64,000 nt of DNA, from positions 62,001 to 126,000 of the forward strand of contig WFUF01000014.1 in NCBI GenBank assembly GCA_015485155.1. The letters run 5' to 3'. Shown here in pieces: positions 1 through 64,000 of this stretch. The translations under genes and the position numbers were made by a program. The number at the start of each line of letters is the position of its first letter. Positions within the stretch are counted from its first letter, which is position 1. The notes under the pieces were generated by a model. It did not search any database and was not told where the DNA came from. It saw nothing but the letters and a program-made list of their open reading frames with translations. This DNA is from Robiginitomaculum sp. (GTDB lineage: Bacteria; Pseudomonadota; Alphaproteobacteria; Caulobacterales; Maricaulaceae).

Positions 1-1
1 C

Positions 2-631
2 CGCCATATTAACTGGATATGCAATGCCAGAATCACCAGAATCACTGAAAACACTACCGAAGTGGAGGAGCTAAACGAAGATGGCAGCATCAAAGCCACC
101 CACAGCCTGCCCTTTGCTCATTCAATGATGATTCCGGGATTTAAGGGCATTGATGCCGTGCAAGAGTTGGAGGGTCTGGTCAATCCGATGGGCTTTATTC
201 TGGTCAATGAACATCAGCAAAATCCAAAATATCCTGAAATTTTCTCGGTTGGGGTGTGTATTGCCATTCCTCCGGTAGGCGCAACTCCGGTACCGGTAGG
301 AGTTCCTAAAACCGGCTTTATGATCGAAAGCATGGTGCGGGCTGCGGCTTTGAACATCGGTGCCATGTTGCGCGGAGAAAAGCCTACACACGAAGCAAGC
401 TGGAATGCGGTATGTCTGGCCGACTTTGGCGATGGTGGTGTTGCCTTTATTGCCAGCCCGCAAATACCACCAAGAAATGTCAATTGGGCCAGCCAGGGCA
501 AGTGGGTACATCTGGGTAAAATCGCGTTTGAGAAGTTTTTTCTTGGTAAGGTGCGCCGCGGGGTTTCTGAATCATTCTTTGAAAAACTGGCGCTTAATAT
601 GATGGGGATCGCCAAGGAAAAGAAATCGTAA
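2..631 (+). CDS. Sulfide:quinone oxidoreductase-like flavoprotein, C-terminal part
   Basis: The frame is open from base 2, so the 5' end of the gene lies outside the window. The visible part matches the C-terminal half of FAD-dependent sulfide:quinone oxidoreductases and related NAD(P)/FAD oxidoreductases, which pass electrons from sulfide to membrane quinone. Evidence is the segment with IPPVGATPVPVGVPKTG near the second FAD-contact region, followed by a helix-rich tail of the kind that docks on the membrane. The cysteines that define a true SQR are mostly in the missing part, so the substrate is not settled; it could be another flavoprotein of the same family. A dodecin gene follows 120 bases downstream on the same strand, a flavin-related neighbour, although the gap argues against tight coupling. 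Confidence 0.75.
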   Translation, partial: RHINWICNARITRITENTTEVEELNEDGSIKATHSLPFAHSMMIPGFKGIDAVQELEGLVNPMGFILVNEHQQNPKYPEIFSVGVCIAIPPVGATPVPVGVPKTGFMIESMVRAAALNIGAMLRGEKPTHEASWNAVCLADFGDGGVAFIASPQIPPRNVNWASQGKWVHLGKIAFEKFFLGKVRRGVSESFFEKLALNMMGIAKEKKS

Positions 632-753
632 AAACCATCATTTCCCCTTTTGGGCGATGGAGGTTGATAAAACTCGGCTAAAATGTTTAATCTGGTTAAC
701 CAAATTCATACTTGTTGCGAGGGGCGATAAGGGATGAAAACAGGGGAAGCATA

Positions 754-954
754 ATGACCATCATGAAATCCACACAGATATTGTCAGATAGCAGTAAAAG
801 TTTTGAACATGCCATTACCAACGGCGTTGAGCGCTTCGGCAAAACTGTTAAAAATGTCCGTTCGGCCAATGTAAATCATATGTCAGTTACAGTAAAAGAC
901 GGTGCAATTGCGAAATACCGCGTCAACATGCAAATCACCTTCGAGGTCAGCTAA
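754..954 (+). CDS. Dodecin family flavin-binding protein
   Basis: A 66-residue protein with the dodecin pattern: a short beta strand, one long helix carrying the conserved alternation around FEHAITNGVERFGKTVKNV, then two beta strands ending in MQITFEVS. Dodecins form hollow dodecamers that store or buffer riboflavin, FMN or FAD in the cytoplasm. I chose the ATG at 754 rather than an upstream TTG at 712 because AGGGGAAG sits just before it as a ribosome binding site and the length then fits the family (65-71 residues). It stands alone, with about 120 bases before it and 140 after it. Confidence 0.85.
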   Translation: MTIMKSTQILSDSSKSFEHAITNGVERFGKTVKNVRSANVNHMSVTVKDGAIAKYRVNMQITFEVS

Positions 955-1095
955 ACCTGAAATTTAATCCTTAATACCGGTTTTAGAAAATTTTGATTAA
1001 GCATCTTATTGCGGCTGTTCACCCTCTTGACGGCAGCCGGTTAAATTACGATCTATTGCCTGACAGATCATTTTTTTCAAAAACAGGTAATAATT

Positions 1096-2283
1096 ATGTC
1101 TCAGCCATCTGATCCTATCGTAATCATTGGATATGCACGCACGCCTATGGCGGGCCTTCTTGGAGAATTATCCACCCTTTCAGCCAATGAATTAGGTGCA
1201 ATTGCTGTTGCCGGGGCTTTGAAAAATGCTGGAATTGATAAAAATTCCGTGGAACAGATTTTTATGGGAAATGTTCTGTCTGCGGGACAGGGACAGGCTC
1301 CGGCCCGTCAGGCTGCCATCAAGGCCGATTTACCAATCCATGTGGAGGCAACAACCTTAAACAAGATGTGCGGCTCCGGCATGCAGGCAGCGATCATGGC
1401 CAAAGACAGCCTTGGCGCAGGTTCTGCAAGTGTAATTATTGCCGGTGGTATGGAAAGCATGTCAAACGCCCCGCATTTGTTATCAAACCATCGCAAGGGC
1501 CTAAAGTACGGCAATGACACCATTGTTGATCATATGGCATTTGATGGATTGACCGATGCCTATGGTGGCCTGTCAATGGGGGTTTATGCTGATGAAGCTG
1601 CCAAAAAATATCAATTCACCCGAGAAGAACAAGATGCCTATGCCCTAAAAACCCTTTCCCGGGCGCAAGATGCGGCGGATAAAGGCGATTTTGATCATGA
1701 AATGGTGCCGGTCACCATCAAATCCAGACGCGGCGAGACCATGATCAATAGCGATGAATTGCCACGCAAGGCCCGTCCCGAAAAAATACCGCAATTGCGC
1801 CCGGCCTTTACCAAGGATGGAACCGTAACCGCAGCCAATGCCTCGGCGATATCTGATGGTGCTGCTGCACTGGTAATGATGCGCCAGTCTGATGCCACTG
1901 CCGCCGGAGCCAAACCAGTTGCCGTGCTGGTGGCAACTGCCGCCCATGCCCATGAACCTGAATGGTTTACCACCGCGCCGGTGCCGGCAATGCAAAAGGT
2001 ATTAAAAAAGGCGGGATGGTCAAAAGATGAGGTCGATTTATGGGAAATCAACGAAGCCTTTGCCGTAGTTCCAATGATTGCCATTAAGGAATTGGCGCTG
2101 GACCCTGACAAGGTCAATGTAAATGGCGGCGCCTGTGCCATGGGCCATCCGATCGGAGCTTCGGGAGCTCGTATCATGGCCACATTGATATCAGCCCTGC
2201 AAGCCCGTGGACTTAAAAAAGGCGTGGCATCGCTTTGCATTGGTGGCGGTGAAGCCACGGCAGTTGCTATTGAAATAATTTAG
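1096..2283 (+). CDS. Acetyl-CoA C-acetyltransferase (thiolase)
   Basis: A full-length 395-residue thiolase. It condenses two acetyl-CoA to acetoacetyl-CoA or cleaves 3-ketoacyl-CoA, in polyhydroxybutyrate, ketone-body or fatty-acid metabolism. The nucleophilic cysteine is Cys92 in NKMCGSGMQA. The catalytic histidine is His351 in GHPIGASGAR, and the second active-site cysteine is Cys381 in CIGGGEATA. The start at 1096 has ACAGG upstream. The gene is monocistronic: the next gene, prmA, is convergent and 200 bases away. No phaB or CoA-transferase gene is adjacent, so the pathway cannot be assigned from context. Confidence 0.93.
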   Translation: MSQPSDPIVIIGYARTPMAGLLGELSTLSANELGAIAVAGALKNAGIDKNSVEQIFMGNVLSAGQGQAPARQAAIKADLPIHVEATTLNKMCGSGMQAAIMAKDSLGAGSASVIIAGGMESMSNAPHLLSNHRKGLKYGNDTIVDHMAFDGLTDAYGGLSMGVYADEAAKKYQFTREEQDAYALKTLSRAQDAADKGDFDHEMVPVTIKSRRGETMINSDELPRKARPEKIPQLRPAFTKDGTVTAANASAISDGAAALVMMRQSDATAAGAKPVAVLVATAAHAHEPEWFTTAPVPAMQKVLKKAGWSKDEVDLWEINEAFAVVPMIAIKELALDPDKVNVNGGACAMGHPIGASGARIMATLISALQARGLKKGVASLCIGGGEATAVAIEII

Positions 2284-2454
2284 GGCGTTTTGGTTCAAAA
2301 CACCTGAAATTTCTCCAAACCTTTGTTTTATTGCAAAACCCCGCGCTTAAAATAGCGAGACGTGCCTTTGCGGTAGAGTAGGTAAGGTTTCCTCAAACAG
2401 CGAAGCAATAGGACGGATTTCTGGCGCAAATATCATATAAACCAAACATCTGTC

Positions 2455-2474
2455 ATACCGGCGAAAGCTGGTAT
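2455..2474. repeat. Hairpin in convergent thiolase/prmA gap
   Basis: An 8-bp stem with one G-T wobble, arms at 2455-2462 and 2467-2474, closes a GAAA loop. It lies in the 207-base gap between the convergent thiolase and prmA genes. There is no T-run on either side, so it is not a standard intrinsic terminator. The sequence around it (TACCGGCGAAAGCTGGTA) resembles widespread bacterial palindromic repeats containing CCGGCGAAAGCCGG. Apart from a weak GTTTTG/CAAAAC dyad at 2287-2301 just after the thiolase stop, I see nothing else in the gap. Confidence 0.5.
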
Positions 2475-2490
2475 CCGGCTGGATGTTGAT

Positions 2491-3342
2491 TTAGGCGCCC
2501 ATTGTCAGGACTGCCCATTCGCCGCGGTGCTGTAAGCGCAGCAATTGCAAGCCCGAATCAATATAGGCCGAGGTCACGGCTTCGGCCTGCGTTTCTAAAA
2601 GACCGGCCAGTATCAGGGTGCCGCCGGGTGCCAGCAGTGAACTGATACCAGAAGCCATGTCAATCAATGGCGCCGCCAGAATGTTTGCAAATACCAGATC
2701 GAACCTGCCTGGCTGCAATGCCGGATGCTCCACCCCATCGGCTATAATGAGTTCAATTTTGTTCTGAACACCATTGATTTGAACATTATTGCGGGCAACT
2801 TCTATAGCTTCAGGGTCAATATCAGTAGCAATTATGTTCGCAGGCAAAGTCATGGCCGCGGCAATTGCCAAAATTCCGGCGCCGGTTCCCAGATCCAATA
2901 CCCGTGATGGCACAATCCCGGCCAACAGCAGTTTATCCAGTTCTATCAGGCAACCGCTGGTGGTTTCATGATGCCCTGTACCAAAAGCCATGCCGGCTGG
3001 AATACAGATGCAAACATCCTTAAGCTGATCACTTGCCTCTTCGTGGGAACCATGAATGTAAAACCTTCCGGCGCGCACATAGGTTAAATAACGCAAGGAC
3101 TCAGTGACCCAGTTCTTTTCCGGCAATTGCTTAATATCCACACGCAGGTGATCAGTAATATCAAGATCGTTAATCTGCTTGGCAGGTTGTTGTGCAAAGA
3201 TTATCTGTAATCGCCAATCAGGTAATTCGTCATCAAACAATGAAAAAGAGAGCGGTGGCTCAACCAAACCCTGCAAATGGTTTTCAATGTCCAGCAAATC
3301 TGACTTGGGCCCGACAATGGCCACCTGCCACAGCTCAGACAA
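2491..3342 (-). CDS. prmA: Ribosomal protein L11 methyltransferase
   Basis: A class I SAM-dependent methyltransferase that trimethylates ribosomal protein L11. Signature segments are the PrmA-specific PAGMAFGTGHHETT, followed by motif I VLDLGTGAGILAI, the acidic residue after ATDIDPEA, and FDLVFANILAAPL as the NPPY-equivalent loop. I place the start at a TTG at 3342, giving 283 residues. It has GAAGG seven bases upstream and follows the family's usual length. A further TTG at 3408 would extend the protein deep into the preceding merR gene. With the chosen start the two genes overlap by 8 bases, suggesting translational coupling with the metal regulator. Confidence 0.92.
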   Translation of the reverse strand: MSELWQVAIVGPKSDLLDIENHLQGLVEPPLSFSLFDDELPDWRLQIIFAQQPAKQINDLDITDHLRVDIKQLPEKNWVTESLRYLTYVRAGRFYIHGSHEEASDQLKDVCICIPAGMAFGTGHHETTSGCLIELDKLLLAGIVPSRVLDLGTGAGILAIAAAMTLPANIIATDIDPEAIEVARNNVQINGVQNKIELIIADGVEHPALQPGRFDLVFANILAAPLIDMASGISSLLAPGGTLILAGLLETQAEAVTSAYIDSGLQLLRLQHRGEWAVLTMGA

Positions 3343-3781
3343 AACTTTTGCCTTCGATGCTTTGGTGATGATCGTGCAGACACAATTGATGATTGGCCAG
3401 GGTCTCAATCACCCGGCAGGAGCCGCTGGTATTGCCCATGTCACAGGCCTGTATGCGCTTTAACTCTTGTTCCAATTGCTGCAAAGCATGAATACGGTCG
3501 CGAATTTTGGAAAGATTCTCTGCAACAATGGCATCAGCAGTAGCACAAGGCTTTTCCGGCTGATCGGCCAAAGACAGCAACTCTTTGATTTGCGGCAGGG
3601 AAAATCCCAAAGAACGGGCATGGCGAATGAAGGCAAGTCGCTTTAGGTCATTTGACCCGTAACGACGCTGCCCGGCCTGATTGCGCCACGGCTCCGGCAT
3701 TAAACCCAGTTTTTCGTAATAGCGAACCGTTTGCACATTGCTGCCGGTTTCCTTGGCTATTTTGCCGATTGAATAATCCAT
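3335..3781 (-). CDS. MerR family metal-responsive regulator, ZntR-like
   Basis: A 148-residue MerR protein. The N-terminal winged helix-turn-helix (MDYSIGKIAKETG, then VRYYEKLGL and RYG) is followed by a dimerisation helix and a metal-binding tail. Cys79, Cys113 and Cys122 line up with the Zn ligands of E. coli ZntR (Cys79, Cys114, Cys124); Cys134 and a His cluster at 136-139 are extra candidate ligands. A divalent metal such as Zn, Cd or Pb is therefore the likely inducer. The start at 3781 is set by alignment to the family; an upstream in-frame start would add 19 residues. It is divergent from a cation-transporter gene and shares a MerR-type promoter with it. Confidence 0.88.
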   Translation of the reverse strand: MDYSIGKIAKETGSNVQTVRYYEKLGLMPEPWRNQAGQRRYGSNDLKRLAFIRHARSLGFSLPQIKELLSLADQPEKPCATADAIVAENLSKIRDRIHALQQLEQELKRIQACDMGNTSGSCRVIETLANHQLCLHDHHQSIEGKSFV

Positions 3782-3791
3782 AAAATAACTC

Positions 3792-3822
3792 TTGTCCCTA
3801 TAGCTGCTACAGGGTGCAATAT
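3792..3822 (+). promoter_or_regulatory. MerR-type promoter and operator for the cation transporter
   Basis: A -35 element TTGTCC (3792-3797) and a -10 element CAATAT (3817-3822) are separated by 19 bases, the over-long spacing typical of MerR-controlled promoters. Between them lies a 19-bp dyad at 3796-3814 (CCCTATAGC, T, GCTACAGGG) matching at 8 of 9 pairs, very similar to the published style of CadR and PbrR operators. It points toward the transporter gene at 3852. A perfect TATAAT at 3820-3825 overlaps the -10, but its spacing would be 22 bases. Confidence 0.75.
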
Positions 3823-3851
3823 AATGCAAAACAGCCAAAAAGGAACCAGTA

Positions 3852-4472
3852 ATGGGTGCCAGTTGCGGACACGATAATCAATTTGACGGTGAAAGCCCAA
3901 AGTACAAGGCCGCGCTTTGGGCGGTTATTGCCATAAATGGCGGCATGTTCATTGTAGAAATGGGCGCAGGAGCCCTTTCCGGATCAATGGCCCTAAAGGC
4001 AGATGCTCTGGATTTTTTAGGTGATACAATGACCTATGCTTTAAGCCTGTATGCGATTGGCATGTCATTGCGCTTTCGCGCTGGTGCTGCCATGTTAAAA
4101 GGAATGTCACTGGCAGTGTTGAGCCTTTGGGTTTTGGCCAGCTCCATCTGGCATTTCTTTGGCACCACAATCCCCGATGCCCCAACAATGGGCTGGATAG
4201 GCTTTATGGCATTGGTTGCCAATGTGGTTTCGGTGTTTATCCTGATAAAATTCAAGGATGGCGACTCCAATGTTCGCTCGGTCTGGCTGTGTTCACGCAA
4301 TGATGCTATTGGCAATGTAGCCGTTATCGGAGCGGCATGGCTGGTAGCAATAACCCAAAGCAAATATCCTGATCTGGTAGTTGCCGTATTGATGAGCACC
4401 TTGTTTTTGTCCTCTGCCTGGCAGATTATCAAGCAGGCCCGCAATGAATGGAAACATGATGGTCAGCACTAA
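3852..4472 (+). CDS. Cation transporter, CDF-like
   Basis: A 206-residue membrane protein with about six transmembrane segments and the two metal-site helices of cation diffusion facilitators. KADALDFLGD in TM2 carries Asp51, Asp54 and Asp58, and SRNDAIGN in TM5 supplies the partner carboxylate. It lacks the C-terminal cytoplasmic domain of larger CDF proteins, as in the short 'cation transporter' group. Cys5 and His7, and a C-terminal GQH, could be minor metal ligands. Expression is likely driven by the divergent ZntR-like regulator through the shared operator, so efflux of Zn or Cd into the periplasm is the best guess. Confidence 0.85.
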   Translation: MGASCGHDNQFDGESPKYKAALWAVIAINGGMFIVEMGAGALSGSMALKADALDFLGDTMTYALSLYAIGMSLRFRAGAAMLKGMSLAVLSLWVLASSIWHFFGTTIPDAPTMGWIGFMALVANVVSVFILIKFKDGDSNVRSVWLCSRNDAIGNVAVIGAAWLVAITQSKYPDLVVAVLMSTLFLSSAWQIIKQARNEWKHDGQH

Positions 4473-4483
4473 AGGGCTTATGA

Positions 4484-6553
4484 CTATTCGAGTTTTTCTG
4501 ACAAGGAAACCAACAGCTCACTTAGCGGGTCTTTCTCTGGGGTCTCAGTAATTTCAGGAGCCGGTGCCGGCATTAAATCCGGAGAGGGCGATGGGCGTTT
4601 CTTTAGCCATTCACTCATATAGGCTTGCCATATCTGGGCCGGAAGACCGCCGCCTGTTACTTCTGCCATCGGCCTGTTTTGATCATCACCAACCCAGACA
4701 CCGGCGGTTTCTGCTCCGGCATATCCAATAAACCATGCATCACGGAAGCGGTTGGTGGTGCCGGTTTTACCCCCAACCTCATAGCCAGCAATGCGGGCCC
4801 TGCGCCCTGTTCCCTCGGTTATTACAGTTTGCAGCATCAATTTCATTCCAGCCAGTTCGTGATCTGCAATTACTTTTGAAGGAGGTATTTGCTTACGCTG
4901 CCATAATACCGGCCCCCCTTGCACACTGATTTTGGAAATACCGTGCGGTTGCGCCCGATACCCGCCATTGGCAAATGGCGCATAGGCAGATGTAAGCTCG
5001 ATCAGGGAAGTGGCGTTGGTTCCAAGCGACATGGAACGGGTGGTTGCAATTGGCATGTCCATGCCCAGACGACGTGCCGTTCTGGCCACACGGGTTCGAC
5101 CCACTTCTTCGGTCAATTGTACCGCCACGGTGTTCACCGATGTGGCAAGGGCTGTTTTCAGGCTGATTTTACCTTTGAATTCATCCTTGTAATTTCGCGG
5201 TGTCCAATCACCAATGGTAACAGGCTTGTCTTCGCGAATTGTCCATGGGCCAAGCCCGTTTTCAAGAGCCGCCAGATAAACAAAAGGCTTAAAAGCAGAA
5301 CCAGGCTGTCTTTTGGCCTGTGTTGCCCGGTTGAACTGGCTTTTTGTGTATGATTTTCCACCAGCCATGGCCTCAACACCACCATCGGGGGCCAAGGCCA
5401 CCAATGCGCCCTGGTTTGCGTTTTTCTTTGCCTGATCGGCAGTTAACACCTTGGCCAATGCCCGCTCAGCCGCCCGCTGTGCCGTCAGATCAAGAGTGGT
5501 GTGAACGATTAGGTCTGTTTTAACCTCGCCAACCCTTCGTCGCACTTGCGGAGCCAGCCAATCGACAAAATATGATGCTGAAGGTGTCGCCTTTACCGGT
5601 TTTACCAAAATCGGCTTGGCAAAGGCCTGTTCTTGTTCTTCGGAAGATATCTTGCCCGTTTTAACCATGATATCCAGAACAATAGTGGCCCTGCGCTCAG
5701 CACGGGCCAGATCAGAAGTTGGACTATAACGGTTAGGAGCTTTTAACAGGCCCGCAATCATTGCAGCTTCGCCCAGATCCAGATCTATTGCCGGCTTGCC
5801 AAAATATGAAAGTGCAGCCGCCTCAACCCCCCATGCACCGCGCCCAAAATAGACCCGGTTCAAATAAAGTGATAAAATTTCATCCTTGGAAAACTTTTTC
5901 TCCAGCCACAGGGCCAGCATTAATTCCTGGGCTTTGCGCTTATAGGTGCGCTCTGATGACAGGAATAGGTTTTTTGCCAATTGCTGGGTTAAGGTTGAGC
6001 CACCTTGTACAATATGTCCGGCACGCAAATTGGCCCACATAGCCCGGGCCAGACCGATAATATCTACACCAAAATGATCATAGAATCTTCTGTCTTCCAC
6101 CGACAAGATGGCATCAATCAAGCTATCAGGCAGTTTGCCAAGTTCTACCGGAGGAGCATATGCCGCTCCTTGTACCGCAATAACCTGCCCGTGGCGATCC
6201 AAAAACGTGACACTTGGACGACGCTCTACCTGCCAAAGGCCGGAAGTGTCCGGCAAATCACTGGCATAGGTCACCAGAACAAATGCACCGATCAACCCTG
6301 CCCATACTGACATCACAAGTGACCAATATACGGTCTTGCCAAACACTTTTGACCAAAAACCCTTTGGTTGCTTTTTGTTAGATTTTGAGCCTGCTCTGCT
6401 GGCGCGGGCAGGTTTTGCAGCCGGTTTGCCTGATTTTGCAACGCTGTTTTTAGGTGCAGAAGACTTATTACCGGAATAGCTGCGCTTGCCGATGGTTATC
6501 GGTTTGCGCCTGGCTTTCTTTGCTGGCGGTTTTCCTGATCGTTTGCTGACCAA
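4484..6553 (-). CDS. Class A penicillin-binding protein, PBP1A family
   Basis: A bifunctional peptidoglycan glycosyltransferase and DD-transpeptidase of 689 residues. A lysine-rich cytoplasmic tail (1-70) precedes one transmembrane helix at about 75-95. The GT51 domain follows, with EDRRFYDHFG (catalytic Glu153), GGSTLTQQLAKN and RKAQELMLALWLE. The transpeptidase domain has Ser419-x-x-Lys422 in GSAFKPF, SVN at 472-474 and KTG at 595-597. The protein ends in a Pro/Glu-rich tail. It is convergent with the cation transporter (11 bases apart) and stands alone. The strongly basic N-terminal 65 residues are longer than in enterobacterial homologues. Confidence 0.95.
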   Translation of the reverse strand: MVSKRSGKPPAKKARRKPITIGKRSYSGNKSSAPKNSVAKSGKPAAKPARASRAGSKSNKKQPKGFWSKVFGKTVYWSLVMSVWAGLIGAFVLVTYASDLPDTSGLWQVERRPSVTFLDRHGQVIAVQGAAYAPPVELGKLPDSLIDAILSVEDRRFYDHFGVDIIGLARAMWANLRAGHIVQGGSTLTQQLAKNLFLSSERTYKRKAQELMLALWLEKKFSKDEILSLYLNRVYFGRGAWGVEAAALSYFGKPAIDLDLGEAAMIAGLLKAPNRYSPTSDLARAERRATIVLDIMVKTGKISSEEQEQAFAKPILVKPVKATPSASYFVDWLAPQVRRRVGEVKTDLIVHTTLDLTAQRAAERALAKVLTADQAKKNANQGALVALAPDGGVEAMAGGKSYTKSQFNRATQAKRQPGSAFKPFVYLAALENGLGPWTIREDKPVTIGDWTPRNYKDEFKGKISLKTALATSVNTVAVQLTEEVGRTRVARTARRLGMDMPIATTRSMSLGTNATSLIELTSAYAPFANGGYRAQPHGISKISVQGGPVLWQRKQIPPSKVIADHELAGMKLMLQTVITEGTGRRARIAGYEVGGKTGTTNRFRDAWFIGYAGAETAGVWVGDDQNRPMAEVTGGGLPAQIWQAYMSEWLKKRPSPSPDLMPAPAPEITETPEKDPLSELLVSLSEKLE

Positions 6554-6697
6554 GTTTATCCCCGTGGTGTTTTACTTAAAATCTGGCAGACAATTTGCGC
6601 CAAAGCCATTAAGAGCCAGTGAATCAATTATCGGTTTGGGTGTCGCTATTAGTTCCGAATCATTGTTTTACAATAAAAGGGCAAATCAGGGGGCTTG

Positions 6698-6904
6698 ATG
6701 GGCATAAAGATCACATTGAATGTCATGCTGGCACAACGCAATATGAAAGCCAAGGATCTGGCAGAATTTGTCGGTATCACCGAGCAAAACCTGTCATTGC
6801 TGCGCACAGGCAAGGTAAAGGGTGTACGCTTTTCCACATTGGCCAAAATCTGCGAGGCGCTTGACTGCAAGCCCGGCGATATTCTGGACTTTGAGTCTGA
6901 CTAA
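6698..6904 (+). CDS. Small XRE-type DNA-binding protein, YozG-like
   Basis: A 68-residue protein that is almost entirely a Cro/C1 helix-turn-helix: NVMLAQRNMKAKDLAEFVGITEQNLSLL covers helices 1-3, followed by FSTLAKICEALDCKPGDILDFE, a signature of the small YozG/YdaS-like group. The ATG at 6698 follows CAGGGGG; the TTG at 6695 is less likely. In other genomes such proteins often sit beside a membrane protein, but here the neighbour upstream is a divergent PBP gene and a repeat array follows the stop within two bases. Target genes cannot be inferred. Confidence 0.8.
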   Translation: MGIKITLNVMLAQRNMKAKDLAEFVGITEQNLSLLRTGKVKGVRFSTLAKICEALDCKPGDILDFESD

Positions 6905-6905
6905 A

Positions 6906-7036
6906 GCATTTTTAGCAAAAGTGGGAAGTTTTTTTGTGTCCTACCGCCTAGCGGCTAGTTGAGGGAATCCTTAATGTCCTATCGCTTCGCTACTTGAGGG
7001 AATCTTTAATGTCCTATCGCTTCGCTACTTGAGGAC
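6906..7036. repeat. Half REP palindrome followed by three hairpin units (array 1)
   Basis: A palindrome left arm (GCATTTTTAGCAAAAGTGGG, 6906-6925) is followed by three related 26-29 bp units at about 6938-6966, 6976-7001 and 7011-7036. Each begins TCCTA(C/T)CGC and ends CTACTTGAGG or a one-base variant. The second and third units are 35 bases apart and nearly identical. Unit 3 is closed by GTCCT/AGGAC; units 1 and 2 end in GAGGGA, which still pairs through a wobble. CGGGTTTTGCGC follows and resembles the palindrome's right arm, so the array appears nested in it. Two comparable arrays occur near 12.6 and 15.5 kb. Confidence 0.7.
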
Positions 7037-7120
7037 GGGTTTTGCGCTAAGAGTGGTTGCTAAATTTTCGCTATTTCCTCCGAGGCAATTGCAAGGGTGG
7101 ATTTAAGGATCGAAGTTGCA

Positions 7121-7480
7121 AGTGACGGTTTGGGGTATGGTTACTCTTAAGGGTCACTATTAGGGTCAGTGTAATTTTCGCTGTCCCTTGTTGATACTTG
7201 AGAAGCACTGTAATCATACCCAAAAAGCACTTCGTTATAATAAAACAACCCTTAAATGACCCTTGGGTGTACTGGCTGACCCTTGAGGGTCGGGGATAAG
7301 TGATAATGATGCCCGCATGTTCCAAACCTGTTATAATGTAAGAGTTGGAGCAAAGCCCCTGACAAAATGCTCTTTGACAGGTAAATATTTCTCTCAAACC
7401 CGATAAAACAAAAGGGTTTCTGGGCTCCTGTGTTTGTGGAAGCCGGCTGGCAAAAATCATTTCATGCTGGCATGTTTTCT
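7121..7480 (+). repeat. Dispersed boxA-containing element, copy A
   Basis: Non-coding stretch between the XRE gene and queG, repeated with high identity at 57396-57680 and on from 57781. In order it holds AGGGTCA heptamers (near 7150 and 7162), opposing TGACCCT heptamers (near 7258 and 7278), TATAAT at 7332-7337, a small GGAGC/GCCCC hairpin, and TGCTCTTTGACAGG at about 7368-7381. The last matches the boxA antitermination site of rRNA leaders. Similarity to the second copy then weakens but continues to about 7480. No open frame in it is conserved between the copies, so an RNA or a regulatory element is likelier than a gene. From 7480 to the end of queG I see nothing further. Confidence 0.65.
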
Positions 7481-7591
7481 GTTTATCCTGCCTTATCCTG
7501 CGGGAAAAGTGACAAGCTTTTTTAACAGGGCGGTCAGGTCGATGTGTGACCGCACCGGTTTCTTGAGCCAGCGTAACATTTATGACCAAAC

Positions 7592-8731
7592 TTATCTATT
7601 GCAGGGATGGGTTTGCCATTCCATGCGAACATTTGGATCTGTTTCATTTGCCAGCAGATTATCTCTTGCTTGCTGAAACTGTTTTGGGCTGGCAAGTTGC
7701 CCCAAAGCCCACACTGCCATTGCCCGCACCAGTGCAGAGTCATCAACAAGCGCAAGTTCAAGCGTTTTAATCAATGCCGTATTCCTGGAATTACCAATGG
7801 CGATCATAACATTGCGAACAAAGCGATCCCGGCCAATTCGCTTAATTGGAGATGCTGTAAACACCTGACGAAAGGCTAACTCATCCAATGCGGCCAAGTC
7901 TGCCAGTAATGGCAGATTTAACTCTGGCCTGGCGTGTAATTTGGTTTCATGTGCTAATTTGGCGTATTTATTCCACGGACAAATGGCAAGGCAGTCATCG
8001 CAGCCATAAATTCTATTGCCCATGGACTTGCGATATTTTGCCGGAATATGCCCCTTGTGCTCTATGGTCAAATAGGAGATGCAGGCCGTGGCCTCAAGCT
8101 GATATGGCGCTATAAATGCATTTGTTGGGCAGATATCAAGACAGGCCCGGCATGAGCCACAAAGATCCTTTTGCGGGTGATCTGCTGCCAATTTGGCTTC
8201 GGCAAGAATTACTCCGATAAACAGCCATGAGCCAAATTCACGGGAAACCAGATTGGTATGCTTTCCCTGCCAGCCAAGACCAGCTTTGGCCGCCAGCGGT
8301 TTTTCCATCAAGGGAGCAGTATCCACGAACACCTTGACGGCTTTGCCGGTTTCCTTACCGACAAATCCGGCCAGTTTTTTCAGCTTCTTCTTGATAATGT
8401 CATGATAATCATGGGCGCGCGCATAAACCGAGATATTACCATGGTTCTTGTGCTGCAGGTTCAGCATTGGATCATGATCGGGGCCATAATTAAAGCCGAG
8501 CACAATGGCGGTTTGGGCTTCAGGCCACATCTGGTTGGGATGTTCGCGCCGATGGGCGTGTTTTGCCATCCAGTCCATTTGGCCATGATATCCTTTGGCG
8601 ATGAACTCATGAAGTCTAAGACCGGCCTGCCATGGTTCTGAAGCACTGGTTATGGCGGGTCTGGTGAAGCCCAAAGCCAGCGCCATGTCCTGTAGTTTGG
8701 CAATCAGGTTTTCTGAACAGGCTTGCGCCAT
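7592..8731 (-). CDS. queG: Epoxyqueuosine reductase
   Basis: A cobalamin-dependent iron-sulfur enzyme that makes the last step of tRNA queuosine synthesis, reducing epoxyqueuosine to queuosine. The 379-residue protein has the catalytic acid Asp137 in VDTAPLMEKP and two 4Fe-4S motifs, CGSCRACLDICP (191-202) and CDDCLAICPW (244-253). A C-terminal HEAT-like repeat region (VRNVMIAIGNS, VRAMAVWALG) binds tRNA. It starts two bases after the stop of a GST-family gene, as the last gene of a CDF-GST-queG operon on the minus strand. Confidence 0.95.
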   Translation of the reverse strand: MAQACSENLIAKLQDMALALGFTRPAITSASEPWQAGLRLHEFIAKGYHGQMDWMAKHAHRREHPNQMWPEAQTAIVLGFNYGPDHDPMLNLQHKNHGNISVYARAHDYHDIIKKKLKKLAGFVGKETGKAVKVFVDTAPLMEKPLAAKAGLGWQGKHTNLVSREFGSWLFIGVILAEAKLAADHPQKDLCGSCRACLDICPTNAFIAPYQLEATACISYLTIEHKGHIPAKYRKSMGNRIYGCDDCLAICPWNKYAKLAHETKLHARPELNLPLLADLAALDELAFRQVFTASPIKRIGRDRFVRNVMIAIGNSRNTALIKTLELALVDDSALVRAMAVWALGQLASPKQFQQARDNLLANETDPNVRMEWQTHPCNR

Positions 8732-8733
8732 GG

Positions 8734-9414
8734 CTAAAAGTCCAGATTGGCATAGTCCGGTGCCGGAGCAATTCCCGGAAAATGATCTGCAAGTAATGGG
8801 CGAAAACTTGGTCTGGACTTAATGCGTACATACCATGATTTAACGCTGACAAATTGTTCAAAAGGAACATCGCCAAAATAATCAAGACAGGAAAGTGCTG
8901 CGGCTGCACTGATGTCAGCCAGCGAAAAGTCCTCGCCAGCCAGCCAGTTGCGTGATTGTGTCAACTCTTCCATCACTGCCAAATGCCACAGTAAATACCT
9001 CTTGCCTTCGCGCATGGCCGCAGCATCCGGCGAACCCAGCCCCAGCAATGGTTTTTCCAGACGCTCAAACAGCAAAAACCCAAGAACCTCGGATTGAAAC
9101 TTGTCAGAAAACCAGCTCATCAATCGCCGGACTTCAGCCCGCTGTTCGTGGCTCTTTGGCAATAAGGGAACTGCGGGTCTGGTTTCTTCCAGATATTCCA
9201 AAATAGCCCGGCTTTCACAAATAGTGCATTTGCTTCCCGGTTGCTGTTCTATTAAAACAGGCGGCCTTCCTGACGGGTTTAATTGGCTGAGTTTTTCGGT
9301 ATCCGCAGGCAAATCCAGCATAAGTGGTGTAAATGTAAGGCGTTTCTCCGCCAGAGCCAGCCTGACTTCCCGTGATCCGGGATCCAGCGGCCAATGGTAC
9401 AAGCTGCGCTTCAT
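8734..9414 (-). CDS. Glutathione S-transferase family protein
   Basis: A 226-residue GST. The N-terminal thioredoxin-like half includes the cis-proline loop (NPSGRPPVLIEQ) and the glutathione-contact CESRAILEYLEE. The helical C-terminal half contains the family's N-capping motif region (GEDFSLADISAAAALSCLDYFG). Its position immediately before queG with a 2-base gap is common in alphaproteobacteria. Its ATG overlaps the stop of the upstream CDF gene (ATGA), so the three genes are translationally coupled. The substrate is unknown. Confidence 0.88.
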   Translation of the reverse strand: MKRSLYHWPLDPGSREVRLALAEKRLTFTPLMLDLPADTEKLSQLNPSGRPPVLIEQQPGSKCTICESRAILEYLEETRPAVPLLPKSHEQRAEVRRLMSWFSDKFQSEVLGFLLFERLEKPLLGLGSPDAAAMREGKRYLLWHLAVMEELTQSRNWLAGEDFSLADISAAAALSCLDYFGDVPFEQFVSVKSWYVRIKSRPSFRPLLADHFPGIAPAPDYANLDF

Positions 9415-10373
9415 TTGCCTGCTTCTTCGCGCCGAAAATGGCCCAGACCATGTGGCTCAGCCTTACCTTTGGGGTCAGGATGCACCAGAATATCAGCCGC
9501 TGGCCAGATTTGTAAAAGCCTGCGTTCCACCTCTACCACAATCTTGTGCGCTTCGACCAATGGCATGTCCGGGTCAAGGTCAAGGTGAAACTGCATATGC
9601 ACATACAGGCCAGAGGCTCGTGTGCGCAATTCATGGATCGAATAAACGCCCTCTACGCTCAAGGCGGTTTTCTGGATCAAGGCCCGTTCTGTTTCTGGTA
9701 ACTCACGATCCATCATTTGGTCCAGCGCGCCTTTGGCAACAATCCAGGCAGTGCGTATCAGCCAAAACGCCAGCCCCAGGCCCACCAGAGCATCAACAAA
9801 TCCAAGACCTCCGTAACTGGTTATGCCAATACCGATAAGCACCGAAACATTTGCAAGCAAATCAGCCTGATAGTGGGCCCGGTCACCAGCCACTGCAATC
9901 GAGTTTGACTTTGCAAGAGCTCTGGTTTGCAGCCAGACCAGCCCAAAGGTAAGTATTATGGAAAATATGATTACAGCCAAAGCAATGCCGGTATGTTGCA
10001 AAGCTACCGGGTTTAGCAATCTATCCACGGCTTCGCGTGCCACCAATGCGGCGGTGATCGCCACCAGCAAGGCCTGAAACATGCTGGCAAAACTTTCAGC
10101 CTTGCCATGTCCGAAACGGTGTTCTTCATCTGCTGGTTCTGCCGCATAACGCACGGCAATAAAGGCAGTAATTGAAGCCACTAAATCAAGGGCGCTATCA
10201 GCGAAACTGGCCAAAACTGCAACGGAACCGCTTAAAACATAGGCAATCAGCTTTGTTACCATGAGAATCGAGGCAATGAGCACAGATGCCCAGGTAATGG
10301 CCCTGGTCACTTTTGATGCTTCCTGCGGGCTGGCCCGTCCCGGGCCTTTAGCTTGATTTGATATATCGCTCAT
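9411..10373 (-). CDS. Cation diffusion facilitator, FieF/YiiP type
   Basis: A 320-residue proton-coupled divalent metal exporter of the inner membrane. Transmembrane metal site A is formed by Asp59 and Asp63 (FADSALD) and His167 and Asp171 (HYQAD), equivalent to YiiP Asp45, Asp49, His153 and Asp157. HRFGHGKAES carries the conserved interface histidines. The cytoplasmic C-terminal domain (VEGVYSIHELRTRASG, HMQFHLDLDPDM) is complete. It is the first gene of the CDF-GST-queG operon and is divergent from uppP across a 111-base gap. Zn or Fe is the likely substrate. Confidence 0.92.
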   Translation of the reverse strand: MSDISNQAKGPGRASPQEASKVTRAITWASVLIASILMVTKLIAYVLSGSVAVLASFADSALDLVASITAFIAVRYAAEPADEEHRFGHGKAESFASMFQALLVAITAALVAREAVDRLLNPVALQHTGIALAVIIFSIILTFGLVWLQTRALAKSNSIAVAGDRAHYQADLLANVSVLIGIGITSYGGLGFVDALVGLGLAFWLIRTAWIVAKGALDQMMDRELPETERALIQKTALSVEGVYSIHELRTRASGLYVHMQFHLDLDPDMPLVEAHKIVVEVERRLLQIWPAADILVHPDPKGKAEPHGLGHFRREEAGK

Positions 10374-10484
10374 AGTCTTTCAGATACGGTTTCAAAGCCC
10401 TGTCGTCAAATTGCAAATTGCTTGCAGGCACCGGCTAAACCTGCGAAATGACAGTAAGACACAATTGGCAAAGAGCACTAAATC

Positions 10485-11297
10485 ATGACACTGATCCAAC
10501 TCATGCTATTGGCCATTATTCAAGGCTTAACCGAGTTTCTGCCGATCTCATCATCGGCGCATTTGATTTTAGTGCCGTGGGTCACAGGCGCACAGGATCA
10601 GGGGCCACTGATTGATCTTATGGCGCATCTGGGCTCCCTGCTGGCGGTCATGCTTTATTTCAGGCGGGATATCGGGCTTATGATCACCGGCGCTATTGAT
10701 CTGATTGCGCGTCGTCCTGACACTTCGGCAAGCAAGTTGTTTTTGTATGTTGCTATTGCTACTCCGTTTGCCCTCATCGCCGGGGCTGTCCTGTTTATTG
10801 GCGGCTGGACGGATATTTTCCGAGACCCGGCAGTAATTGGAGTTACCACGATTTTCTTTGGTTTGCTTCTTTGGATAAGCGACCGGTTCTTTACCAATAA
10901 GGGCGCTGTAGAAGATCAAGGAATAACAACGGCGCTCTGGATAGGGGTTGCACAAATGCTGGCCTTTATACCTGGCACATCCCGTTCTGGCATTACCATG
11001 ACTGCCGCCCGGTTTTTAGGTGTAAGCCGTACCGAAGCCGCCCGTTTCTCCATGCTGCTTTCAATCCCGTTATTGGGTGCGCTGGGAGGCGCTGCATTAC
11101 TTGAATTGGCACTGGAAGATAAGGTCGCCAACGCGCCGGATATTATGGACGGGCTTATGGTTGCAGCTCTGTCGGCTATTACTGCGTGGCTATCCATTGC
11201 CTTGCTCATGAAATTGGTCGAGCGCATTGGGTTTACGCCGTTCGTGCTGTATCGGCTGGTTATGGGCGCTGCAATTTTATGGTTTGTGTGGGCGTAA
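10485..11297 (+). CDS. uppP: Undecaprenyl-diphosphatase
   Basis: A 270-residue polytopic membrane enzyme of the BacA type. It dephosphorylates undecaprenyl diphosphate so the lipid carrier can be reused for peptidoglycan and other envelope polymers. The two catalytic signatures are QGLTEFLPISSSAHL (residues 13-27) and PGTSRSG in the second half. The downstream gene is a convergent NDUFA9-like protein, a pairing often seen in Rhizobiales. No strong ribosome binding site is visible; AAGAG lies ten bases upstream of the ATG. Confidence 0.95.
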   Translation: MTLIQLMLLAIIQGLTEFLPISSSAHLILVPWVTGAQDQGPLIDLMAHLGSLLAVMLYFRRDIGLMITGAIDLIARRPDTSASKLFLYVAIATPFALIAGAVLFIGGWTDIFRDPAVIGVTTIFFGLLLWISDRFFTNKGAVEDQGITTALWIGVAQMLAFIPGTSRSGITMTAARFLGVSRTEAARFSMLLSIPLLGALGGAALLELALEDKVANAPDIMDGLMVAALSAITAWLSIALLMKLVERIGFTPFVLYRLVMGAAILWFVWA

Positions 11298-11324
11298 TAA
11301 ATCAAGCTTTTGAGTCAAAGCAGT

Positions 11325-12290
11325 TTATGCCGGGTGCTTTTCGTGAAACTCACCATATCTGCGGAACCGGGACAGATAAGCCGGGACAATAGCCTCGATG
11401 GTTTCCTGCACAGGCAGTTCAAGATCCGAAAATCCTGCAGCATCATCGGCAACCACATTATCTGTGGCCAGCAAGCGCACCTGATCACTGGTGATAGGTG
11501 GAGTTACAAATGGTACGGCACCTAATACGTCACCAACAAAGCCAAAAATTTCAGCTGGCAGCTTTGGCAAGCTAATGATCATTCTTTTGCGATCAATCAT
11601 GGATACGGTCATTGCCACGATCTGGCGCAAGCTTAGAACCTGTTGTCCGCCAAGTTCAAATGTTTTCCCGGCAGCCTGCGGCATTTCAACAGAGCGGATA
11701 ACAGCCTGTGCCACATCACCCACATAAACCGGCTGCATTTTACAGCGGGCGCCGGGAACTGGCAAAACCGGCAATAGCACCGCCATGGCAGCAAAGCGTT
11801 CAAACAGACCGTCACCAGGGCCAAACAAAACCGAAGGGCGCAAAATCACTGCATCGGCAAAGGCCTGGCGCACCAGCTTTTCGCCTTTGGCCTTGGAGCG
11901 GGCATAATCAGATATTGATTGCTCCGATGCGCCCAGGGCCGATACATGAACCAATTTTTTAACGCCGTTATCGGTGGCGATACGGGCAATATCCCCGGCG
12001 CATTTTGCATGCAGCTCATCAAATTTCTGCTTGCCGGTTTCAAACAATATGCCCACCAGATTAACCACCAGATCTGCATTGTGCATGGCGGCGGTTATAG
12101 ATGCCTCAGAGCGGATATTGCACTGCATTAACTGCACTTGCCCCACATCTCCTTCAACCCGTAAATCAAGGGCTTGATGCGCCCGGCGCACGGCAATGCG
12201 CACTCGCCACCCCTTGCGGCATAATTCACGCACCACGTGTCGGCCTAAAAACCCGGATCCGCCAAATACTACAGCCAGCTTGCTCATCAT
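11325..12290 (-). CDS. Complex I NDUFA9-like NAD(P)-binding protein
   Basis: An atypical short-chain dehydrogenase of 321 residues with the Rossmann motif VFGGSGFLGRHVV at the N terminus. It also has NADLVVNLVGILFE and a degenerate catalytic region (SDYARSKAKGE, where a YxxxK is replaced). It matches the bacterial relatives of the NDUFA9 subunit that copurify with NADH:quinone oxidoreductase. Two consecutive ATGs (12290 and 12287) are possible starts. Function is structural or assembly-related in the mitochondrial homologue; a ubiquinone or nucleotide-sugar reductase role is an alternative. Confidence 0.85.
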   Translation of the reverse strand: MMSKLAVVFGGSGFLGRHVVRELCRKGWRVRIAVRRAHQALDLRVEGDVGQVQLMQCNIRSEASITAAMHNADLVVNLVGILFETGKQKFDELHAKCAGDIARIATDNGVKKLVHVSALGASEQSISDYARSKAKGEKLVRQAFADAVILRPSVLFGPGDGLFERFAAMAVLLPVLPVPGARCKMQPVYVGDVAQAVIRSVEMPQAAGKTFELGGQQVLSLRQIVAMTVSMIDRKRMIISLPKLPAEIFGFVGDVLGAVPFVTPPITSDQVRLLATDNVVADDAAGFSDLELPVQETIEAIVPAYLSRFRRYGEFHEKHPA

Positions 12291-12448
12291 TTTACCCTTG
12301 TAAACGAGTCAATTCATTATAACTGAAATTACATACTCCATAGCTCCGTGTCCATGAGCATTTCATTACTTGCGGCATTTGCACCCGTAATTTGCTTTAG
12401 CTTATTGACCAGGGCCAGCATCATCGGTATTGGAGCCTTCACACCAGT

Positions 12449-12531
<83 letters not shown>

Positions 12532-12535
<4 letters not shown>

Positions 12536-12705
12536 TTTTTGTTTCCTAGCGCTTGCTGCTTGAGGAGTATTTGTTTCTCCTACCGCTTCGCTACTTGAGG
12601 AGTCTGTTTCTCCTATCGCCTAGCGGCTACTTGAGGAGTCTTTGTTTGCGTTAGCGCGATGGTAAGCCTCGCTATTTTTAGTGCGGTTTTGCGGCCAAAA
12701 ATGGT
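12532..12705. repeat. Hairpin-unit array 2 nested in a 10-bp inverted repeat next to tRNA-Leu
   Basis: A perfect 10-bp inverted repeat (ACCATTTTTG at 12532-12541 and CAAAAATGGT at 12696-12705) encloses three 25-29 bp units at about 12543-12567, 12577-12602 and 12610-12638, and a degenerate fourth before 12680. Units 2 and 3 close with CTCCT/AGGAG, where arrays 1 and 3 use GTCCT/AGGAC. The inner part varies between GCTTCGC and GCCTAGCGGC, both self-pairing. The left arm of the outer repeat uses the CCA end of tRNA-Leu. The segment 12291-12448 upstream of the tRNA shows nothing recognisable. Confidence 0.7.
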
Positions 12706-12769
12706 CCAAAATGAACAATTGACCAAACGGATACTCTGATTTTGGATTTAGGCCCAAAAGCCAAACAGG

Positions 12770-13261
12770 CTATTTGCGGCGAAAAGCATCCAGATTGACC
12801 ACATCGCCAGAGGCAGCAGGAGCCAGATCGCCTGTATTGGTGGACTGTTTGACTTCTTCGGTTTTGGCGTTAGCTGCAGAAATATCAATGTTTTCTTCTG
12901 CGGGAATTTCAAATTTAAGACCAAAACCAACCGCAGGATCATGAAAACTGGTCACAGCCCGATAGGGAACCGAAAGATATTTTGGCGCCCCGTCAAAACT
13001 TAAAGTCACTTCAAAATGCTCATCCAGTGCTGCTAGGTCCCAAAACTGGTGCTCCAGCACAATGGTGATTTCTTCAGGATATTTTTCCAACAGTTTTTCA
13101 TCAATGGTAACACCGGCAAAGCGGGTATTAAATGTGATGTAAAAATGGTGAGAGCCAGGCATTCCTGACTCGGCAGCTTTGGCAATAGCCGCCCTTACAA
13201 CACCGCGCAATGCTTCCTGAGCCATAAGGTCGTATCGCATTTGATCTTCAGTTGCCGCCAC
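12770..13261 (-). CDS. sspB: SspB family ClpXP adaptor
   Basis: A 163-residue alphaproteobacterial SspB-like protein, the adaptor that delivers ssrA-tagged and other substrates to the ClpXP protease. The N-terminal substrate-binding beta domain runs to about residue 115 (HHFYITFNTRFAGV, YPEEITIVLEHQFWDL, FDGAPKYLSVPYRAV). A flexible linker follows, and the tail VVNLDAFRRK matches the short ClpX-docking peptide at the end of SspB proteins. It is monocistronic, flanked by array 2 and a GST gene. Confidence 0.9.
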   Translation of the reverse strand: MAATEDQMRYDLMAQEALRGVVRAAIAKAAESGMPGSHHFYITFNTRFAGVTIDEKLLEKYPEEITIVLEHQFWDLAALDEHFEVTLSFDGAPKYLSVPYRAVTSFHDPAVGFGLKFEIPAEENIDISAANAKTEEVKQSTNTGDLAPAASGDVVNLDAFRRK

Positions 13262-13357
13262 TTGATGATTCCCTTTCTTTTAATCAAGCAATACGCCGGT
13301 GATGCCATGGGGTCAATCTTGCTCGCCACAGACGGGTTATTGCTCGCTCGCTGGGTG

Positions 13358-13999
13358 TCAGAGCTGATCCACGCGTTCAATACGCCAGTCTTCAGATAAA
13401 CCTTGCATTTCCCATTGTAAATAATCCTCATCTGCCATCAATTCACTAATATAGGTATCGGCTCTTACCGGGCGCGGTACCCCATAGGAAACAAACCTTG
13501 TGGCATAGGGGGTGGAAAAAGCATCAGCAATTGACCAATTGCCAAACAAAAACGGCCCGTCATGGCGAGAAAGTAGCTCCAGCCATCTTTCAGCCAGCCT
13601 GTTTGCGGCACCCAATGCATAAGATGGCAAGTCTGTTCGGGTGCGCCTTCGCAAATTCATTGGAGCATGTTCCCGAAAATCAGCAAAATCATCTTGCATT
13701 TGTTTGCAAAAGCCAATGGCCAAGTCACGATCTTTAGAGTCTGTGGGCCACAAATTGGGCACGCATTTTGCTGCCCACTGACAAATAGCCAGACTATCTG
13801 GAATAATTTCATCATGCACACGCAATACCGGCACTGTTCCGGCATCACATAGCTGTAATAATTTTTCCTTGGTATCTGGCAAACAAAGCCTGATCATTTC
13901 TTCGGCAAATGGCAATTGCGCCTTTTTTAGCACCAGCCACGGACGCATTGACCAGGAGGAGTAATTTTTGTCGCCAATATAAAGTTTTAACATGCTCAT
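13358..13999 (-). CDS. Glutathione S-transferase family protein
   Basis: A 213-residue GST of the group starting LYIGDKNYSSWSMRPWL, in which the Ser-rich loop holds the likely glutathione-activating residue. The thioredoxin fold ends with TVPVLRVHDEIIPDSLAICQW, and the helical domain contains GNWSIADAFSTPYATRF. Its ATG overlaps the stop of the upstream MFS gene by ATGA, so the two are coupled. A detoxification unit with the exporter is a reasonable inference but is not shown. It is unrelated in detail to the GST at 8734-9414. Confidence 0.85.
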   Translation of the reverse strand: MSMLKLYIGDKNYSSWSMRPWLVLKKAQLPFAEEMIRLCLPDTKEKLLQLCDAGTVPVLRVHDEIIPDSLAICQWAAKCVPNLWPTDSKDRDLAIGFCKQMQDDFADFREHAPMNLRRRTRTDLPSYALGAANRLAERWLELLSRHDGPFLFGNWSIADAFSTPYATRFVSYGVPRPVRADTYISELMADEDYLQWEMQGLSEDWRIERVDQL

Positions 14000-15234
14000 T
14001 CTGCTATTTTATGCTCACGGCGCATTCTTGATGCCACCGGCACAAATACTATCAAGGCCACCAATGTGACAAGACTTGCCCCGACAAATGGCGCCCCGGG
14101 AAAATAAACATAATTGTCAAGTTTGCTAAAGGATTGAAACAAGAAGGTGAACAATAAGGGTCCGATAATAGCACCTATTGCTGCTATGCTGGCCAGCGCT
14201 CCTTGTAATTCACCCTGTTCAGTTTCAGGAGTGCGGTTTGACATGATACCGTTTAGGGCCGGGCCGGTAAGAGATGAAATAAAGGCAAACAGAATAATCA
14301 CATACATCTGCCAGCCAGCCATCGCAAATCCATAGGCAAGAAATGCCAGACAAAGCGCCAATAACCCGGCAATAGCACAATTGATCTCACCATATCTGGG
14401 TATTGCCCAGCGGGTAATTACCGCCTGGCTAAAGCCAAATACCATCCCCACAGCCCCTAATGACAGACCGATATCAAGTTCCGACCAGCCAAATTTCTCA
14501 ATGGTGTAAAAGGCCCAAACCGATGGGTAAACCTGATGGCTGATACCAAAAATAAACACTACCAATGCCAGCATCAAAACTATTGGACGAGTGGATAAAT
14601 GTCTAAAGGCTCCCAGTGGATTGGCCCGCGCCCATTCAAATTGCCGACGCTTTGCTGCTGGCAGGGTTTCATGAAGCGTAAAATATCCAAATACCAAATT
14701 CAGCAAGGCCAAAGCAGATGCAGCAAAAAACGGAGCCCGGGTACCAAGCTCTCCAAGCAAGCCACCAAGCACCGGCCCGATAATAAAGCCAATACCAAAG
14801 GCGGCCCCTAACAATCCGAAATTAGCTGCTCGTTTTTCTGGTGGCGAAACATCAGCAATCAGTGCATTGGCTGTGGAAAAAGTTGCCCCAAACACACCTG
14901 AGAGCAATCTGCCAACAAACAACCACAGCAAATTCGGGGCAAATGCCATCAGTGCGTAATTAATGCCAAAGCCGGCCAATGACAGTAGCAAAATCGGCCT
15001 GCGTCCAAAGCGGTCACTTAAATTACCAATAAGCGGAGAAAACAAGAACTGCATAACCGCAAATGAACTCATCAGCGCCCCGCCCCACAACGCAGCACTG
15101 GTCAGGCTTTCACCAGTTAGCTCTACAATTAACGCTGGCAAAACCGGCATGATAATCGCAAAACCTGCCATATCTATCAATACGGTGATAAACACAAATG
15201 TCAGGGAGCTGCGATAATTTACCGGTGTCTGCAT
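13996..15234 (-). CDS. MFS exporter, TetA-like (DHA1 family)
   Basis: A 12-helix major facilitator of about 412 residues, close to the TetA/TCR group. Motif A is GNLSDRFGRRPILL and motif C lies in GLLGAAFGIGFIIGPVLGG, the proton-antiporter signature. I placed the start at 15234 (MQTPVNYRSS); further in-frame starts at 15264 and 15318 exist, and the ribosome binding site does not decide between them. This sequence alone does not show tetracycline resistance: the family includes many general drug exporters. It is coupled to a GST gene downstream. Confidence 0.85.
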   Translation of the reverse strand: MQTPVNYRSSLTFVFITVLIDMAGFAIIMPVLPALIVELTGESLTSAALWGGALMSSFAVMQFLFSPLIGNLSDRFGRRPILLLSLAGFGINYALMAFAPNLLWLFVGRLLSGVFGATFSTANALIADVSPPEKRAANFGLLGAAFGIGFIIGPVLGGLLGELGTRAPFFAASALALLNLVFGYFTLHETLPAAKRRQFEWARANPLGAFRHLSTRPIVLMLALVVFIFGISHQVYPSVWAFYTIEKFGWSELDIGLSLGAVGMVFGFSQAVITRWAIPRYGEINCAIAGLLALCLAFLAYGFAMAGWQMYVIILFAFISSLTGPALNGIMSNRTPETEQGELQGALASIAAIGAIIGPLLFTFLFQSFSKLDNYVYFPGAPFVGASLVTLVALIVFVPVASRMRREHKIAE

Positions 15235-15305
15235 ATTCCCAACCAGTCCTTCTGTGTGCAGCATCAAACAAAACTCAATACGCGCAAAACTGTCTGGCAG
15301 CCAGA

Positions 15306-15554
15306 GCATTTTTAGCAAAAGTGGGCACCGGTTTTGCGGCCAAAAATGCGACAGATAAGGAATTTTGCATTTTTAGCAAAAGTGGGTACCGGTTTTGCGG
15401 CCAAAAATGCGACAGATAAGGAATTTTGCATTTTTAGCAAAAGTGGGAAGGTTTTTTGTCCTATCGCCTAGCGGCTACTTGAGGACTCTATGTTTGTCCT
15501 ACCGCGACGGCAAGCCTCGCTACTTGAGCGCGGTTTTGCGGCTGATAAATGCAG
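15306..15554. repeat. 61-bp tandem REP palindromes plus hairpin-unit array 3
   Basis: Two full copies of a 61-bp unit begin at 15306 and 15367 and differ at one base. Each folds by GCATTTTT/AAAAATGC with an inner GCAAAA/TTTTGC stem. A third copy begins at 15428 but is interrupted after GTGGG by hairpin units at about 15458-15486 (closed GTCCT/AGGAC) and 15496-15530. The missing right arm (CGGTTTTGCGGC, AAATGC) resumes after the units, ending near 15554. The AAAAGTGG/ACCGGTTTT core is common in Rhizobiales intergenic repeats. Nothing else is seen between the MFS and ferredoxin genes. Confidence 0.8.
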
Positions 15555-15605
15555 CAAACCCAAGACACACATAGGCAGTTTTGCAGAACCAAAATGTAAC
15601 AGGAA

Positions 15606-15941
<336 letters not shown>

Positions 15942-16010
15942 TTACGTTTTGTTTTGCTTATAGGGATTTATCTGGTTCCCTGACAAGATCAAGTGCTAAC
16001 AGAGAAATGA

Positions 16011-16481
16011 ATGAACACAGTAGGAAAAATTCAAATCGAAACTCTTCTGGCAAGTCCTGAGGAGATGCTTGCCTTTGGGGGTCGGCTGTCAAAAATATTG
16101 CGCCCGCAGGACGTGGTGTTTCTAATCGCTGATTTAGGAGCCGGCAAAACCACTTTGGCCAGAGGTATTATTCAGGCCATTATCGGTGAAAACACTGATG
16201 TTTCCAGCCCCACATATAATCTCATCCATGTGTGGGATGGGCCAAATTGCCAGATATGGCACGCGGATCTGTATCGGCTGGAAGAGCCGGCAGAAGTATT
16301 TGCGCTGGGGCTAGAGGAGGCTTTTGAACATGCAATAACCCTTGTGGAATGGCCTGATCGCATGGGACAGATGGCGCCTGAAAGCCGTTTGGATATTTGT
16401 ATTGAAAAAACCCCAAAGGGTCGAAAAGTTATTTTACGCCCGATGGGGGTTCAGTGGAAAGAGCGCTTTGATGAACAATGA
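16011..16481 (+). CDS. tsaE: tRNA threonylcarbamoyladenosine biosynthesis ATPase TsaE
   Basis: The 156-residue P-loop ATPase of the t6A tRNA modification complex (with TsaB, TsaC and TsaD). The Walker A is DLGAGKTT (Lys46), followed by the TsaE signature SSPTYNL and the Walker B-like HADLYRL. It is the first gene of a run of five overlapping or abutting genes (tsaE, amgK, murU, addB, addA). Its stop overlaps the start of amgK by 11 bases. Confidence 0.95.
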   Translation: MNTVGKIQIETLLASPEEMLAFGGRLSKILRPQDVVFLIADLGAGKTTLARGIIQAIIGENTDVSSPTYNLIHVWDGPNCQIWHADLYRLEEPAEVFALGLEEAFEHAITLVEWPDRMGQMAPESRLDICIEKTPKGRKVILRPMGVQWKERFDEQ

Positions 16482-17571
16482 TATTTCCTCCGAAGCCAAA
16501 CAATTCATCAAGAGCGCCAATTGGGGCACAGCCAGGATTGTTCCTTTAGCGCAAGATGCCTCGACCCGCTGTTATTTTCGCCTGTATCTGGACGGTAAAA
16601 CCGCAATGCTAATGCAGGCAGCAACTGCACTCGACATGGATATTTGTCCTGCCGGTGCCAATAGTTCACAGCGTGCGGCAATGGGGTATAACGCAGAGGC
16701 ACGGCTCGCCGGAAATGATTGCAGCGCATTTGTCGGTATTGCCAATGAACTTACAATGCGGGGATTTTCTGCCCCACGGATTTTAGCCTGTAATGTGCAG
16801 GCCGGGCTGATCTTGCTGGAGGATTTGGGTGAAGACTTGTTCTATGATGTACTTCAAACCCATCCGGACAAGGAGGCCACACTATATGAGGCGGCGGTAT
16901 TAACTCTTGCGGCCCTTGCCAGAGCCAGTTTTGGCAATAATTTTAAGTTCCAGGATCGGCAATGGCGTGTGCAGTCTTATGACTTGCAAGCGCTGATAGC
17001 GGAAACCAGACTTCTTGATCAATGGTATCTTCCCTTTTTGGGCATAAGGCTAAATGCTGAAATCAGTGTGCAATTAAAAAGTGCCTGGCAACAGGTGTTA
17101 AACCCTCTCATTAATGACCCTGCAGTTCTGGTATTGCGGGATTTTCACGCGCAAAACCTGATTTGGCTTCCCAAGCGTGATGGGGTTGCCAAAGTTGGCC
17201 TGCTTGATTTTCAGGACGCATTGTTTGGCCATCCTGCCTATGACCTTGTCAGCCTGCTGCAAGATGCCCGCCGTGACGTGGCATTTGAGCTTGAGCAGCC
17301 AATGATTGATTTATTCATGGAGTTGGCAAAATTGCATGATCGGGTCGGGTTTTTAAGAGCCTACCGCATATTAGGTGCGCAGCGGGCGGCAAAAATCCTT
17401 GGGATATTTGTGCGCCTTGCTCGCCGTGACGGCAAATCGCATTATCTGGAATTATTGCCGCGAGTGGAAGCACACTTTATGCAAAATCTGCAAACTGCTG
17501 AATTACAACCGGTGGCAGATATACTAAGGCCGCTTTTGACACATGCAAAACCGGTATCAGTTCATGAATAA
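16471..17571 (+). CDS. amgK: Anomeric sugar kinase (MurNAc/GlcNAc kinase) AmgK
   Basis: An aminoglycoside phosphotransferase-fold kinase of 366 residues that phosphorylates MurNAc or GlcNAc at the anomeric carbon in the cell-wall recycling route that bypasses de novo UDP-MurNAc synthesis. The Brenner motif is LRDFHAQNLIW and the metal-binding motif is GLLDFQDALFGHPAYDL. The start at 16471 gives the expected N terminus; an upstream in-frame ATG would add 43 unrelated residues encoded inside tsaE. Pairing with murU directly downstream (8-base overlap) supports the assignment. Confidence 0.9.
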   Translation: MNNDISSEAKQFIKSANWGTARIVPLAQDASTRCYFRLYLDGKTAMLMQAATALDMDICPAGANSSQRAAMGYNAEARLAGNDCSAFVGIANELTMRGFSAPRILACNVQAGLILLEDLGEDLFYDVLQTHPDKEATLYEAAVLTLAALARASFGNNFKFQDRQWRVQSYDLQALIAETRLLDQWYLPFLGIRLNAEISVQLKSAWQQVLNPLINDPAVLVLRDFHAQNLIWLPKRDGVAKVGLLDFQDALFGHPAYDLVSLLQDARRDVAFELEQPMIDLFMELAKLHDRVGFLRAYRILGAQRAAKILGIFVRLARRDGKSHYLELLPRVEAHFMQNLQTAELQPVADILRPLLTHAKPVSVHE

Positions 17572-18286
17572 ACCAACAAAAGCCATGATAGCCGCAGCCG
17601 GATTAGGCTCGCGAATGCGCCCGCTAACCAATGATCGGCCAAAAGCACTGGTGGAGCTGGCTGGAAAAACACTTATTGATCATCAGTTGGACAGGCTGGA
17701 AGAAGCTGGTATCGGGCAGGTGGTGGTCAATGTTCATCATTTTGCTGACAGGCTGGAGATACATTTGCAACAGCGCAATCACGGGCCGCAAATCTGTATT
17801 TCTGATGAACGTGAGCAATTACTGGAAACCGGAGGCGGACTGATAAAAGCGGCCAGACATCTTGGATCAGAACCCTTTTTTGTCATGAATGTTGATGCGG
17901 TATGGACGGGACACCGGCGCGCATTGGATGATCTTGCCAGGAAAATGGCTGCAACCCCTGATGCGCAGGCGGTTTTACTGCTGGCTAAAAAGCAGCGTAG
18001 CTTAGGACTTAACAGCCCCGGTGATTTTCAAATGGATAAGAGCGGGCGCTTGCGGCGTTTGCAAGCTGGCGAGAGCAGCGATTGGTACTATGCCGGGGTT
18101 CAGGTTTTTGACCCGGTATTGATGCAGGGTTTTAATGAGCAAAAATTTTCAACCAATTTATTTTGGGACCGGGCATTGGCAAATGATGGTTTGTTTGGGC
18201 TGGAATTACAGGGGTTTTGGATGCATGTTGGTGACCCGCAAAGCCTGCAACAGGCGGAGTTTAAGCTCAAAAAAGGCGATACATGA
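17564..18286 (+). CDS. murU: N-acetylmuramate alpha-1-phosphate uridylyltransferase MurU
   Basis: A 240-residue nucleotidyltransferase that converts MurNAc-1-phosphate to UDP-MurNAc. The nucleotide-binding signature is AAGLGSRMRPLTNDRPKAL near the N terminus, with ETGGGLIKAA and FFVMNVDAVW (metal-binding Asp) further on. I chose the ATG at 17564, which overlaps the amgK stop by 8 bases. With AmgK it completes the recycling pathway that confers intrinsic fosfomycin tolerance in Pseudomonas putida. The stop overlaps the addB start by ATGA. Confidence 0.9.
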   Translation: MNKPTKAMIAAAGLGSRMRPLTNDRPKALVELAGKTLIDHQLDRLEEAGIGQVVVNVHHFADRLEIHLQQRNHGPQICISDEREQLLETGGGLIKAARHLGSEPFFVMNVDAVWTGHRRALDDLARKMAATPDAQAVLLLAKKQRSLGLNSPGDFQMDKSGRLRRLQAGESSDWYYAGVQVFDPVLMQGFNEQKFSTNLFWDRALANDGLFGLELQGFWMHVGDPQSLQQAEFKLKKGDT

Positions 18287-21200
18287 GCAAAGTGCAAACC
18301 TATCTTGAGCAAAAGGGGCCGAGAGTTTTTACCATTGCGTCCGGTGAAAATTTCCAAATGGTTCTGGCCAAAGGCGTTATTGCAGCTATTACTGAAGACC
18401 CAGACCCATTTGCTTTGCATGACACAATTATTTTGGTGCCAACCCGTCGGGCCAGCCGATCTATGGCTGGAGCATTTTTACAGGTGCTGGGGCAGGATAA
18501 TGCCGCAATTTTACCGCAAATATTACCCATTGGCGATGTTGATGCTGATGAGCCGCCATTTATAGCTGGCCCCACTGCATTGGATATTCCCCCTGAGATT
18601 TCTACAAGCAATCGTTTATTCTCACTGGCCCGAATTATTTTATACCGGGCGCAGGCCAGCGGCCAAAACATTACAGTCAGCGCCGCATTGAACGAGGCTG
18701 CTGCTATCGCCAAACTCATGGACAGCGCCATTTATGAGGGGGTTACGGATTTTTCACTGGCATCAGAGGAATTTGCACCTTATTTGCAAAACCAGCCTGA
18801 ACATATCCAGCGCGCCGCCAGATTTCTGGATATTATTAACTCATATTGGCCCAAAGAACTAAAAGAACAGCGGCTGATTGATCAGGCTAAACGACGAACA
18901 ATTCTGTTGCAGACCCTGTGCGATCAATGGAGCCGGAACCCAACCCCAAAACGGGTAATTGTTGCAGGATCCACCGGATCACAACAGGCCACGGCAAATT
19001 TACTCAGCATTGTTGCCAGACTGCCCAATGGCTGTGTGGTATTGCCGGGTTTTGATCAGGAATTGGATAAAAATGCCTGGGAACAGGTGGTTCAAACTCC
19101 AGGACATCCTCAATATGGTATGGCGCGCCTATTGCTAAAAGTGGGAATTGAACGAGATCAGGTTGCATTATGGCCGCAATCATCAATCAATTTACAACAA
19201 AGCCGCAGGCGCAGAATTATCAATGAGGCTCTAACCCCGGCTGATATTACTTCTGATTGGCTAAAGCGGCTTGAAAAACTTGGTCAAACCCATGACATGC
19301 CGGTATCAGAGCTAATGAAAGACGCTCTTCACGGTCTTGGCCTTATTGAGGCTCAAACTCAGGACGAAGAGGCTTTAAGCATTGCCCTGGCAATACGTAA
19401 ATTGCTGGAAACTCCGGATAAGACCGCAATGCTGGTGACACCAGACAGGGCTCTGGCGCGAAGGGTAAGGGCTGCCTTGCAGCGCTGGTCAATAGATGTG
19501 GATGACAGTGCCGGACAGCCCTTGTCCGAAAACCCGCTGGGCATATTTTTGCAACTTGCATTAAACTGGTGGGCTGACCCTGGCGATCCCCTGGCATTAT
19601 TGGCGCTACTTAACCATCCTTTGGCCTGCCTTGGTCAAAACCGGCAGAGCATATTACAGGCAGCAAGAGCCCTTGACCTTGGATATTTACGGGGGGTTCG
19701 CACCCACAAGGGTATAGAACACTTGCTGAACCGTGTAGGAAAAAAAGATGATATGCCACAAAACCATCAGGTTTATGCCTTGCTTGGATTCTTAAAAGAA
19801 TTGGCACAGGAATTTTCCATAACAGATTACGCGGATATTTCAGATTTTGCCAGTCAGCATGCGAAACTCGTGGAGCGTCTGGCTGCCAATGATGAATTAA
19901 GCGGCGCTGAACGGTTGTGGATAGGGCCAGCCGGAGAGCAAGCCAGCTCATTATTCCGTGACCTGATAGCCGATAGCCACCGGGTACAGGCTACAGGTTT
20001 TGAAGAATATGAACGGGTTTTTTCGCTGTTTTCCACTCAAGCCTCCGTACGTCTCCGAAGACCAAAAGGTGGCCGGGTTCGGATTTTGGGGCCGCTGGAA
20101 GCCCGCCAGCAAACCGCCGATTTAATCATATTGGGAGGATTGGACGAGGGAGTGTGGCCATCAGCATCAGGAGCCGACCCGTTTTTGCCGCGATCCCTGA
20201 TAAAAAAAATGAAACTGCCGGATCCTGAGCGAAGACTGGGCCTTGCGGCTCATGACTTTGCTGAACTGGCATGTAAGCCCAATGTAATCCTTACCCGCGC
20301 CGGCAGACGTGACGGAACCCCGACCATTGCATCCAGATGGCTGTGGCGGCTAAAAACCCTGATTGATGCCGGCATAGGAAAAGATCAGCGCAAGGATATC
20401 CTTAGGCCGCAGAGCGATTTTCTGACCTTGAGCAGGGCGCTGGGAAGGGTAGAGAAAGTACATCCTGTATGCGAGCCCCTGCCCAAGCCACCAGTATCCG
20501 TTCGACCCAAAAGCCTTTATGTAACCCATTTAAGAACACTGATTCGCAATCCATTTGCCATTTATGGTCAAAAAATCCTGCGCTTACAGCCTCTTGATCC
20601 AATAGGGGCAAAACCCGGTGGCCGGGAACGGGGCAATGCCATTCATCAGGCGCTTCAACAATGGCATGACAAACGACCAGGCACTACTGCAAACGATCTG
20701 TCACAACTGATCATAGAGCAACTCTGCGCCCACGGATTTCAGGAATCAGAGCTTGCAATTGAGGCACCTGCCGCCCGCAGAATTGCACAGGACTATATCA
20801 GATGGGCCAAACAGCGCCAGCAGGACGGCTTTATCCCATACGCATTTGAACAAGGTGGCTCGCTTACCCTGAGCTTAAAGGACGGGCAGGAAATCATAAT
20901 CTCGGCAAAGTGCGACCGTATTGACCGGTTTGGCAAAAGCTGGACGGTAATGGACTATAAAACCGGACAGATGCCGGGCCAGAAAGAGGTTTGGGCCGGA
21001 TATGATCCGCAATTACCTGTTACCGGGTTAATTATATGTGGCAATGGATTTGAAGCGGCAGGGATTGCCGTATCCGATATTGAAGAACTTGGGTATTTGC
21101 AATTATCCAGAGGAAGAACCCCATTAACATACAGAACTATTGCCGACAGCCAAACAGCTTCGAAGCCAAGTCCGCAAGCTTTGCAGGAAAAATACCTAAA

Positions 21201-21351
21201 AGAGATACTTGATCTATTTGAAACCTTTAACGACAGCAGAACGCCATATCTGTGCCAGCCAAGGGCAAAATATGTCGACAGTTATAGCAGCTTTGATCAT
21301 TTGGCCCGAAGGGTGGAATGGACAGCGGTTCTTGATGAGGGTGAAAGCTGA
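18283..21351 (+). CDS. addB: Double-strand break repair protein AddB
   Basis: The 1022-residue AddB subunit of the AddAB helicase-nuclease, which resects DNA ends for RecA loading and degrades foreign linear DNA. The N-terminal helicase-like region is inactivated as usual for alphaproteobacterial AddB (LVPTRRASRSMAGAFL near 50-65). The RecB-type nuclease is at the C terminus, with GNAIHQAL, then VMDYKTG (Asp891, Lys893) and YDPQLPVTGLI. It overlaps murU by four bases, and addA follows after two bases. Confidence 0.95.
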   Translation: MSKVQTYLEQKGPRVFTIASGENFQMVLAKGVIAAITEDPDPFALHDTIILVPTRRASRSMAGAFLQVLGQDNAAILPQILPIGDVDADEPPFIAGPTALDIPPEISTSNRLFSLARIILYRAQASGQNITVSAALNEAAAIAKLMDSAIYEGVTDFSLASEEFAPYLQNQPEHIQRAARFLDIINSYWPKELKEQRLIDQAKRRTILLQTLCDQWSRNPTPKRVIVAGSTGSQQATANLLSIVARLPNGCVVLPGFDQELDKNAWEQVVQTPGHPQYGMARLLLKVGIERDQVALWPQSSINLQQSRRRRIINEALTPADITSDWLKRLEKLGQTHDMPVSELMKDALHGLGLIEAQTQDEEALSIALAIRKLLETPDKTAMLVTPDRALARRVRAALQRWSIDVDDSAGQPLSENPLGIFLQLALNWWADPGDPLALLALLNHPLACLGQNRQSILQAARALDLGYLRGVRTHKGIEHLLNRVGKKDDMPQNHQVYALLGFLKELAQEFSITDYADISDFASQHAKLVERLAANDELSGAERLWIGPAGEQASSLFRDLIADSHRVQATGFEEYERVFSLFSTQASVRLRRPKGGRVRILGPLEARQQTADLIILGGLDEGVWPSASGADPFLPRSLIKKMKLPDPERRLGLAAHDFAELACKPNVILTRAGRRDGTPTIASRWLWRLKTLIDAGIGKDQRKDILRPQSDFLTLSRALGRVEKVHPVCEPLPKPPVSVRPKSLYVTHLRTLIRNPFAIYGQKILRLQPLDPIGAKPGGRERGNAIHQALQQWHDKRPGTTANDLSQLIIEQLCAHGFQESELAIEAPAARRIAQDYIRWAKQRQQDGFIPYAFEQGGSLTLSLKDGQEIIISAKCDRIDRFGKSWTVMDYKTGQMPGQKEVWAGYDPQLPVTGLIICGNGFEAAGIAVSDIEELGYLQLSRGRTPLTYRTIADSQTASKPSPQALQEKYLKEILDLFETFNDSRTPYLCQPRAKYVDSYSSFDHLARRVEWTAVLDEGES

Positions 21352-21353
21352 TC

Positions 21354-24300
21354 ATGAATAACCAGGCGGAATCCATGATCGAACAGGCAATCAGGGCGCA
21401 GGAATTAGCAGCGGATCCTGCGGCATCGGTACTGGTATCGGCTAATGCAGGTTCTGGTAAAACCCATGTGCTGATCAATAGGGTAACAAGGGTTTTGCTG
21501 GCCGGTGCCCTGCCGGAACAAATTTTGTGCGTCACTTACACCAAGGCTGCCGCCTCGGAAATGCTGAACCGGTTATTTGCCCACTTGGGAAAGTTTTCAA
21601 TTTTGCCCGATGAGCAATTACGCAAGGAATTACAGAAACTGGATCCGGATCTTGATCTTGGGCCGGCAGGCCTTGGCAAAGCCAGACGTTTATTTGCCCG
21701 GGCACTGGAAACTCCGGGGGGGCTTAAAATCCGCACCATTCACGGGTTTTGCGAAAGCCTGTTGCGGCAGTTCCCTATTGAGGCCGGTCTGGCTCCCGGG
21801 TTTGATCTGCTTGATGATCAACAGGGCGCCACCTTACAGGAAAAACTGATCAGTGCCATTTCCAAAGAGGCCGTAAATAATCCCGATGGCGAGCTGGGGG
21901 AAGCTTTTGAGCAATTAGGCAAATCAGGTGCAAGCACTAGCTATGGCGTATTTGAAACCGCCCGGGCCAATGCCCAAAAGCTGTCTGCAGATCTTTTGCA
22001 GGATGATGGATTGGCAACAGCAATACGGTGTTCCGCACAGGCATTGGATCTACAGGAGAATGACACGGAACAGGATGTCTATCAGCGAACCCAAAGCCGT
22101 TTTGACAGGGCCGGATTGCAGGCACTCATAACAGCCTTAAAACAAGGCACCCTGACACAACAAAAAAAAGCTGCAAAACTTGCCCAAGCCCTGCATGAGC
22201 CAGACCCGGCCATCAGTTTTGATATATTAACAGGGGAGTTCCTAAAAAAAGACTTTTGCAGATTTGCAGGTTTTCCGGAAAAGTTTCTGGGGAAGAAAAT
22301 CGCAGCACAAATGCCTGAACTGCTAAATATATGCCTGTCGATTGTTGAGAATATTGAATATGTGTTGAGGCAGGTTAGCGCTGTAAAAGTATTGCAAAAC
22401 ACCAAAGCTGCCCTGATCCTGTGTCACAGCTTTATCAGTTCCTATCATCAGGCAAAACAGAAAATGGGCCTGATTGATTTTGATGACTTAATCGAATATT
22501 CGCGCAAATTATTGGGATCAAACCTGTCCAGGGATTGGGTTTTATATAAGCTGGATGGAAATTTACGACATGTTCTGGTCGATGAGGCCCAGGATAATTC
22601 TCCGGCTCAATGGCAGGTAATTGGCGCCCTTACCAATGAATTCTTCGCAGGTCATGGCGCTCAGGATGAAACCAGAACCCTGTTTGCCGTAGGCGATCCC
22701 AAACAATCAATTTATCGCTTCCAGGGTGCAGATCCGTCATTGTTTCTAGAAAGAAAATCCGAGCTGCTTATGCGCAGGCAAAATGGCCAGGCCAAGGTTC
22801 ATATCCCGCAAATGTCCCTGTCATGGCGCTCAAGCCCGCAGGTTTTGCAATTTGTAGATGCCTGTTTTGCCAATACGCTGGAAACTAAATTTGCTGGCGA
22901 TGCTGATGATTTTAACCTGCCCGCAAAATCAGCCATGACAGACCTTTCTGATCCGGGATTTGCCGATTACCTGCCCCATGGCGCAAAGCGACAACACTCC
23001 ACCGGCAGCGTAACACTTTTGCCACCGATTCCGTTCACTTCGCCAGTAGCCGATGAAAATCCTTCGAGGCCGGTAGATTCAGTATCTTCCACCCGTCCTG
23101 AGAGCCTGCTGGCACAGGATATTGCCAAATACATCAAGGACATGCTCGATGCCGGCAAGCCCATCGAATGCGACAAGAATCCCAAAAACCCCTTACGGCC
23201 CATTACCGGGGGAGATATTCTGATTCTGGTGCGCTCACGCAATAATCTGTTCCGCGAGCTTATCCGTAATCTGAAATTGCAATCAGTGCCGGTAGCCGGT
23301 GCCGATCAGATGGTTCTACAGGATGAAATATCTGTACTTGATCTGCTATCAGTGGCCAAAATAGCTATACAGCCTGCTGATGATTTATCTCTGGCCGAGG
23401 TATTGGCCGGGCCGTTTTTACATCCAAAAGCACAATCTGTCCCACCGATCAGCCAGCAAATTATTTTTGAACTGGCCCATTACCGGGATAAGGGACAAAG
23501 CCTTTACAGTGCATTGATGGATAGCGCCATTCCTGAACTTGCCGAGGCAAAGCTATGGGTTTCTGATCTTGTAAAGCGGGCCGGAATTGAAACGCCATAC
23601 AGGTTCTTTGCCGGTCTGTTATATCGCCCCAGCGCCACGTACGAACCGATGATAGAGCGGCTGTTTGCCAGACTTGGAGCTGAGGCTGAAGACCCGGTAC
23701 AGGAGTTTTTGGGACTGGCTCTGGCCTTTGCCAAAACCGGCGACGGTTCTTTGTTTTCCTTTGTCATGGAAATGCAAAACCGTGAGGACACAATAAAACG
23801 TGAACTACAGGCCAGTGACAATGCTGTAAGAGTGATGACCGTTCACGGGGCCAAGGGCCTGGAAGCACCTGTGGTTATTTTACCTGATACGAATAAGGGT
23901 TCCTCGGCAAAGTCTGTGAGCGGTCTGGTCAAGGCTGATGCCGCATGGCTGTGGATGGACAGTACGGATAAAACATGCCCGGCCATATTGGCTTATCGGG
24001 ATCAGCAGGAGCTCTTGAATAAACAGGAACACAAGCGGCTGCTTTATGTTGCCTTAACCCGCGCCCGTGATCATTTACTGATCTGCGGTCATGGCCGTGG
24101 CGATAATAAAAAAACCGGGGGCTTTGCTCCGGATAGTTGGTATTTGCAGTGCCAATCGGCATTTGAGGAGCTGGTGCAAAATGATCTGGCCAAAAAAATT
24201 ATATCAGAAGACAAAACAGTAAGTTTCACGCTTGGAGAGTGGGAAGATTATCCAGAGACACTGCGCACCAAATCCGTAAATCCAGCCAATGCTCTTCCGA

Positions 24301-24926
24301 ACTGGGTGCGCGAGCCTGCAAGAGGTGACTTTAAGCAGACTAAAGTGCAAACCCCTTCAAGTATGCACGATGACGGCAATACTTTCGTACCGGTTTCTTC
24401 TCCGGTTGGTCTTGATGCCAGCAGAAGATTTCTTCGCGGAAATATAATCCATGCCCTGTTACAGAATTTGTCGGAGCTATCAGACCCTGATCGTGAGGCT
24501 GCGGCCATCAGGTTTTTGGAGCAAGAGCCGGATTTGCAGCAAGCGGAACGGGAGGAAATCAGGGGCGTAACCATGAAGGTGTTAAGCAATCCGGAATTTG
24601 CCGACCTGTTCGGCCCTGACAGCAGGGCTGAGGTTCCGGTGGCAGGAACTTTGCACCATGATGGCGCAAAAACCATTGTTAACGGGAAAATAGACCGTTT
24701 GGTAATTGGCAGCTCTGAAATTATCGTTCTTGACTTTAAGACCAATCGCCCGCCACCAACCGTGGCTTGCAATATTCCGGCCCCTTATATTGCTCAAATG
24801 GCCACTTATCGGGCCTTGCTTCGCCAAATATGGCCACAAAAGCAAATAAGGTGCGCCTTATTGTGGACAGACGGGCCGAACCTTATGCAGGTGCCCGATG
24901 AATTAATGGATAAGGTGTCTATATAA
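21354..24926 (+). CDS. addA: Double-strand break repair helicase-nuclease AddA
   Basis: The 1190-residue SF1 helicase and nuclease partner of AddB. Walker A is NAGSGKTHVLI (Lys36). Motif Ia is CVTYTKAAASEM, motif II is VDEAQDNSPAQW, motif III is VGDPKQSIYRFQGA, motif V is VMTVHGAKGLEAPVV and motif VI is LLYVALTRARDHLL. The C-terminal RecB-family nuclease has GNIIHALLQ and VLDFKTNRPP. It is the last gene of the operon and is convergent with the DASS transporter, only four bases away. No trxA follows, unlike in many Rhizobiales. Confidence 0.96.
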   Translation: MNNQAESMIEQAIRAQELAADPAASVLVSANAGSGKTHVLINRVTRVLLAGALPEQILCVTYTKAAASEMLNRLFAHLGKFSILPDEQLRKELQKLDPDLDLGPAGLGKARRLFARALETPGGLKIRTIHGFCESLLRQFPIEAGLAPGFDLLDDQQGATLQEKLISAISKEAVNNPDGELGEAFEQLGKSGASTSYGVFETARANAQKLSADLLQDDGLATAIRCSAQALDLQENDTEQDVYQRTQSRFDRAGLQALITALKQGTLTQQKKAAKLAQALHEPDPAISFDILTGEFLKKDFCRFAGFPEKFLGKKIAAQMPELLNICLSIVENIEYVLRQVSAVKVLQNTKAALILCHSFISSYHQAKQKMGLIDFDDLIEYSRKLLGSNLSRDWVLYKLDGNLRHVLVDEAQDNSPAQWQVIGALTNEFFAGHGAQDETRTLFAVGDPKQSIYRFQGADPSLFLERKSELLMRRQNGQAKVHIPQMSLSWRSSPQVLQFVDACFANTLETKFAGDADDFNLPAKSAMTDLSDPGFADYLPHGAKRQHSTGSVTLLPPIPFTSPVADENPSRPVDSVSSTRPESLLAQDIAKYIKDMLDAGKPIECDKNPKNPLRPITGGDILILVRSRNNLFRELIRNLKLQSVPVAGADQMVLQDEISVLDLLSVAKIAIQPADDLSLAEVLAGPFLHPKAQSVPPISQQIIFELAHYRDKGQSLYSALMDSAIPELAEAKLWVSDLVKRAGIETPYRFFAGLLYRPSATYEPMIERLFARLGAEAEDPVQEFLGLALAFAKTGDGSLFSFVMEMQNREDTIKRELQASDNAVRVMTVHGAKGLEAPVVILPDTNKGSSAKSVSGLVKADAAWLWMDSTDKTCPAILAYRDQQELLNKQEHKRLLYVALTRARDHLLICGHGRGDNKKTGGFAPDSWYLQCQSAFEELVQNDLAKKIISEDKTVSFTLGEWEDYPETLRTKSVNPANALPNWVREPARGDFKQTKVQTPSSMHDDGNTFVPVSSPVGLDASRRFLRGNIIHALLQNLSELSDPDREAAAIRFLEQEPDLQQAEREEIRGVTMKVLSNPEFADLFGPDSRAEVPVAGTLHHDGAKTIVNGKIDRLVIGSSEIIVLDFKTNRPPPTVACNIPAPYIAQMATYRALLRQIWPQKQIRCALLWTDGPNLMQVPDELMDKVSI

Positions 24927-24930
24927 AGAT

Positions 24931-26382
24931 TCAAACTGCAAAAATAACTGGAACCCAGAACACCGAAATCAAAGACAGCAACACAATTGCCACCAGATTG
25001 ATCAAAAAACCGGCCCGGGCCATTTGCTGCAGACTGACCAGGCCCGATCCATAACAAACCGCATTGGGCGGGGTTGCTATGGGCAGCATAAATGCACACG
25101 AAGCTGCCAAAGCCACCGGAACCGCCAGCAGCAAAGGAGATAGTCCGGCATCAATGCCAACAGCACTTACTATGGGCAGAAAAGTGGCAGTAGTGGCCAG
25201 ATTGCTGGTAAGTTCGGTAAGGAAGATCACCAGTGTTGTGGCTGCCAACACCAGCAAAACTCCGTTAACTGCGCCAAGCCGGGATAATGCCCGACCCAGC
25301 TCGGTAGCCAGACCGGAGCTGGAAATGCCACTGGCCAGAGCCAGCCCGCCGCCAAACAGCAATAAAACGCTAAAGGGAACTCTGCCCAGCAATTGCACAT
25401 CTGCAAGTTTTTCACCACGCTTTATGCCAGAGGGCAAAACGAATAATAATATGGCCCCGGCAATGGCGATCGCAGAATCAGTCAATTGCGATAGCCCGGT
25501 TATTTCAATCAACGGCTTGCGAAACGCCCAGCCAAAAGCCACCAGCAGGAATAACAGGCCAACTCTAAATTCCGGCTTGGTCAATTTTCCCAATTGAGTC
25601 TTCATCAGGCTGAACTGGTCTTTTGCTGCACTGCCGGCAGAGAAATTCACCGGAAACACCAATCTGGTCAAAATAACCCAGGAAAGAGGCAATAGGATCA
25701 TGGCCAGAGGCAAACCCACCAGCATCCAATTGGCAAAGTCAATTTCTATCGCATGTTGTTCGCGCAAATAAGCTGCCAAAAATGCATTTGGCGGCGTGCC
25801 TATCAAGGTGGCAACTCCGCCGATAGTGGCCCCATAAGCAACGGATAATGGTAATAATATTTTGAAGTTTTCTTGTTGTTTTGTATCAATTGTGGAGTTT
25901 TGCTGAAACACCACGCTTAAAATAGATACGGCAATTGGCAGCATCATCAAGGTGGTTGCCGTATTAGTCATCCACATGGACAAAAATGCCGAGGCCAGCA
26001 TAAAACCAAGAACCAAAGCTTTGGCACGCACCCCCATCAGCAATAAAACCATTAGCGCAATACGTTTATGTAAATTCCATTTCTCTATGGCCAGAGCCAG
26101 CAAAAACCCGCCAAGAAATAAAAAAATCAATGGGTGGGCAAATGGAACGGCAGCCTGTTTGAAACTCATCACCCCCAATACCGGAAACAAGACCAGTGGC
26201 AACAAAGCAGTGACAAATGGTGGCAAAGCCTCGCTTCCCCACCATATGGCCATGCAAATGGTAATGGCCGCAGTGCGCCACGCCAATATGGGCATATTGG
26301 CCGGAGGATCGATGAGCAAAAGCAAAACTGCAAGCACCGGCCCTGTAACAAGTCCAATAGTTTTTATCATGTTCAGACTCAT
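24931..26382 (-). CDS. SLC13/DASS family sodium:anion symporter
   Basis: A 483-residue inner-membrane transporter of the divalent anion:Na+ symporter family, with about 11-12 membrane segments. Both substrate-binding loops are present: MTNTATTLMMLPIA in the first half (the SNT motif reads TNT) and TSNLATTATFLPIV in the second. The C-terminal signature region is LPIATPPNAVCYGSG. Likely substrates are dicarboxylates such as succinate or malate, or sulfate. It has an isolated transcription unit, with a nucleoside transporter gene starting upstream on the same strand. Confidence 0.88.
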   Translation of the reverse strand: MSLNMIKTIGLVTGPVLAVLLLLIDPPANMPILAWRTAAITICMAIWWGSEALPPFVTALLPLVLFPVLGVMSFKQAAVPFAHPLIFLFLGGFLLALAIEKWNLHKRIALMVLLLMGVRAKALVLGFMLASAFLSMWMTNTATTLMMLPIAVSILSVVFQQNSTIDTKQQENFKILLPLSVAYGATIGGVATLIGTPPNAFLAAYLREQHAIEIDFANWMLVGLPLAMILLPLSWVILTRLVFPVNFSAGSAAKDQFSLMKTQLGKLTKPEFRVGLLFLLVAFGWAFRKPLIEITGLSQLTDSAIAIAGAILLFVLPSGIKRGEKLADVQLLGRVPFSVLLLFGGGLALASGISSSGLATELGRALSRLGAVNGVLLVLAATTLVIFLTELTSNLATTATFLPIVSAVGIDAGLSPLLLAVPVALAASCAFMLPIATPPNAVCYGSGLVSLQQMARAGFLINLVAIVLLSLISVFWVPVIFAV

Positions 26383-26391
26383 CGAGATGGT

Positions 26392-27615
26392 TTATATAAC
26401 CACCAGCAAAGAGGCCAGCGCCGCACTCATCAGATTGGACAAGGAGCCTGCTGCCACAGCCTTTAGACCAAGGCGGGCAATGTCTTGGCGCCGGTGCGGG
26501 ATCAAACCGCCCAAACCACCCAGCAAAATTGCCATTGAGGCCAGATTGGCAAACCCGCACAGGGCAAAAGTGACAATTACCACTGTTCGTGGCGACAGGG
26601 TATCAAGTAGCGGCTCCAGACTGGCATAGGCGACAAATTCATTCAGGATAAATTTCTGTCCGATCAGATTACCCGCCACCCCGGCTTCTTCCCATGGTAC
26701 GCCCAGCGTCCACATCAAGGGCGAAAACAGCCAGCCCAAAGCCGCATCCAATGACCAGCCAGCTTGACCAAGCATATTGCCAATGCCGCCAATACCGCCG
26801 TTTAACATGCCGATCAGCGCCACAAATGCAATTAGCATGGCACCAATATTGGCGGCGAGCTTTAAGCCATCAGCCGCCCCGGATGCAGCTGCATCAATAA
26901 CATTAACCGGAAGGTCTGCCTTTGGTATGTCTTCGGCCTCAATCGGTTGGGAGGCTGCTTCTTTATCCGTATCCGGCATGATAATCTTGGCCATAAGCAA
27001 GCCGCCGGGTGCCGCCATAAAGGAAGCTGCGATAAGGTATTTCAGCTCAACCCCAAGAGCTGCATATCCAACCAGAATAGCCCCTGATACTGATGCCAGA
27101 CCAGAAACCATAATGGTGAATAACTGATTGTCCGTCAGCTTTGCCAGATAGGGACGCACCAGCAGGGGCGATTCTGTTTGGCCCAAAAAGATATTGCCAG
27201 CAGCGTTTAAGCTTTCCACCTGACTGGAGCCAATAACTATGCGCAAAAACCCGCCAATGATTTTTACCACCCATTGCATAATACCCAGATAATATAAAAC
27301 CGAGGTAAGGGATGACACAAAAATAATGATCGGCAGAACCTTGACCGCAAAGATAAAGCCGATACTGGCATTGTCGTGTAAGCCGCCAAATACGAATTTG
27401 CTGCCCACATCGGCATAATCAATGATTACCTGCGCTCCGTTTGAGATGGATTGCAATACGTCCTTTCCCACAGGTGTCGCCAACACGAAAAACGCAATGA
27501 CAAATTGTAAGGCAAATGCGGCGCTGATCACCCGAAAACTTATTGATTTGCGATTATTCGATAGCAAAACCGCAAGAATGAATAATACGCCTATCCCCAA
27601 AATACTGATTAACAT
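26392..27615 (-). CDS. Concentrative nucleoside transporter, NupC/CNT family
   Basis: A 407-residue Na+- or H+-coupled nucleoside importer. Hallmarks are FGQTES-like [15 protein letters not shown] in the middle and [13 protein letters not shown] in the C-terminal half, plus [10 protein letters not shown], which contribute to nucleoside and ion binding. The start is the ATG at 27615, preceded by AGGGGAA; a start 10 residues upstream lacks a ribosome binding site. It precedes the DASS gene by ten bases, so the two may be cotranscribed, and lies near pyrF. Confidence 0.9.
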
Positions 27616-27765
27616 GTATTCCCCTACCCCGCTTGCACCATGCAATTATATGTGCGGGCTGTTTTGTTCCTTGGTATATCCTGATAAAGCAAAACTGCAA
27701 GGCAAAGTGCAAAGATCACACTATGAGTAAAAATTGGCCTTTCCTGTCATCGCCCGGATCAGGTT

Positions 27766-28632
27766 CTATAATCCTTCGGCAAGATCCGAAATAATATTCT
27801 GCAAATTCTGATCAAAGAGCAACTGCCATGGCTCTTCTTCACACAGTTTGTGCGCTTCTTGTGGAAATAATACGGAACGAGAGGCGTTTACAACCACACC
27901 TTCACCATTTACCGAAGCGCTAAGGGCCTCAGCAGCACTTGCCCCTTGTGCGCCATATCCTGGAACCAGAAACGGGCAATGGGGCAAAATAGAACGCAAA
28001 CGCTTGGCTTCAACCGGTGCATTTGCCCCGACCACCACCATCAGGGACGACCAGATATCAGACCCTAAAACCATATCTCGGGCAAATGGGGCCAGCTTTT
28101 CAGCAACTATTTCATAAAGCGGGATGCCATTTATAGTTTGCTCCTGAAAATCGGCAGCGCCCGGATTGGAGGTACGGGTAAGTACAATCACTCCCTTATT
28201 CTGATCTGAGGCCATTTCAAAAAACGGCTCCAGTGTTTCGGTTCCCATATAAGGGTTTAGGGTAATTGCATCCACATCAAGCCACGCATCCGGGCCCAGA
28301 TAGGCCTCGGCATAACCTGCAGCCGTGGAACCAATATCACCACGCTTGGCATCAAGCAGTACCAATTGCCCGCTGGCCTTGGCCTGTTTGCAGATATCTG
28401 CCAAAATCGCAAGGCCATCAGGGCCGTAGCGCTCAAACAGGGCGATTTGCGGTTTGACCACTCCAACCTTACCGTGAGTGGATTGCAATATTTGCGCAAA
28501 AAAATTACCAATACCAACCAGACCTTCTCCAAAAAAGTCCGGAATTAGATCAGGGTGCGGATCCAGACCTACACACAAGGGGCCGAATTTGCGAATCGCA
28601 CGGGTTAAACGATCTCCAAAAGAATCGGTCAT
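27766..28632 (-). CDS. pyrF: Orotidine 5'-phosphate decarboxylase, long form
   Basis: OMP decarboxylase catalyses the last step of UMP synthesis. The 288-residue protein belongs to the longer type 2 group (about 270-290 residues), not the 230-residue enterobacterial type. The catalytic lysine is Lys96 in DAKRGDIGST, with LNPYMG and VPGYGAQGA forming other parts of the barrel. The ATG at 28632 has a strong GGGAGGAA ribosome binding site at the right distance; a start 30 codons upstream is not needed. Monocistronic, with 131 bases to the next gene upstream. Confidence 0.93.
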   Translation of the reverse strand: MTDSFGDRLTRAIRKFGPLCVGLDPHPDLIPDFFGEGLVGIGNFFAQILQSTHGKVGVVKPQIALFERYGPDGLAILADICKQAKASGQLVLLDAKRGDIGSTAAGYAEAYLGPDAWLDVDAITLNPYMGTETLEPFFEMASDQNKGVIVLTRTSNPGAADFQEQTINGIPLYEIVAEKLAPFARDMVLGSDIWSSLMVVVGANAPVEAKRLRSILPHCPFLVPGYGAQGASAAEALSASVNGEGVVVNASRSVLFPQEAHKLCEEEPWQLLFDQNLQNIISDLAEGL

Positions 28633-28763
28633 CAAGTGTTCCTCCCAAGAAGACCTGATCTGATTCTTGGTCATCACACAAGCGGCATAAATTACAACTA
28701 TAGCAATTGCAGTTGTAGCCAATGGTAGCAGATAAACCGGTTATCCTTGGCTGGTAAGCGAGC

Positions 28764-29177
28764 CTAAGCCCAAAGAAACACCATGGCACCAAACAGGGCC
28801 AGATATTGCAAGGCATTAGCCATAACAGCAGAGGATCTTGATCTGGCAAAATCCAGCAAAGCTTCACGGCTTCCGGCCCGCGCGGCATCACGAGCGCTTT
28901 CCAGCGCCGGGGTCACTTTCCAGCCCGCAAATACAAATGCGCAAGAAGCAATGACCAGGCAGGCAGCAGCAAATGGCTCTTTGCCCAATGCAGCAAATAA
29001 AGCGCCAAGTGCCGCAAGGATTGCAAATAAATCAAACGCTCGTGGGAACACAGCACGGCTCAATAGCAAGACGGTAGAAGATGAACCTGCTCTGGCGGCG
29101 GCTGGAGCAACAAAAAAGGCAAAGAATATCATCGCACCTAAAATTGATGCAGTTAAAATCAGAGCAAAGCTGGTCAT
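28764..29177 (-). CDS. Small four-helix membrane protein, DUF4149-like
   Basis: A 137-residue hydrophobic protein with four predicted membrane segments (about 5-25, 45-65, 70-88 and 115-135). The loop between helices 3 and 4 is charged (TPALESARDAARAGSREALL). This arrangement matches the DUF4149/TMEM205-like family of unknown function. Its real start, at 29177, is followed by a stretch of small residues. There are no obvious functional partners; pyrF lies downstream and the DUF4167 gene upstream on the same strand. Confidence 0.65.
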   Translation of the reverse strand: MTSFALILTASILGAMIFFAFFVAPAAARAGSSSTVLLLSRAVFPRAFDLFAILAALGALFAALGKEPFAAACLVIASCAFVFAGWKVTPALESARDAARAGSREALLDFARSRSSAVMANALQYLALFGAMVFLWA

Positions 29178-29263
29178 CAGGGCCTCATCATCGTGTCGTT
29201 ACGGGACAGGGCAAAAGCCCTTTGCCATAACAAAGCAAGATGCAGGCCGATACTCGTCTGAGA

Positions 29264-29878
29264 TTAAGATTCCTGGTTTTCAGCCGAAACAGATCCCTTG
29301 ACCCTTGGCCTTCTGACACGGCGGCGCACAACAGGAGCCGGTTCAGCAGGGGCTGGTTCTGCTGCTACTGGTTCCGTGGGCTTCATCATCTGCATGCCCT
29401 CCGGCAGGCCGGTTTCTTTGGCCTTGCTTTCGTCTGTAGTGTCGGTCTTACGGTTTCTAGCGTTTTTGGCAGGTTTTGGGGGTTCTTCGCTCGTAACTGC
29501 ATCTGGTTCGGCTTGAGGGTCTGCTGAACTGGTTTCAGCATTGCGCTCTGCCTGACGTGCGGCCTTGCGTGCATCATATTCTGCCTGCCGGGCTTCGCGC
29601 TGGGCCCGTTGTTCTTCTTCGCGTTTAGCCCGTTCACGAACCTGCGCCTGTACCAGACGACCATAGTGCTCGGCATATTGATAATAATATTCTGCACCAA
29701 TCCGGTCGCCAGAAGTAATGGCGTCATGGGCCAACTGGGTATATTTATCAAATATGGTAGATGCGGCTCCGCGAACTTTAATGCCAGGGCCATTGCTTTC
29801 CAAAGCCCGGTTCGGGTTGGGTTTGCGATTCTGATTTGGGTTACGTCCCTGATTGTTTCTTGGGCGTCCACGTTTCAT
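29264..29878 (-). CDS. DUF4167 family protein
   Basis: A 204-residue protein typical of alphaproteobacteria. A basic, Asn/Pro/Arg-rich N terminus (MKRGRPRNNQGRNPNQNRKP) precedes the conserved helical core RGAASTIFDKYTQLAHDAITSGDRIGAEYYYQYAEHY. A coiled Lys/Glu/Arg stretch follows, then a low-complexity Pro/Ala/Glu tail ending in a basic patch (VVRRRVRRPRVKG). RNA or ribosome association is suspected from composition and from its usual neighbourhood (prmC, prfA), but no function is established. The start at 29878 has AAGGAAA upstream. Confidence 0.85.
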   Translation of the reverse strand: MKRGRPRNNQGRNPNQNRKPNPNRALESNGPGIKVRGAASTIFDKYTQLAHDAITSGDRIGAEYYYQYAEHYGRLVQAQVRERAKREEEQRAQREARQAEYDARKAARQAERNAETSSADPQAEPDAVTSEEPPKPAKNARNRKTDTTDESKAKETGLPEGMQMMKPTEPVAAEPAPAEPAPVVRRRVRRPRVKGSVSAENQES

Positions 29879-30105
29879 GTTGGTTTCCTTAACTGCCTGC
29901 TCCGGCAAAACTTGATCTTGGTGTTTTGATTGATTTCGTTGAAGCTCAAAGTACAAATGGCGTGCTAAACTGTTGCATCCCAGATTCCAAAATTTCAGAT
30001 CGGGAAAATTCGAGCCTGCACGAACCCCCGCGCAACATCTCGTTTTGCAACAAATAAGGTTCTAGCGTGACTTGATCTGCTTTCCAAGCCCTTTTTTTGA
30101 ACAGG

Positions 30106-30651
30106 TCAGTGAAACCGCTTGGCCCAAAGCCGTTTTATGGCACGTTTTGCTCGTAAAACTTTACGCCCGGGGCCAATTTTTATCGCCCAGCCCCACCGGA
30201 TCAGGAAATGCGTCACTATCTGCATCAAAAATATGTTTACATATAAAAACAATGGAATGAAAAGAATTGGTATAGTTACCATGGCCGTACTGGTATCTTT
30301 CGATCGCACGAACCATAAAAAAAACATAAACCAGATTAATAGGGTAATTCCCTGCGCCTGTTGCGTGACATTTGCCGCAGCCAGCTTTTCTCGAAGCATG
30401 CTTTTGCGAACTGGTTTGGGCCATTTGATTGAAATGGATCTATAGACCAGCATCATAAAAGGAATGCCTAGAACCGCACACAAAACGAAGAGGGTGACAA
30501 AGGCATTCGTAAATGGGTCATCATAAATAGCGTATCGTGAGGTGAGAAAAAAAACCAATACTGGAAAACCAAATATAACCATTAACAAGGATAATGGCAC
30601 GAACCATCCCGGGCCCATTTCTTTGCGTATTTGCTGAAACATATATCTCAT
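30106..30651 (-). CDS. Hypothetical four-helix membrane protein
   Basis: I do not recognise this 181-residue protein. It has four hydrophobic segments (about 17-37, 48-70, 102-116 and 123-145) and a strongly basic C terminus (GPGRKVLRAKRAIKRLWAKRFH), consistent with an inner-membrane protein with a positively charged cytoplasmic tail. It lies between the DUF4167 and prmC genes on the same strand, with about 230 bases to the former and 48 to the latter, so it interrupts a neighbourhood that is usually contiguous. Nothing is recognisable in the 227 bases after it. Confidence 0.6.
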   Translation of the reverse strand: MRYMFQQIRKEMGPGWFVPLSLLMVIFGFPVLVFFLTSRYAIYDDPFTNAFVTLFVLCAVLGIPFMMLVYRSISIKWPKPVRKSMLREKLAAANVTQQAQGITLLIWFMFFLWFVRSKDTSTAMVTIPILFIPLFLYVNIFLMQIVTHFLIRWGWAIKIGPGRKVLRAKRAIKRLWAKRFH

Positions 30652-30699
30652 CAGTTTAATGTATGGAGGTTTTTTTACAAAAGCAAACCGCTATGGTTT

Positions 30700-31581
30700 T
30701 TATGATCCACGCAATATTCCTGCAATAACCCGATCCCGGCGACCTAAATCCTGAACTGTTTGCAAATTCGTATAACAGTCCTCTGCCGCCAATAATGCCG
30801 TTACCGCTTCGGATTGAGTTTGACCTATCTCCAAAACAAACACCCCGCCAGGGCGTAACCAGCGCTTCAAATTTTTAGCCAATACCCGATAGGCATCCAA
30901 TCCGTCTGCACCTCCATCAAGGGCAATATTTGGTTCAAATTGCACGACTTCTGGATCCAGCCCTGCCAGTTCCGCACTCGCAATATAAGGCGGGTTTGAT
31001 AGTACCAAATCGTATTTTGCTGTGGGTAGCTCCCTCCAATCGCAGCCTATGAATTCAATGCGATCCGACAATTGGCACTTTTTGGCATTATGCTTGGCAA
31101 TTTTTACAGCATCTGCCGATATGTCTACTCCAGTTCCCTGCCAGCCTGGGCGCTCGGACAAAAATGCCAGAAGAAGCGCGCCTGATCCGGTGCCAAGATC
31201 AAGCACCTGACCTGCAATATGGTCTTTAGTTTGATATAATGCCAGTTCAACGAGGCTTTCACTATCGGCGCGCGGGGTAAGTACATGGCGATTTACTGTT
31301 AAGTCCAAAGTCCAGAAACCTTTTTGTCCAAGAATATGCGGCAATGGTTCGCGTTGGTTTCGCCTCTGCACCAGTTTTTCTAATTGTTTTAATTTTTGCG
31401 GATCAGGAAATAATGCCGGATCAGCCACTTTTTGCCAGACATCTTGTCCAAAAACAGCCGCAAGCAGCAAACGGGTCTCCATATTGGCATCATCAATTCC
31501 AGCGCCATCCAGCAGCTTTATTATTTGCCTTGAAATCCCTGCAAAGTTTAAACCAGCCCATGCACGCAGCAGATCAGCCAT
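30700..31581 (-). CDS. prmC: Release factor glutamine methyltransferase
   Basis: A 293-residue SAM-dependent N5-glutamine methyltransferase that modifies the GGQ glutamine of RF1 and RF2. The N-terminal helical domain is followed by the Rossmann domain with VLDLGTGSGALLLAF and the catalytic NPPY motif in LSNPPYIAS. It starts two bases after the prfA stop, so the modifying enzyme and its substrate are encoded together. Confidence 0.95.
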   Translation of the reverse strand: MADLLRAWAGLNFAGISRQIIKLLDGAGIDDANMETRLLLAAVFGQDVWQKVADPALFPDPQKLKQLEKLVQRRNQREPLPHILGQKGFWTLDLTVNRHVLTPRADSESLVELALYQTKDHIAGQVLDLGTGSGALLLAFLSERPGWQGTGVDISADAVKIAKHNAKKCQLSDRIEFIGCDWRELPTAKYDLVLSNPPYIASAELAGLDPEVVQFEPNIALDGGADGLDAYRVLAKNLKRWLRPGGVFVLEIGQTQSEAVTALLAAEDCYTNLQTVQDLGRRDRVIAGILRGS

Positions 31582-31583
31582 TA

Positions 31584-32678
31584 TTATATACCAGCTTCAT
31601 CTTCGGCCAAAGCCGCCAGTTTCCGGGTCTGATCCTCGGCCAATAATGCGTCAATAACTTCTCCCAAGGCATCACCGGCAATAATTTTGGGTAAGTTCTG
31701 GATAGTCAGCTTAATCCTGTGATCGGTAACCCGTCCTTGTGGAAAATTATAGGTGCGGATTTTCTCCGAGCGATCTCCGGAGCCAATTTGATCCTTGCGA
31801 TCCGCCGCCCGCGCCGCATCGGCAATTGCGCGTTCACGGTCATAAAGGCGCGCCTTTAACACCATCATGGCCTTGGCCCGGTTTTTGTGCTGGGATTTTT
31901 CATCCTGCTGGCTTGCGGTAATGCCGGTGGGAATATGGGTGATGCGTACTGCTGAATCTGTGGTATTTACTGATTGTCCTCCGGGCCCTGAGGCCCGAAA
32001 AATATCAATTCGCAAGTCCTTTTCATCAATATGGATATCCACATCCTCAGGTTCAGGCAGCACAGCAACAGTGGCCGCAGAGGTGTGTATTCTTCCCTGG
32101 GTTTCAGTATCTGGAACCCTTTGCACCCGATGTACTCCGGATTCAAACTTAAAGCGGCCATAAACCCCATTACCGGTGATATGAGCCACCACTTCCTTAA
32201 ACCCGCCATGATCACCGGCAGTTGAAGAAACCGGGCTGATTGTAAAACCTTCTAATTGAGCAAAGCGCTGATACATGCGAAATAAATCGCCGGCGAATAA
32301 TGCGGCCTCATCGCCACCGGTTCCGGCACGTATTTCCAGCATCACCGGTGCATCATCATCCTTGTCTTTGGGCAGGAGCAATAATTGCATTTTTTGTGAC
32401 TGCTCACCCAAAGTTTCCAAAAGCTCCTGTTGTTCACTGTGTGCCATTTCACGCATTTCAGAGTCAGTGTCAGGATCGGCAAGCATTTCCTCCAGATCAG
32501 CAAGTTCCTGGCTTATGGCTCGTAATTCCATGGCCGCATCGGCTACCGGTTTTAATGCGGCGTGTTCTTTGGCCAGCGCCACAATTTCTGTGGGATCGGC
32601 TCCAGAACCCATGCGCGCTTCCACCTCCTCAAAGCGATCAATAACCTGAGCCAGTCTTTCTTCGGAGATTATACTCAT
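31584..32678 (-). CDS. prfA: Peptide chain release factor 1
   Basis: A 364-residue class I release factor that reads UAA and UAG. GGQ lies in the [15 protein letters not shown] segment, and the RF1-type region [14 protein letters not shown] precedes it. The ispG stop overlaps its ATG by four bases (ATGA), and prmC follows two bases downstream, giving an ispG-prfA-prmC operon. Confidence 0.96.
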
Positions 32679-33796
32679 TTTAGCTCAGCCTCACGCATTT
32701 CCCGCGCCCGGTTTTCCACCACCTCAACCAGGTGGTCAATCATCTGGGAATTACTTTGTTTGTGATCCTGCTTTCCTGCTACATATACCATGCCTGATCC
32801 TGCTCCACCGCCGGTAAATCCAATATCAGTAAATGCAGCCTCACCAGGGCCATTGACCACACAGCCAATAATTGAAAGGCTGATGGGCTCCCGAATGTGT
32901 TCCAGACGCTTTTCCAGAACTTCCACAACCTTGATTACGTCAAATCCCTGCCGGGCACATGAGGGGCAGGCAATAATATTTACCCCTTGTGAACGAAGAC
33001 CCATGGTTTTTAATATATCAAAGCCTACCTTTACTTCCTCCACCGGGTCAGCAGACAATGATACGCGGATGGTGTCGCCGATTCCCGCCCATAACAGGCT
33101 TGATAATCCAAATGTAGATTTAATGGTTCCTGTGCGCAGTCCGCCAGCTTCGGTTACTCCTAAGTGTAATGGACAATCCACCTGTTCGCTTAATTGTTGA
33201 TAGGCGGCAATGGTTAAAAATGGATCAGAAGCCTTGGCCGATACCTTGTATCTGTGAAAATCATGATCCTGTAGAATTTGAATATGCTTTAAGGCGCTCT
33301 CCACCATAGCTTCTGGGCATGGTTCACCATACTTTTCCAGCAAATCACGCTCCAGCGAGCCGCCATTTACCCCAATGCGAATAGCACAATCATTGTCTTT
33401 GGCTGCCTGGATCACGTCCCGGATGCGATCCTTGCTGCCGATGTTTCCCGGATTTATACGCAAGCAGGCAGCACCCGCTTCAGCGGCTTCAATGGCTCGT
33501 TTATAATGAAAATGAATATCAGCAATCAAGGGAACCGGCGATTGTTTTACAAGCTGTCGAAAGGCGGATGTTGCATCCGTATCAGGACAAGATACACGCA
33601 CCAGATCAGCCCCGGCATCTGCCAAAGCTGTAATTTGGGAAAGGGTCGCCTTTACATCTGAAGTAACAGTATTGGTCATGGATTGCACAGAAATCGGGGC
33701 ATCGCCGCCGATTGCTACATCTGCCACCATAATAATACGGGTTTTCCGACGCTTTATAGTCCGCCACGGGCGAATGGACTGCAAATCCTCAGGCAT
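32675..33796 (-). CDS. ispG: 4-hydroxy-3-methylbut-2-enyl diphosphate synthase
   Basis: IspG (GcpE) converts MEcPP to HMBPP in the non-mevalonate isoprenoid pathway with a [4Fe-4S] cluster. The N-terminal TIM barrel includes VQSMTNT and [10 protein letters not shown]. The cluster ligands are the cysteines of [10 protein letters not shown] and the downstream [13 protein letters not shown] chose the ATG at 33796 ([11 protein letters not shown], 373 residues); an upstream TTG at 33826 would add ten residues. It leads the ispG-prfA-prmC run, which is unusual company for prfA and may couple isoprenoid synthesis to translation genes only by transcription. Confidence 0.95.
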
Positions 33797-33858
33797 GTCC
33801 CAAAGCCTCTCCCTTTGAAAACTCAAAGCAACTCAAATGGGAGGTTTTTAGATGCAGG

Positions 33859-34422
33859 TCAACCGTCTACCGGTTTATCTGTGCTCTCAAAGACAGGCTC
33901 AGACGATATGGCAGGAACATTACGCAAATCAGATCCTTGTGACCATGTTCCCAATAGCTCTGGAACCGGAGGCACCACGTGCGAAACAGAAGTACTTTGC
34001 TGGCCATACCATGTAACCAGCCCCAAAATACCAACAACTGCAATTATTACTCCAAAACCACGCGGTACGCTAAACTCCAGCCAGAAAGGGGCAGGCTTTG
34101 CAGAAATATCACGGTGGTTTGTTGTGGCTGTTTTATTGTCGATGTTGAAGCTCTCAACCGCAGACTTGGCATTAAAGCCAAGATATTGGGCATAACAGCG
34201 CACAAAACCAACAGCATAGGCATGGTGAGGCATTGCCGCGCGATCCATATCCTCAATGGCTTGTAGATATTCCACGCTTATTTTCAAGTCCGCAGAAACC
34301 TTATCCAGATCAAAACCGGCACGCAATCTGGCCTGTCGGAACATTTGCCCAATGCAAATATCATCAGAAGCTGCCGACAAGTCGTCAGAAGTTGCTCTGG
34401 AAATGATCCCGTTTGCGTCCAT
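33859..34422 (-). CDS. RodZ-like helix-turn-helix membrane protein, short form
   Basis: A 187-residue protein with the RodZ N-terminal domain (IGQMFRQARLRAGFDLDKV, then LKISVEYLQAIED and YAVGFVRCYAQYLG). A basic-aromatic juxtamembrane stretch and one transmembrane helix (about 122-140) follow, then only some 45 periplasmic residues. Full RodZ proteins carry a C-terminal beta domain (DUF4115) that is absent here. RodZ links MreB to the elongation machinery; this shorter variant could act in the same way or as a membrane-bound regulator. It precedes ispG by 62 bases. Confidence 0.75.
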   Translation of the reverse strand: MDANGIISRATSDDLSAASDDICIGQMFRQARLRAGFDLDKVSADLKISVEYLQAIEDMDRAAMPHHAYAVGFVRCYAQYLGFNAKSAVESFNIDNKTATTNHRDISAKPAPFWLEFSVPRGFGVIIAVVGILGLVTWYGQQSTSVSHVVPPVPELLGTWSQGSDLRNVPAISSEPVFESTDKPVDG

Positions 34423-34565
34423 TATATATTCTTTAAACTTGTTCGCCCCAATCCGCTAATGCGGGCACAGCACAGACCCTTTGTCTGACCGTGCCTGTGG
34501 ATAAAACATGTTTTTTTGAATCAATTCAAGGTGTTTATGGAATTTTTTGGTGTTAGAAGGGCAAA

Positions 34566-36821
34566 TTATAGCGCTAAATTCTCGGTTTTGGAGAATCGCA
34601 GCAAATTTTTGCGTATATCAGGGCTAGATTCGCTTAACCATTCCAATAGCTCCTGTTCTGCTTTTTTGATGTCCAAAGACAAGATCAGCTGTTTTAACGG
34701 CCCGATAGCAGAGGCAGGAACAGATAATTGTCGAAATCCCAAGGCAAGTAAAATAATAACATCTTCACGATTGCTGGCTATTTCTCCGCAAATTGAAACA
34801 TCAGTACTGTGCTTTTCAGCCGTATTTATGATATGTTGGAACATTGCCAGCGCACCATGGGATAGAGGATCATAGCGCTGCGAAACTCGTATATTTTCAC
34901 GATCAGCCGCGAAAAAGTACTGCAATAGATCATTCGCACCAACAGAAATAAAATCTGCTTTTGGCAATAATTGATCAAGTTGCCAAACCATTGAGGGTGT
35001 CTCGACCATGCACCCGATTTCCAGTTTTTCCGGAAGATCACTATGACCAAAACGGGCCAGCCTTGTCATCTCTTGCTCAAGCAGGGATTTGGCGCGGTCA
35101 TATTCAGCTACCGTTGATACCAAAGGGAACATTACCCGCAATGTTTTGCCCGAAGCAGCGTGGATAAGTGCTCGTAATTGATAACGAAACATGCCAGGGC
35201 GGTCCATAGCCATGCGAATTGCCCGCCACCCCATTGCCGGATTCGCTTCTCTTTCCTGAGCTACATATGGCAGAACCTTATCCCCGCCGAGATCCAATGT
35301 GCGGAAAATCACCGGCTTTTTTCCTGCTGTTTGCAATACCTCACCATAAAACTCAATAAGCTGGGACTGTTTTGGTAAGTGCTGGGCCAGCATAAATTGA
35401 AACTCCGTACGAAACAGCCCGATACCATCGGCGCCCGTTGCATCTAGTTGTGGAAGGTCAATTTGCAAACCGGCATTTAGCAATAATTCTACCCTTTGCC
35501 CATCGCGGGAAATAGTTGGTTTATCTCGCAATTTGGAAAAGGCAGCCCGTCTTTGCTGTCGCACACGCAAACGCTCGTTAAAACTGGCTCTGGTTTCTTC
35601 TGCAGGACGAATACGTACAGATCCGGTTTCTGCATCAACCAAAATGGTGTCTGCCTCGGTCACCGCGGCCAGGAGTCCGGATAGACCACCAACAACCGGC
35701 AAGCGCATAGCACTGGCAACAATGGCCGCATGGGATGTTCGTGAGCCTTCCTCCAGAACCAGACCGCGCAGCTTGCTACGATCCAGTTCCAGTAACTCAG
35801 CTGGACCAATATTTCGCGCCACCAAAATAGTATTATCCGGAAGTTCTGCAGCAATGTCAGCGCCGCCCAAATGTCGTAACAGCCTGCTGGCCAGATCTTC
35901 CAGATCATGTAGGCGCTCCCGCAAATAGGGGTCTCTTGCCGATAACAGCCGGTGCCGGTATTCACCGCGAACACGCTCAACAGCGGCCTCTGCTGTTAGA
36001 CCGGCAGATACAGATTCTTGTAATTTTTCCAGCCAGCTTTGGTCGCGAGCAAACATCCGATAAGCGTTCATTACCTCGCGGGTTGGTTCACCAAATGCGT
36101 GCCCCTTGCCCTCGAATAAACGGTCAAGTGTTGATTGCAGTTCCTCCAGAGCCAGTTCAATCCGAGAAAGCTCATAATCAGGGTCTTCGGCAATGCGTGA
36201 GCCTTCAACAACACTGGGCTCAAACAAAACCGCCCGGCCCATTGCCAGACCATCAACAATCGTGAACCCGTCAATAGCCATAGAATTACGGGAAGAAACA
36301 TGAACAGCGTTCAGCTCTTCACTGCTAAGCAGTTCTCCAGAGGCAACCACTTCGGCAAGAACCATGGCAACATTCTGTAATGCTTCAACCGCATCTTGAG
36401 CAAACAGACGTTCCTGGCTGTCCTGAACAACCAGAACACCCAGTACTCTTCTGGCCCTTAGGATGGGTACGCCTAAAAAGGATATATAATCCTGTTCCTT
36501 TGTTTCGGGGTGGAATGAAAAAGAACTGTGAGTCTGGGCGTTTTTTACATGTAAGGGAACCATGGTTCTGGCCACTTCACCGACCAGTCCTTCATTGGGG
36601 GCAAGTCTGGTTTTGTGCACTGCCTCCGGGGCCAAACCTCGGGTCGCCCACAATTCCATGTGGTCATCAGGAAGCCGAAGATAAACCGAACACACCTTTG
36701 CCTTCATATGATCTGCTATTACGCTGACCAATTGATTTAGCCGCTGTGAAGATTCGGTGCGAGTTGCCATCACATCTCGAATTTTACGTAGCATATCTCT
36801 GGGGTTAGAGGCCGCGCTCAT
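34566..36821 (-). CDS. ptsP: Phosphoenolpyruvate-protein phosphotransferase PtsP (EI-Ntr)
   Basis: A 751-residue EI-Ntr, the first enzyme of the nitrogen PTS, which passes phosphate from PEP to NPr and EIIA-Ntr. A GAF domain (about 20-160) precedes the EI fold. The phosphorylated histidine is His364 in GSRTSHAAIVAS, and the C-terminal PEP-binding barrel has FRTEFQFM, VGANDLLQY and the catalytic-cysteine segment ICGEIASN. The ATG overlaps the lysC stop by four bases (ATGA), the conserved lysC-ptsP pair of Rhizobiales. Confidence 0.96.
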   Translation of the reverse strand: MSAASNPRDMLRKIRDVMATRTESSQRLNQLVSVIADHMKAKVCSVYLRLPDDHMELWATRGLAPEAVHKTRLAPNEGLVGEVARTMVPLHVKNAQTHSSFSFHPETKEQDYISFLGVPILRARRVLGVLVVQDSQERLFAQDAVEALQNVAMVLAEVVASGELLSSEELNAVHVSSRNSMAIDGFTIVDGLAMGRAVLFEPSVVEGSRIAEDPDYELSRIELALEELQSTLDRLFEGKGHAFGEPTREVMNAYRMFARDQSWLEKLQESVSAGLTAEAAVERVRGEYRHRLLSARDPYLRERLHDLEDLASRLLRHLGGADIAAELPDNTILVARNIGPAELLELDRSKLRGLVLEEGSRTSHAAIVASAMRLPVVGGLSGLLAAVTEADTILVDAETGSVRIRPAEETRASFNERLRVRQQRRAAFSKLRDKPTISRDGQRVELLLNAGLQIDLPQLDATGADGIGLFRTEFQFMLAQHLPKQSQLIEFYGEVLQTAGKKPVIFRTLDLGGDKVLPYVAQEREANPAMGWRAIRMAMDRPGMFRYQLRALIHAASGKTLRVMFPLVSTVAEYDRAKSLLEQEMTRLARFGHSDLPEKLEIGCMVETPSMVWQLDQLLPKADFISVGANDLLQYFFAADRENIRVSQRYDPLSHGALAMFQHIINTAEKHSTDVSICGEIASNREDVIILLALGFRQLSVPASAIGPLKQLILSLDIKKAEQELLEWLSESSPDIRKNLLRFSKTENLAL

Positions 36822-38038
36822 TTAGAATTCCTGTCCAGGGCAAAAGCAAAATGTAAGGCCCGCACCGCGTTTTCAACCTGCTCATTGGTAATTAAAGCGC
36901 TAATGCGAAGCTCTGAAGTTGCCACAGCATCAATGATAATCCCCGCTGAGGCAAGAGAGGAAAAAAATCTATCAGCCATCCCGTATTGTGAACGAAGACC
37001 AAGCCCAACCACGGAAATTCTGGCCATATTTTCCTTAGCGTCCATTGTCTTGTACAAATCCGCCAATTGTCGCTGGCGCAAGCATTCTACCACAGGCCCA
37101 TGATCCTGCCGTGACGTGGCAAATACCAGATTAAACATGGTTAAATCTGATGCCGGCCCCAAGGCCAGTAAATCACTATTTATGCCAGCAACTGCCAATT
37201 CAGCAAATATTTTCTGCGCCGCACCAATACCTCGCTTCAAGCCGGTTAAACTAACCCGGGACTGATCCCGTGAATATGCAATACCGCTAACCAGATGATC
37301 TTCAAGACCTTCGGAAATTTCTGTACCCGGCCCCTCCTTAAAAGTGGAGGTCACCCTAAGGTCAAGGTTTTCTGCCAAGGCCAGTTCCACTGCGCGGCTG
37401 TGCAATACCTTTGCCCCGTTGGAGGCCATTTCCAGCATTTCCGAGGCGCTTAACCTTGGGATTAGTCTTGCCTCTGGGACTATGGACGGATCGGCTGTAA
37501 ATACTCCGTCTACATCCGTATAAATATCACAGCGATCAGCCGCAATTGCCGCCGCTAAGGCTACTGCTGAAACATCAGACCCCCCACGACCCAAAGTTGT
37601 GATTTTTCCGGCGATGGTAACGCCCTGAAAACCGGTTAGTACCGCGATATTTCCACGATCCAGATCATCACAGAACTGTTGGCTGGCTGCTGTTTTAAGA
37701 CGTGCCTGCCCGTGATTGTCATCGGTAATCAGCCCAGCCTGCCAGCCTGTCCAGCTTCGCGCCTTATAACCCATTTGCCGCAAAACCATCACCAGCAAAC
37801 CAGCATTGATTTGCTCTCCGGATGATAGAACAAGATCAGACTCATCCTTGTGTTGATGATCAGGGTCAAGTTTGGCCATGCGAGCACCCAGCTCATTAGT
37901 CATTCCCGCAGGCGCTGAAACCACAACCGCCACCTGATGCCCGGCTTTAACTTCACGTGCTATATGCCCGGCACATATGCGCAGGCAGTCATTGTCTGCT
38001 GTTGATGTACCTCCAAATTTCATCACAATTCGGGCCAA
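36818..38038 (-). CDS. lysC: Aspartate kinase
   Basis: A 406-residue aspartokinase that opens the lysine, threonine and methionine pathway. Kinase motifs are VMKFGGTS at the N terminus and TLGRGGSDVSAVALAAA. Two C-terminal ACT domains (beginning near GIAYSRDQSRVSLTG and ISVVGLGLRSQYGMADR) give feedback control. By comparison with relatives starting MARIVMKFGG, I place the start at a TTG at 38038 (read as Met), with AAGGAA seven bases upstream. A longer frame beginning at 38155 would overlap the divergent ubiG gene. Confidence 0.93.
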   Translation of the reverse strand: MARIVMKFGGTSTADNDCLRICAGHIAREVKAGHQVAVVVSAPAGMTNELGARMAKLDPDHQHKDESDLVLSSGEQINAGLLVMVLRQMGYKARSWTGWQAGLITDDNHGQARLKTAASQQFCDDLDRGNIAVLTGFQGVTIAGKITTLGRGGSDVSAVALAAAIAADRCDIYTDVDGVFTADPSIVPEARLIPRLSASEMLEMASNGAKVLHSRAVELALAENLDLRVTSTFKEGPGTEISEGLEDHLVSGIAYSRDQSRVSLTGLKRGIGAAQKIFAELAVAGINSDLLALGPASDLTMFNLVFATSRQDHGPVVECLRQRQLADLYKTMDAKENMARISVVGLGLRSQYGMADRFFSSLASAGIIIDAVATSELRISALITNEQVENAVRALHFAFALDRNSK

Positions 38039-38103
38039 ACTTCTGTTCCTTTTCTTTTTACGCCTGTAAGGTGGGTCACTAATTGATCTTAAGGGGTTAA
38101 CAT

Positions 38104-38871
38104 ATGGAACCGTCAAACCCAAAGACTGTTTCTTCCGCAGCCAGTATTGATGCAAAGGAAGTGGCCAAATTTGCGGCCATGGCTGAAGAATGGTGGGATC
38201 CAGCGGGAAAGTTCAAGCCCCTGCATGAATTTAACCCGGTACGCCTGGCATTTATTCGCAAGCATTTGCTCGCCCATTTTAGTTTGGACAATAGGGCCCG
38301 CAAGCCACTATCCGGCCTGCGTCTGCTTGATATTGGTTGTGGCGGCGGACTGCTTAGCGTTCCCATGGCCCGGCTGGGAGCCAGGGTAACAGGAGTCGAT
38401 GCTGCAGCGCCAAATATTGCCATCGCCCGTCATCATGCCTCGCAAATAGGGCTTGATATTGATTTTCGCCACAATACATCAGAACAGCTTTTGGCCGAGA
38501 ATGTGTCACCTTTTGATATTATTTTGAATATGGAGGTGATTGAGCACACCGCAGACAGACATTCTTTCTTGTCTTCATGTACAAAGTTATTGGCGCCGGG
38601 CGGCATTATGATTGTGGCCACGTTAAATCGCACCGCCAAAGCCAGAGCACTGGCAATTTTTGCTGCTGAGCGGATATTGCGTTGGCTGCCGCCAGGAACC
38701 CATGAATATGAAAAGCTGGTACGGCCAGAAGAAATCAAGGTGCCGCTGGAAGAGTTGGGCCTACAGGTAACAGGCCCATTCGGTGTCAGCTATAATCCCA
38801 TATCCCGGCAATGGAGTGAAAGCAGCGATACCTCAATCAATTATATGATGCTGGCAAAAAAGAACGCATAG
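38104..38871 (+). CDS. ubiG: Ubiquinone biosynthesis O-methyltransferase
   Basis: A 255-residue methyltransferase that carries out both O-methylations of ubiquinone synthesis. The UbiG N terminus [26 protein letters not shown] is diagnostic, and the SAM site is [16 protein letters not shown] followed by VTGVDAA. It is divergent from lysC, the standard alphaproteobacterial arrangement, with a 65-base shared upstream region. Confidence 0.96.
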
Positions 38872-39000
38872 ATGAGTTAAAAGTCAGGCCACCAACCACG
38901 GTATTTTACCTTATTTCCGCCCTGCTTGCAGGTTTTGACAAAAAAACTGCATACAGTTTACACCTAATGTTATAAACATGAAAAAAAGGGGGAGGCTGTT

Positions 39001-40701
39001 ATGATTTTTTTCAAACTAATAGAAGGTTTTGTTGCTGCAGCAACTGCTCCGGGCGCAGATTTGCCCGTATCACGCAAGCAAATTAACGGTATTGAATACA
39101 CTGTTTTTGATGCAATTCCGCCTTCCCTGGCTTCAATGTTTGCCATGATGCAACAACATAATGAACTGCCATTTGTGGTAGAGGACGGCACCCGCCATAG
39201 CTTCATAAGCGTATATCAACGAGCAGCAAAACTGGCCAATGCAATGGTTGATCAAGGCGTAAATAAAGGCGACAGGGTCGCCATTTTTATGCGCAACCGG
39301 GTGGAATGGGTCATTAGCTTTATTGCTGCGAGCATGGCGGGGGCCGTTGTAACCCCGTTAAACTCCTGGTGGGGGTCAAATGAACTGGATTTTGTCATCA
39401 AGGATGCGGGTATTAGCATGTTAATAGCCGATCCAAAACGTGCGCATCACGTGGACAGTATCAGCAACCCTCCTGCGGATTTAATCAAGATCATTTGTTG
39501 CGCTGCACCAGATACATTTGCCAATTGGCTGCATATGGACGAACTGGAAGCCTCTGTCACGATAACAAATCCGCCAGCAATCGAGATTTTACCAGAAGAT
39601 GATGCCTGCCTGATGTATACTTCTGGCTCTACCGGCACACCAAAGGGGGCGGTTTCCACTAATCGTGCCGTAGTTTCCGCTGTCTTTGGTTATGCCCTTA
39701 TGGGTCTGGCGCTTAAATTTTATAAAAATGGCGGCAAAATGGTGGATGATGCCGGAACACAAATGTCAACTCTGGTTCCGATCCCCCTGTTTCATGTCAC
39801 AGGATGTGTGGTTATTTTTCTAGTCTCCATAATCGCAGCCAGAAAAATGGTTTTAATGCGCAAATGGGATGTTCAAGATGCAATGAAACTGATTGAAGAG
39901 GAGAAAATAATCTCCCTCACCGGCGTACCCACCATGACTGCAGACCTGTTAAATGCGCCAAACAGGGAAGATTTTGACCTTTCCAGTCTCACAGATTTAG
40001 GTGCCGGTGGAGCAGCACGTCCGGCAGATCAGGTCAAAGCCCTTGAAGACGCCTTTGAAAGCGCCTCACCACTGGCCGGATATGGGCTTACTGAAACCAA
40101 TGGCATTGGCTCTTACATTGCCGGAGATGCTTATCTTGCCTATCCTTCCAGTATTGGAAAACCGGCACAGCCCCTGGTTGAGATGGAGATCAGGGATCCA
40201 GATGGCAAGGTGGTGCCAACTGGTGAGCGTGGCGAAATATGTATTAAAACCATTTGTAATATTCGTGGATACTGGAACCAGCCAGAAGCAACAGCCCAGG
40301 CTATTACTGATGGCTGGCTACATACGGGAGATGTTGGGCTGTTTGATGAAAACGGCCTGTTATACATTGTCGACAGAATCAAGGACATTATTATCCGTGG
40401 CGGGGAGAATATCGCCACCTTGGAGGTGGAAAGCGCAATAAGCTCTCTTGATGAAGTAATAGAATGTGCAGTATTTGGATTACCACACGAGCGTCTGGGC
40501 GAAGAAGTAGCCACTGTGATTTGTCTGGCCCCAAATGCACAGTTAAACGCCAAAGATATTGCTGAGCGCCTTCGGGGCAAATTGGCCCTGTATAAAATTC
40601 CTTCTAAAATCATTATTCAATCTGAACGCCTGCCCCGAATTGCTACCGGCAAGATTGCCAAAAAGGACATCAGGGAAACCGTGCTACAGGGCCTGAACTA
40701 G
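39001..40701 (+). CDS. Acyl-CoA ligase, class I adenylate-forming
   Basis: A 566-residue AMP-dependent CoA ligase. The nucleotide loop is YTSGSTGTPKGAV (near 205-217), followed by GYGLTETNG (A5), TGDVGLFDENGLLYIVDR (A7) and the catalytic lysine in TGKIAKK (A10) near the C terminus. It is likely to activate a medium- or long-chain fatty or aromatic acid; the substrate cannot be read from sequence. The gene stands alone, 130 bases after ubiG, and upp begins 44 bases downstream. Confidence 0.88.
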   Translation: MIFFKLIEGFVAAATAPGADLPVSRKQINGIEYTVFDAIPPSLASMFAMMQQHNELPFVVEDGTRHSFISVYQRAAKLANAMVDQGVNKGDRVAIFMRNRVEWVISFIAASMAGAVVTPLNSWWGSNELDFVIKDAGISMLIADPKRAHHVDSISNPPADLIKIICCAAPDTFANWLHMDELEASVTITNPPAIEILPEDDACLMYTSGSTGTPKGAVSTNRAVVSAVFGYALMGLALKFYKNGGKMVDDAGTQMSTLVPIPLFHVTGCVVIFLVSIIAARKMVLMRKWDVQDAMKLIEEEKIISLTGVPTMTADLLNAPNREDFDLSSLTDLGAGGAARPADQVKALEDAFESASPLAGYGLTETNGIGSYIAGDAYLAYPSSIGKPAQPLVEMEIRDPDGKVVPTGERGEICIKTICNIRGYWNQPEATAQAITDGWLHTGDVGLFDENGLLYIVDRIKDIIIRGGENIATLEVESAISSLDEVIECAVFGLPHERLGEEVATVICLAPNAQLNAKDIAERLRGKLALYKIPSKIIIQSERLPRIATGKIAKKDIRETVLQGLN

Positions 40702-40745
40702 TCCAAATAATTTAAGGGTTTGAGCTAAAACTGAAGGGGATATTG

Positions 40746-41393
40746 ATGACAAAGCCATCCATGCCAGAGAATCTTAAACTGGTTGAACACCCGCTAATAC
40801 AGCACAAGCTCACCTTGATGCGGCGCAAGGAAAAAAGCACAGCAGAATTTCGAGCCCTGCTTTTGGAAATAGCCCTGCTTCTTGGTTATGAGGCCATGAA
40901 GCATCTGCCCACTGAATTGCGTGAAATAGAAACTCCGATAACTAAGACCATGCAACCGGTTCTTGCGGGCAAAAAGCTTTGTTTTGTTTCCATATTACGC
41001 GCTGGTGACGGCTTGCTGGGTGCAATGCTTGATCTGGTTCCTTCGGCCCGGGTTGGTCATGTGGGATTATACCGTGATGAAAAAACCTTACGCCCGGTAG
41101 AGTATCTGGTAAAACTGCCCCATGATATGGCCCATCGCGAAGTTGTTGCTCTGGATCCGATGCTGGCTACGGGAAACTCTGCAATCGCAGCCATTGACCG
41201 GATTAAACAGGCCGGAGCCCGCAATATTTCATTTGTCTGCCTGTTGGCAGCACCTGAGGGAATAGAAAATATGTCCCAGGCCCATCCGGATGTTCCTATT
41301 GTCACGGCAGCTATCGACGAAGGGCTTAATGAACATGGCTTTATAGTACCCGGCCTGGGCGATGCCGGAGACCGGCTGTTTGGGACCAAATAA
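40746..41393 (+). CDS. upp: Uracil phosphoribosyltransferase
   Basis: A 215-residue pyrimidine salvage enzyme forming UMP from uracil and PRPP. The PRPP loop is [11 protein letters not shown], and the uracil-binding C terminus reads [13 protein letters not shown]. The ATG at 40746 follows AAGGGG; a TTG three bases earlier is less likely. Together with pyrF and the nucleoside transporter elsewhere in the window it covers de novo and salvage pyrimidine supply. Confidence 0.95.
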
Positions 41394-41445
41394 TTCAGCA
41401 ATCAAATATAAATTACCATATTGTGAGTGTTGCCCACAAATAAAT

Positions 41446-41494
41446 TGCCCCGAACCCAGATTACGCAAGGCCCGGGGCATGGTTTTGCAAAACC
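41446..41494. terminator. Candidate bidirectional terminator between upp and hsp20
   Basis: Two dyads occupy the 116-base gap between convergent upp and hsp20. TGCCCCG/CGGGGCA has arms at 41446-41452 and 41473-41479, and a perfect 14-bp palindrome GGTTTTGCAAAACC follows at 41481-41494. Short A/T runs border the second on each side. The position fits transcription termination for both genes. Confidence 0.45.
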
Positions 41495-41509
41495 AAATTT
41501 AGCTGATTA

Positions 41510-41980
41510 TCAGTTGGACTTCTTGCTCGAGGTCAACCGTCTGGTTTTGCTTGATCCTGCTTTACCAATTTTTATGGTTCTTGGTTTCATGGCTTCGGGC
41601 AATTCCCGGCGCAGATGAATGTAAAGCATGCCGTTTTTCAGCTCAGCGCTGGTAACCTGCACATAATCGGCTAATTGGAATCTACGCTCAAATGCTCTTT
41701 CGGCAATGCCTCTATGCAGAAACTCTCGTGGTTCCTCTGCCGATCTTCTTTGTCCGGAAACAACCAGAACGCCTTCTCTGATTTCCAGATTAAGGTCATC
41801 TTCATCAAACCCGGCAACAGCCAGCTCAATGCGATAGGAGTTTTCGTCCAACTGTTCGATATTATAAGGGGGGTAGCCCTGACTAGAGGTTTCTGAGCGA
41901 GCGGCCTGGTCAATCATATCCGCAACACGGTCAAAGCCGACCAGTGTGCGATATAGCGGGCTAAAATCAAAGTTTTGCAT
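41510..41980 (-). CDS. Small heat shock protein, Hsp20/IbpA family
   Basis: A 156-residue alpha-crystallin-type chaperone that holds unfolding proteins in the cytoplasm. The N-terminal arm FSPLYRTLVGFDR is typical of IbpA-like proteins in Rhizobiales. The crystallin domain covers about 38-130 (YRIELAVAGFDEDDL, GVLVVSGQR, HRGIAERAFERRFQLADYV), and a serine/lysine-rich tail follows. The ATG at 41980 is preceded by AGGAG. The leader can fold the ribosome binding site into a hairpin, so thermal control of translation is likely. Confidence 0.93.
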   Translation of the reverse strand: MQNFDFSPLYRTLVGFDRVADMIDQAARSETSSQGYPPYNIEQLDENSYRIELAVAGFDEDDLNLEIREGVLVVSGQRRSAEEPREFLHRGIAERAFERRFQLADYVQVTSAELKNGMLYIHLRRELPEAMKPRTIKIGKAGSSKTRRLTSSKKSN

Positions 41981-42040
41981 TTTGTTCTCCTGTTTGAGCA
42001 ACAACAGGGTCGATTTCATACGAACCGGCACGACCCTTTC
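41981..42040 (-). promoter_or_regulatory. ROSE-like RNA thermometer in the hsp20 leader
   Basis: In the hsp20 message, TTGTTGCTC (minus strand, 42004-41996) pairs with GAGAACAA (41989-41982), leaving one bulged G. The second arm contains part of the AGGAG ribosome binding site. A bulged G in UUGCU opposite the Shine-Dalgarno is the hallmark of ROSE thermometers upstream of rhizobial small heat shock genes. A second stem, AGGGTCG/CGACCCT with arms at 42037-42031 and 42012-42006, lies just upstream, as expected for a multi-hairpin ROSE leader. Pairing was done by eye only. Confidence 0.55.
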
Positions 42041-42216
42041 ACCGGTCTCCTTGCACCAGATTTTAGTCGCAAGGCTTGTGCAAAAGCCTGTCTGTACAGC
42101 GCTTCTGCACTACCATAATTGGGGATTGAAAATTTAATTTCAAGAGTCTTTGCGTTTAGAAAAATGTAGCTCTTCGTGGTTTTCAGGATTATGTTTAGCC
42201 TATAGCGTGTTAGCAG

Positions 42217-42387
42217 TTATGATGGGTTTTTCTGGTACTTTGCGATGAGTGCGGGTTTTTGTGGTTTCCTGTTTTCAATTCTTTTTATGAAAGTAATGGC
42301 CGCTTCAAGACACATAAGGTGCGCACGTAACCAGCCCGCTTCCTCGTCAGGAGACGAGTGGGGATCAGGGCCAGTCTTCAGGGCCAT
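42217..42387 (-). CDS. Possible small protein, 56 residues
   Basis: An open frame beginning at an ATG inside the 3' end of the nuclease gene and running into the 240-base gap before hsp20. The product starts MALKTGPDPHSSPDEEAGW and includes one amphipathic stretch (LMCLEAAITFIKRI) with a basic tail. There is no clear ribosome binding site, so it would depend on coupling to the nuclease gene. It may be chance; I keep it because no other gene explains this gap. Confidence 0.25.
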   Translation of the reverse strand: MALKTGPDPHSSPDEEAGWLRAHLMCLEAAITFIKRIENRKPQKPALIAKYQKNPS

Positions 42388-42868
42388 CTTCAGGGACAAG
42401 ATGACTTGAAGACCCCTGTAAGGCGGAACTGGTTTTTACTGGCGGCAAGCACCAATTATCAACTTCCCCAGCGCTGCGTGCCAATTTGGCCTGTAGCAAT
42501 AACCTGCCCAGATCCTGCCCACTGCCGGTGTTAATGTTGGCAATAACCCGGCCTGCATATTTTCCAAGACGAATGTCCGTTAATTGTACCTGGTTGCCTA
42601 TCTGGTTCTTGACGAATTCGCTGGCCTTCCGGGCGATTTGTTTTTCGCGCTCGCAGGAAGGGCGGAATAACTCTGGCGCATCAATTTTGGCCAGCCGAAC
42701 TTTTACCTCAACCTGTTGATCTGGCCATATCAATGCCTTAACGGCAATGGTATCGCCATCAATCACCCGCAATACCTCTGCAGAAACCGGGCCGGTCAAT
42801 CTGTCTGTTGCCGCAAGGGCGCTCACAGGAGGTGACAACAATGGGAATAATAGCAGGAACACAGGCAT
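42365..42868 (-). CDS. Secreted thermonuclease-like protein (SNase family)
   Basis: A 167-residue protein with a hydrophobic signal peptide (cleavage likely after about residue 20) and a staphylococcal-nuclease fold. The catalytic trio is present: Arg58 and Glu66 in RLAKIDAPE, and Arg107 in GKYAGRV. Asp37 and Asp39 in VIDGDTI fit the calcium site. Cys72 and Cys140 could form a periplasmic disulfide. It would degrade DNA or RNA outside the cytoplasm. The last 25 residues are polar and probably disordered. It is the last chromosomal gene before the tRNA-Arg element. Confidence 0.85.
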   Translation of the reverse strand: MPVFLLLFPLLSPPVSALAATDRLTGPVSAEVLRVIDGDTIAVKALIWPDQQVEVKVRLAKIDAPELFRPSCEREKQIARKASEFVKNQIGNQVQLTDIRLGKYAGRVIANINTGSGQDLGRLLLQAKLARSAGEVDNWCLPPVKTSSALQGSSSHLVPEDGPEDWP

Positions 42869-42997
42869 TTGGCTAGGCTTAATTGCTTAAAATAGGACTT
42901 TTATCCTAATTTAGCATTGAGGGCAAGCATATTATCCATGAATCATTTGACTCTGCTAATACCTGCTAAAAGGATTAGGGGTTGAGTTGGGATCGCA

Positions 42998-43042
42998 GCC
43001 AAGCATTAGATACCGTATCGATATTATCAAAATCTGCTTGGC
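42998..43042. repeat. 8-bp inverted repeat left of the integrated element
   Basis: GCCAAGCA at 42998-43005 and TGCTTGGC at 43035-43042 form a perfect dyad with a 29-base AT-rich loop containing GATACCGTATC. It lies 38 bases outside the left attachment repeat. Before integration it would have been just downstream of the 3' end of tRNA-Arg, so a processing or termination role for that tRNA is possible. The remaining 42869-42997 holds nothing I recognise. Confidence 0.4.
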
Positions 43043-43079
43043 AATGCATATTATAATCTGTGGTAAAAGTTGTGGAATA

Positions 43080-43127
43080 TGGCGCACCCGACAGGATTCG
43101 AACCTGTGACCTCTGCCTTCGGAGGGC
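43080..43127. other. Left attachment site (tRNA-Arg 3' fragment)
   Basis: A 48-bp exact copy of the 3' part of tRNA-Arg(CCG), running (minus strand) from the 3' half of the anticodon arm through the T arm to the encoded CCA. It is not a functional tRNA because the 5' half is missing. Together with the copy at 52912-52959 it marks the crossover segment used by the integrase. Confidence 0.95.
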
Positions 43128-43266
43128 TAGGGAATTAGTTTTCTTTGCATTTCCTCACATTACCTCAATCACCTATTAAACATTGAATTTACTGCTAAAA
43201 TACTGTTTACTAGATGTATGATCGGGCATTTGTCAAACGGACGGATTACCTGATTTTACCTAACTT

Positions 43267-43287
43267 GTGCTACCTATGTGCTACCTG
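43267..43287. promoter_or_regulatory. Tandem GTGCTACCT arm-type repeats, left end
   Basis: GTGCTACCT occurs twice, 11 bases apart (43267-43275 and 43278-43286), directly upstream of the integrase start. The same 21-bp arrangement recurs at 52845-52865 beside the other attachment site. Paired direct repeats of about 10 bp near each att core are typical arm-type binding sites for the N-terminal domain of tyrosine integrases. Overlap with the int promoter region would also allow autoregulation. Confidence 0.6.
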
Positions 43288-43295
43288 TAAAGATT

Positions 43296-44582
43296 ATGAG
43301 CAAAAAACGCCTAACGAAATCACTGGTTGATAGCTTGCTGCCCGCTGAAACGGAGTATGTTAGTTGGTGCGGTAAATTATCGGGCTTTGGTTGTCGTGTG
43401 TGGCCTTCTGGAAAGAAGGTGTTCATAGTTTTCTATCGAGCAGGTGGGCGCGGGAGCAAACTTCGCAAGAAGACAATTGGTACCTACGGCATGGTGACAG
43501 TTGACCAAGCACGACGCGAAGCAGAAAAGTATTTGGCATCTGCCCAACTGGGGCAGGACCTTGTGGGTGAGGAACGCAAAGCCAAAGCTGAAATGACCGT
43601 ATCTGACCTATGCGACGAATATCTGGAGCATGGGGTTTCTCTGAAAAAACCATCCACCATCGCAACTGACATTGGCAGGATCAATGGGCATATCCGTCCA
43701 TTGCTGGGCAAGAAGAAACTTAGTGCTGTGACCCGAACAGATATTGAGCGATTTTTGAACGATGTTGCAAAAGGTAAGACTGCAAGAGATAAGCCAACCG
43801 TAAAAAGGGGAAGGTCTATCATCAGGGGCGGGAAAGGTACTGCCGCGCGCACCGTAAGGCTGCTAGGCGGCATATTCACCTATGCAGTCAATCAGGGTTA
43901 TCTGGAAAACAACCCGCGCACGGGGGTTAAGTTATTTAAAGACAAATCAATGGAAAGGTTTCTGACAGAGGACGAGATGGATCGTTTGGGCGAGGCCTTG
44001 ATTGAAGCGGAAACAATTGGTCTGCCATGGAAAGTGAATACTAAAGCAAACTCAAAGCATCATCCAATTTCTAAGGATAAAATGCGCGAGAAACTGTCGC
44101 CGCATGTTACGGGCGCCATTCGGCTGCTGGTTTTGACAGGTTGTCGCTTGCGTGAAATTCTTCACCTTAAATGGAGTGAAGTTGATTTCGAACGTAAACT
44201 GCTCAAACTCCCAGACAGCAAGACTGGAAGAAAAACTGTCTACCTGTCGGAAGGGGCCATAGATGTACTGAATTCGCTCCCACGTATCGGAACCTATGTA
44301 ATTTTAGGACGCAACCCAGATCGTCCACGCTCCGATCTAAAACGGCCTTGGAAAAGGATCGCGGGTTATGCGGAGCTTGAAGGGGTCCGTCTACATGACT
44401 TGCGCCATACATTTGCTTCACAGGGCGCAGCCAGTGGAATGAGCCTTCAAATGATTGGCGCATTGCTTGGTCATAAGTCACCAGAGACAACGGCCCGATA
44501 CGCACATCTAGCAGATGATCCACTTCGACGAGCATTGAATGATATGTCGGAGAAAATAAAAAAATCTGTTGTACCACAATAA
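43296..44582 (+). CDS. Tyrosine site-specific integrase
   Basis: A 428-residue phage/island integrase. The N-terminal arm-binding domain (SKKRLTKSLVDSL, then SGFGCRVWPSGKKVF and ARREAEKYL) is of the DUF4102 type common in tRNA-targeting islands. The core-binding domain is about 100-220. The catalytic residues are complete: Arg284 (TGCRLREIL), Lys309 (SKTGRK), His367 and Arg370 (HDLRHTF), His393 (GHKSPETT) and Tyr402 (ARYAHL). The ATG at 43296 is preferred over a GTG at 43278 that lies inside the arm-type repeats. It presumably integrates the element at tRNA-Arg. Confidence 0.95.
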   Translation: MSKKRLTKSLVDSLLPAETEYVSWCGKLSGFGCRVWPSGKKVFIVFYRAGGRGSKLRKKTIGTYGMVTVDQARREAEKYLASAQLGQDLVGEERKAKAEMTVSDLCDEYLEHGVSLKKPSTIATDIGRINGHIRPLLGKKKLSAVTRTDIERFLNDVAKGKTARDKPTVKRGRSIIRGGKGTAARTVRLLGGIFTYAVNQGYLENNPRTGVKLFKDKSMERFLTEDEMDRLGEALIEAETIGLPWKVNTKANSKHHPISKDKMREKLSPHVTGAIRLLVLTGCRLREILHLKWSEVDFERKLLKLPDSKTGRKTVYLSEGAIDVLNSLPRIGTYVILGRNPDRPRSDLKRPWKRIAGYAELEGVRLHDLRHTFASQGAASGMSLQMIGALLGHKSPETTARYAHLADDPLRRALNDMSEKIKKSVVPQ

Positions 44583-44654
44583 GTTACGCGATTATCACGA
44601 AAACGTGATCGCAGTATCTTGGGTGAAAAATCAGAAAATTTGTATTAATAGAAG

Positions 44655-44673
44655 CCAAGAGGCGTTCTCTTGG
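44655..44673 (+). terminator. Hairpins between integrase and AlpA-like gene
   Basis: A 7-bp stem CCAAGAG/CTCTTGG with a five-base loop (44655-44673) is followed by TTTGTTAAACC. A second dyad, ATCACG-AAAA-CGTGAT, lies at 44594-44609 just after the integrase stop. Either could end integrase transcription. The first is only 29 bases before the AlpA-like start and could instead act in that gene's leader. Confidence 0.4.
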
Positions 44674-44701
44674 TTTGTTAAACCAATTGGAGAACTACCC
44701 A

Positions 44702-45004
44702 ATGACACAAGATAATTTCACCCCTGATCAAGCGATAACTTACCTCAAATTCCGTTTCGGTAAATCATACAGCAATTCCTATCTTGCTAAGTGCAGATGC
44801 ACTGGTGAGGGGCCAGTTTATTATAAAATAGGATCATCGGTATTTTACGACCAAGTTGATCTTGATAATTGGATTCTCAGCAAGAGAACCAGCAAAGCGA
44901 AATCCTCAGCAGATATGGCAATCCAAGAGGGATTGAATGTAAAAATTGTGGACACAGAACCGCTTTATCCAGACTTTGATGACGGCTACGTAAGTATGGA
45001 TTAA
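44702..45004 (+). CDS. AlpA/excisionase-like helix-turn-helix protein
   Basis: A 100-residue protein whose N-terminal 65 residues match the MerR-like excisionase fold: TPDQAITYLKFRFGKSYSNSYLAKCRCTGEGP is the helix-turn-helix and wing, followed by VYYKIGSSVFYDQVDLDNWI. The acidic C-terminal tail is unrelated. The ATG at 44702 has GGAGAAC upstream. Its place next to the integrase suggests a recombination directionality factor or an AlpA-type activator of integrase expression. Confidence 0.75.
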   Translation: MTQDNFTPDQAITYLKFRFGKSYSNSYLAKCRCTGEGPVYYKIGSSVFYDQVDLDNWILSKRTSKAKSSADMAIQEGLNVKIVDTEPLYPDFDDGYVSMD

Positions 45005-45127
45005 TGCAATGAAAACAATAATTTACATGAAATTAAAAATTGACACCACCTGTAGGTCTGGTTTATTAGTAGAGGTGAAGGCAACCACGCCTCACCATGA
45101 CAATAACCAACTAAAAGGACTTACGTC

Positions 45128-45334
45128 ATGGAAAACGAAAAATTCATCCTCATTCCCGCTAAATCTGGTGGCGGCGCTCTTGTGCGCCGGGACCAAATTG
45201 CCGGGGGCCGCGCAAACGGATCAGACGGATCAATTGTCTATCTGGAATGCGGCCCATCAGTTTATACAACGGCAACAATTCCACAAATTGCCAGATATTT
45301 GGGCGCTGAAATGGCCGAAATACACCAAGGCTAA
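45128..45334 (+). CDS. Small island protein, 68 residues
   Basis: I do not recognise a family. The product begins MENEKFILIPAKSGGGALVRR and is mixed alpha/beta, without membrane segments or cysteine motifs beyond one Cys. AAAAGGACTT lies 5-14 bases upstream of the ATG as a ribosome binding site. It ends 30 bases before the next gene and lies in the order AlpA-like, small protein, integrase-fold protein, all on the plus strand, so it is probably cotranscribed with them. Confidence 0.5.
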   Translation: MENEKFILIPAKSGGGALVRRDQIAGGRANGSDGSIVYLECGPSVYTTATIPQIARYLGAEMAEIHQG

Positions 45335-45363
45335 CTCCAAACAAGAAATGGGGGGCTGTCGTT

Positions 45364-46617
45364 ATGCAATATGATGGTCTCCCTTTTGTCGACCTGGACC
45401 CTGATGCCAGCGATATGTTCTCCAAAGAAAAACAAGACGTTAAATGTCGTAGAAATATTCCCAAGTACTATCTTAAGCTTGTCCTTACCGATGAACTTAT
45501 TGCAGCCATAACTCCCCATAAAAACGAAACATGGATTTCCGATGCAATTTGCAAAAATCTTGTGTTGAGGTGCCGACCATGTGGGTCAATAAGTTATTAT
45601 CTGTACGACTACGACAGTGTTTATTACGAAACAGAAAAAGAAAGCCCAATGGTACGTATACTATTGGGGAGCGTAAAGGATTATTCTGTCGCTGAAGCCC
45701 GACTTTGGGTAACTAAAATGGTTGAACGCAAGAATTACTTGTGGAATTTATCAAGAACACCGAAAATACCCAAAACCACTCCTATCGCCGACCTAATCCA
45801 ACTTTACTTATCTAGTAGAGGCACTGAAGATTTTTCAAGAACTATTAATAGTAAAACTTATTCTGCCATTGAAAGTCTATTGGTTGAGCATATTGCTCCA
45901 AAATACGGCAAAATACCGGTCTCCAAAGTTAAAAGGATGCAATGGCTGCTATTGATCGAAAAGGTTCGCTTACGCCGGACAAGCAGAGGCATTCACCTTC
46001 ACAAAGCCTTAAAAACATTTCTGAACTGGTGTGTCGCACAAGGTATTCTTGAGGGCAATCCAATAGCCAGAACAGCAACCGGGAACCCTTTCCAAAAGGA
46101 CAGGCGAGGGCTTAGAGCAAAGGACCTATATGAAATTTATGGGGCTTGTATTGAGATGAACACTTGGATAGCCAGCAACATGCTACGGTTAATTATTTTG
46201 ACTGGTGAGCCTCTGAAATGGATTAAGGTCGCCAGATATGAGGCCATCAACCAAAACAAACGAACTTGGGCCATTGAGTATCGAATTGATTATAAAACCG
46301 TGGTTGCGACCCGTAAAATTGCTCTGTCTGAACCGGGCCTTCAAATTATTGAAGACTTGGGCATAAAAACCGGACTGTTGTTCAAAAGCCCGCGCAATCC
46401 AAATGCCCATATCAATGTCTCAAATGAGTTTATGCGTGAATTACGTGAAAGATCGGGAATTAAAGGCGAATGGGGTGCGAGAGAAGTAAAAACCGCTGCC
46501 AGACGCTTAATTGATGACCCGCAAGGTCCAAACGGCAATCTGGAAGCTTGGGCAAAATTGTTTATCGACGGATTTGAAGAAGCAAAAAATCCGGCAGATG
46601 ATGAGGTTGCATTGTAA
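45364..46617 (+). CDS. Integrase-fold protein lacking catalytic residues
   Basis: A 417-residue protein with the layout of a tyrosine recombinase. An arm-type N terminus (SISYYLYDYDS, then VRILLGSVKDYSVAEARLWV at 98-117) precedes a core-binding helical domain (about 138-235: YSAIESLLVEHIAPKYGKIP, ALKTFLNWCVAQGILEGNP) and a C-terminal domain. The usual TG-x-R of box I reads TGEP (Pro283 at the Arg position). H-x-x-R of box II reads A-R-E-V (372-375), and no GH or Tyr motif follows. Only a lysine (311 or 318) fits. It is therefore probably a DNA-binding protein derived from a recombinase. The next ATG overlaps its stop (TAATG). Confidence 0.7.
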   Translation: MQYDGLPFVDLDPDASDMFSKEKQDVKCRRNIPKYYLKLVLTDELIAAITPHKNETWISDAICKNLVLRCRPCGSISYYLYDYDSVYYETEKESPMVRILLGSVKDYSVAEARLWVTKMVERKNYLWNLSRTPKIPKTTPIADLIQLYLSSRGTEDFSRTINSKTYSAIESLLVEHIAPKYGKIPVSKVKRMQWLLLIEKVRLRRTSRGIHLHKALKTFLNWCVAQGILEGNPIARTATGNPFQKDRRGLRAKDLYEIYGACIEMNTWIASNMLRLIILTGEPLKWIKVARYEAINQNKRTWAIEYRIDYKTVVATRKIALSEPGLQIIEDLGIKTGLLFKSPRNPNAHINVSNEFMRELRERSGIKGEWGAREVKTAARRLIDDPQGPNGNLEAWAKLFIDGFEEAKNPADDEVAL

Positions 46618-46868
46618 TGAGTTATCCCCCTACATCCAGCCCTACAATATCCTTGTGTGGGAGTAAGGAAACAAGCCAATCACAAGCATTTACTCAACTG
46701 AGTCAGACTGAATCTGAAGTCAATTATTTGAAGGAAACACAAGCCAAAAACATCAGCCTCAAAAAGAAACATCTTGTTTTACCAAAATGGCCAGAAAAGA
46801 CAGTCAGTGCCGTGAGTTTTAAGGCCCATACCATGGGGAGTCGGTGTTCAAGTTTCGCGGCAAGGTAA
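46617..46868 (+). CDS. Possible small protein coupled to the integrase-fold gene
   Basis: An 83-residue frame whose ATG overlaps the stop of the preceding gene (TAATG), which is the main reason to consider it real. The product is Ser/Thr/Lys-rich (SYPPTSSPTISLCGSKETSQ at the start) with no recognisable domain, membrane segment or motif. It may be chance extension after the stop. Confidence 0.3.
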   Translation: MSYPPTSSPTISLCGSKETSQSQAFTQLSQTESEVNYLKETQAKNISLKKKHLVLPKWPEKTVSAVSFKAHTMGSRCSSFAAR

Positions 46869-46986
46869 CGAAGATTTTTTTGCTCCCCAATAATCGTTTT
46901 GGTGAGCAACCCTCAAACCAGTTAATCGCAGCAGAAAAATATTTCTCTGGCTTCTTTGATTGAGTCAACAAGAATGTATAAGAGAT

Positions 46987-47038
46987 TGTCAGACAAAGGA
47001 ACGTCTGACATTGACGACCTGATGCACGTTCCTTTGTC
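46987..47038 (+). ncRNA. Two mutually exclusive perfect hairpins
   Basis: Hairpin A: TGTCAGAC (46987-46994), loop AAAGGAAC, GTCTGACA (47003-47010), 8 perfect pairs. Hairpin B: GACAAAGGAACGT (46992-47004) with ACGTTCCTTTGTC (47026-47038), 13 perfect pairs across a 21-base loop. The left arm of B uses both arms and the loop of A, so only one can form. This is the logic of attenuators and antisense-target switches. It lies in a 421-base gap without genes; after it come CAGCTTTTTTACC (47054) and AT-rich sequence to 47289. Confidence 0.5.
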
Positions 47039-47289
47039 GGGGCCGAGATTGCGTCAGCTTTTTTACCGGTAGGGTCCCCGGCGAATCTTAAATACTACTT
47101 TCTACCCTTGGAAAATGGAAACAGGAAAGAAAAAACTCTTATGATTGTATCACAACTTCATATGATATGGATGAGTGAAAAGATTGAAACAGTTTTTGGA
47201 AAATAATCAGGATACTGGAAAATATATATAAACTTTAGCTGAAAAGGGTAAAAACAGCATTTGCTGGATAGTGATAGTGAAAACTGTTG

Positions 47290-47577
47290 CTATCCAGCTT
47301 CAAGTTCTTTTTGCAGGATTTGGCGGCGTACGCGTCGCCATTTTCCTTGTTCAAAGCTATCTGAATAGCGCCAAGCCCTATCCTCGTTGATAAAAGCGTA
47401 TTCAGCAGCCCTATCCCCATATTTCAAAATATATTCCAAAACCAAGGCATCTATTTGTCTGGGCGGAATTAGCCGTGGCCGGACATTGCCTTGCCAAACT
47501 TCCCAAATGACCACACCCCAAATGGGAAAAAGGCATATCACCCAAAACGCTACATTGCCCCAATCAATCTTATCCAT
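47290..47577 (-). CDS. Hypothetical single-pass membrane protein
   Basis: A 95-residue protein with one N-terminal membrane helix (about 8-26: VAFWVICLFPIWGVVIW). A cytoplasmic part follows containing PPRQIDALVLEYILKYGDRAAEYAF and a basic C terminus (GKWRRVRRQILQKELEAG). No known family is recognised. I chose the ATG at 47577, since the 14 preceding residues in frame extend into the operator region shared with the divergent XRE gene. It could be a membrane anchor or immunity-type partner of the cassette, but this is conjecture. Confidence 0.55.
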   Translation of the reverse strand: MDKIDWGNVAFWVICLFPIWGVVIWEVWQGNVRPRLIPPRQIDALVLEYILKYGDRAAEYAFINEDRAWRYSDSFEQGKWRRVRRQILQKELEAG

Positions 47578-47597
47578 CGGACTGACAACCTTGTTGA

Positions 47598-47668
47598 CTA
47601 CAATATGTTCTTGTAGCACTACATATCGTAGGTAGCCATAGTCGTGTCTTTCGGGAACATACTGTTCC
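47598..47668. promoter_or_regulatory. Palindromic operators between the membrane protein and XRE genes
   Basis: Three dyads lie in the 92-base divergent gap: CTACAA-N7-TTGTAG (47598-47616), CTAC-N5-GTAG (47619-47631) and GGAAC-N5-GTTCC (47654-47668). The first two share the CTAC/GTAG half-sites and are likely operators for the XRE protein. The third ends one base before the XRE start codon, so a protein bound there would block that gene's own transcription or initiation. No Shine-Dalgarno is visible before the XRE ATG. Confidence 0.5.
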
Positions 47669-47669
47669 T

Positions 47670-48002
47670 ATGGAGATATTTGCACAAAGACTACGCGAAC
47701 GGGCAAAGCAACTGGGCATTTCAAATGCCGAAGCTGCAAGACGAATTGGATTGGAAGAACGGCGATATGCCCATTATGCTGCTGGAAGACGCGAACCAGA
47801 TATGGCAACACTGGTAAACATTGCAGAAACACTTGGAACCACCCCAAATTGGTTACTTGGCATTACCTCAAATGCTGGAATGACCGAAGACAAGGCCAAG
47901 CTGGTGGACAGGTTTGAAAACGCGGCAACCTGTATGGGAACGGACGATCTGGAGCTTTGCGTCATTCAGGCCGAAGCTGTTGCAGCAAAGAAAGATGTGT
48001 GA
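47670..48002 (+). CDS. XRE family repressor of the sensor cassette
   Basis: A 110-residue Cro/C1-type protein with the helix-turn-helix RERAKQLGISNAEAARRIGLEERRYAHYAAGRREP (about 9-44) and the typical continuation MATLVNIAETLGTTPNWLLG. The short C-terminal helical tail has two cysteines. The GHKL sensor gene starts six bases after its stop, so it heads a three-gene operon (XRE, sensor, response regulator). Palindromes in front of it suggest autorepression, the usual way to keep a toxic defence cassette low. Confidence 0.85.
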   Translation: MEIFAQRLRERAKQLGISNAEAARRIGLEERRYAHYAAGRREPDMATLVNIAETLGTTPNWLLGITSNAGMTEDKAKLVDRFENAATCMGTDDLELCVIQAEAVAAKKDV

Positions 48003-48008
48003 ATTGAA

Positions 48009-50372
48009 ATGACCACCGATAACTTGCATTTCGATATAAGTACCGGCCTTAAAAGCGTGCTTGGTAGCGAATTGATTACTGATGACGAAGTTGCAATTTT
48101 TGAATTGGTAAAAAATTCTTTTGATGCACATGCCACTAAAGTCGAAATATATTTTGGAAATGATCAGTTGATTGTCGCTGATAATGGTCATGGAATGTCA
48201 TTTGAGGACATTCGCAATAAGTGGCTTTTTGTGGCATATTCCTCCAAACGAAAGGCAAACAAGGAAAGCGATTTTCGTGACGAAATCTCCAAAAGACGAA
48301 GTTACGCGGGGAGTAAGGGGATTGGTCGATTCTCATCTGATCGATTAGGGCAGAACCTTCGGTTGCAAACACGACCTAAAATAGATGCTGGTGGTCCAGT
48401 TCACACAGTCTTAGTCGATTGGAATAAGTTTGACCAAAATCACAAAGAGCATTTTTCAGATATTCCAGTTAGCTATCAAGACCAACAGTCAACATTTGAA
48501 TTGCCAAATGAACTATCAAAGTTGGAATTTGGAACTGTAATTTCAATTGAAAAAACTAGCCACGATTGGACTAGGGATAAAATCCTTGATTTGAAAACGG
48601 CGCTTGCAAAGCTAATTAACCCATTTGGGGCAAGTGTCGATGGATTTAAAATCGTAATTTGTGCACCAAATGAAAAGGAAAGAGACCAATCTGAACTGCA
48701 AAAGGCCAAAGAAAAAGGCGAGGCAGCAAATCAAAACGATATTGTAAATGGGGAAGTAGGAAATTTCATTTTCTCTACGCTTCAGGAAAAAACCACATAT
48801 ATTGATGTTTGTATCGATCCGAAAAGCAACAAGATTGAAACAACGCTAGTCGACCGTGGAGAACTTATTTATAAAATTCGAGAGGTAAATGATTTTGACT
48901 TGTTAAGGTATTCTGGGTTCCGTTGCCAGATATTTTTCCTCAATCATGCGGCAAAAATTACATTTGCCAGACGTATGGGAGTCCCATCGGTACAGTTTGG
49001 TTCTGTCTTTTTATTCCGAAATGGATTTCGTGTATTTCCCATCGGTGAGGAATTTGATGATTGGTTCGGAATGGATCGAAGAAAAGCTCAGGGGTACGCT
49101 AGATTTCTTGGAACACGTGATGTGATTGGTAGAATTGATGTTGCCGGGGCAGAGGCTGATTTTCAAGAGGCATCAAGCAGGAATACAGGTCTAATCGAAA
49201 ACGCTGCTGTGGAACAATTAAAGGACTGTTTTAAAAAACACTGTCTGGTCCGTTTGGAAAAATATGTAGTTCCGGTGACATTTGTCGACAAAGAAGATAA
49301 AAATACTGATGATCTCTCACGATTATTAACCGATCCAGGCCGTGCTAGAGTAACACAGGCCGTGGCTAAACTTGTTGATGACGAAAACATCGAACTGCTA
49401 GAATATAGCAAACGCCTTATTGGCATTTTAAGTGAAAAGTCCGCTCAATTCGAAAATGCCTTAACCAGCATAAGAGGGATTGCTGAAAAAACGAAGGACA
49501 ACCAGCTTTTCGCGAATATTGAACGCGCGGAAAAACGATTTGAACAGCTGCGGCAGGCCGAAGAAGCTGCAAGACAACAAGCGGATGAAGAGCGTAAAGC
49601 GAAAGAAGCGGCACAACTAAGAGCTAGACAAGCGGAACGAGCGGTATCCGAAGTTGCTGAAAAACTCGATGAAGAAAAAAAGAGAAACCTATTTCTTTCC
49701 TCTATTGCTACCCTTGATTCTGAGATAATTCTTAATCTTCATCATCAGATTACGATTTACGCGGTTGCAATTCAGCAAGAGATCGAAAACTTCTTGGTCG
49801 GAATTTCTGGAAAACAAACAGCTAATGTCGCAGACATTGTTAATGCAATTGAATCTATAGCTTTACTAAACAGAAAGATAATGGGCGTTTCCAAATTCGC
49901 AACAAAAGCCAATTTCAGACTTGAGTCTGAAAAGATTGAGGCAGATTTAGGTGAATATGTTGAAAGGTACATTCAAGATATTGCAACTGATTTTCTATCT
50001 GGCCCTATAAGGATAACAGTTGAGCGGGATGACAAAGGATTTGAGCAGAAATTCAAACCTATCGATGTTTCGGTAGTGGTAGATAATTTAATTACAAATG
50101 CACGCAAGGCGCGTGCAACAGAAGTAGTGTTTGATATTACACACCCTAGCAAAGATACGGTTTATATTCGAGTGTCAGATAATGGTCGAGGATTTCATGA
50201 GCAAATTGATGATCTGGAGCGAATCTTTGAAAAAGGTTTTACAAAGACAGACGGCTCTGGACTTGGCCTATTCCATGTAAGGCATGTTTTAGGTGAAATG
50301 AATGGAACCATAAGTGCCAGTCGACACGACGGTAAGCGCGGTTCTGAATTTTTAATAAGGATCGCAAAATGA
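48009..50372 (+). CDS. Double GHKL protein: MORC/MutL-like ATPase fused to histidine kinase
   Basis: A 787-residue protein with two GHKL ATP sites. The N-terminal one is MORC/Hsp90-like: Asn36 in ELVKNSFDA, Asp58/Gly60/Gly62 in VADNGHGM, and lid GSKGIGRFS (101-109). An S5-like transducer region follows (about 220-380). A long Ala/Glu/Lys/Arg coiled coil (about 485-560) leads to an H-box-like helix NLHHQIT (His578/His579). The C-terminal kinase ATPase has N box VVVDNLITNARKA (Asn697), G1 VSDNGRGF and G2 DGSGLGLFHV. There is no membrane segment, so sensing is cytoplasmic. The next gene, overlapping by ATGA, is its probable response regulator. GHKL 'paraMORC' proteins are known from restriction-modification neighbourhoods. 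Confidence 0.85.
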   Translation: MTTDNLHFDISTGLKSVLGSELITDDEVAIFELVKNSFDAHATKVEIYFGNDQLIVADNGHGMSFEDIRNKWLFVAYSSKRKANKESDFRDEISKRRSYAGSKGIGRFSSDRLGQNLRLQTRPKIDAGGPVHTVLVDWNKFDQNHKEHFSDIPVSYQDQQSTFELPNELSKLEFGTVISIEKTSHDWTRDKILDLKTALAKLINPFGASVDGFKIVICAPNEKERDQSELQKAKEKGEAANQNDIVNGEVGNFIFSTLQEKTTYIDVCIDPKSNKIETTLVDRGELIYKIREVNDFDLLRYSGFRCQIFFLNHAAKITFARRMGVPSVQFGSVFLFRNGFRVFPIGEEFDDWFGMDRRKAQGYARFLGTRDVIGRIDVAGAEADFQEASSRNTGLIENAAVEQLKDCFKKHCLVRLEKYVVPVTFVDKEDKNTDDLSRLLTDPGRARVTQAVAKLVDDENIELLEYSKRLIGILSEKSAQFENALTSIRGIAEKTKDNQLFANIERAEKRFEQLRQAEEAARQQADEERKAKEAAQLRARQAERAVSEVAEKLDEEKKRNLFLSSIATLDSEIILNLHHQITIYAVAIQQEIENFLVGISGKQTANVADIVNAIESIALLNRKIMGVSKFATKANFRLESEKIEADLGEYVERYIQDIATDFLSGPIRITVERDDKGFEQKFKPIDVSVVVDNLITNARKARATEVVFDITHPSKDTVYIRVSDNGRGFHEQIDDLERIFEKGFTKTDGSGLGLFHVRHVLGEMNGTISASRHDGKRGSEFLIRIAK

Positions 50373-51283
50373 GGTTAGATTTCAATGTATTGTGGGTTGA
50401 GGATCAGCCAAATAATGTGCAAGCTCAAAAACTAGCGATTAGCAATGCAATGCGTAGAGAAGGGTTTTGCCTATCAGTAGAATTTGCACCTTCGGTAGAT
50501 GCAGCAACTCAATTTCTCTCCAATGATATCTATGGAGATCATGTTGATTTAATTTTAATGGACTATGATCTTGGTGCAGGAAAATCAGGGGATATTGGAC
50601 TTTCAGAAGTCAGAAATATATTTCAGTTCAAAGATATCATTTTCTACTCGGGCCGAGCTACGGCTGACCTAAATGAGATGATCAGACAGCAAAATGTTCA
50701 GGGAGTCTACACATCCAACAGGGGCGATCTTCCAGACAGTGTAGTTGGAGTTTTTGAAAATTTGGTGAGAAAGGTTCTTGATATTGACCATTCCCGGGGA
50801 ATCGTGATGGGCGCCACAAGCGACATCGATCAAGTCCTAAATAGCGCTCTATGCAAGACATTTGACGGTGGCAGGGACGAAGACCGATCAGCATCAATTG
50901 ATGCTGTTAAAGAAAGAGCGGATGCTAAAGCCGAACAATTTCATGAGGCTCTCGAAAAAATTAAAGGCATATCTCACGTAGAAGATCTGGAAAGTCATCA
51001 TGCTATATATACCAGTGATGATAGATTTCGGCTTTTGATTAAACTTTTGAAGGCTAGAAAATTACACTCCGAACACAATCAAAAATTTAATGAGTACCGA
51101 GAGCAAATAATGCCTAAGCGCAATGATCTTGCTCACATTCAAGTGCAACAAGAAGGATTTTCAAGAAAATTCTATGATCGAAAAGGAACAGAGCTGACAA
51201 GTGAGGATATGCGCAGTCTTCGAGTAAGCCTTTTGGAGTTCAAAGAATTATTTGATCAATTATTCGGCGATGATTCTTCTTGA
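50369..51283 (+). CDS. Response regulator with putative HEPN ribonuclease effector domain
   Basis: A 304-residue protein. Residues 1-135 form a receiver domain: acidic pocket Glu11-Asp12 (VLWVEDQ), phospho-acceptor Asp65 (LILMDYDLG) and Ser94 (FYSGRA). The usual lysine is not evident near YTSNRG, which suggests altered phospho-switching. The C-terminal 150 residues are helical and contain no DNA-binding motif. Near the end, Arg251-Asn-Asp-Leu-Ala-His256 (KRNDLAH) before a final helix fits the R-x4-6-H catalytic motif of HEPN ribonucleases, with the polar Asn after Arg that is typical of that family. The start overlaps the sensor stop by ATGA. The 3' end overlaps the convergent methyltransferase gene by 28 bases. 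Confidence 0.75.
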   Translation: MRLDFNVLWVEDQPNNVQAQKLAISNAMRREGFCLSVEFAPSVDAATQFLSNDIYGDHVDLILMDYDLGAGKSGDIGLSEVRNIFQFKDIIFYSGRATADLNEMIRQQNVQGVYTSNRGDLPDSVVGVFENLVRKVLDIDHSRGIVMGATSDIDQVLNSALCKTFDGGRDEDRSASIDAVKERADAKAEQFHEALEKIKGISHVEDLESHHAIYTSDDRFRLLIKLLKARKLHSEHNQKFNEYREQIMPKRNDLAHIQVQQEGFSRKFYDRKGTELTSEDMRSLRVSLLEFKELFDQLFGDDSS

Positions 51284-52545
51284 AGAATATTTTTGATTGA
51301 AGCCCCAATCGATTCAGCAACTAAGGGAGGCACTGCATTTGCCACTTGCGTAAATCTAGGGACCTCTTTTTGACGGCGTTTCCCACCAGTCGTGTATTTT
51401 CCTTGAAACGCAAACCAATCAGGAAAGCTTTGCAATCGCGCATTCTCTCTAACAGTCATAGCACGGGGTTCCGCATAGTGAATTAAGTCATCTGGCATGC
51501 TTGTGATTGTTGGGGATGGACTATCTGGATCAAGAACCCGTATCGCCCGTTTTTTCAGGCCAAAACTAGCTCTTTGTTCGGGAGAAAGTGAGACATTCAG
51601 CCGACCTTCATCATGGCAGAGATTTATGATTTTCTTAAACCGTGCAACAATATCTGGCTTATGTCGTGCTAATCGTGTGTCAGAGGGGATACCTTTGTAG
51701 TCGTGATTCATTATTCTTTGATAGCTGTTCAAAGGCCCTTTATAAGAAATATCTTCAAATCCAGCAGTATCTCTGCTGGGAATTGTCCCGTTGCGCCGTA
51801 TCTCCAAATCTGAAATAGCCATTTGGGCACTTACTGGCACCGTTGAAATACCCTTCTGCCGCAAAAATGATAATCGATCACTCTCGATAGCTTTAAATGG
51901 GTCAATGCTACTTAGAGAACAATTTTTCAGAAAGCCTATAATGAAAAATCGGTTTCGTCGTTGTGGCACACCAAAACTAGAAGTATCAATCATTTTGGAG
52001 GAAACGATGTATTCATTTTCCAGATCAGTCTTAATCCAATTTGCATAGTTTAGTCGACCATCTTCTGCGTCTTCGCTTGCAAAATCTGCGGTGATGCCTT
52101 TAACATTTTCGATTAAGACAACTCTAGGCTTCAATATATGGACAAGCTCCAGATAAGATTTTACAAGTTGATTGCGGGGGTCCAACGGATTTCGCCTTCC
52201 AGCCGTGGAGAAGCCTTGACATGGCGGGCCGCCAACCAGCATATCAATTTCACCAGAAATTTGTTCGAGATCGGCTCGATATTTTTCAAGAAAGGAATCA
52301 ATACTTATTGCTTCCTTGCCTAACCATTCAGGCCAATTAAATCGCAATCTTGCGGAAGGATTCAAAAGATTATTTTCAAGTGTTTGGAATGCGTTTTGGT
52401 CCTTTTCAACTGCAAAGCATCCTTCCCAACCTGCTTGCATCAATCCCAAACTGAGGCCGCCACAGCCGGCAAAGACATCAGCAAAGCGAAGCTTCCTGTT
52501 TTCAGTAGGAAAATCAAAGGTATTTAACGCGCAGTTCGTTTGCAT
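51256..52545 (-). CDS. C5-cytosine DNA methyltransferase
   Basis: A 429-residue Dcm-type enzyme with motifs in standard order: I DVFAGCGGLSLGL (23-35), IV GGPPCQGFS with catalytic Cys109, VI ENV (146-148), VIII QRRNR (195-199), a target-recognition region (about 210-370) and X QVANAVPP. No restriction enzyme, Vsr nuclease or specificity gene is in the element, so it is solitary. It is convergent with the GHKL-response regulator operon and its tail overlaps that operon by 28 bases, which makes antisense interference between them possible. Confidence 0.93.
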   Translation of the reverse strand: MQTNCALNTFDFPTENRKLRFADVFAGCGGLSLGLMQAGWEGCFAVEKDQNAFQTLENNLLNPSARLRFNWPEWLGKEAISIDSFLEKYRADLEQISGEIDMLVGGPPCQGFSTAGRRNPLDPRNQLVKSYLELVHILKPRVVLIENVKGITADFASEDAEDGRLNYANWIKTDLENEYIVSSKMIDTSSFGVPQRRNRFFIIGFLKNCSLSSIDPFKAIESDRLSFLRQKGISTVPVSAQMAISDLEIRRNGTIPSRDTAGFEDISYKGPLNSYQRIMNHDYKGIPSDTRLARHKPDIVARFKKIINLCHDEGRLNVSLSPEQRASFGLKKRAIRVLDPDSPSPTITSMPDDLIHYAEPRAMTVRENARLQSFPDWFAFQGKYTTGGKRRQKEVPRFTQVANAVPPLVAESIGASIKNILQEESSPNN

Positions 52546-52697
52546 CCTATCTCCAAGTTATGCATCACAATATGCTTGGAAAATGCACAAGATGCCAGGC
52601 CCTTATGTTAAAAAAATGAAATTTATTTATTTCATAATATTATCAGGAAGTTATGGTTAGCTTAATCTGTTTTCGCTCTAACTCACCAAAGAAAACC

Positions 52698-52766
52698 GCT
52701 TGTTTTCATCAAAGTCGTCTTCGCCTCTGTTGGAGGCAAGCGAAGACGGCTCCGAAGAAAACAAGC
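52698..52766. repeat. Extended three-part hairpin upstream of the methyltransferase
   Basis: An outer 10-bp stem GCTTGTTTTC/GAAAACAAGC (52698-52707 and 52757-52766) encloses a perfect 9-bp stem CGTCTTCGC/GCGAAGACG (52716-52724 and 52740-52748). In the middle, GCCTC-TGTTG-GAGGC can alternatively pair. It lies in the 366-base gap between the methyltransferase start and tRNA-Arg. No T-run follows on either strand, so simple termination is unlikely. The rest of the gap is AT-rich apart from the arm-type repeats at 52845. Confidence 0.55.
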
Positions 52767-52844
52767 TACCCTTTATATATCTATCTCTAACTATCTTTTG
52801 TGGGGAAGAAAGGGGTGCGGAAATTACCTGAAATGACCTTTGCT

Positions 52845-52865
52845 GTGCTACCTATGTGCTACCTG
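52845..52865. promoter_or_regulatory. Tandem GTGCTACCT arm-type repeats, right end
   Basis: The same pair of GTGCTACCT repeats as at 43267-43287, in the same orientation and with the same 11-base spacing, 47 bases from the right attachment repeat. The identity covers all 21 bases although the surroundings differ, which argues for selection as integrase-binding sites. Nearby TTACCTGA motifs may be weaker additional sites. Confidence 0.6.
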
Positions 52866-52911
52866 CAAAGAGTCTGCAAATCCGCAAAACCACCTAACCC
52901 ATTGAAATTAT

Positions 52912-52988
<77 letters not shown>

Positions 52989-53124
52989 AGATTTGCGGGG
53001 TATTCCTCGCATGTTGGCGCGGAACCTAGCCGATGGCGCGCGGACAGGCAACGGCTGGTATGCAAAAGCTTTCAAAAGAATTCATGGTTTTTGTAGTTGG
53101 TTTTGTCAGTGCCTTTACAAGTTC

Positions 53125-54132
53125 TTAGGCTTGTGCGCCCTCATTATTGGTAACATCTTTGGTTAGTTCTAAAAATACATCTTCTAAGTCCGGCTCTTTG
53201 GTTTGCAGATCATCAATCCTTATGCCACAGGCGCGAACCTTCTCGATCAGGCTGGCTACGCCTTGTGCTGCACTGTTATAGCGAATTATCAGTGCACCAT
53301 TTTCATTCAGATCAATATCCAGTTTTTGCAAGTCTTTCGGGATTTTCTGTAGTTTTTCCTGAGGTTGGATGATCAGGGTTTTTTGGTCTATTCGTCCCAA
53401 CAAGGACTCTTTGGCTTCGCAGGCCACTACCTCGCCATGGTTGATAATAGCAATTCTGTCGCATAGCTCCTGGGCCTCTTCGAGATAATGCGTGGTAAGA
53501 ACAATAGTCGCGCCACGAGAGTTCAACTCCCTTACATAGTCCCAAAGTTGCCGCCGCAGATCAATATCAACACCAGCGGTTGGTTCATCGAGCACCAATA
53601 CCGGCGGACTATGAACCAGCGCCTTGGCAATCAATAATCTGCGTTTCATGCCGCCTGATAGCGTCCGTACATAGGCTTTGGCTTTATCCTGCAGGCCTAC
53701 TGCCTGCAATATTTCTTTGGTACGGCGTTGTGACTTTGGCACCCCGTAAAATCCGGCCTGATATTCCACGCTCTCAATAGGCGTGAAAAACGGATCCATG
53801 TTGATCTCCTGTGGCACTACGCCGATGGCAGCCCGAGCCTGGCGAGGATTGTCATCAATATCAACCCCCCATATTTCAGCGCGACCAGCAGTTTTTTTCA
53901 CAAGGCCGGCAAAAATATTTATCAATGTCGATTTTCCGGCACCATTGGGGCCGAGCAGTCCAAAAATCGAGCCTACCGGGATATCCAGATCAACTCCCTT
54001 TAGAGCGTGTTTTGAAGTCAGCCCCTTCTGCGCCGGATATGTTTTTTCCAAACTAAATGCGCGCAAGGCAAATTCTGGTTGGGACGGGCTGGAATTTGAC
54101 AATTTAGACTCCTGAAGGCTGACAACCTGCAT
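53125..54132 (-). CDS. ABC-2 type transporter ATP-binding protein, YadG-like
   Basis: A 335-residue ABC ATPase. Walker A is LLGPNGAGKST, the signature LSGGMKRRLLIAKAL, Walker B VLVLDEPTAGVD and the H-loop TTHYLEEAQ. The C-terminal extension (about 240-320) is usual for ABC-2 multidrug/lipid exporters. No permease gene is adjacent on either side, so its membrane partner (YadH-like) must be encoded elsewhere. It is divergent from a small zinc-ribbon gene. Confidence 0.9.
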   Translation of the reverse strand: MQVVSLQESKLSNSSPSQPEFALRAFSLEKTYPAQKGLTSKHALKGVDLDIPVGSIFGLLGPNGAGKSTLINIFAGLVKKTAGRAEIWGVDIDDNPRQARAAIGVVPQEINMDPFFTPIESVEYQAGFYGVPKSQRRTKEILQAVGLQDKAKAYVRTLSGGMKRRLLIAKALVHSPPVLVLDEPTAGVDIDLRRQLWDYVRELNSRGATIVLTTHYLEEAQELCDRIAIINHGEVVACEAKESLLGRIDQKTLIIQPQEKLQKIPKDLQKLDIDLNENGALIIRYNSAAQGVASLIEKVRACGIRIDDLQTKEPDLEDVFLELTKDVTNNEGAQA

Positions 54133-54199
54133 TGACCAACAGGTTTTGATGCATAACTATGCGCAATGAACTTCATTCACAAGCACACAGGCTGGATTT

Positions 54200-54394
54200 A
54201 TGAACAATACCCAAAACTACCCGCGCGGCGCGTCGCTGGACGAATTGGTAGAAACCACACGAGTCTCATGTGCCGGCAATGGTATATCCGGTCACCCCAA
54301 AGTCTATTATGACCTGAACGAAGATGGCGAAGCCTGGTGCTTTTATTGCTCCAAGCACTTTATTCTAAAAGGCTCATCTGCTGATAACAGTTGA
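54200..54394 (+). CDS. Zinc-finger domain protein (NDUFS6-like)
   Basis: A 64-residue protein with the zinc-ribbon of the complex I subunit NDUFS6 family: Cys24 and His32 (VSCAGNGISGHPKVYY) and Cys47/Cys50 (WCFYCSKHF). In mitochondria this subunit stabilises the matrix arm of NADH dehydrogenase; alphaproteobacterial versions copurify with complex I. It sits between an ABC ATPase (divergent) and polA, 131 bases upstream of the latter. Confidence 0.85.
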   Translation: MNNTQNYPRGASLDELVETTRVSCAGNGISGHPKVYYDLNEDGEAWCFYCSKHFILKGSSADNS

Positions 54395-54525
54395 TGCAGG
54401 TGTATTTTGTTAGGTCAGTTAAATATCCGATGTAAATTGCTGCTGGCTGCAATTGTTTAAGCCTTGCCTAACAAAAAACAGCTGCGCACAATCTAATGCT
54501 CTAGAACCAGCAAGGCTGTATATCC

Positions 54526-57306
54526 ATGTCGATCACCCGCTCGCTTAATGCCGATAGTCACCTTATTCTTGTTGATGGATCAGCCTATATCTTTCGGGCC
54601 TATCATGCCTTGCCACCCTTGACCCGCAAATCCGATGGCGCCCCGGTTGGGGCTGTTGCCGGATTTTGCAATATGTTGTGGAAACTGACCGAGGAAACTA
54701 AAGACGAAGGGCGGGCAACACATTTTGCAGTGGTCTTTGATGCCAAGGGCAAGACTTTCCGCAATGAAATTTATGAAGAATACAAAGCACACCGCCCCCC
54801 GGCGCCAGAAGATCTGGTGCCGCAATTTGCCATGGTTCGCAGTGCCGCCAGTGCATTTGGGTTGGCCAGTATTGAAGAGCCGGGCTTTGAAGCTGATGAT
54901 TTGATCGCCACTTATGCGACACAGGCGGAAAAACTTGGCGCAACAGTGACTATTATTTCTTCGGACAAGGATCTTATGCAATTGGTCAGTGACAAGATAC
55001 ACATGCTTGATCCGATGAAAAACAGCCTGATTGAGGCCGAGCAGGTTAGGGCTAAATTTGGCGTTGGCCCTGATCGGGTTGTTGATGTGCAGGCTTTGGC
55101 CGGGGACAGCGCCGATAATATTCCAGGTGTCCCCGGTATCGGGGTAAAAACCGCTGCTGCCTTGGTACAGGAATTTGGTGATCTGGAAGGTATTTTGCAA
55201 AATGCACATACCATTAAGCAAAATAAGCGCCGTGAGAACTTAATTGAATTTGCCGATCAGGCCAGGCTTAGTCTGAAGCTGGTTACTTTGTGCAAAGACG
55301 CGCCCATGTCTGAACCGCTTGAGGACTTGGGTCACAATGATGTGCAAAGCGATGCTTTATTATCATTTCTGGGCGAAATGGAGTTTTCAACACTGACCAA
55401 CCGGGTGCGCAGGGCTTTTAATGCGCCCGCAGACCCGGACGATTTTGAAGACCTTTCCGTTCCGGTAATTTCAGATGAGAATTATGTTTGTATTACGAAC
55501 ATGCCAGACTTGCAGGACTGGATTGTCCGTGCAGAAAAAGCGCAAATAGTTGCCATTGATACGGAAACCGATCGACTTTCGAGCACTCATTCCAAATTGG
55601 TAGGCATTTCACTGTGTTACGCCTCCGGATATGCCTGTTATATTCCGGTTGGGCATACCGGTTCCGGCGACCTGATGGCAGAGATTCCGGAACAATTGGA
55701 CATTGATGAAGTAATTGCTGCATTGCGCCCGCTGCTTACCGATGCCAGCGTGCTTAAAATCGGGCAAAATTTCAAATATGACTTAGGGGTGTTGCATCGC
55801 TATGGTATTGATGTCAGTCCGTTTGATGACACCATGTTACTTTCTTATGCGCTTGATGGCGGCAAACACAGGCACGGCATGGATGCGCTTTCTGATCATT
55901 ATTTTAAGCATAAACCAATTCCGTTTAAGCAGATCTGCGGAACAGGAAAGTCCGAAATAAGTTTTGCGCAGGTTGATCTGGAGTCCGCAACCAGATACGC
56001 CGCGGAAGATGCTGATATTACCTTGAGATTGTGGAAGATATTAAAGCCGCGTCTGGCTCGTGAACAAATGACAAGTGTTTACGAGGTGCTGGAGCGGCCA
56101 ATGCCGCAAATATTATCGACGATGGAGCTGGCTGGCATCAAGGTTGATCGGGCTGAACTGTCTCGATTGTCGCAAAAATTTGCACAAAAAATGGCCGAAT
56201 TTGAGGATACAGCCACCAGCATGGCGGGCCGCAGCTTTAATCTGGCATCCCCAAAACAATTAGGGGAAATCCTGTTCGATGAAATGCAATTGCCAGGCGG
56301 CAAAAAAACTAAAACCGGAGCTTGGAAAACTGATGCTAAGGTCTTGGAACAACTGGCCGCAGAGGGACAGGAACTGCCGCAGATAATTTTGGGTTGGCGG
56401 CAATTGCAAAAACTCAAAAGCACTTATACAGATGCGCTGGGCAAGGCTGCTGATTCTGAGACCTCCCGGGTGCATACGTCGTTCTTACTGGCGGCAACCA
56501 CTACCGGCAGGTTGGCTTCTTCAGACCCTAATTTGATGAATATTCCGATCCGAACCGAAGAGGGGCGCAAAATCCGGGCGGCCTTTGTTCCTGAAGCTGG
56601 AAATTTACTGCTTAGTGCTGATTACAGTCAGATCGAGCTTAGGGTTCTGGCTCATATCGCAGATGTACCGGATTTGCGCCAGGCCTTTGCTGATGGGCTG
56701 GATATTCATGCCATGACAGCCTCGGAGATGTTTGGCGTGCCAATAGCAGATATGGACCCAAACACAAGAAGGCAGGCCAAGGCCATTAATTTTGGAATTA
56801 TTTACGGGATTTCAGCCTTTGGGCTGGCTGTGCAATTGGGTATTTCGCGCACTGAGGCTGCCGATTATATCAAGGCTTATTTTGAAAAGTTTCCCGGCAT
56901 AAAGGACTATATGGAAGCAACAAAGGAAATGGCCCGGCAACAAGGCTATGTCACGACCTTGTTCGGGCGCAAATGCTGGTGCCAGCAGATTAACGACAAA
57001 AATCCGATGAGCCGGAGTTTTGCGGAGCGACAGGCCATCAATGCCCCGATTCAGGGCACCGCGGCTGATATTATGCGCCGGGCGATGATAAAAATGCCAA
57101 CAGCATTAAAGCGCGCTGCTTTGGATGCAAAAATGTTATTACAGGTTCATGATGAACTGGTGTTTGAGGTGGCTGAAGACAGAGCCGATGAACTTGCGGC
57201 TTTGGCTGGAGATGTGATGCAAAATGCCTGCGCCCCGGCCCTGAAACTTTCGGTGCCTTTAGTTGTAGATAGTGGTGCCGGCCCTAATTGGGACGTGGCT
57301 CATTAG
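54526..57306 (+). CDS. polA: DNA polymerase I
   Basis: A 926-residue family A polymerase for gap filling and Okazaki fragment maturation. The 5' nuclease domain (about 1-290) has ILVDGSAYIFRAYHA and DKDLMQLV. The 3'-5' exonuclease is intact, with AIDTETDRL, GQNFKYDLGVL and YAAEDADITLRLW. The polymerase has motif A SADYSQIELRVLAH, motif B RRQAKAINFGIIYG and motif C LLQVHDELVFEV (His875, Asp876). It is monocistronic; the dispersed boxA element begins about 90 bases after its stop. Confidence 0.97.
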   Translation: MSITRSLNADSHLILVDGSAYIFRAYHALPPLTRKSDGAPVGAVAGFCNMLWKLTEETKDEGRATHFAVVFDAKGKTFRNEIYEEYKAHRPPAPEDLVPQFAMVRSAASAFGLASIEEPGFEADDLIATYATQAEKLGATVTIISSDKDLMQLVSDKIHMLDPMKNSLIEAEQVRAKFGVGPDRVVDVQALAGDSADNIPGVPGIGVKTAAALVQEFGDLEGILQNAHTIKQNKRRENLIEFADQARLSLKLVTLCKDAPMSEPLEDLGHNDVQSDALLSFLGEMEFSTLTNRVRRAFNAPADPDDFEDLSVPVISDENYVCITNMPDLQDWIVRAEKAQIVAIDTETDRLSSTHSKLVGISLCYASGYACYIPVGHTGSGDLMAEIPEQLDIDEVIAALRPLLTDASVLKIGQNFKYDLGVLHRYGIDVSPFDDTMLLSYALDGGKHRHGMDALSDHYFKHKPIPFKQICGTGKSEISFAQVDLESATRYAAEDADITLRLWKILKPRLAREQMTSVYEVLERPMPQILSTMELAGIKVDRAELSRLSQKFAQKMAEFEDTATSMAGRSFNLASPKQLGEILFDEMQLPGGKKTKTGAWKTDAKVLEQLAAEGQELPQIILGWRQLQKLKSTYTDALGKAADSETSRVHTSFLLAATTTGRLASSDPNLMNIPIRTEEGRKIRAAFVPEAGNLLLSADYSQIELRVLAHIADVPDLRQAFADGLDIHAMTASEMFGVPIADMDPNTRRQAKAINFGIIYGISAFGLAVQLGISRTEAADYIKAYFEKFPGIKDYMEATKEMARQQGYVTTLFGRKCWCQQINDKNPMSRSFAERQAINAPIQGTAADIMRRAMIKMPTALKRAALDAKMLLQVHDELVFEVAEDRADELAALAGDVMQNACAPALKLSVPLVVDSGAGPNWDVAH

Positions 57307-57395
57307 CAGCAGGTTTCCGATATGAATTTGATCCGTTAGGGTCTTCAATAATGCTCTTGCCTTCTGCCGAGTGCAGGACTGGACTTACGGCGCGT

Positions 57396-57964
57396 AAGTG
57401 ACGGTTGGGGTGAGGGTCAGTGACGAGGGCCACTATTAGGGCCACTATTAGGGTCACTGCAATTTTTCGCTGTCCCTTGAGTGATACTTGCGCCACCCTG
57501 TAATCATAACAAAACAGCACTTGTTGGTAATAGAGTGACCCTTAAATGACCCTTCTATATACTAACTGACCCTTGAGGGTCGGGGATAAGTGTAAAAGGC
57601 GCCCGCCAACCTTAAACCTGTTATAATGTAAGAGTTGGGGCAAAGCCCCTGACAAAACGCTCTTTGACAGGTAAATATTTCATAGCGTTTTCAGCAAAAC
57701 TGGAAACCGGTTTTGCGTATGATAAACGCGACAAAACAAAGGTTTAGAGCAACTTTACGGTGTTTTTAACCGGAAAGGCGCTCTATAATCCCAATAAAAC
57801 AAAAGGTTTTTGTGCGTCGCGTCGCTCGCACAGGCAAGATACAGCCAGCCATATGTTCATAGCTGGAACCAAGCCTTGCCCCGTGGACAAGATGGCAACA
57901 GGTTTTAAGGTCGCGTTAAAATTCAAAATGCCAAGGTTGCGCCACCTGCCATATCAGGTGGCGC
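57396..57964 (+). repeat. Dispersed boxA-containing element, copy B (interrupted)
   Basis: Second copy of the element at 7121-7480, same orientation. AGGG(T/C)CA heptamers repeat in tandem near 57414-57460 and opposing TGACCCT heptamers near 57537-57580. TATAAT lies at 57622-57627, GGGGC-AAA-GCCCC follows, and CGCTCTTTGACAGG (boxA-like) ends near 57671. The stretch from AACCTGTTATAATG to GTAAATATTT is about 66 bases with two differences from copy A. Homology stops at 57680, is interrupted for exactly 100 bases, and resumes at 57781. A 10-bp hairpin GCGCCACCTG/CAGGTGGCGC (57939-57964) closes the region. No conserved reading frame. Confidence 0.7.
57681..57780. repeat. 100-bp palindromic REP mosaic inserted in copy B
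   Basis: This segment is present in copy B but absent from copy A, where the flanks join directly. It consists of a REP-like palindrome (57685-57729: GCGTTT/AAACGC outer arms, GCAAAAC/GTTTTGC inner arms) and a second palindrome opening TTAGAGC (near 57753) that closes with GCTCTATAA across the right junction. Both halves resemble intergenic repeats found in Rhizobiales, which makes this a filled-site example of their spread. Confidence 0.65.
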
Positions 57965-58013
57965 TATTGGCGAAATGATCTGGAAGTATAAAATAGAGAT
58001 ATAGTCGCTAATT

Positions 58014-58178
58014 CTATGCGGCACGCTGTTCACGACGGATGCGGCGCTCTTTTCTGCGATCTGCCAGATGTGGACGCTTTGGTGATGGCCCACCAAGGTG
58101 TGGGTCATTGCTGTTGGATGGCACGAGAACCAGAGCATCAGATTGTGCTGGCCGGAAGAATAATTTGATGAATGACAT
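58014..58178 (-). CDS. Small basic protein, 54 residues
   Basis: The ATG at 58178 follows a near-perfect AAGGAGA at the right distance, the best translation signal among the small frames in this region. The product starts MSFIKLFFRPAQSDALVLV, continues with a polar stretch (SNSNDPHLGG) and ends in a run rich in Arg (DRRKERRIRREQRAA). No family is recognised; the basic tail suggests nucleic-acid or membrane contact. It is flanked by the boxA element and the divergent aminopeptidase gene. Confidence 0.6.
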   Translation of the reverse strand: MSFIKLFFRPAQSDALVLVPSNSNDPHLGGPSPKRPHLADRRKERRIRREQRAA

Positions 58179-58350
58179 GGGGAGTCTCCTTTTTGTTTTT
58201 GTTTGGTCTTTCGACTTTATGAGCCTCATATGGGCTATGACCGATGATTGTAAAAGAACCAAAGCATCAGGCATGATATGCATTTTTGCATAGGTTAATT
58301 TTGCTGATCAGATGGTTGCCAGCTTTGGATGTTCAGCCTAGGCTGTTTCC

Positions 58351-60174
58351 ATGATACAGAACTTTGAAGTCACTGGCGGGCCGCATATTGGCCGGGCTAA
58401 TTTGCCGCTTTTGCGTGCCCGTTTGGCTGAGTTGCAGCTTGATGGATTGATTGTTCCACACGAGGACGAATATCAAAACGAATATCTTCCGGCCAATGCA
58501 GACCGGCTGGGCTGGGTGAGCGGATTTACCGGCTCTGCAGGTGCCGCCATAATTATGAGTGACCGGGCAGTTATGTTCAGCGATGGGCGTTATACCTTGC
58601 AGGTCCGGGCCCAGGTGGACGGCGATTTGTATGAATTTGCCGATCTGCTTGATCCAGGTGTTGCTGGCTGGATTGCGACACAGGCCAGAAACGGCGAGCG
58701 CATAGGCTATGATCCGCGTCTGGTTAGTCCTGATAATCTTGCGCGCTGGCAGCAGGCTGCAGAGCTCTCTGGTGCTTGTTTGCTGGCTTTGACAAGCAAT
58801 CCGGTTGATGAGGTGTGGAGGGGCCGCCCCAAGGCCCCTGCAGCCTTGATTCATCCGCACCCAATTGAATTTGCCGGTGTATCGCATGGCAGCAAAATCG
58901 CCGCGATTGCCAGTGAATTGCAGGAACAGGGTGTGGACGCCACCTTGATTACGGCTCCTTCCAGCATTGCCTGGTTGTTTAATATTCGCGGGGGCGATGT
59001 GGCCTGTTCGCCTTTGCCGCTATCCACGGCAATGGTACATAAAGACGGCACCGCCTGCCTGTTTGTCAATGAAGCAAAACTTACTGATGAAACTCGAATG
59101 CATTTGGGAAATTCCATAAAAATCAAACCTGAATCCGCAATAGAGGCAAGCATATCCTCCCTAAAGGGCTCGGCTTTACGAATTGACCCGGCATCGGCAT
59201 CGGCATGGTATTTTGAAACTGCTGCCAGTTCAGGTGTGAGAGTCGTAAGGGCGCAGGATCCATGCCTGATCCCCAAGGCGTGCAAGAATGAGGTCGAGAT
59301 TGAAGGTGCGCGCATTGCTCATCGTCGCGATGGCCTAGCTCTTGTGCGGTTTTTGCACTGGTTATCGAGCGATTCAGTGCAAAATGGCGCTGTTGACGAA
59401 ATTACCGCTGCCAGCAAGCTGGAGAGTTTTAGAACGGTTGCGCCAGAACTAAAAGACATTTCATTTGAGTCCATTTCCGGTGCCGGGCCTAATGGCGCTA
59501 TCGTGCATTACAGGGTCAACACCAATACTAATTTAACATTGGAGCCGGGCTCATTGTTCCTAATTGATAGTGGCGGCCAATACTTAGAGGGCACTACTGA
59601 TGTGACCAGAACTGTGGCTATCGGCAAGCCTGATGATGAAATGCGGGATTGTTTCACCCGGGTGTTAAAGGGACATATTGCATTGTCCAGAGTAAGGTTC
59701 CCGGCCGGCACCACGGGCACCCATCTTGATGCTCTGGCCCGTATGTATCTGTGGGAGGCTGGTCTTGATTATGATCATGGCACCGGCCATGGTGTTGGCT
59801 CATACCTTGGGGTGCATGAAGGGCCGCAAGGCATTACCCGGGGCTGGAACAGCACGGAATTACGGGCCGGAATGATTGTCTCCAATGAGCCAGGCTTTTA
59901 CAAGCAGGGTGCATTTGGCATCCGTATCGAGAATTTGCAGGTGGTTACTGCTGCTGCGCAAATTGAGGGAGGAGAGCGCCCAATGCTTGGCTTTGAAAGC
60001 TTAACATTAGCTCCCATTGATCTTTGCCTGATTAAGCCGGAATTGCTAAGTCCAGTGGAAACCAAATGGCTTGATGACTATCACAAACAAGTGCGTGAGA
60101 CGCATATGCCACATTTATCCGGTGAAACCGCCAATTGGCTGCAACAGGCTACCCGAAAAATCAGTGAAATATAA
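58351..60174 (+). CDS. Xaa-Pro aminopeptidase, M24B family (long form)
   Basis: A 607-residue aminopeptidase P of the eukaryote-like three-domain type: two creatinase-like N-terminal domains (to about 300) and the pita-bread catalytic domain. Metal ligands are visible in order: Asp in GTTDVTRT, His in HGTGHGVGSYLGVHEGP, Glu in SNEPGFY and Glu in IRIENLQVV. It removes N-terminal residues preceding proline, using Mn or Zn, in the cytoplasm. It is convergent with nrdA, 37 bases away. Confidence 0.93.
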   Translation: MIQNFEVTGGPHIGRANLPLLRARLAELQLDGLIVPHEDEYQNEYLPANADRLGWVSGFTGSAGAAIIMSDRAVMFSDGRYTLQVRAQVDGDLYEFADLLDPGVAGWIATQARNGERIGYDPRLVSPDNLARWQQAAELSGACLLALTSNPVDEVWRGRPKAPAALIHPHPIEFAGVSHGSKIAAIASELQEQGVDATLITAPSSIAWLFNIRGGDVACSPLPLSTAMVHKDGTACLFVNEAKLTDETRMHLGNSIKIKPESAIEASISSLKGSALRIDPASASAWYFETAASSGVRVVRAQDPCLIPKACKNEVEIEGARIAHRRDGLALVRFLHWLSSDSVQNGAVDEITAASKLESFRTVAPELKDISFESISGAGPNGAIVHYRVNTNTNLTLEPGSLFLIDSGGQYLEGTTDVTRTVAIGKPDDEMRDCFTRVLKGHIALSRVRFPAGTTGTHLDALARMYLWEAGLDYDHGTGHGVGSYLGVHEGPQGITRGWNSTELRAGMIVSNEPGFYKQGAFGIRIENLQVVTAAAQIEGGERPMLGFESLTLAPIDLCLIKPELLSPVETKWLDDYHKQVRETHMPHLSGETANWLQQATRKISEI

Positions 60175-60211
60175 TTCCGGTTCATTTTGAAGCTAAATAC
60201 TACAGCCGGGC

Positions 60212-62128
60212 TTACTGACAGGCCAGGCATTCCTCATAATCAGTGACGGCAGCCTCGCCCATGGCGCTTTGTGCTTCCAGATTACTATTGGCAAAAGCTG
60301 CTCTTTGTATGGATTTTGAACGGCAATAATAAAGTGATTTCACGCCATTTTTCCATGCTGTCCAATGTAACATGTGTAAATCCCATTTGCTAACATCGCC
60401 AGCCAGAAACAGGTTCACCGATTGCGACTGACAAATCAGCTTAGCCCTGTCTCCAGCATGTTCGACCACCCAGCGCTGATCCAGCTCGAACGCTGTTTTG
60501 AACAGGTCTTTTTCATGCTGATCCAGTTCTTCAAGATGCTGCACCGAGCCTTCATGTTCAATGATCGATGTCCAGACGCTATCGGTATTTAGCCCCTTTG
60601 ATTGCAGTAATTCCTGTAAAACCTGGTTTTTGACCGTAAACGAGCCGGACAGGGTCTTGTGAGTGTAGATATTGGCAGGAATTGGCTCAATACCGGCAGA
60701 AGTTCCCCCGCAAATGATTGAAATTGAGGCAGTAGGAGCAACGGCCATCTTGTGGGAAAACCGTGCCATCAATCCGGCATCAGCCGCGTCAGGGCACGCA
60801 CCTCGCTCTTCGGCCAGAAGATGAGAGGCCGCATCGGCAGCCCGGCGCATATGCTTGAAAATCTGCAAATTCCATGATTTGGCCAGACCGGATTCAAAGG
60901 CAACATTTTGTTGTTGCAAAAAGGTGTGGAAACCCATCAGGCCAAGACCTACCGAGCGCTCACGGATTGCTGAGTATTTGGCCTTTTTCATCGCCTCAGG
61001 GGCGTTGTCGATAAAGCTTTGCAAGATATTGTCCAAAAACCGGTAAACATCCTCAATCACCCGTTTATCGTCACGCCATTCAAGGAATTTTTCCGCATTC
61101 ATTGAGGACAGGCAGCATACGGCAGTGCGCTCTTTGTCCAGATGATCCGGCCCGGTATGCAACATGATCTCGGCACACAAGTTTGACTGTTTTACCGACA
61201 GGCCAAGCTCGCGCTGATGCTTGGGCATTGCCTTGTTTACCGTATCGGAAAACACAATATACGGCTCGCCAGTCTGGATGCGCAATTCCAGGATCTTCTG
61301 CCACAAGGCACGAGCATCAACCTTACGCAATGGCTCATTGGTTTTGGGGCTGCGCAGTGCAAAGCTCTCGCCATTTTGCACGGCCAGCATAAATTCATCA
61401 GAAATATTGATGCCATGATGCAGGTTCAGGCTTTTGCGGTTAAAGTCACCAGATGGTTTGCGAATTTCAAGAAACTCTTCGATTTCCGGGTGATGAATGT
61501 CCAGATAAACCGCCGCCGATCCCCGGCGCAGCGATCCCTGGGAAATAGCAAGGGTCAGGCTATCCATAACCCGCACAAATGGAATAATCCCGGCTGTTTC
61601 CCCCTTGTCGCCAACTTTTTCACCAATTGAGCGCACCCGCCCCCAATAAGTGCCAATACCGCCACCATTAGAGGCAAGCCAGACATTCTCATTCCAGGTG
61701 TCAACAATATCATCCAGCGAATCGCCTACTGAATTTAGGAAACATGAAATCGGCAGGCCTCGCTTAGCGCCGCCATTTGACAATACTGGCGTTGCCGGCA
61801 TGAACCACAGCTTTGACATATAGTCATAAAGGCGCTGGGCATGTTCCTGATCATCGGCATAGGCGGTGGCAACACGGGCGAACATATCCTGATAGCTTTC
61901 ACCAGGCAGCAAATAGCGATCTTTTAACGTGGCTTTGCCAAAATCAGTCAATAAATCATCGCGAGAACGATCAATCCTAACTCCTGATATCACCTTTAGG
62001 TCAGGAGAATTAGATGCCCCATCCGCAAGGCCCAGCCGGGCTGTAACTGATGAAGCGTCAGTTGACTGCTCATGCTGCTTGGCAGTTGATGAGCGAGCGC
62101 TGGACGGATTTACTGAACCATGTGCCAT
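60212..62128 (-). CDS. nrdA: Ribonucleoside-diphosphate reductase, large subunit
   Basis: A 638-residue class I RNR catalytic subunit. Active-site segments include PISCFLNSV (first redox Cys), KQSNLCAEI and TAVCCLSSM (radical and second redox Cys), SLYYCRS (tyrosine pair of the radical path) and the C-terminal shuttle cysteines in ECLACQ. It has no obvious N-terminal ATP-cone; the first 45 residues are low-complexity. nrdB is not in the window, unusual for class I genes, which are mostly nrdAB operons. An NrdR box lies in its 5' region. Confidence 0.93.
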   Translation of the reverse strand: MAHGSVNPSSARSSTAKQHEQSTDASSVTARLGLADGASNSPDLKVISGVRIDRSRDDLLTDFGKATLKDRYLLPGESYQDMFARVATAYADDQEHAQRLYDYMSKLWFMPATPVLSNGGAKRGLPISCFLNSVGDSLDDIVDTWNENVWLASNGGGIGTYWGRVRSIGEKVGDKGETAGIIPFVRVMDSLTLAISQGSLRRGSAAVYLDIHHPEIEEFLEIRKPSGDFNRKSLNLHHGINISDEFMLAVQNGESFALRSPKTNEPLRKVDARALWQKILELRIQTGEPYIVFSDTVNKAMPKHQRELGLSVKQSNLCAEIMLHTGPDHLDKERTAVCCLSSMNAEKFLEWRDDKRVIEDVYRFLDNILQSFIDNAPEAMKKAKYSAIRERSVGLGLMGFHTFLQQQNVAFESGLAKSWNLQIFKHMRRAADAASHLLAEERGACPDAADAGLMARFSHKMAVAPTASISIICGGTSAGIEPIPANIYTHKTLSGSFTVKNQVLQELLQSKGLNTDSVWTSIIEHEGSVQHLEELDQHEKDLFKTAFELDQRWVVEHAGDRAKLICQSQSVNLFLAGDVSKWDLHMLHWTAWKNGVKSLYYCRSKSIQRAAFANSNLEAQSAMGEAAVTDYEECLACQ

Positions 62129-62248
62129 AAACTAAATTCCCCCAAAGTACCTCAAACACCGGCGCAACTTTCCCCGGGATCCGACAGCAAAACCATCGCA
62201 TCAATGTTGCTTATTAAAATAACTGCTTGTCGAAACTTTTCTCTTACG

Positions 62249-62264
62249 ACACTACATATAGTGT
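62249..62264 (-). promoter_or_regulatory. NrdR box upstream of nrdA
   Basis: ACACTACATATAGTGT at 62249-62264 matches the NrdR consensus ACAC(W)ATATAT(W)GTGT at 15 of 16 positions. A weaker partner (GGTCAATATCTGGGGG, 62281-62296, 9 of 16) lies 32 bases away, the usual three-turn spacing of NrdR box pairs. The sites are about 120 bases upstream of the nrdA start, in a 434-base gap. The remainder of that gap (62297-62562) is AT-rich, with an AAGCTTT dyad and nothing else recognised. Confidence 0.8.
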
Positions 62265-62562
62265 TTTGGTTCGCGCGCAGGGTCAATATCTGGGGGAGAA
62301 AAAAAATAATTTTCTTGTTAACAAGTGCCTAACGCACTGAAAATTCGTAAGCTTTTTTTAGTGATTTAATTTCCACAAAGCTTAAAAGCCAGCAAGTGAT
62401 TTTTCAGTTTCAAAACAGCCGCGCCGACAAATATTTACAATTTCCTTGCATTCCAACACTTTATCAAGCTGTAATCTGGCTTGCAGAATATATGCCTGTT
62501 AGATGACTGTGTTTGTGTAAAACCTGTGCTGGCAGTATTGCTGCAATTGGTGATTGTGCAGA

Positions 62563-64000
62563 TCAGTCCAGATTTAATAATTCCGGGTCTCCTCCTTGTG
62601 CGGAGATGTTAACAGTTACTACCTGCTCGGTGGCAAACCGGTGCAGATAATGCGGCCCGCCTGCTTTGGGGCCAGTGCCGGAAAGACCTATACCGCCAAA
62701 TGGCTGCACGCCGACAACAGCACCGATTATTGAACGGTTGATATATACATTTCCTGCTACCAGGTGCTTTTGAACCTGTGTGGCAAAGGCGCTGATACGC
62801 GAATGAACACCCAAGGTTAAACCATATCCTTTGGCAGCCATTTCATCCAGCATATCTGGCAATTGTCCAGGGCTATAGCGAATCACATGCAGGAACGGCC
62901 CGAATGTTTCTCGCTCCAGCGCCGCAAGCGAGCTTATTTCCACCAGTGCCGGGCCAAAGAAATGTCCATCCGATTTTAGGTGTTGTACCTGATAGTGCAG
63001 TCCTTTGGCTATTTGTGGGGACAGCAAATGAGTTTGCAGCCCCTTCATTGCGTCTTCGTCTATCACTGGCCCTATATCTGTTTTCGGGTTGGCCGGGTCA
63101 CCTAATTGCAACTCGGCCATGGCACCGGTAATGGCTTCGATCATCATCGAGGCGGTATCTTCTGGCAAGAATAATACCCGCAAGGCGCTACATCTTTGCC
63201 CGGCAGAGCCAAATGCCGAAGCGATAACATCGGCAACCACCTGTTCACGCAAGGCACTGGTATCAACGATCATCGCATTAAGGCCGCCGGTTTCAGCAAT
63301 TAACGGCACAATAGCCCCGGGACGCTTGGCAAGGGCCTGATTGATCATGCGTGCAGTATCAGTGCCTCCGGTAAACACCACGCCATCATGGCCGGGGTGT
63401 GAGACCAAAGCTGCCCCAATGGTTTCACCAGTGCCGGGCAATAAATGTAAAACATCTGTCGGTATTCCAGCTTCATGAAACATACGCACCGCCTCAAACG
63501 CAACTAACGGGGTTTGCTCTGCAGGTTTTGCCACTACAGTATTGCCCGCTGCCAATGCCGCCATGATTTGTCCGGTAAAAATAGCCAAAGGAAAATTCCA
63601 TGGACTAATGCAAGTAAATACCCCCCTGCCATTAAGTCTGTGGTGGTTGGTTTCTCCGGCCGGGCCTGGTAGTTTTGTTGGCGTCGTAAATTCCTGTTCC
63701 GCCTGAACAGCATAATATCTGCAAAAGTCCACAGCTTCGCGTACTTCGGCAATGCCATCTTCAAGAGTTTTACCAGCCTCTTTTGCCATCAGGGCAATAA
63801 AAAACGGTGCGGCTTGTTCCAGTTCATCAGCACAGGTATGGAGCAAGGCAGCTCTTGCGGTTCCGCCCAATTCATTCCACTTAAATGCGGCTTTCCGGGC
63901 GCTGGCAAAGGCCTTGTCTACATCTGCTAATGTGCCGTTACTGGTTATGGAGACGTTTTGGTTCTTGTTTGCCGGGCTGGCAATGGGCGCTGGATTTGCG
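62563..64000 (-). CDS. putA: PutA, P5C dehydrogenase part (5' end outside window)
   Basis: The frame is open to the right edge, so only the C-terminal 479 residues are seen. They form the delta-1-pyrroline-5-carboxylate dehydrogenase domain of bifunctional PutA, oxidising glutamate semialdehyde to glutamate. Visible are SPWNFPLAIFTGQIMAALAAGN, the NAD loop FTGGTDTARMINQ, the catalytic Glu in AETGGLNAMIV and Cys in SAGQRCSALRV, and IIGAVVGVQPFGGIGLSGTGPKAGG. The tail (VTVNISAQGGDPELLNLD) matches PutA rather than stand-alone dehydrogenases, so the proline dehydrogenase part is inferred to lie beyond the window. Confidence 0.9.
   Translation of the reverse strand, partial: ANPAPIASPANKNQNVSITSNGTLADVDKAFASARKAAFKWNELGGTARAALLHTCADELEQAAPFFIALMAKEAGKTLEDGIAEVREAVDFCRYYAVQAEQEFTTPTKLPGPAGETNHHRLNGRGVFTCISPWNFPLAIFTGQIMAALAAGNTVVAKPAEQTPLVAFEAVRMFHEAGIPTDVLHLLPGTGETIGAALVSHPGHDGVVFTGGTDTARMINQALAKRPGAIVPLIAETGGLNAMIVDTSALREQVVADVIASAFGSAGQRCSALRVLFLPEDTASMMIEAITGAMAELQLGDPANPKTDIGPVIDEDAMKGLQTHLLSPQIAKGLHYQVQHLKSDGHFFGPALVEISSLAALERETFGPFLHVIRYSPGQLPDMLDEMAAKGYGLTLGVHSRISAFATQVQKHLVAGNVYINRSIIGAVVGVQPFGGIGLSGTGPKAGGPHYLHRFATEQVVTVNISAQGGDPELLNLD

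Follow-up and report, generated by a model that had tools for sequence, protein, structure and literature searches.

Hairpin-unit arrays nested in the loops of REP-type palindromes in Robiginitomaculum sp. and its sister genome

In the Robiginitomaculum sp. genome that contains the window (the whole stretch of DNA analysed, 64,000 nucleotides) and in its sister genome, arrays of a small hairpin unit are as a rule enclosed by the two arms of a REP-type palindrome. Our preferred reading, to which we assign a probability of about 0.5, is that a unit was captured in a REP loop in the ancestor of the two genomes, that the composite then spread, and that the arrays have been growing and shrinking in tandem.

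The arrangement is seen most fully at 15306-15554 of the window, where the initial annotation had described hairpin units interrupting a REP palindrome that is also a 61-bp tandem repeat. The locus consists of the following parts:

15306..15349, + strand, REP palindrome 1 (left arm 15306-15325, right arm 15329-15349, loop base C)
15367..15410, + strand, REP palindrome 2 (loop base T), starting 61 bp after palindrome 1
15428..15447, + strand, left arm of the filled third REP
15448..15457, + strand, T-rich linker AAGGTTTTTT from the left arm to the first unit
15458..15485, + strand, hairpin unit 1 of the 28-nt type, GTCCTATCGC-CTAGCG-GCTACTTGAGGA, outer stem closed by C15486
15486..15495, + strand, 10-nt linker from unit 1 to unit 2
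15496..15530, + strand, hairpin unit 2 of the 35-nt type with the GACGGCAAGCCTC loop, outer boxes GTCCT / AGCGC unmatched
15531..15552, + strand, right arm of the filled third REP, GGCTGATAAATGC variant

The palindromes at 15306 and 15367, which read GCATTTTTAGCAAAAGTGGG-NACC-GGTTTTGCGGCCAAAAATGC, and the third left arm at 15428 are spaced by exactly 61 bp (Tandem Repeats Finder on the window: 15306-15447, period 61, 98% matches, score 277), and the hairpin of palindrome 1 has a minimum free energy of -10.9 kcal/mol as DNA (z -1.88). In a plain REP, the NACC loop sits between GTGGG and GGTTTTGC; in the third palindrome, this 4-nt loop is swapped for the 10-nt T-rich linker, unit 1, the 10-nt linker and unit 2. 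The main points of the initial annotation, including the exact 61-bp period, were therefore all borne out, with three corrections of detail. It had the third palindrome split after GTGGG; the right arm does resume at 15531, but the insert replaces the loop, so that there is no simple split. It had recognised a single unit type, which is true of the 28-nt unit 1 but not of unit 2, which belongs to the longer GACGGCAAGCCTC type with unmatched GTCCT...AGCGC, and the range that it gave overshoots the right arm by 2 bases.

All three arrays of the window (15306-15554, 6906-7050 and 12543-12703) are tied to REP arms. The other two, with the tRNA gene that adjoins one of them, are:

6906..7050, + strand, second composite (left arm, three units, apparently decayed right arm)
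12449..12535, + strand, tRNA-Leu gene directly 5' of the third array
12543..12703, + strand, third array, units without a REP left arm behind the CCA-TTTTT of tRNA-Leu

The second composite starts two bases past the stop codon of a 69-aa ORF (6695-6904), and the third array closes with a degenerate unit followed by a REP right arm (12683-12703). An 11-bp tandem repeat, TGTGCTACCTA, also occurs twice in the window (43266-43286 and 52844-52864), the second time near a tRNA gene.

The two repeat families are distinct in sequence. The unit is made of the boxes GTCCTAYCGC and GCTACTTGAGGAC flanking a small, variable stem-loop and is preceded by a T-rich stretch, and the REP-type palindrome is about 44 bp long with a conserved core AGCAAAAGTGGGNACCGGTTTTGCGG. 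The outer stem of the unit covaries: outside the sister genome, of the 14 distinct units whose left box is not GTCC, 10 carry an exactly complementary right box, and a GCGC box is accompanied by GCGC (Fisher p = 2.5e-5 outside the sister genome and p = 0.003 in the window's genome, related sequences being counted as independent). In the window's genome itself, the covariation is blurred, with fully complementary boxes in 13/33 distinct non-GTCC units and 10/29 GTCC units. Single units of the window folded little or no better than their shuffles (z 0.29 to -1.19); the case for unit structure is the covariation, not folding energy.

The genome-wide survey that the initial annotation had proposed was run in the window's genome (G000; 2.39 Mb, 27 contigs) and in its sister (G006; 77% complete, its hit coordinates coinciding with those of a MAG labelled Robiginitomaculum sp. 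S012), and nesting turned out to be the rule in both, with both REP arms at 52 of 91 fetched arrays in G000 and 53 of 75 in G006, counted over the fetched surroundings of pattern-search clusters (in G000 229 kb in all). Exact matches to the unit pattern, TCCTAYCGC-N(2-20)-GCTACTTGAGG, numbered 106 in G000, and matches to the REP core with up to 3 mismatches numbered 48; since the reversed control patterns gave 0 in each case, the nested units of this genome are not a product of chance. Both genomes share the recurrent architecture [L-R-spacer]n-L-linker-[unit-linker]n-R, in which L and R are the REP arms. In G000, the modules run from plain REPs through the left arm, a linker of 10-14 nt and units mostly 8-11 nt apart to the right arm, with head-to-tail arrays reaching eight units. 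The left-arm core stood within 45 nt upstream in 72 of the 91 G000 arrays and the right-arm core within 75 nt downstream in 58, while 13 arrays had neither and 8 lay near a sequence edge; the 75 arrays of G006 included 65 with the left arm, 60 with the right and 3 with neither. The unit core starts 11-17 nt past the arm in 71 of the 72 G000 arrays with a left arm, and the 58 right-arm cores are found at 3-6 nt from the unit core (48 cases) or at 27-63 nt (10 cases), some of the latter past a decayed last unit. Counted from the palindrome, a unit comes within 80 nt after 72/139 loosely defined left-arm cores in G000 and after 67/117 in G006. An open frame runs through the element at 9 of 81 unit-bearing element loci, so most elements lie outside open frames. 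Overall, the palindromes agree with the generic description of REPs (48 copies in G000, folding with z -1.88 and -1.78, mostly non-coding), and the presence of both arms near 52/91 and 53/75 arrays agrees with that of a repeat nested in a target palindrome.

Outside this pair of genomes, the two families go separate ways. Exact units were present in 10 of 61 genomes (G000 and 60 relatives), exceeding nine only in G000 and G006, and at least 10 REP copies were present in G000, G006, the congeners G009 and G014 and, outside the genus, G040. The two congeners have REPs and few units (44 REPs and 4 units in G014, 18 REPs and 6 units in G009), and none of their inspected units lies inside a REP. 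In G014, a unit followed the left-arm core in 0 of 62 cases (40 REP loci and 4 unit loci); it is on this count that the unfilled state of its REPs rests, because the other REP motif, used for the flank comparison of this genome, detects unfilled REPs only. A search for orthologous element sites in G014 gave three weak flank matches, with no shared site among them. The G014 loci L343-L355 share the REP core and differ in their outer arms, which are mutually complementary (GCAATCCT/AGGATTGC, GCATTTCC/GGAAATGC).

The left arm was found upstream of 0/26 arrays from other same-genus genomes (fetched loci, not every unit of those genomes) and of 0/100 arrays from other genomes among the matches listed, and the right-arm core within 75 nt of 2/26 and, again among the matches listed, 6/100. 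The larger set comes from at least 105 stretches, of which 80 loci were listed and 15 G006 loci excluded; because 5 loci labelled Robiginitomaculum NORP30/NORP327 (NORP30 being G009) were kept in it, the two sets overlap in part. Beyond the G000/G006 lineage, therefore, units occur mainly outside palindromes and with no relation to REP loops, which is what the initial annotation had named as contrary to its idea of units inserting into palindrome loops. A class-wide draw yielded exact units in 6 of 384 other genomes, 2 to 8 in each. The REP core AAGTGGGNACCGGTT occurred in 8 of 141 other genomes, with at least 2 copies in 5 of them (the reversed control occurred once each in 4 genomes). Unit matches were also obtained in 3/9 genomes of a small family sampled in place of Rhodobacterales. 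In two Hyphomicrobiales MAGs (L078, L124), a second unit in inverted orientation, with GCGCT/AGCGC boxes, comes after the first, giving a REPIN-like pair. Among the matches listed, units, some of them repeated, also appear in MAGs labelled Euzebyaceae (L061, L108, L119, L137), a family of Actinomycetota; transfer or contamination could account for them.

In the preferred reading, the element is a two-level mosaic of a REP-type palindrome, also present unfilled in congeners, and an independent hairpin-unit family, which exists REP-free beside tRNA/rRNA genes and in intergenic regions of scattered alphaproteobacterial genomes. A unit would have taken the place of a REP loop in the ancestor shared by G000 and G006, and the composite, with the REP arms as its terminal inverted repeats, would then have been copied to dozens of sites by an agent that we did not find. 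Both kinds of REP, plain and filled, and the units would multiply or vanish in tandem at the individual sites, probably through slippage or unequal recombination. The repeats may also act as rearrangement junctions, although they are places where the assemblies break.

The differences between sites on which this sequence of events draws are directly visible between the two genomes, the element flanks of which are mostly 92-98% identical. Of the G006 elements, 20 have flanks that correspond on both sides to a single G000 element locus, and 18 of these 20 orthologous sites differ in module number or order when written as motif strings. The initial annotation had also looked to strains lacking the insertion, and one orthologous site answers to this: at C2:164651, G000 has a lone unfilled REP and the same flanks in G006 hold L-unit-R-spacer-L-three units-R, a difference that could reflect a fresh insertion. 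The window locus itself offers no simple empty-site comparison, since at the ferredoxin locus beside the window element no MFS gene was found within 1.5 kb downstream in G006 and 14 other congeners. Element-free sites were not seen among the fetched loci, all of which had been chosen as element-bearing.

Alternatively, the unit may move as a non-autonomous hairpin element and enter the loops of existing hairpins again and again, with REP loops and 23S insert hairpins as its targets, which we consider rather unlikely. The dozens of filled REP loops in G000 and G006, the unfilled and filled states of C2:164651 and the units within 23S inserts near positions 180 and 1290-1346 (see below) are what such targeting would predict. 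The same holds for the right-arm variants of plain REPs and their filled neighbours, which agree in 9/13 pairs against 5.6 expected in G000 and in 5/10 against 3.3 in G006; this slight local agreement favours in-place filling or local conversion. Moreover, the filled copy at C12:18387 retains the TACC loop of its neighbour, and two close right junctions retain CCGG. However, the right junctions are mainly of one type: in 40 of 58 cases in G000, TTTT is preceded by GACGG(G)G or CGCGG(G), as opposed to ACCGG in plain REPs. A structural target may be involved but is not needed to explain junctions largely of one kind, as these are what a single capture followed by spread would give. Where the upstream plain REP has T or C as its loop base, the filled copy has the same base in only 1/9 cases in G000 and 0/7 in G006, so that the filled copies do not resemble local insertions, a test that is weak if the insert supplies its own AAG and deletes NACC.

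Loop targeting is further opposed by the left arm at 0/26 and 0/100 arrays outside G000/G006 (in the partly overlapping sets, the latter among the matches listed) and by the 0/62 left-arm cores of G014 followed by a unit. Nor did inverted repeats enclosing the arrays show a clear excess over swapped flanks, either in other genomes (6 of 87 arrays above the 95% point, about 4 expected) or in the rest of the genus (2/23); the same test gave 2/73 in G000 and 1/69 in G006, where it shows nothing, the flanks swapped in being themselves REP arms. As for the 23S inserts, their sites also tolerate inserts as such, and 0/6 units were inside the 23S gene in 14 operons drawn by 23S match. The proposal that units target loops is thus partly supported, by the nesting in G000 and G006, the one unfilled/filled site and the 23S inserts, with the arrays of other genomes and the REPs of G014 against it.

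The positions of units beside stable-RNA genes lead to another explanation, namely that the unit belongs in the first place to stable-RNA operons as a hairpin of their RNA, maintained by selection and perhaps signalling processing or stability, its presence in REP loops being a by-product. We regard it as unlikely, although the covarying outer stem is in line with such a role. The Rhodobacterales units are located in rRNA operons. In 12 such operons (those with a full 23S match among 18 loci selected for carrying a unit, analysed with a looser motif), 24 units were counted, all of them rRNA-sense; in 22, the 3-nt outer box pairs fully. Six stand 56-62 nt before the 23S gene, five inside it (two near 180 and three at 1289-1346), three 24-77 nt after it, and the rest farther away. 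The 23S-internal units are at L102, L106, L083, L136 and L066, and units of the rRNA spacers at L066, L070, L074, L089, L099, L102, L106, L111, L123, L136 and L140. The insertion sites near 180 and 1290-1346 presumably correspond to helices 9 and 45. When the five 23S inserts were folded, the unit was within extended hairpins (z -0.55 to -5.75), but much of it was predicted to pair with the rest of the insert and not with itself, which speaks against this explanation. A sample unselected for the unit consisted of 14 plasmid-borne rRNA operons, taken from 40 listed of 377 records with a 23S match and chosen to vary genera. It yielded 6 units in 4 operons, all sense and 485-2310 nt before the 23S gene (reversed control 0), with none inside the 23S and none at the 60-nt position; as 10 of these 14 operons have no unit, the unit is dispensable in rRNA operons.

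Other units adjoin tRNA genes. In the other same-genus genomes, 7/20 clusters are found 13 nt 3' of a same-strand tRNA gene (1/77 for control positions), and this spacing is common to all 7 tRNA-linked clusters, which again would suit an RNA signal. In G000, 5/74 clusters are near a tRNA, all of them 3' and on the same strand (control 2/265), and in other genomes 14/85 (control 18/296). Units start about 10 nt past the tRNA CCA, after a T-run and on the tRNA strand, at L168, L177, L179, L182, L184, L187 and L189 and in the window (12449-12641). At L172, L184, L187 and L177, a stretch resembling a tRNA 3' half (GGTTCGAGGTT...CTCACC..CACCA) adjoins the unit, as if the tRNA end had been copied along with it. 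The strand of the unit relative to the RNA is, however, opposite in the tRNA and rRNA settings, which argues against one simple RNA role, as does its narrow distribution (exact matches in 6/384 other class genomes) against a signal of stable-RNA operons. At gathering score, Rfam recognised only two tRNAs in the window and only rRNA and tRNA in the 18 unit-bearing loci.

Quite unlikely, in our estimate, is a broader proposal in which the unit is a mobile hairpin that moves as RNA or single-stranded DNA without a RAYT and settles at the ends or loops of hairpins, such as tRNA 3' ends, 23S insertion loops and REP loops. If true, the filled REPs would be an unusually dense record of hairpin-in-hairpin insertion.

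REPs are often regarded as RAYT-driven. A search for the RAYT transposase gene (Y1_Tnp, PF01797) covered the 61 genomes of G000 and its 60 relatives as well as 49 genomes with units, of which 5 possess it, and a RAYT association of the unit was rejected, as none of the 12 + 13 RAYT loci fetched contained a unit. An ordinary RAYT-mobilised REP/BIME/REPIN system would fit in size, copy number and palindromy, and the lower strand of the unit, with CAAGTAG before the inner hairpin, recalls the GTAG tag as given in the available text of PMC3733652. It is nonetheless very improbable: no Y1_Tnp match was found in G000, in G006 (77% complete) or in 44/49 unit-bearing genomes, the 25 RAYT loci are free of units, and the GTAG of the unit is situated within the covarying outer stem instead of forming an unpaired terminal tag. 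Furthermore, the units and REPs of the element follow each other head-to-tail on one strand, and not in the alternating or inverted orientation of BIMEs and REPINs.

Several junctions are rearranged between the two assemblies. Six G006 elements join flanks from different G000 elements, two of them via repeated flank sequence. Cases with one unmatched flank, with flanks matching at only about 80-87% or with a junction between two G000 contig ends (L294) entered neither this count nor that of the 20 orthologous sites. One of the remaining four elements is that of the window locus, the right flank of which adjoins in G006 the flank of G000 C2:43921 (G006 L330, L331); the separation of its flanks reflects either recombination at the repeat or an assembly error. 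At G006 L308 (C25:175 kb + 201 kb) and L335 (C19:36 kb + 40 kb), the junction links flanks from the same side of two elements, the outcome expected of an inversion between elements in opposite orientation. Rearrangement between G000 and G006 is suggestive only, because both assemblies may break or misjoin at repeats. That the nested arrays as a whole are an artefact of collapsed or misjoined repeats, to which the rearranged G006 junctions and the 16/54 G000 contig ends within 600 bp of a fetched element might point, is hardly credible, as the nested units stand within contigs, between unique flanks, and were found again at 20 orthologous sites of a second assembly.

Two palindromic repeat families have, then, expanded together with no RAYT found, and G000 and G006 form a close pair displaying array-length change at fixed sites. 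The hairpin shared by rRNA operons, 23S inserts and tRNA 3' ends ties intergenic repeats to the question of how 23S intervening sequences (IVS) originate, which becomes testable through strain comparison.

Intervening sequences of 23S rRNA are described in Alphaproteobacteria, with RNase III likely involved, in the available text of PMC6191907, and an IVS in helix 45 is described for Coxiella in that of PMC4990558. The unit resembles them in being part of inserts at two 23S sites (near 180 and 1290-1346, known by position only) in five Rhodobacterales operons, and differs in its REP-nested arrays outside rRNA genes; an IVS is defined by excision from rRNA. With BIMEs and REPINs, the element shares the mosaic of short palindromes and linkers, the mostly non-coding location and the high copy number; unlike in these, the units are direct repeats rather than inverted pairs, and no RAYT was found. 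The parts of PMC5082802 and PMC12306157 available to us deal with other alphaproteobacterial REPs and the general REP definition and contain nothing resembling the unit. Among open PMC papers searched by sequence or topic and judged by titles and abstract openings, no description of the unit family or of such arrays was found. Palindromes nested in palindromes are, in contrast, already known from Di Nocera et al. (2013; PMC3733652), the available text of which describes two superfamilies of tagged REPs, those with the CGTC tag having no dedicated transposase. Like the CGTC-tagged REPs of Alphaproteobacteria in that text, the unit is alphaproteobacterial, palindromic and devoid of a dedicated transposase; unlike them, its sequence has no CGTC tag, no stem beginning with AT pairs after the tag and no CCA tail, which mostly ends those REPs. 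The same text describes REPs within longer palindromes, namely GTAG-15 dimers in A. variabilis, GTAG-23 in T. roseum and CGTC-1 dimers in H. neapolitanus. As far as it goes, these cases agree with ours in that a short palindromic repeat lies in the middle of a second repeated palindrome and, for T. roseum, in that unfilled target palindromes exist, here in congeners. They involve single elements or dimers of the GTAG and CGTC families, whereas the Robiginitomaculum element has another unit sequence, arrays in which as many as eight units (in G000) follow each other head-to-tail and, often, tandem plain REPs upstream of the filled one.
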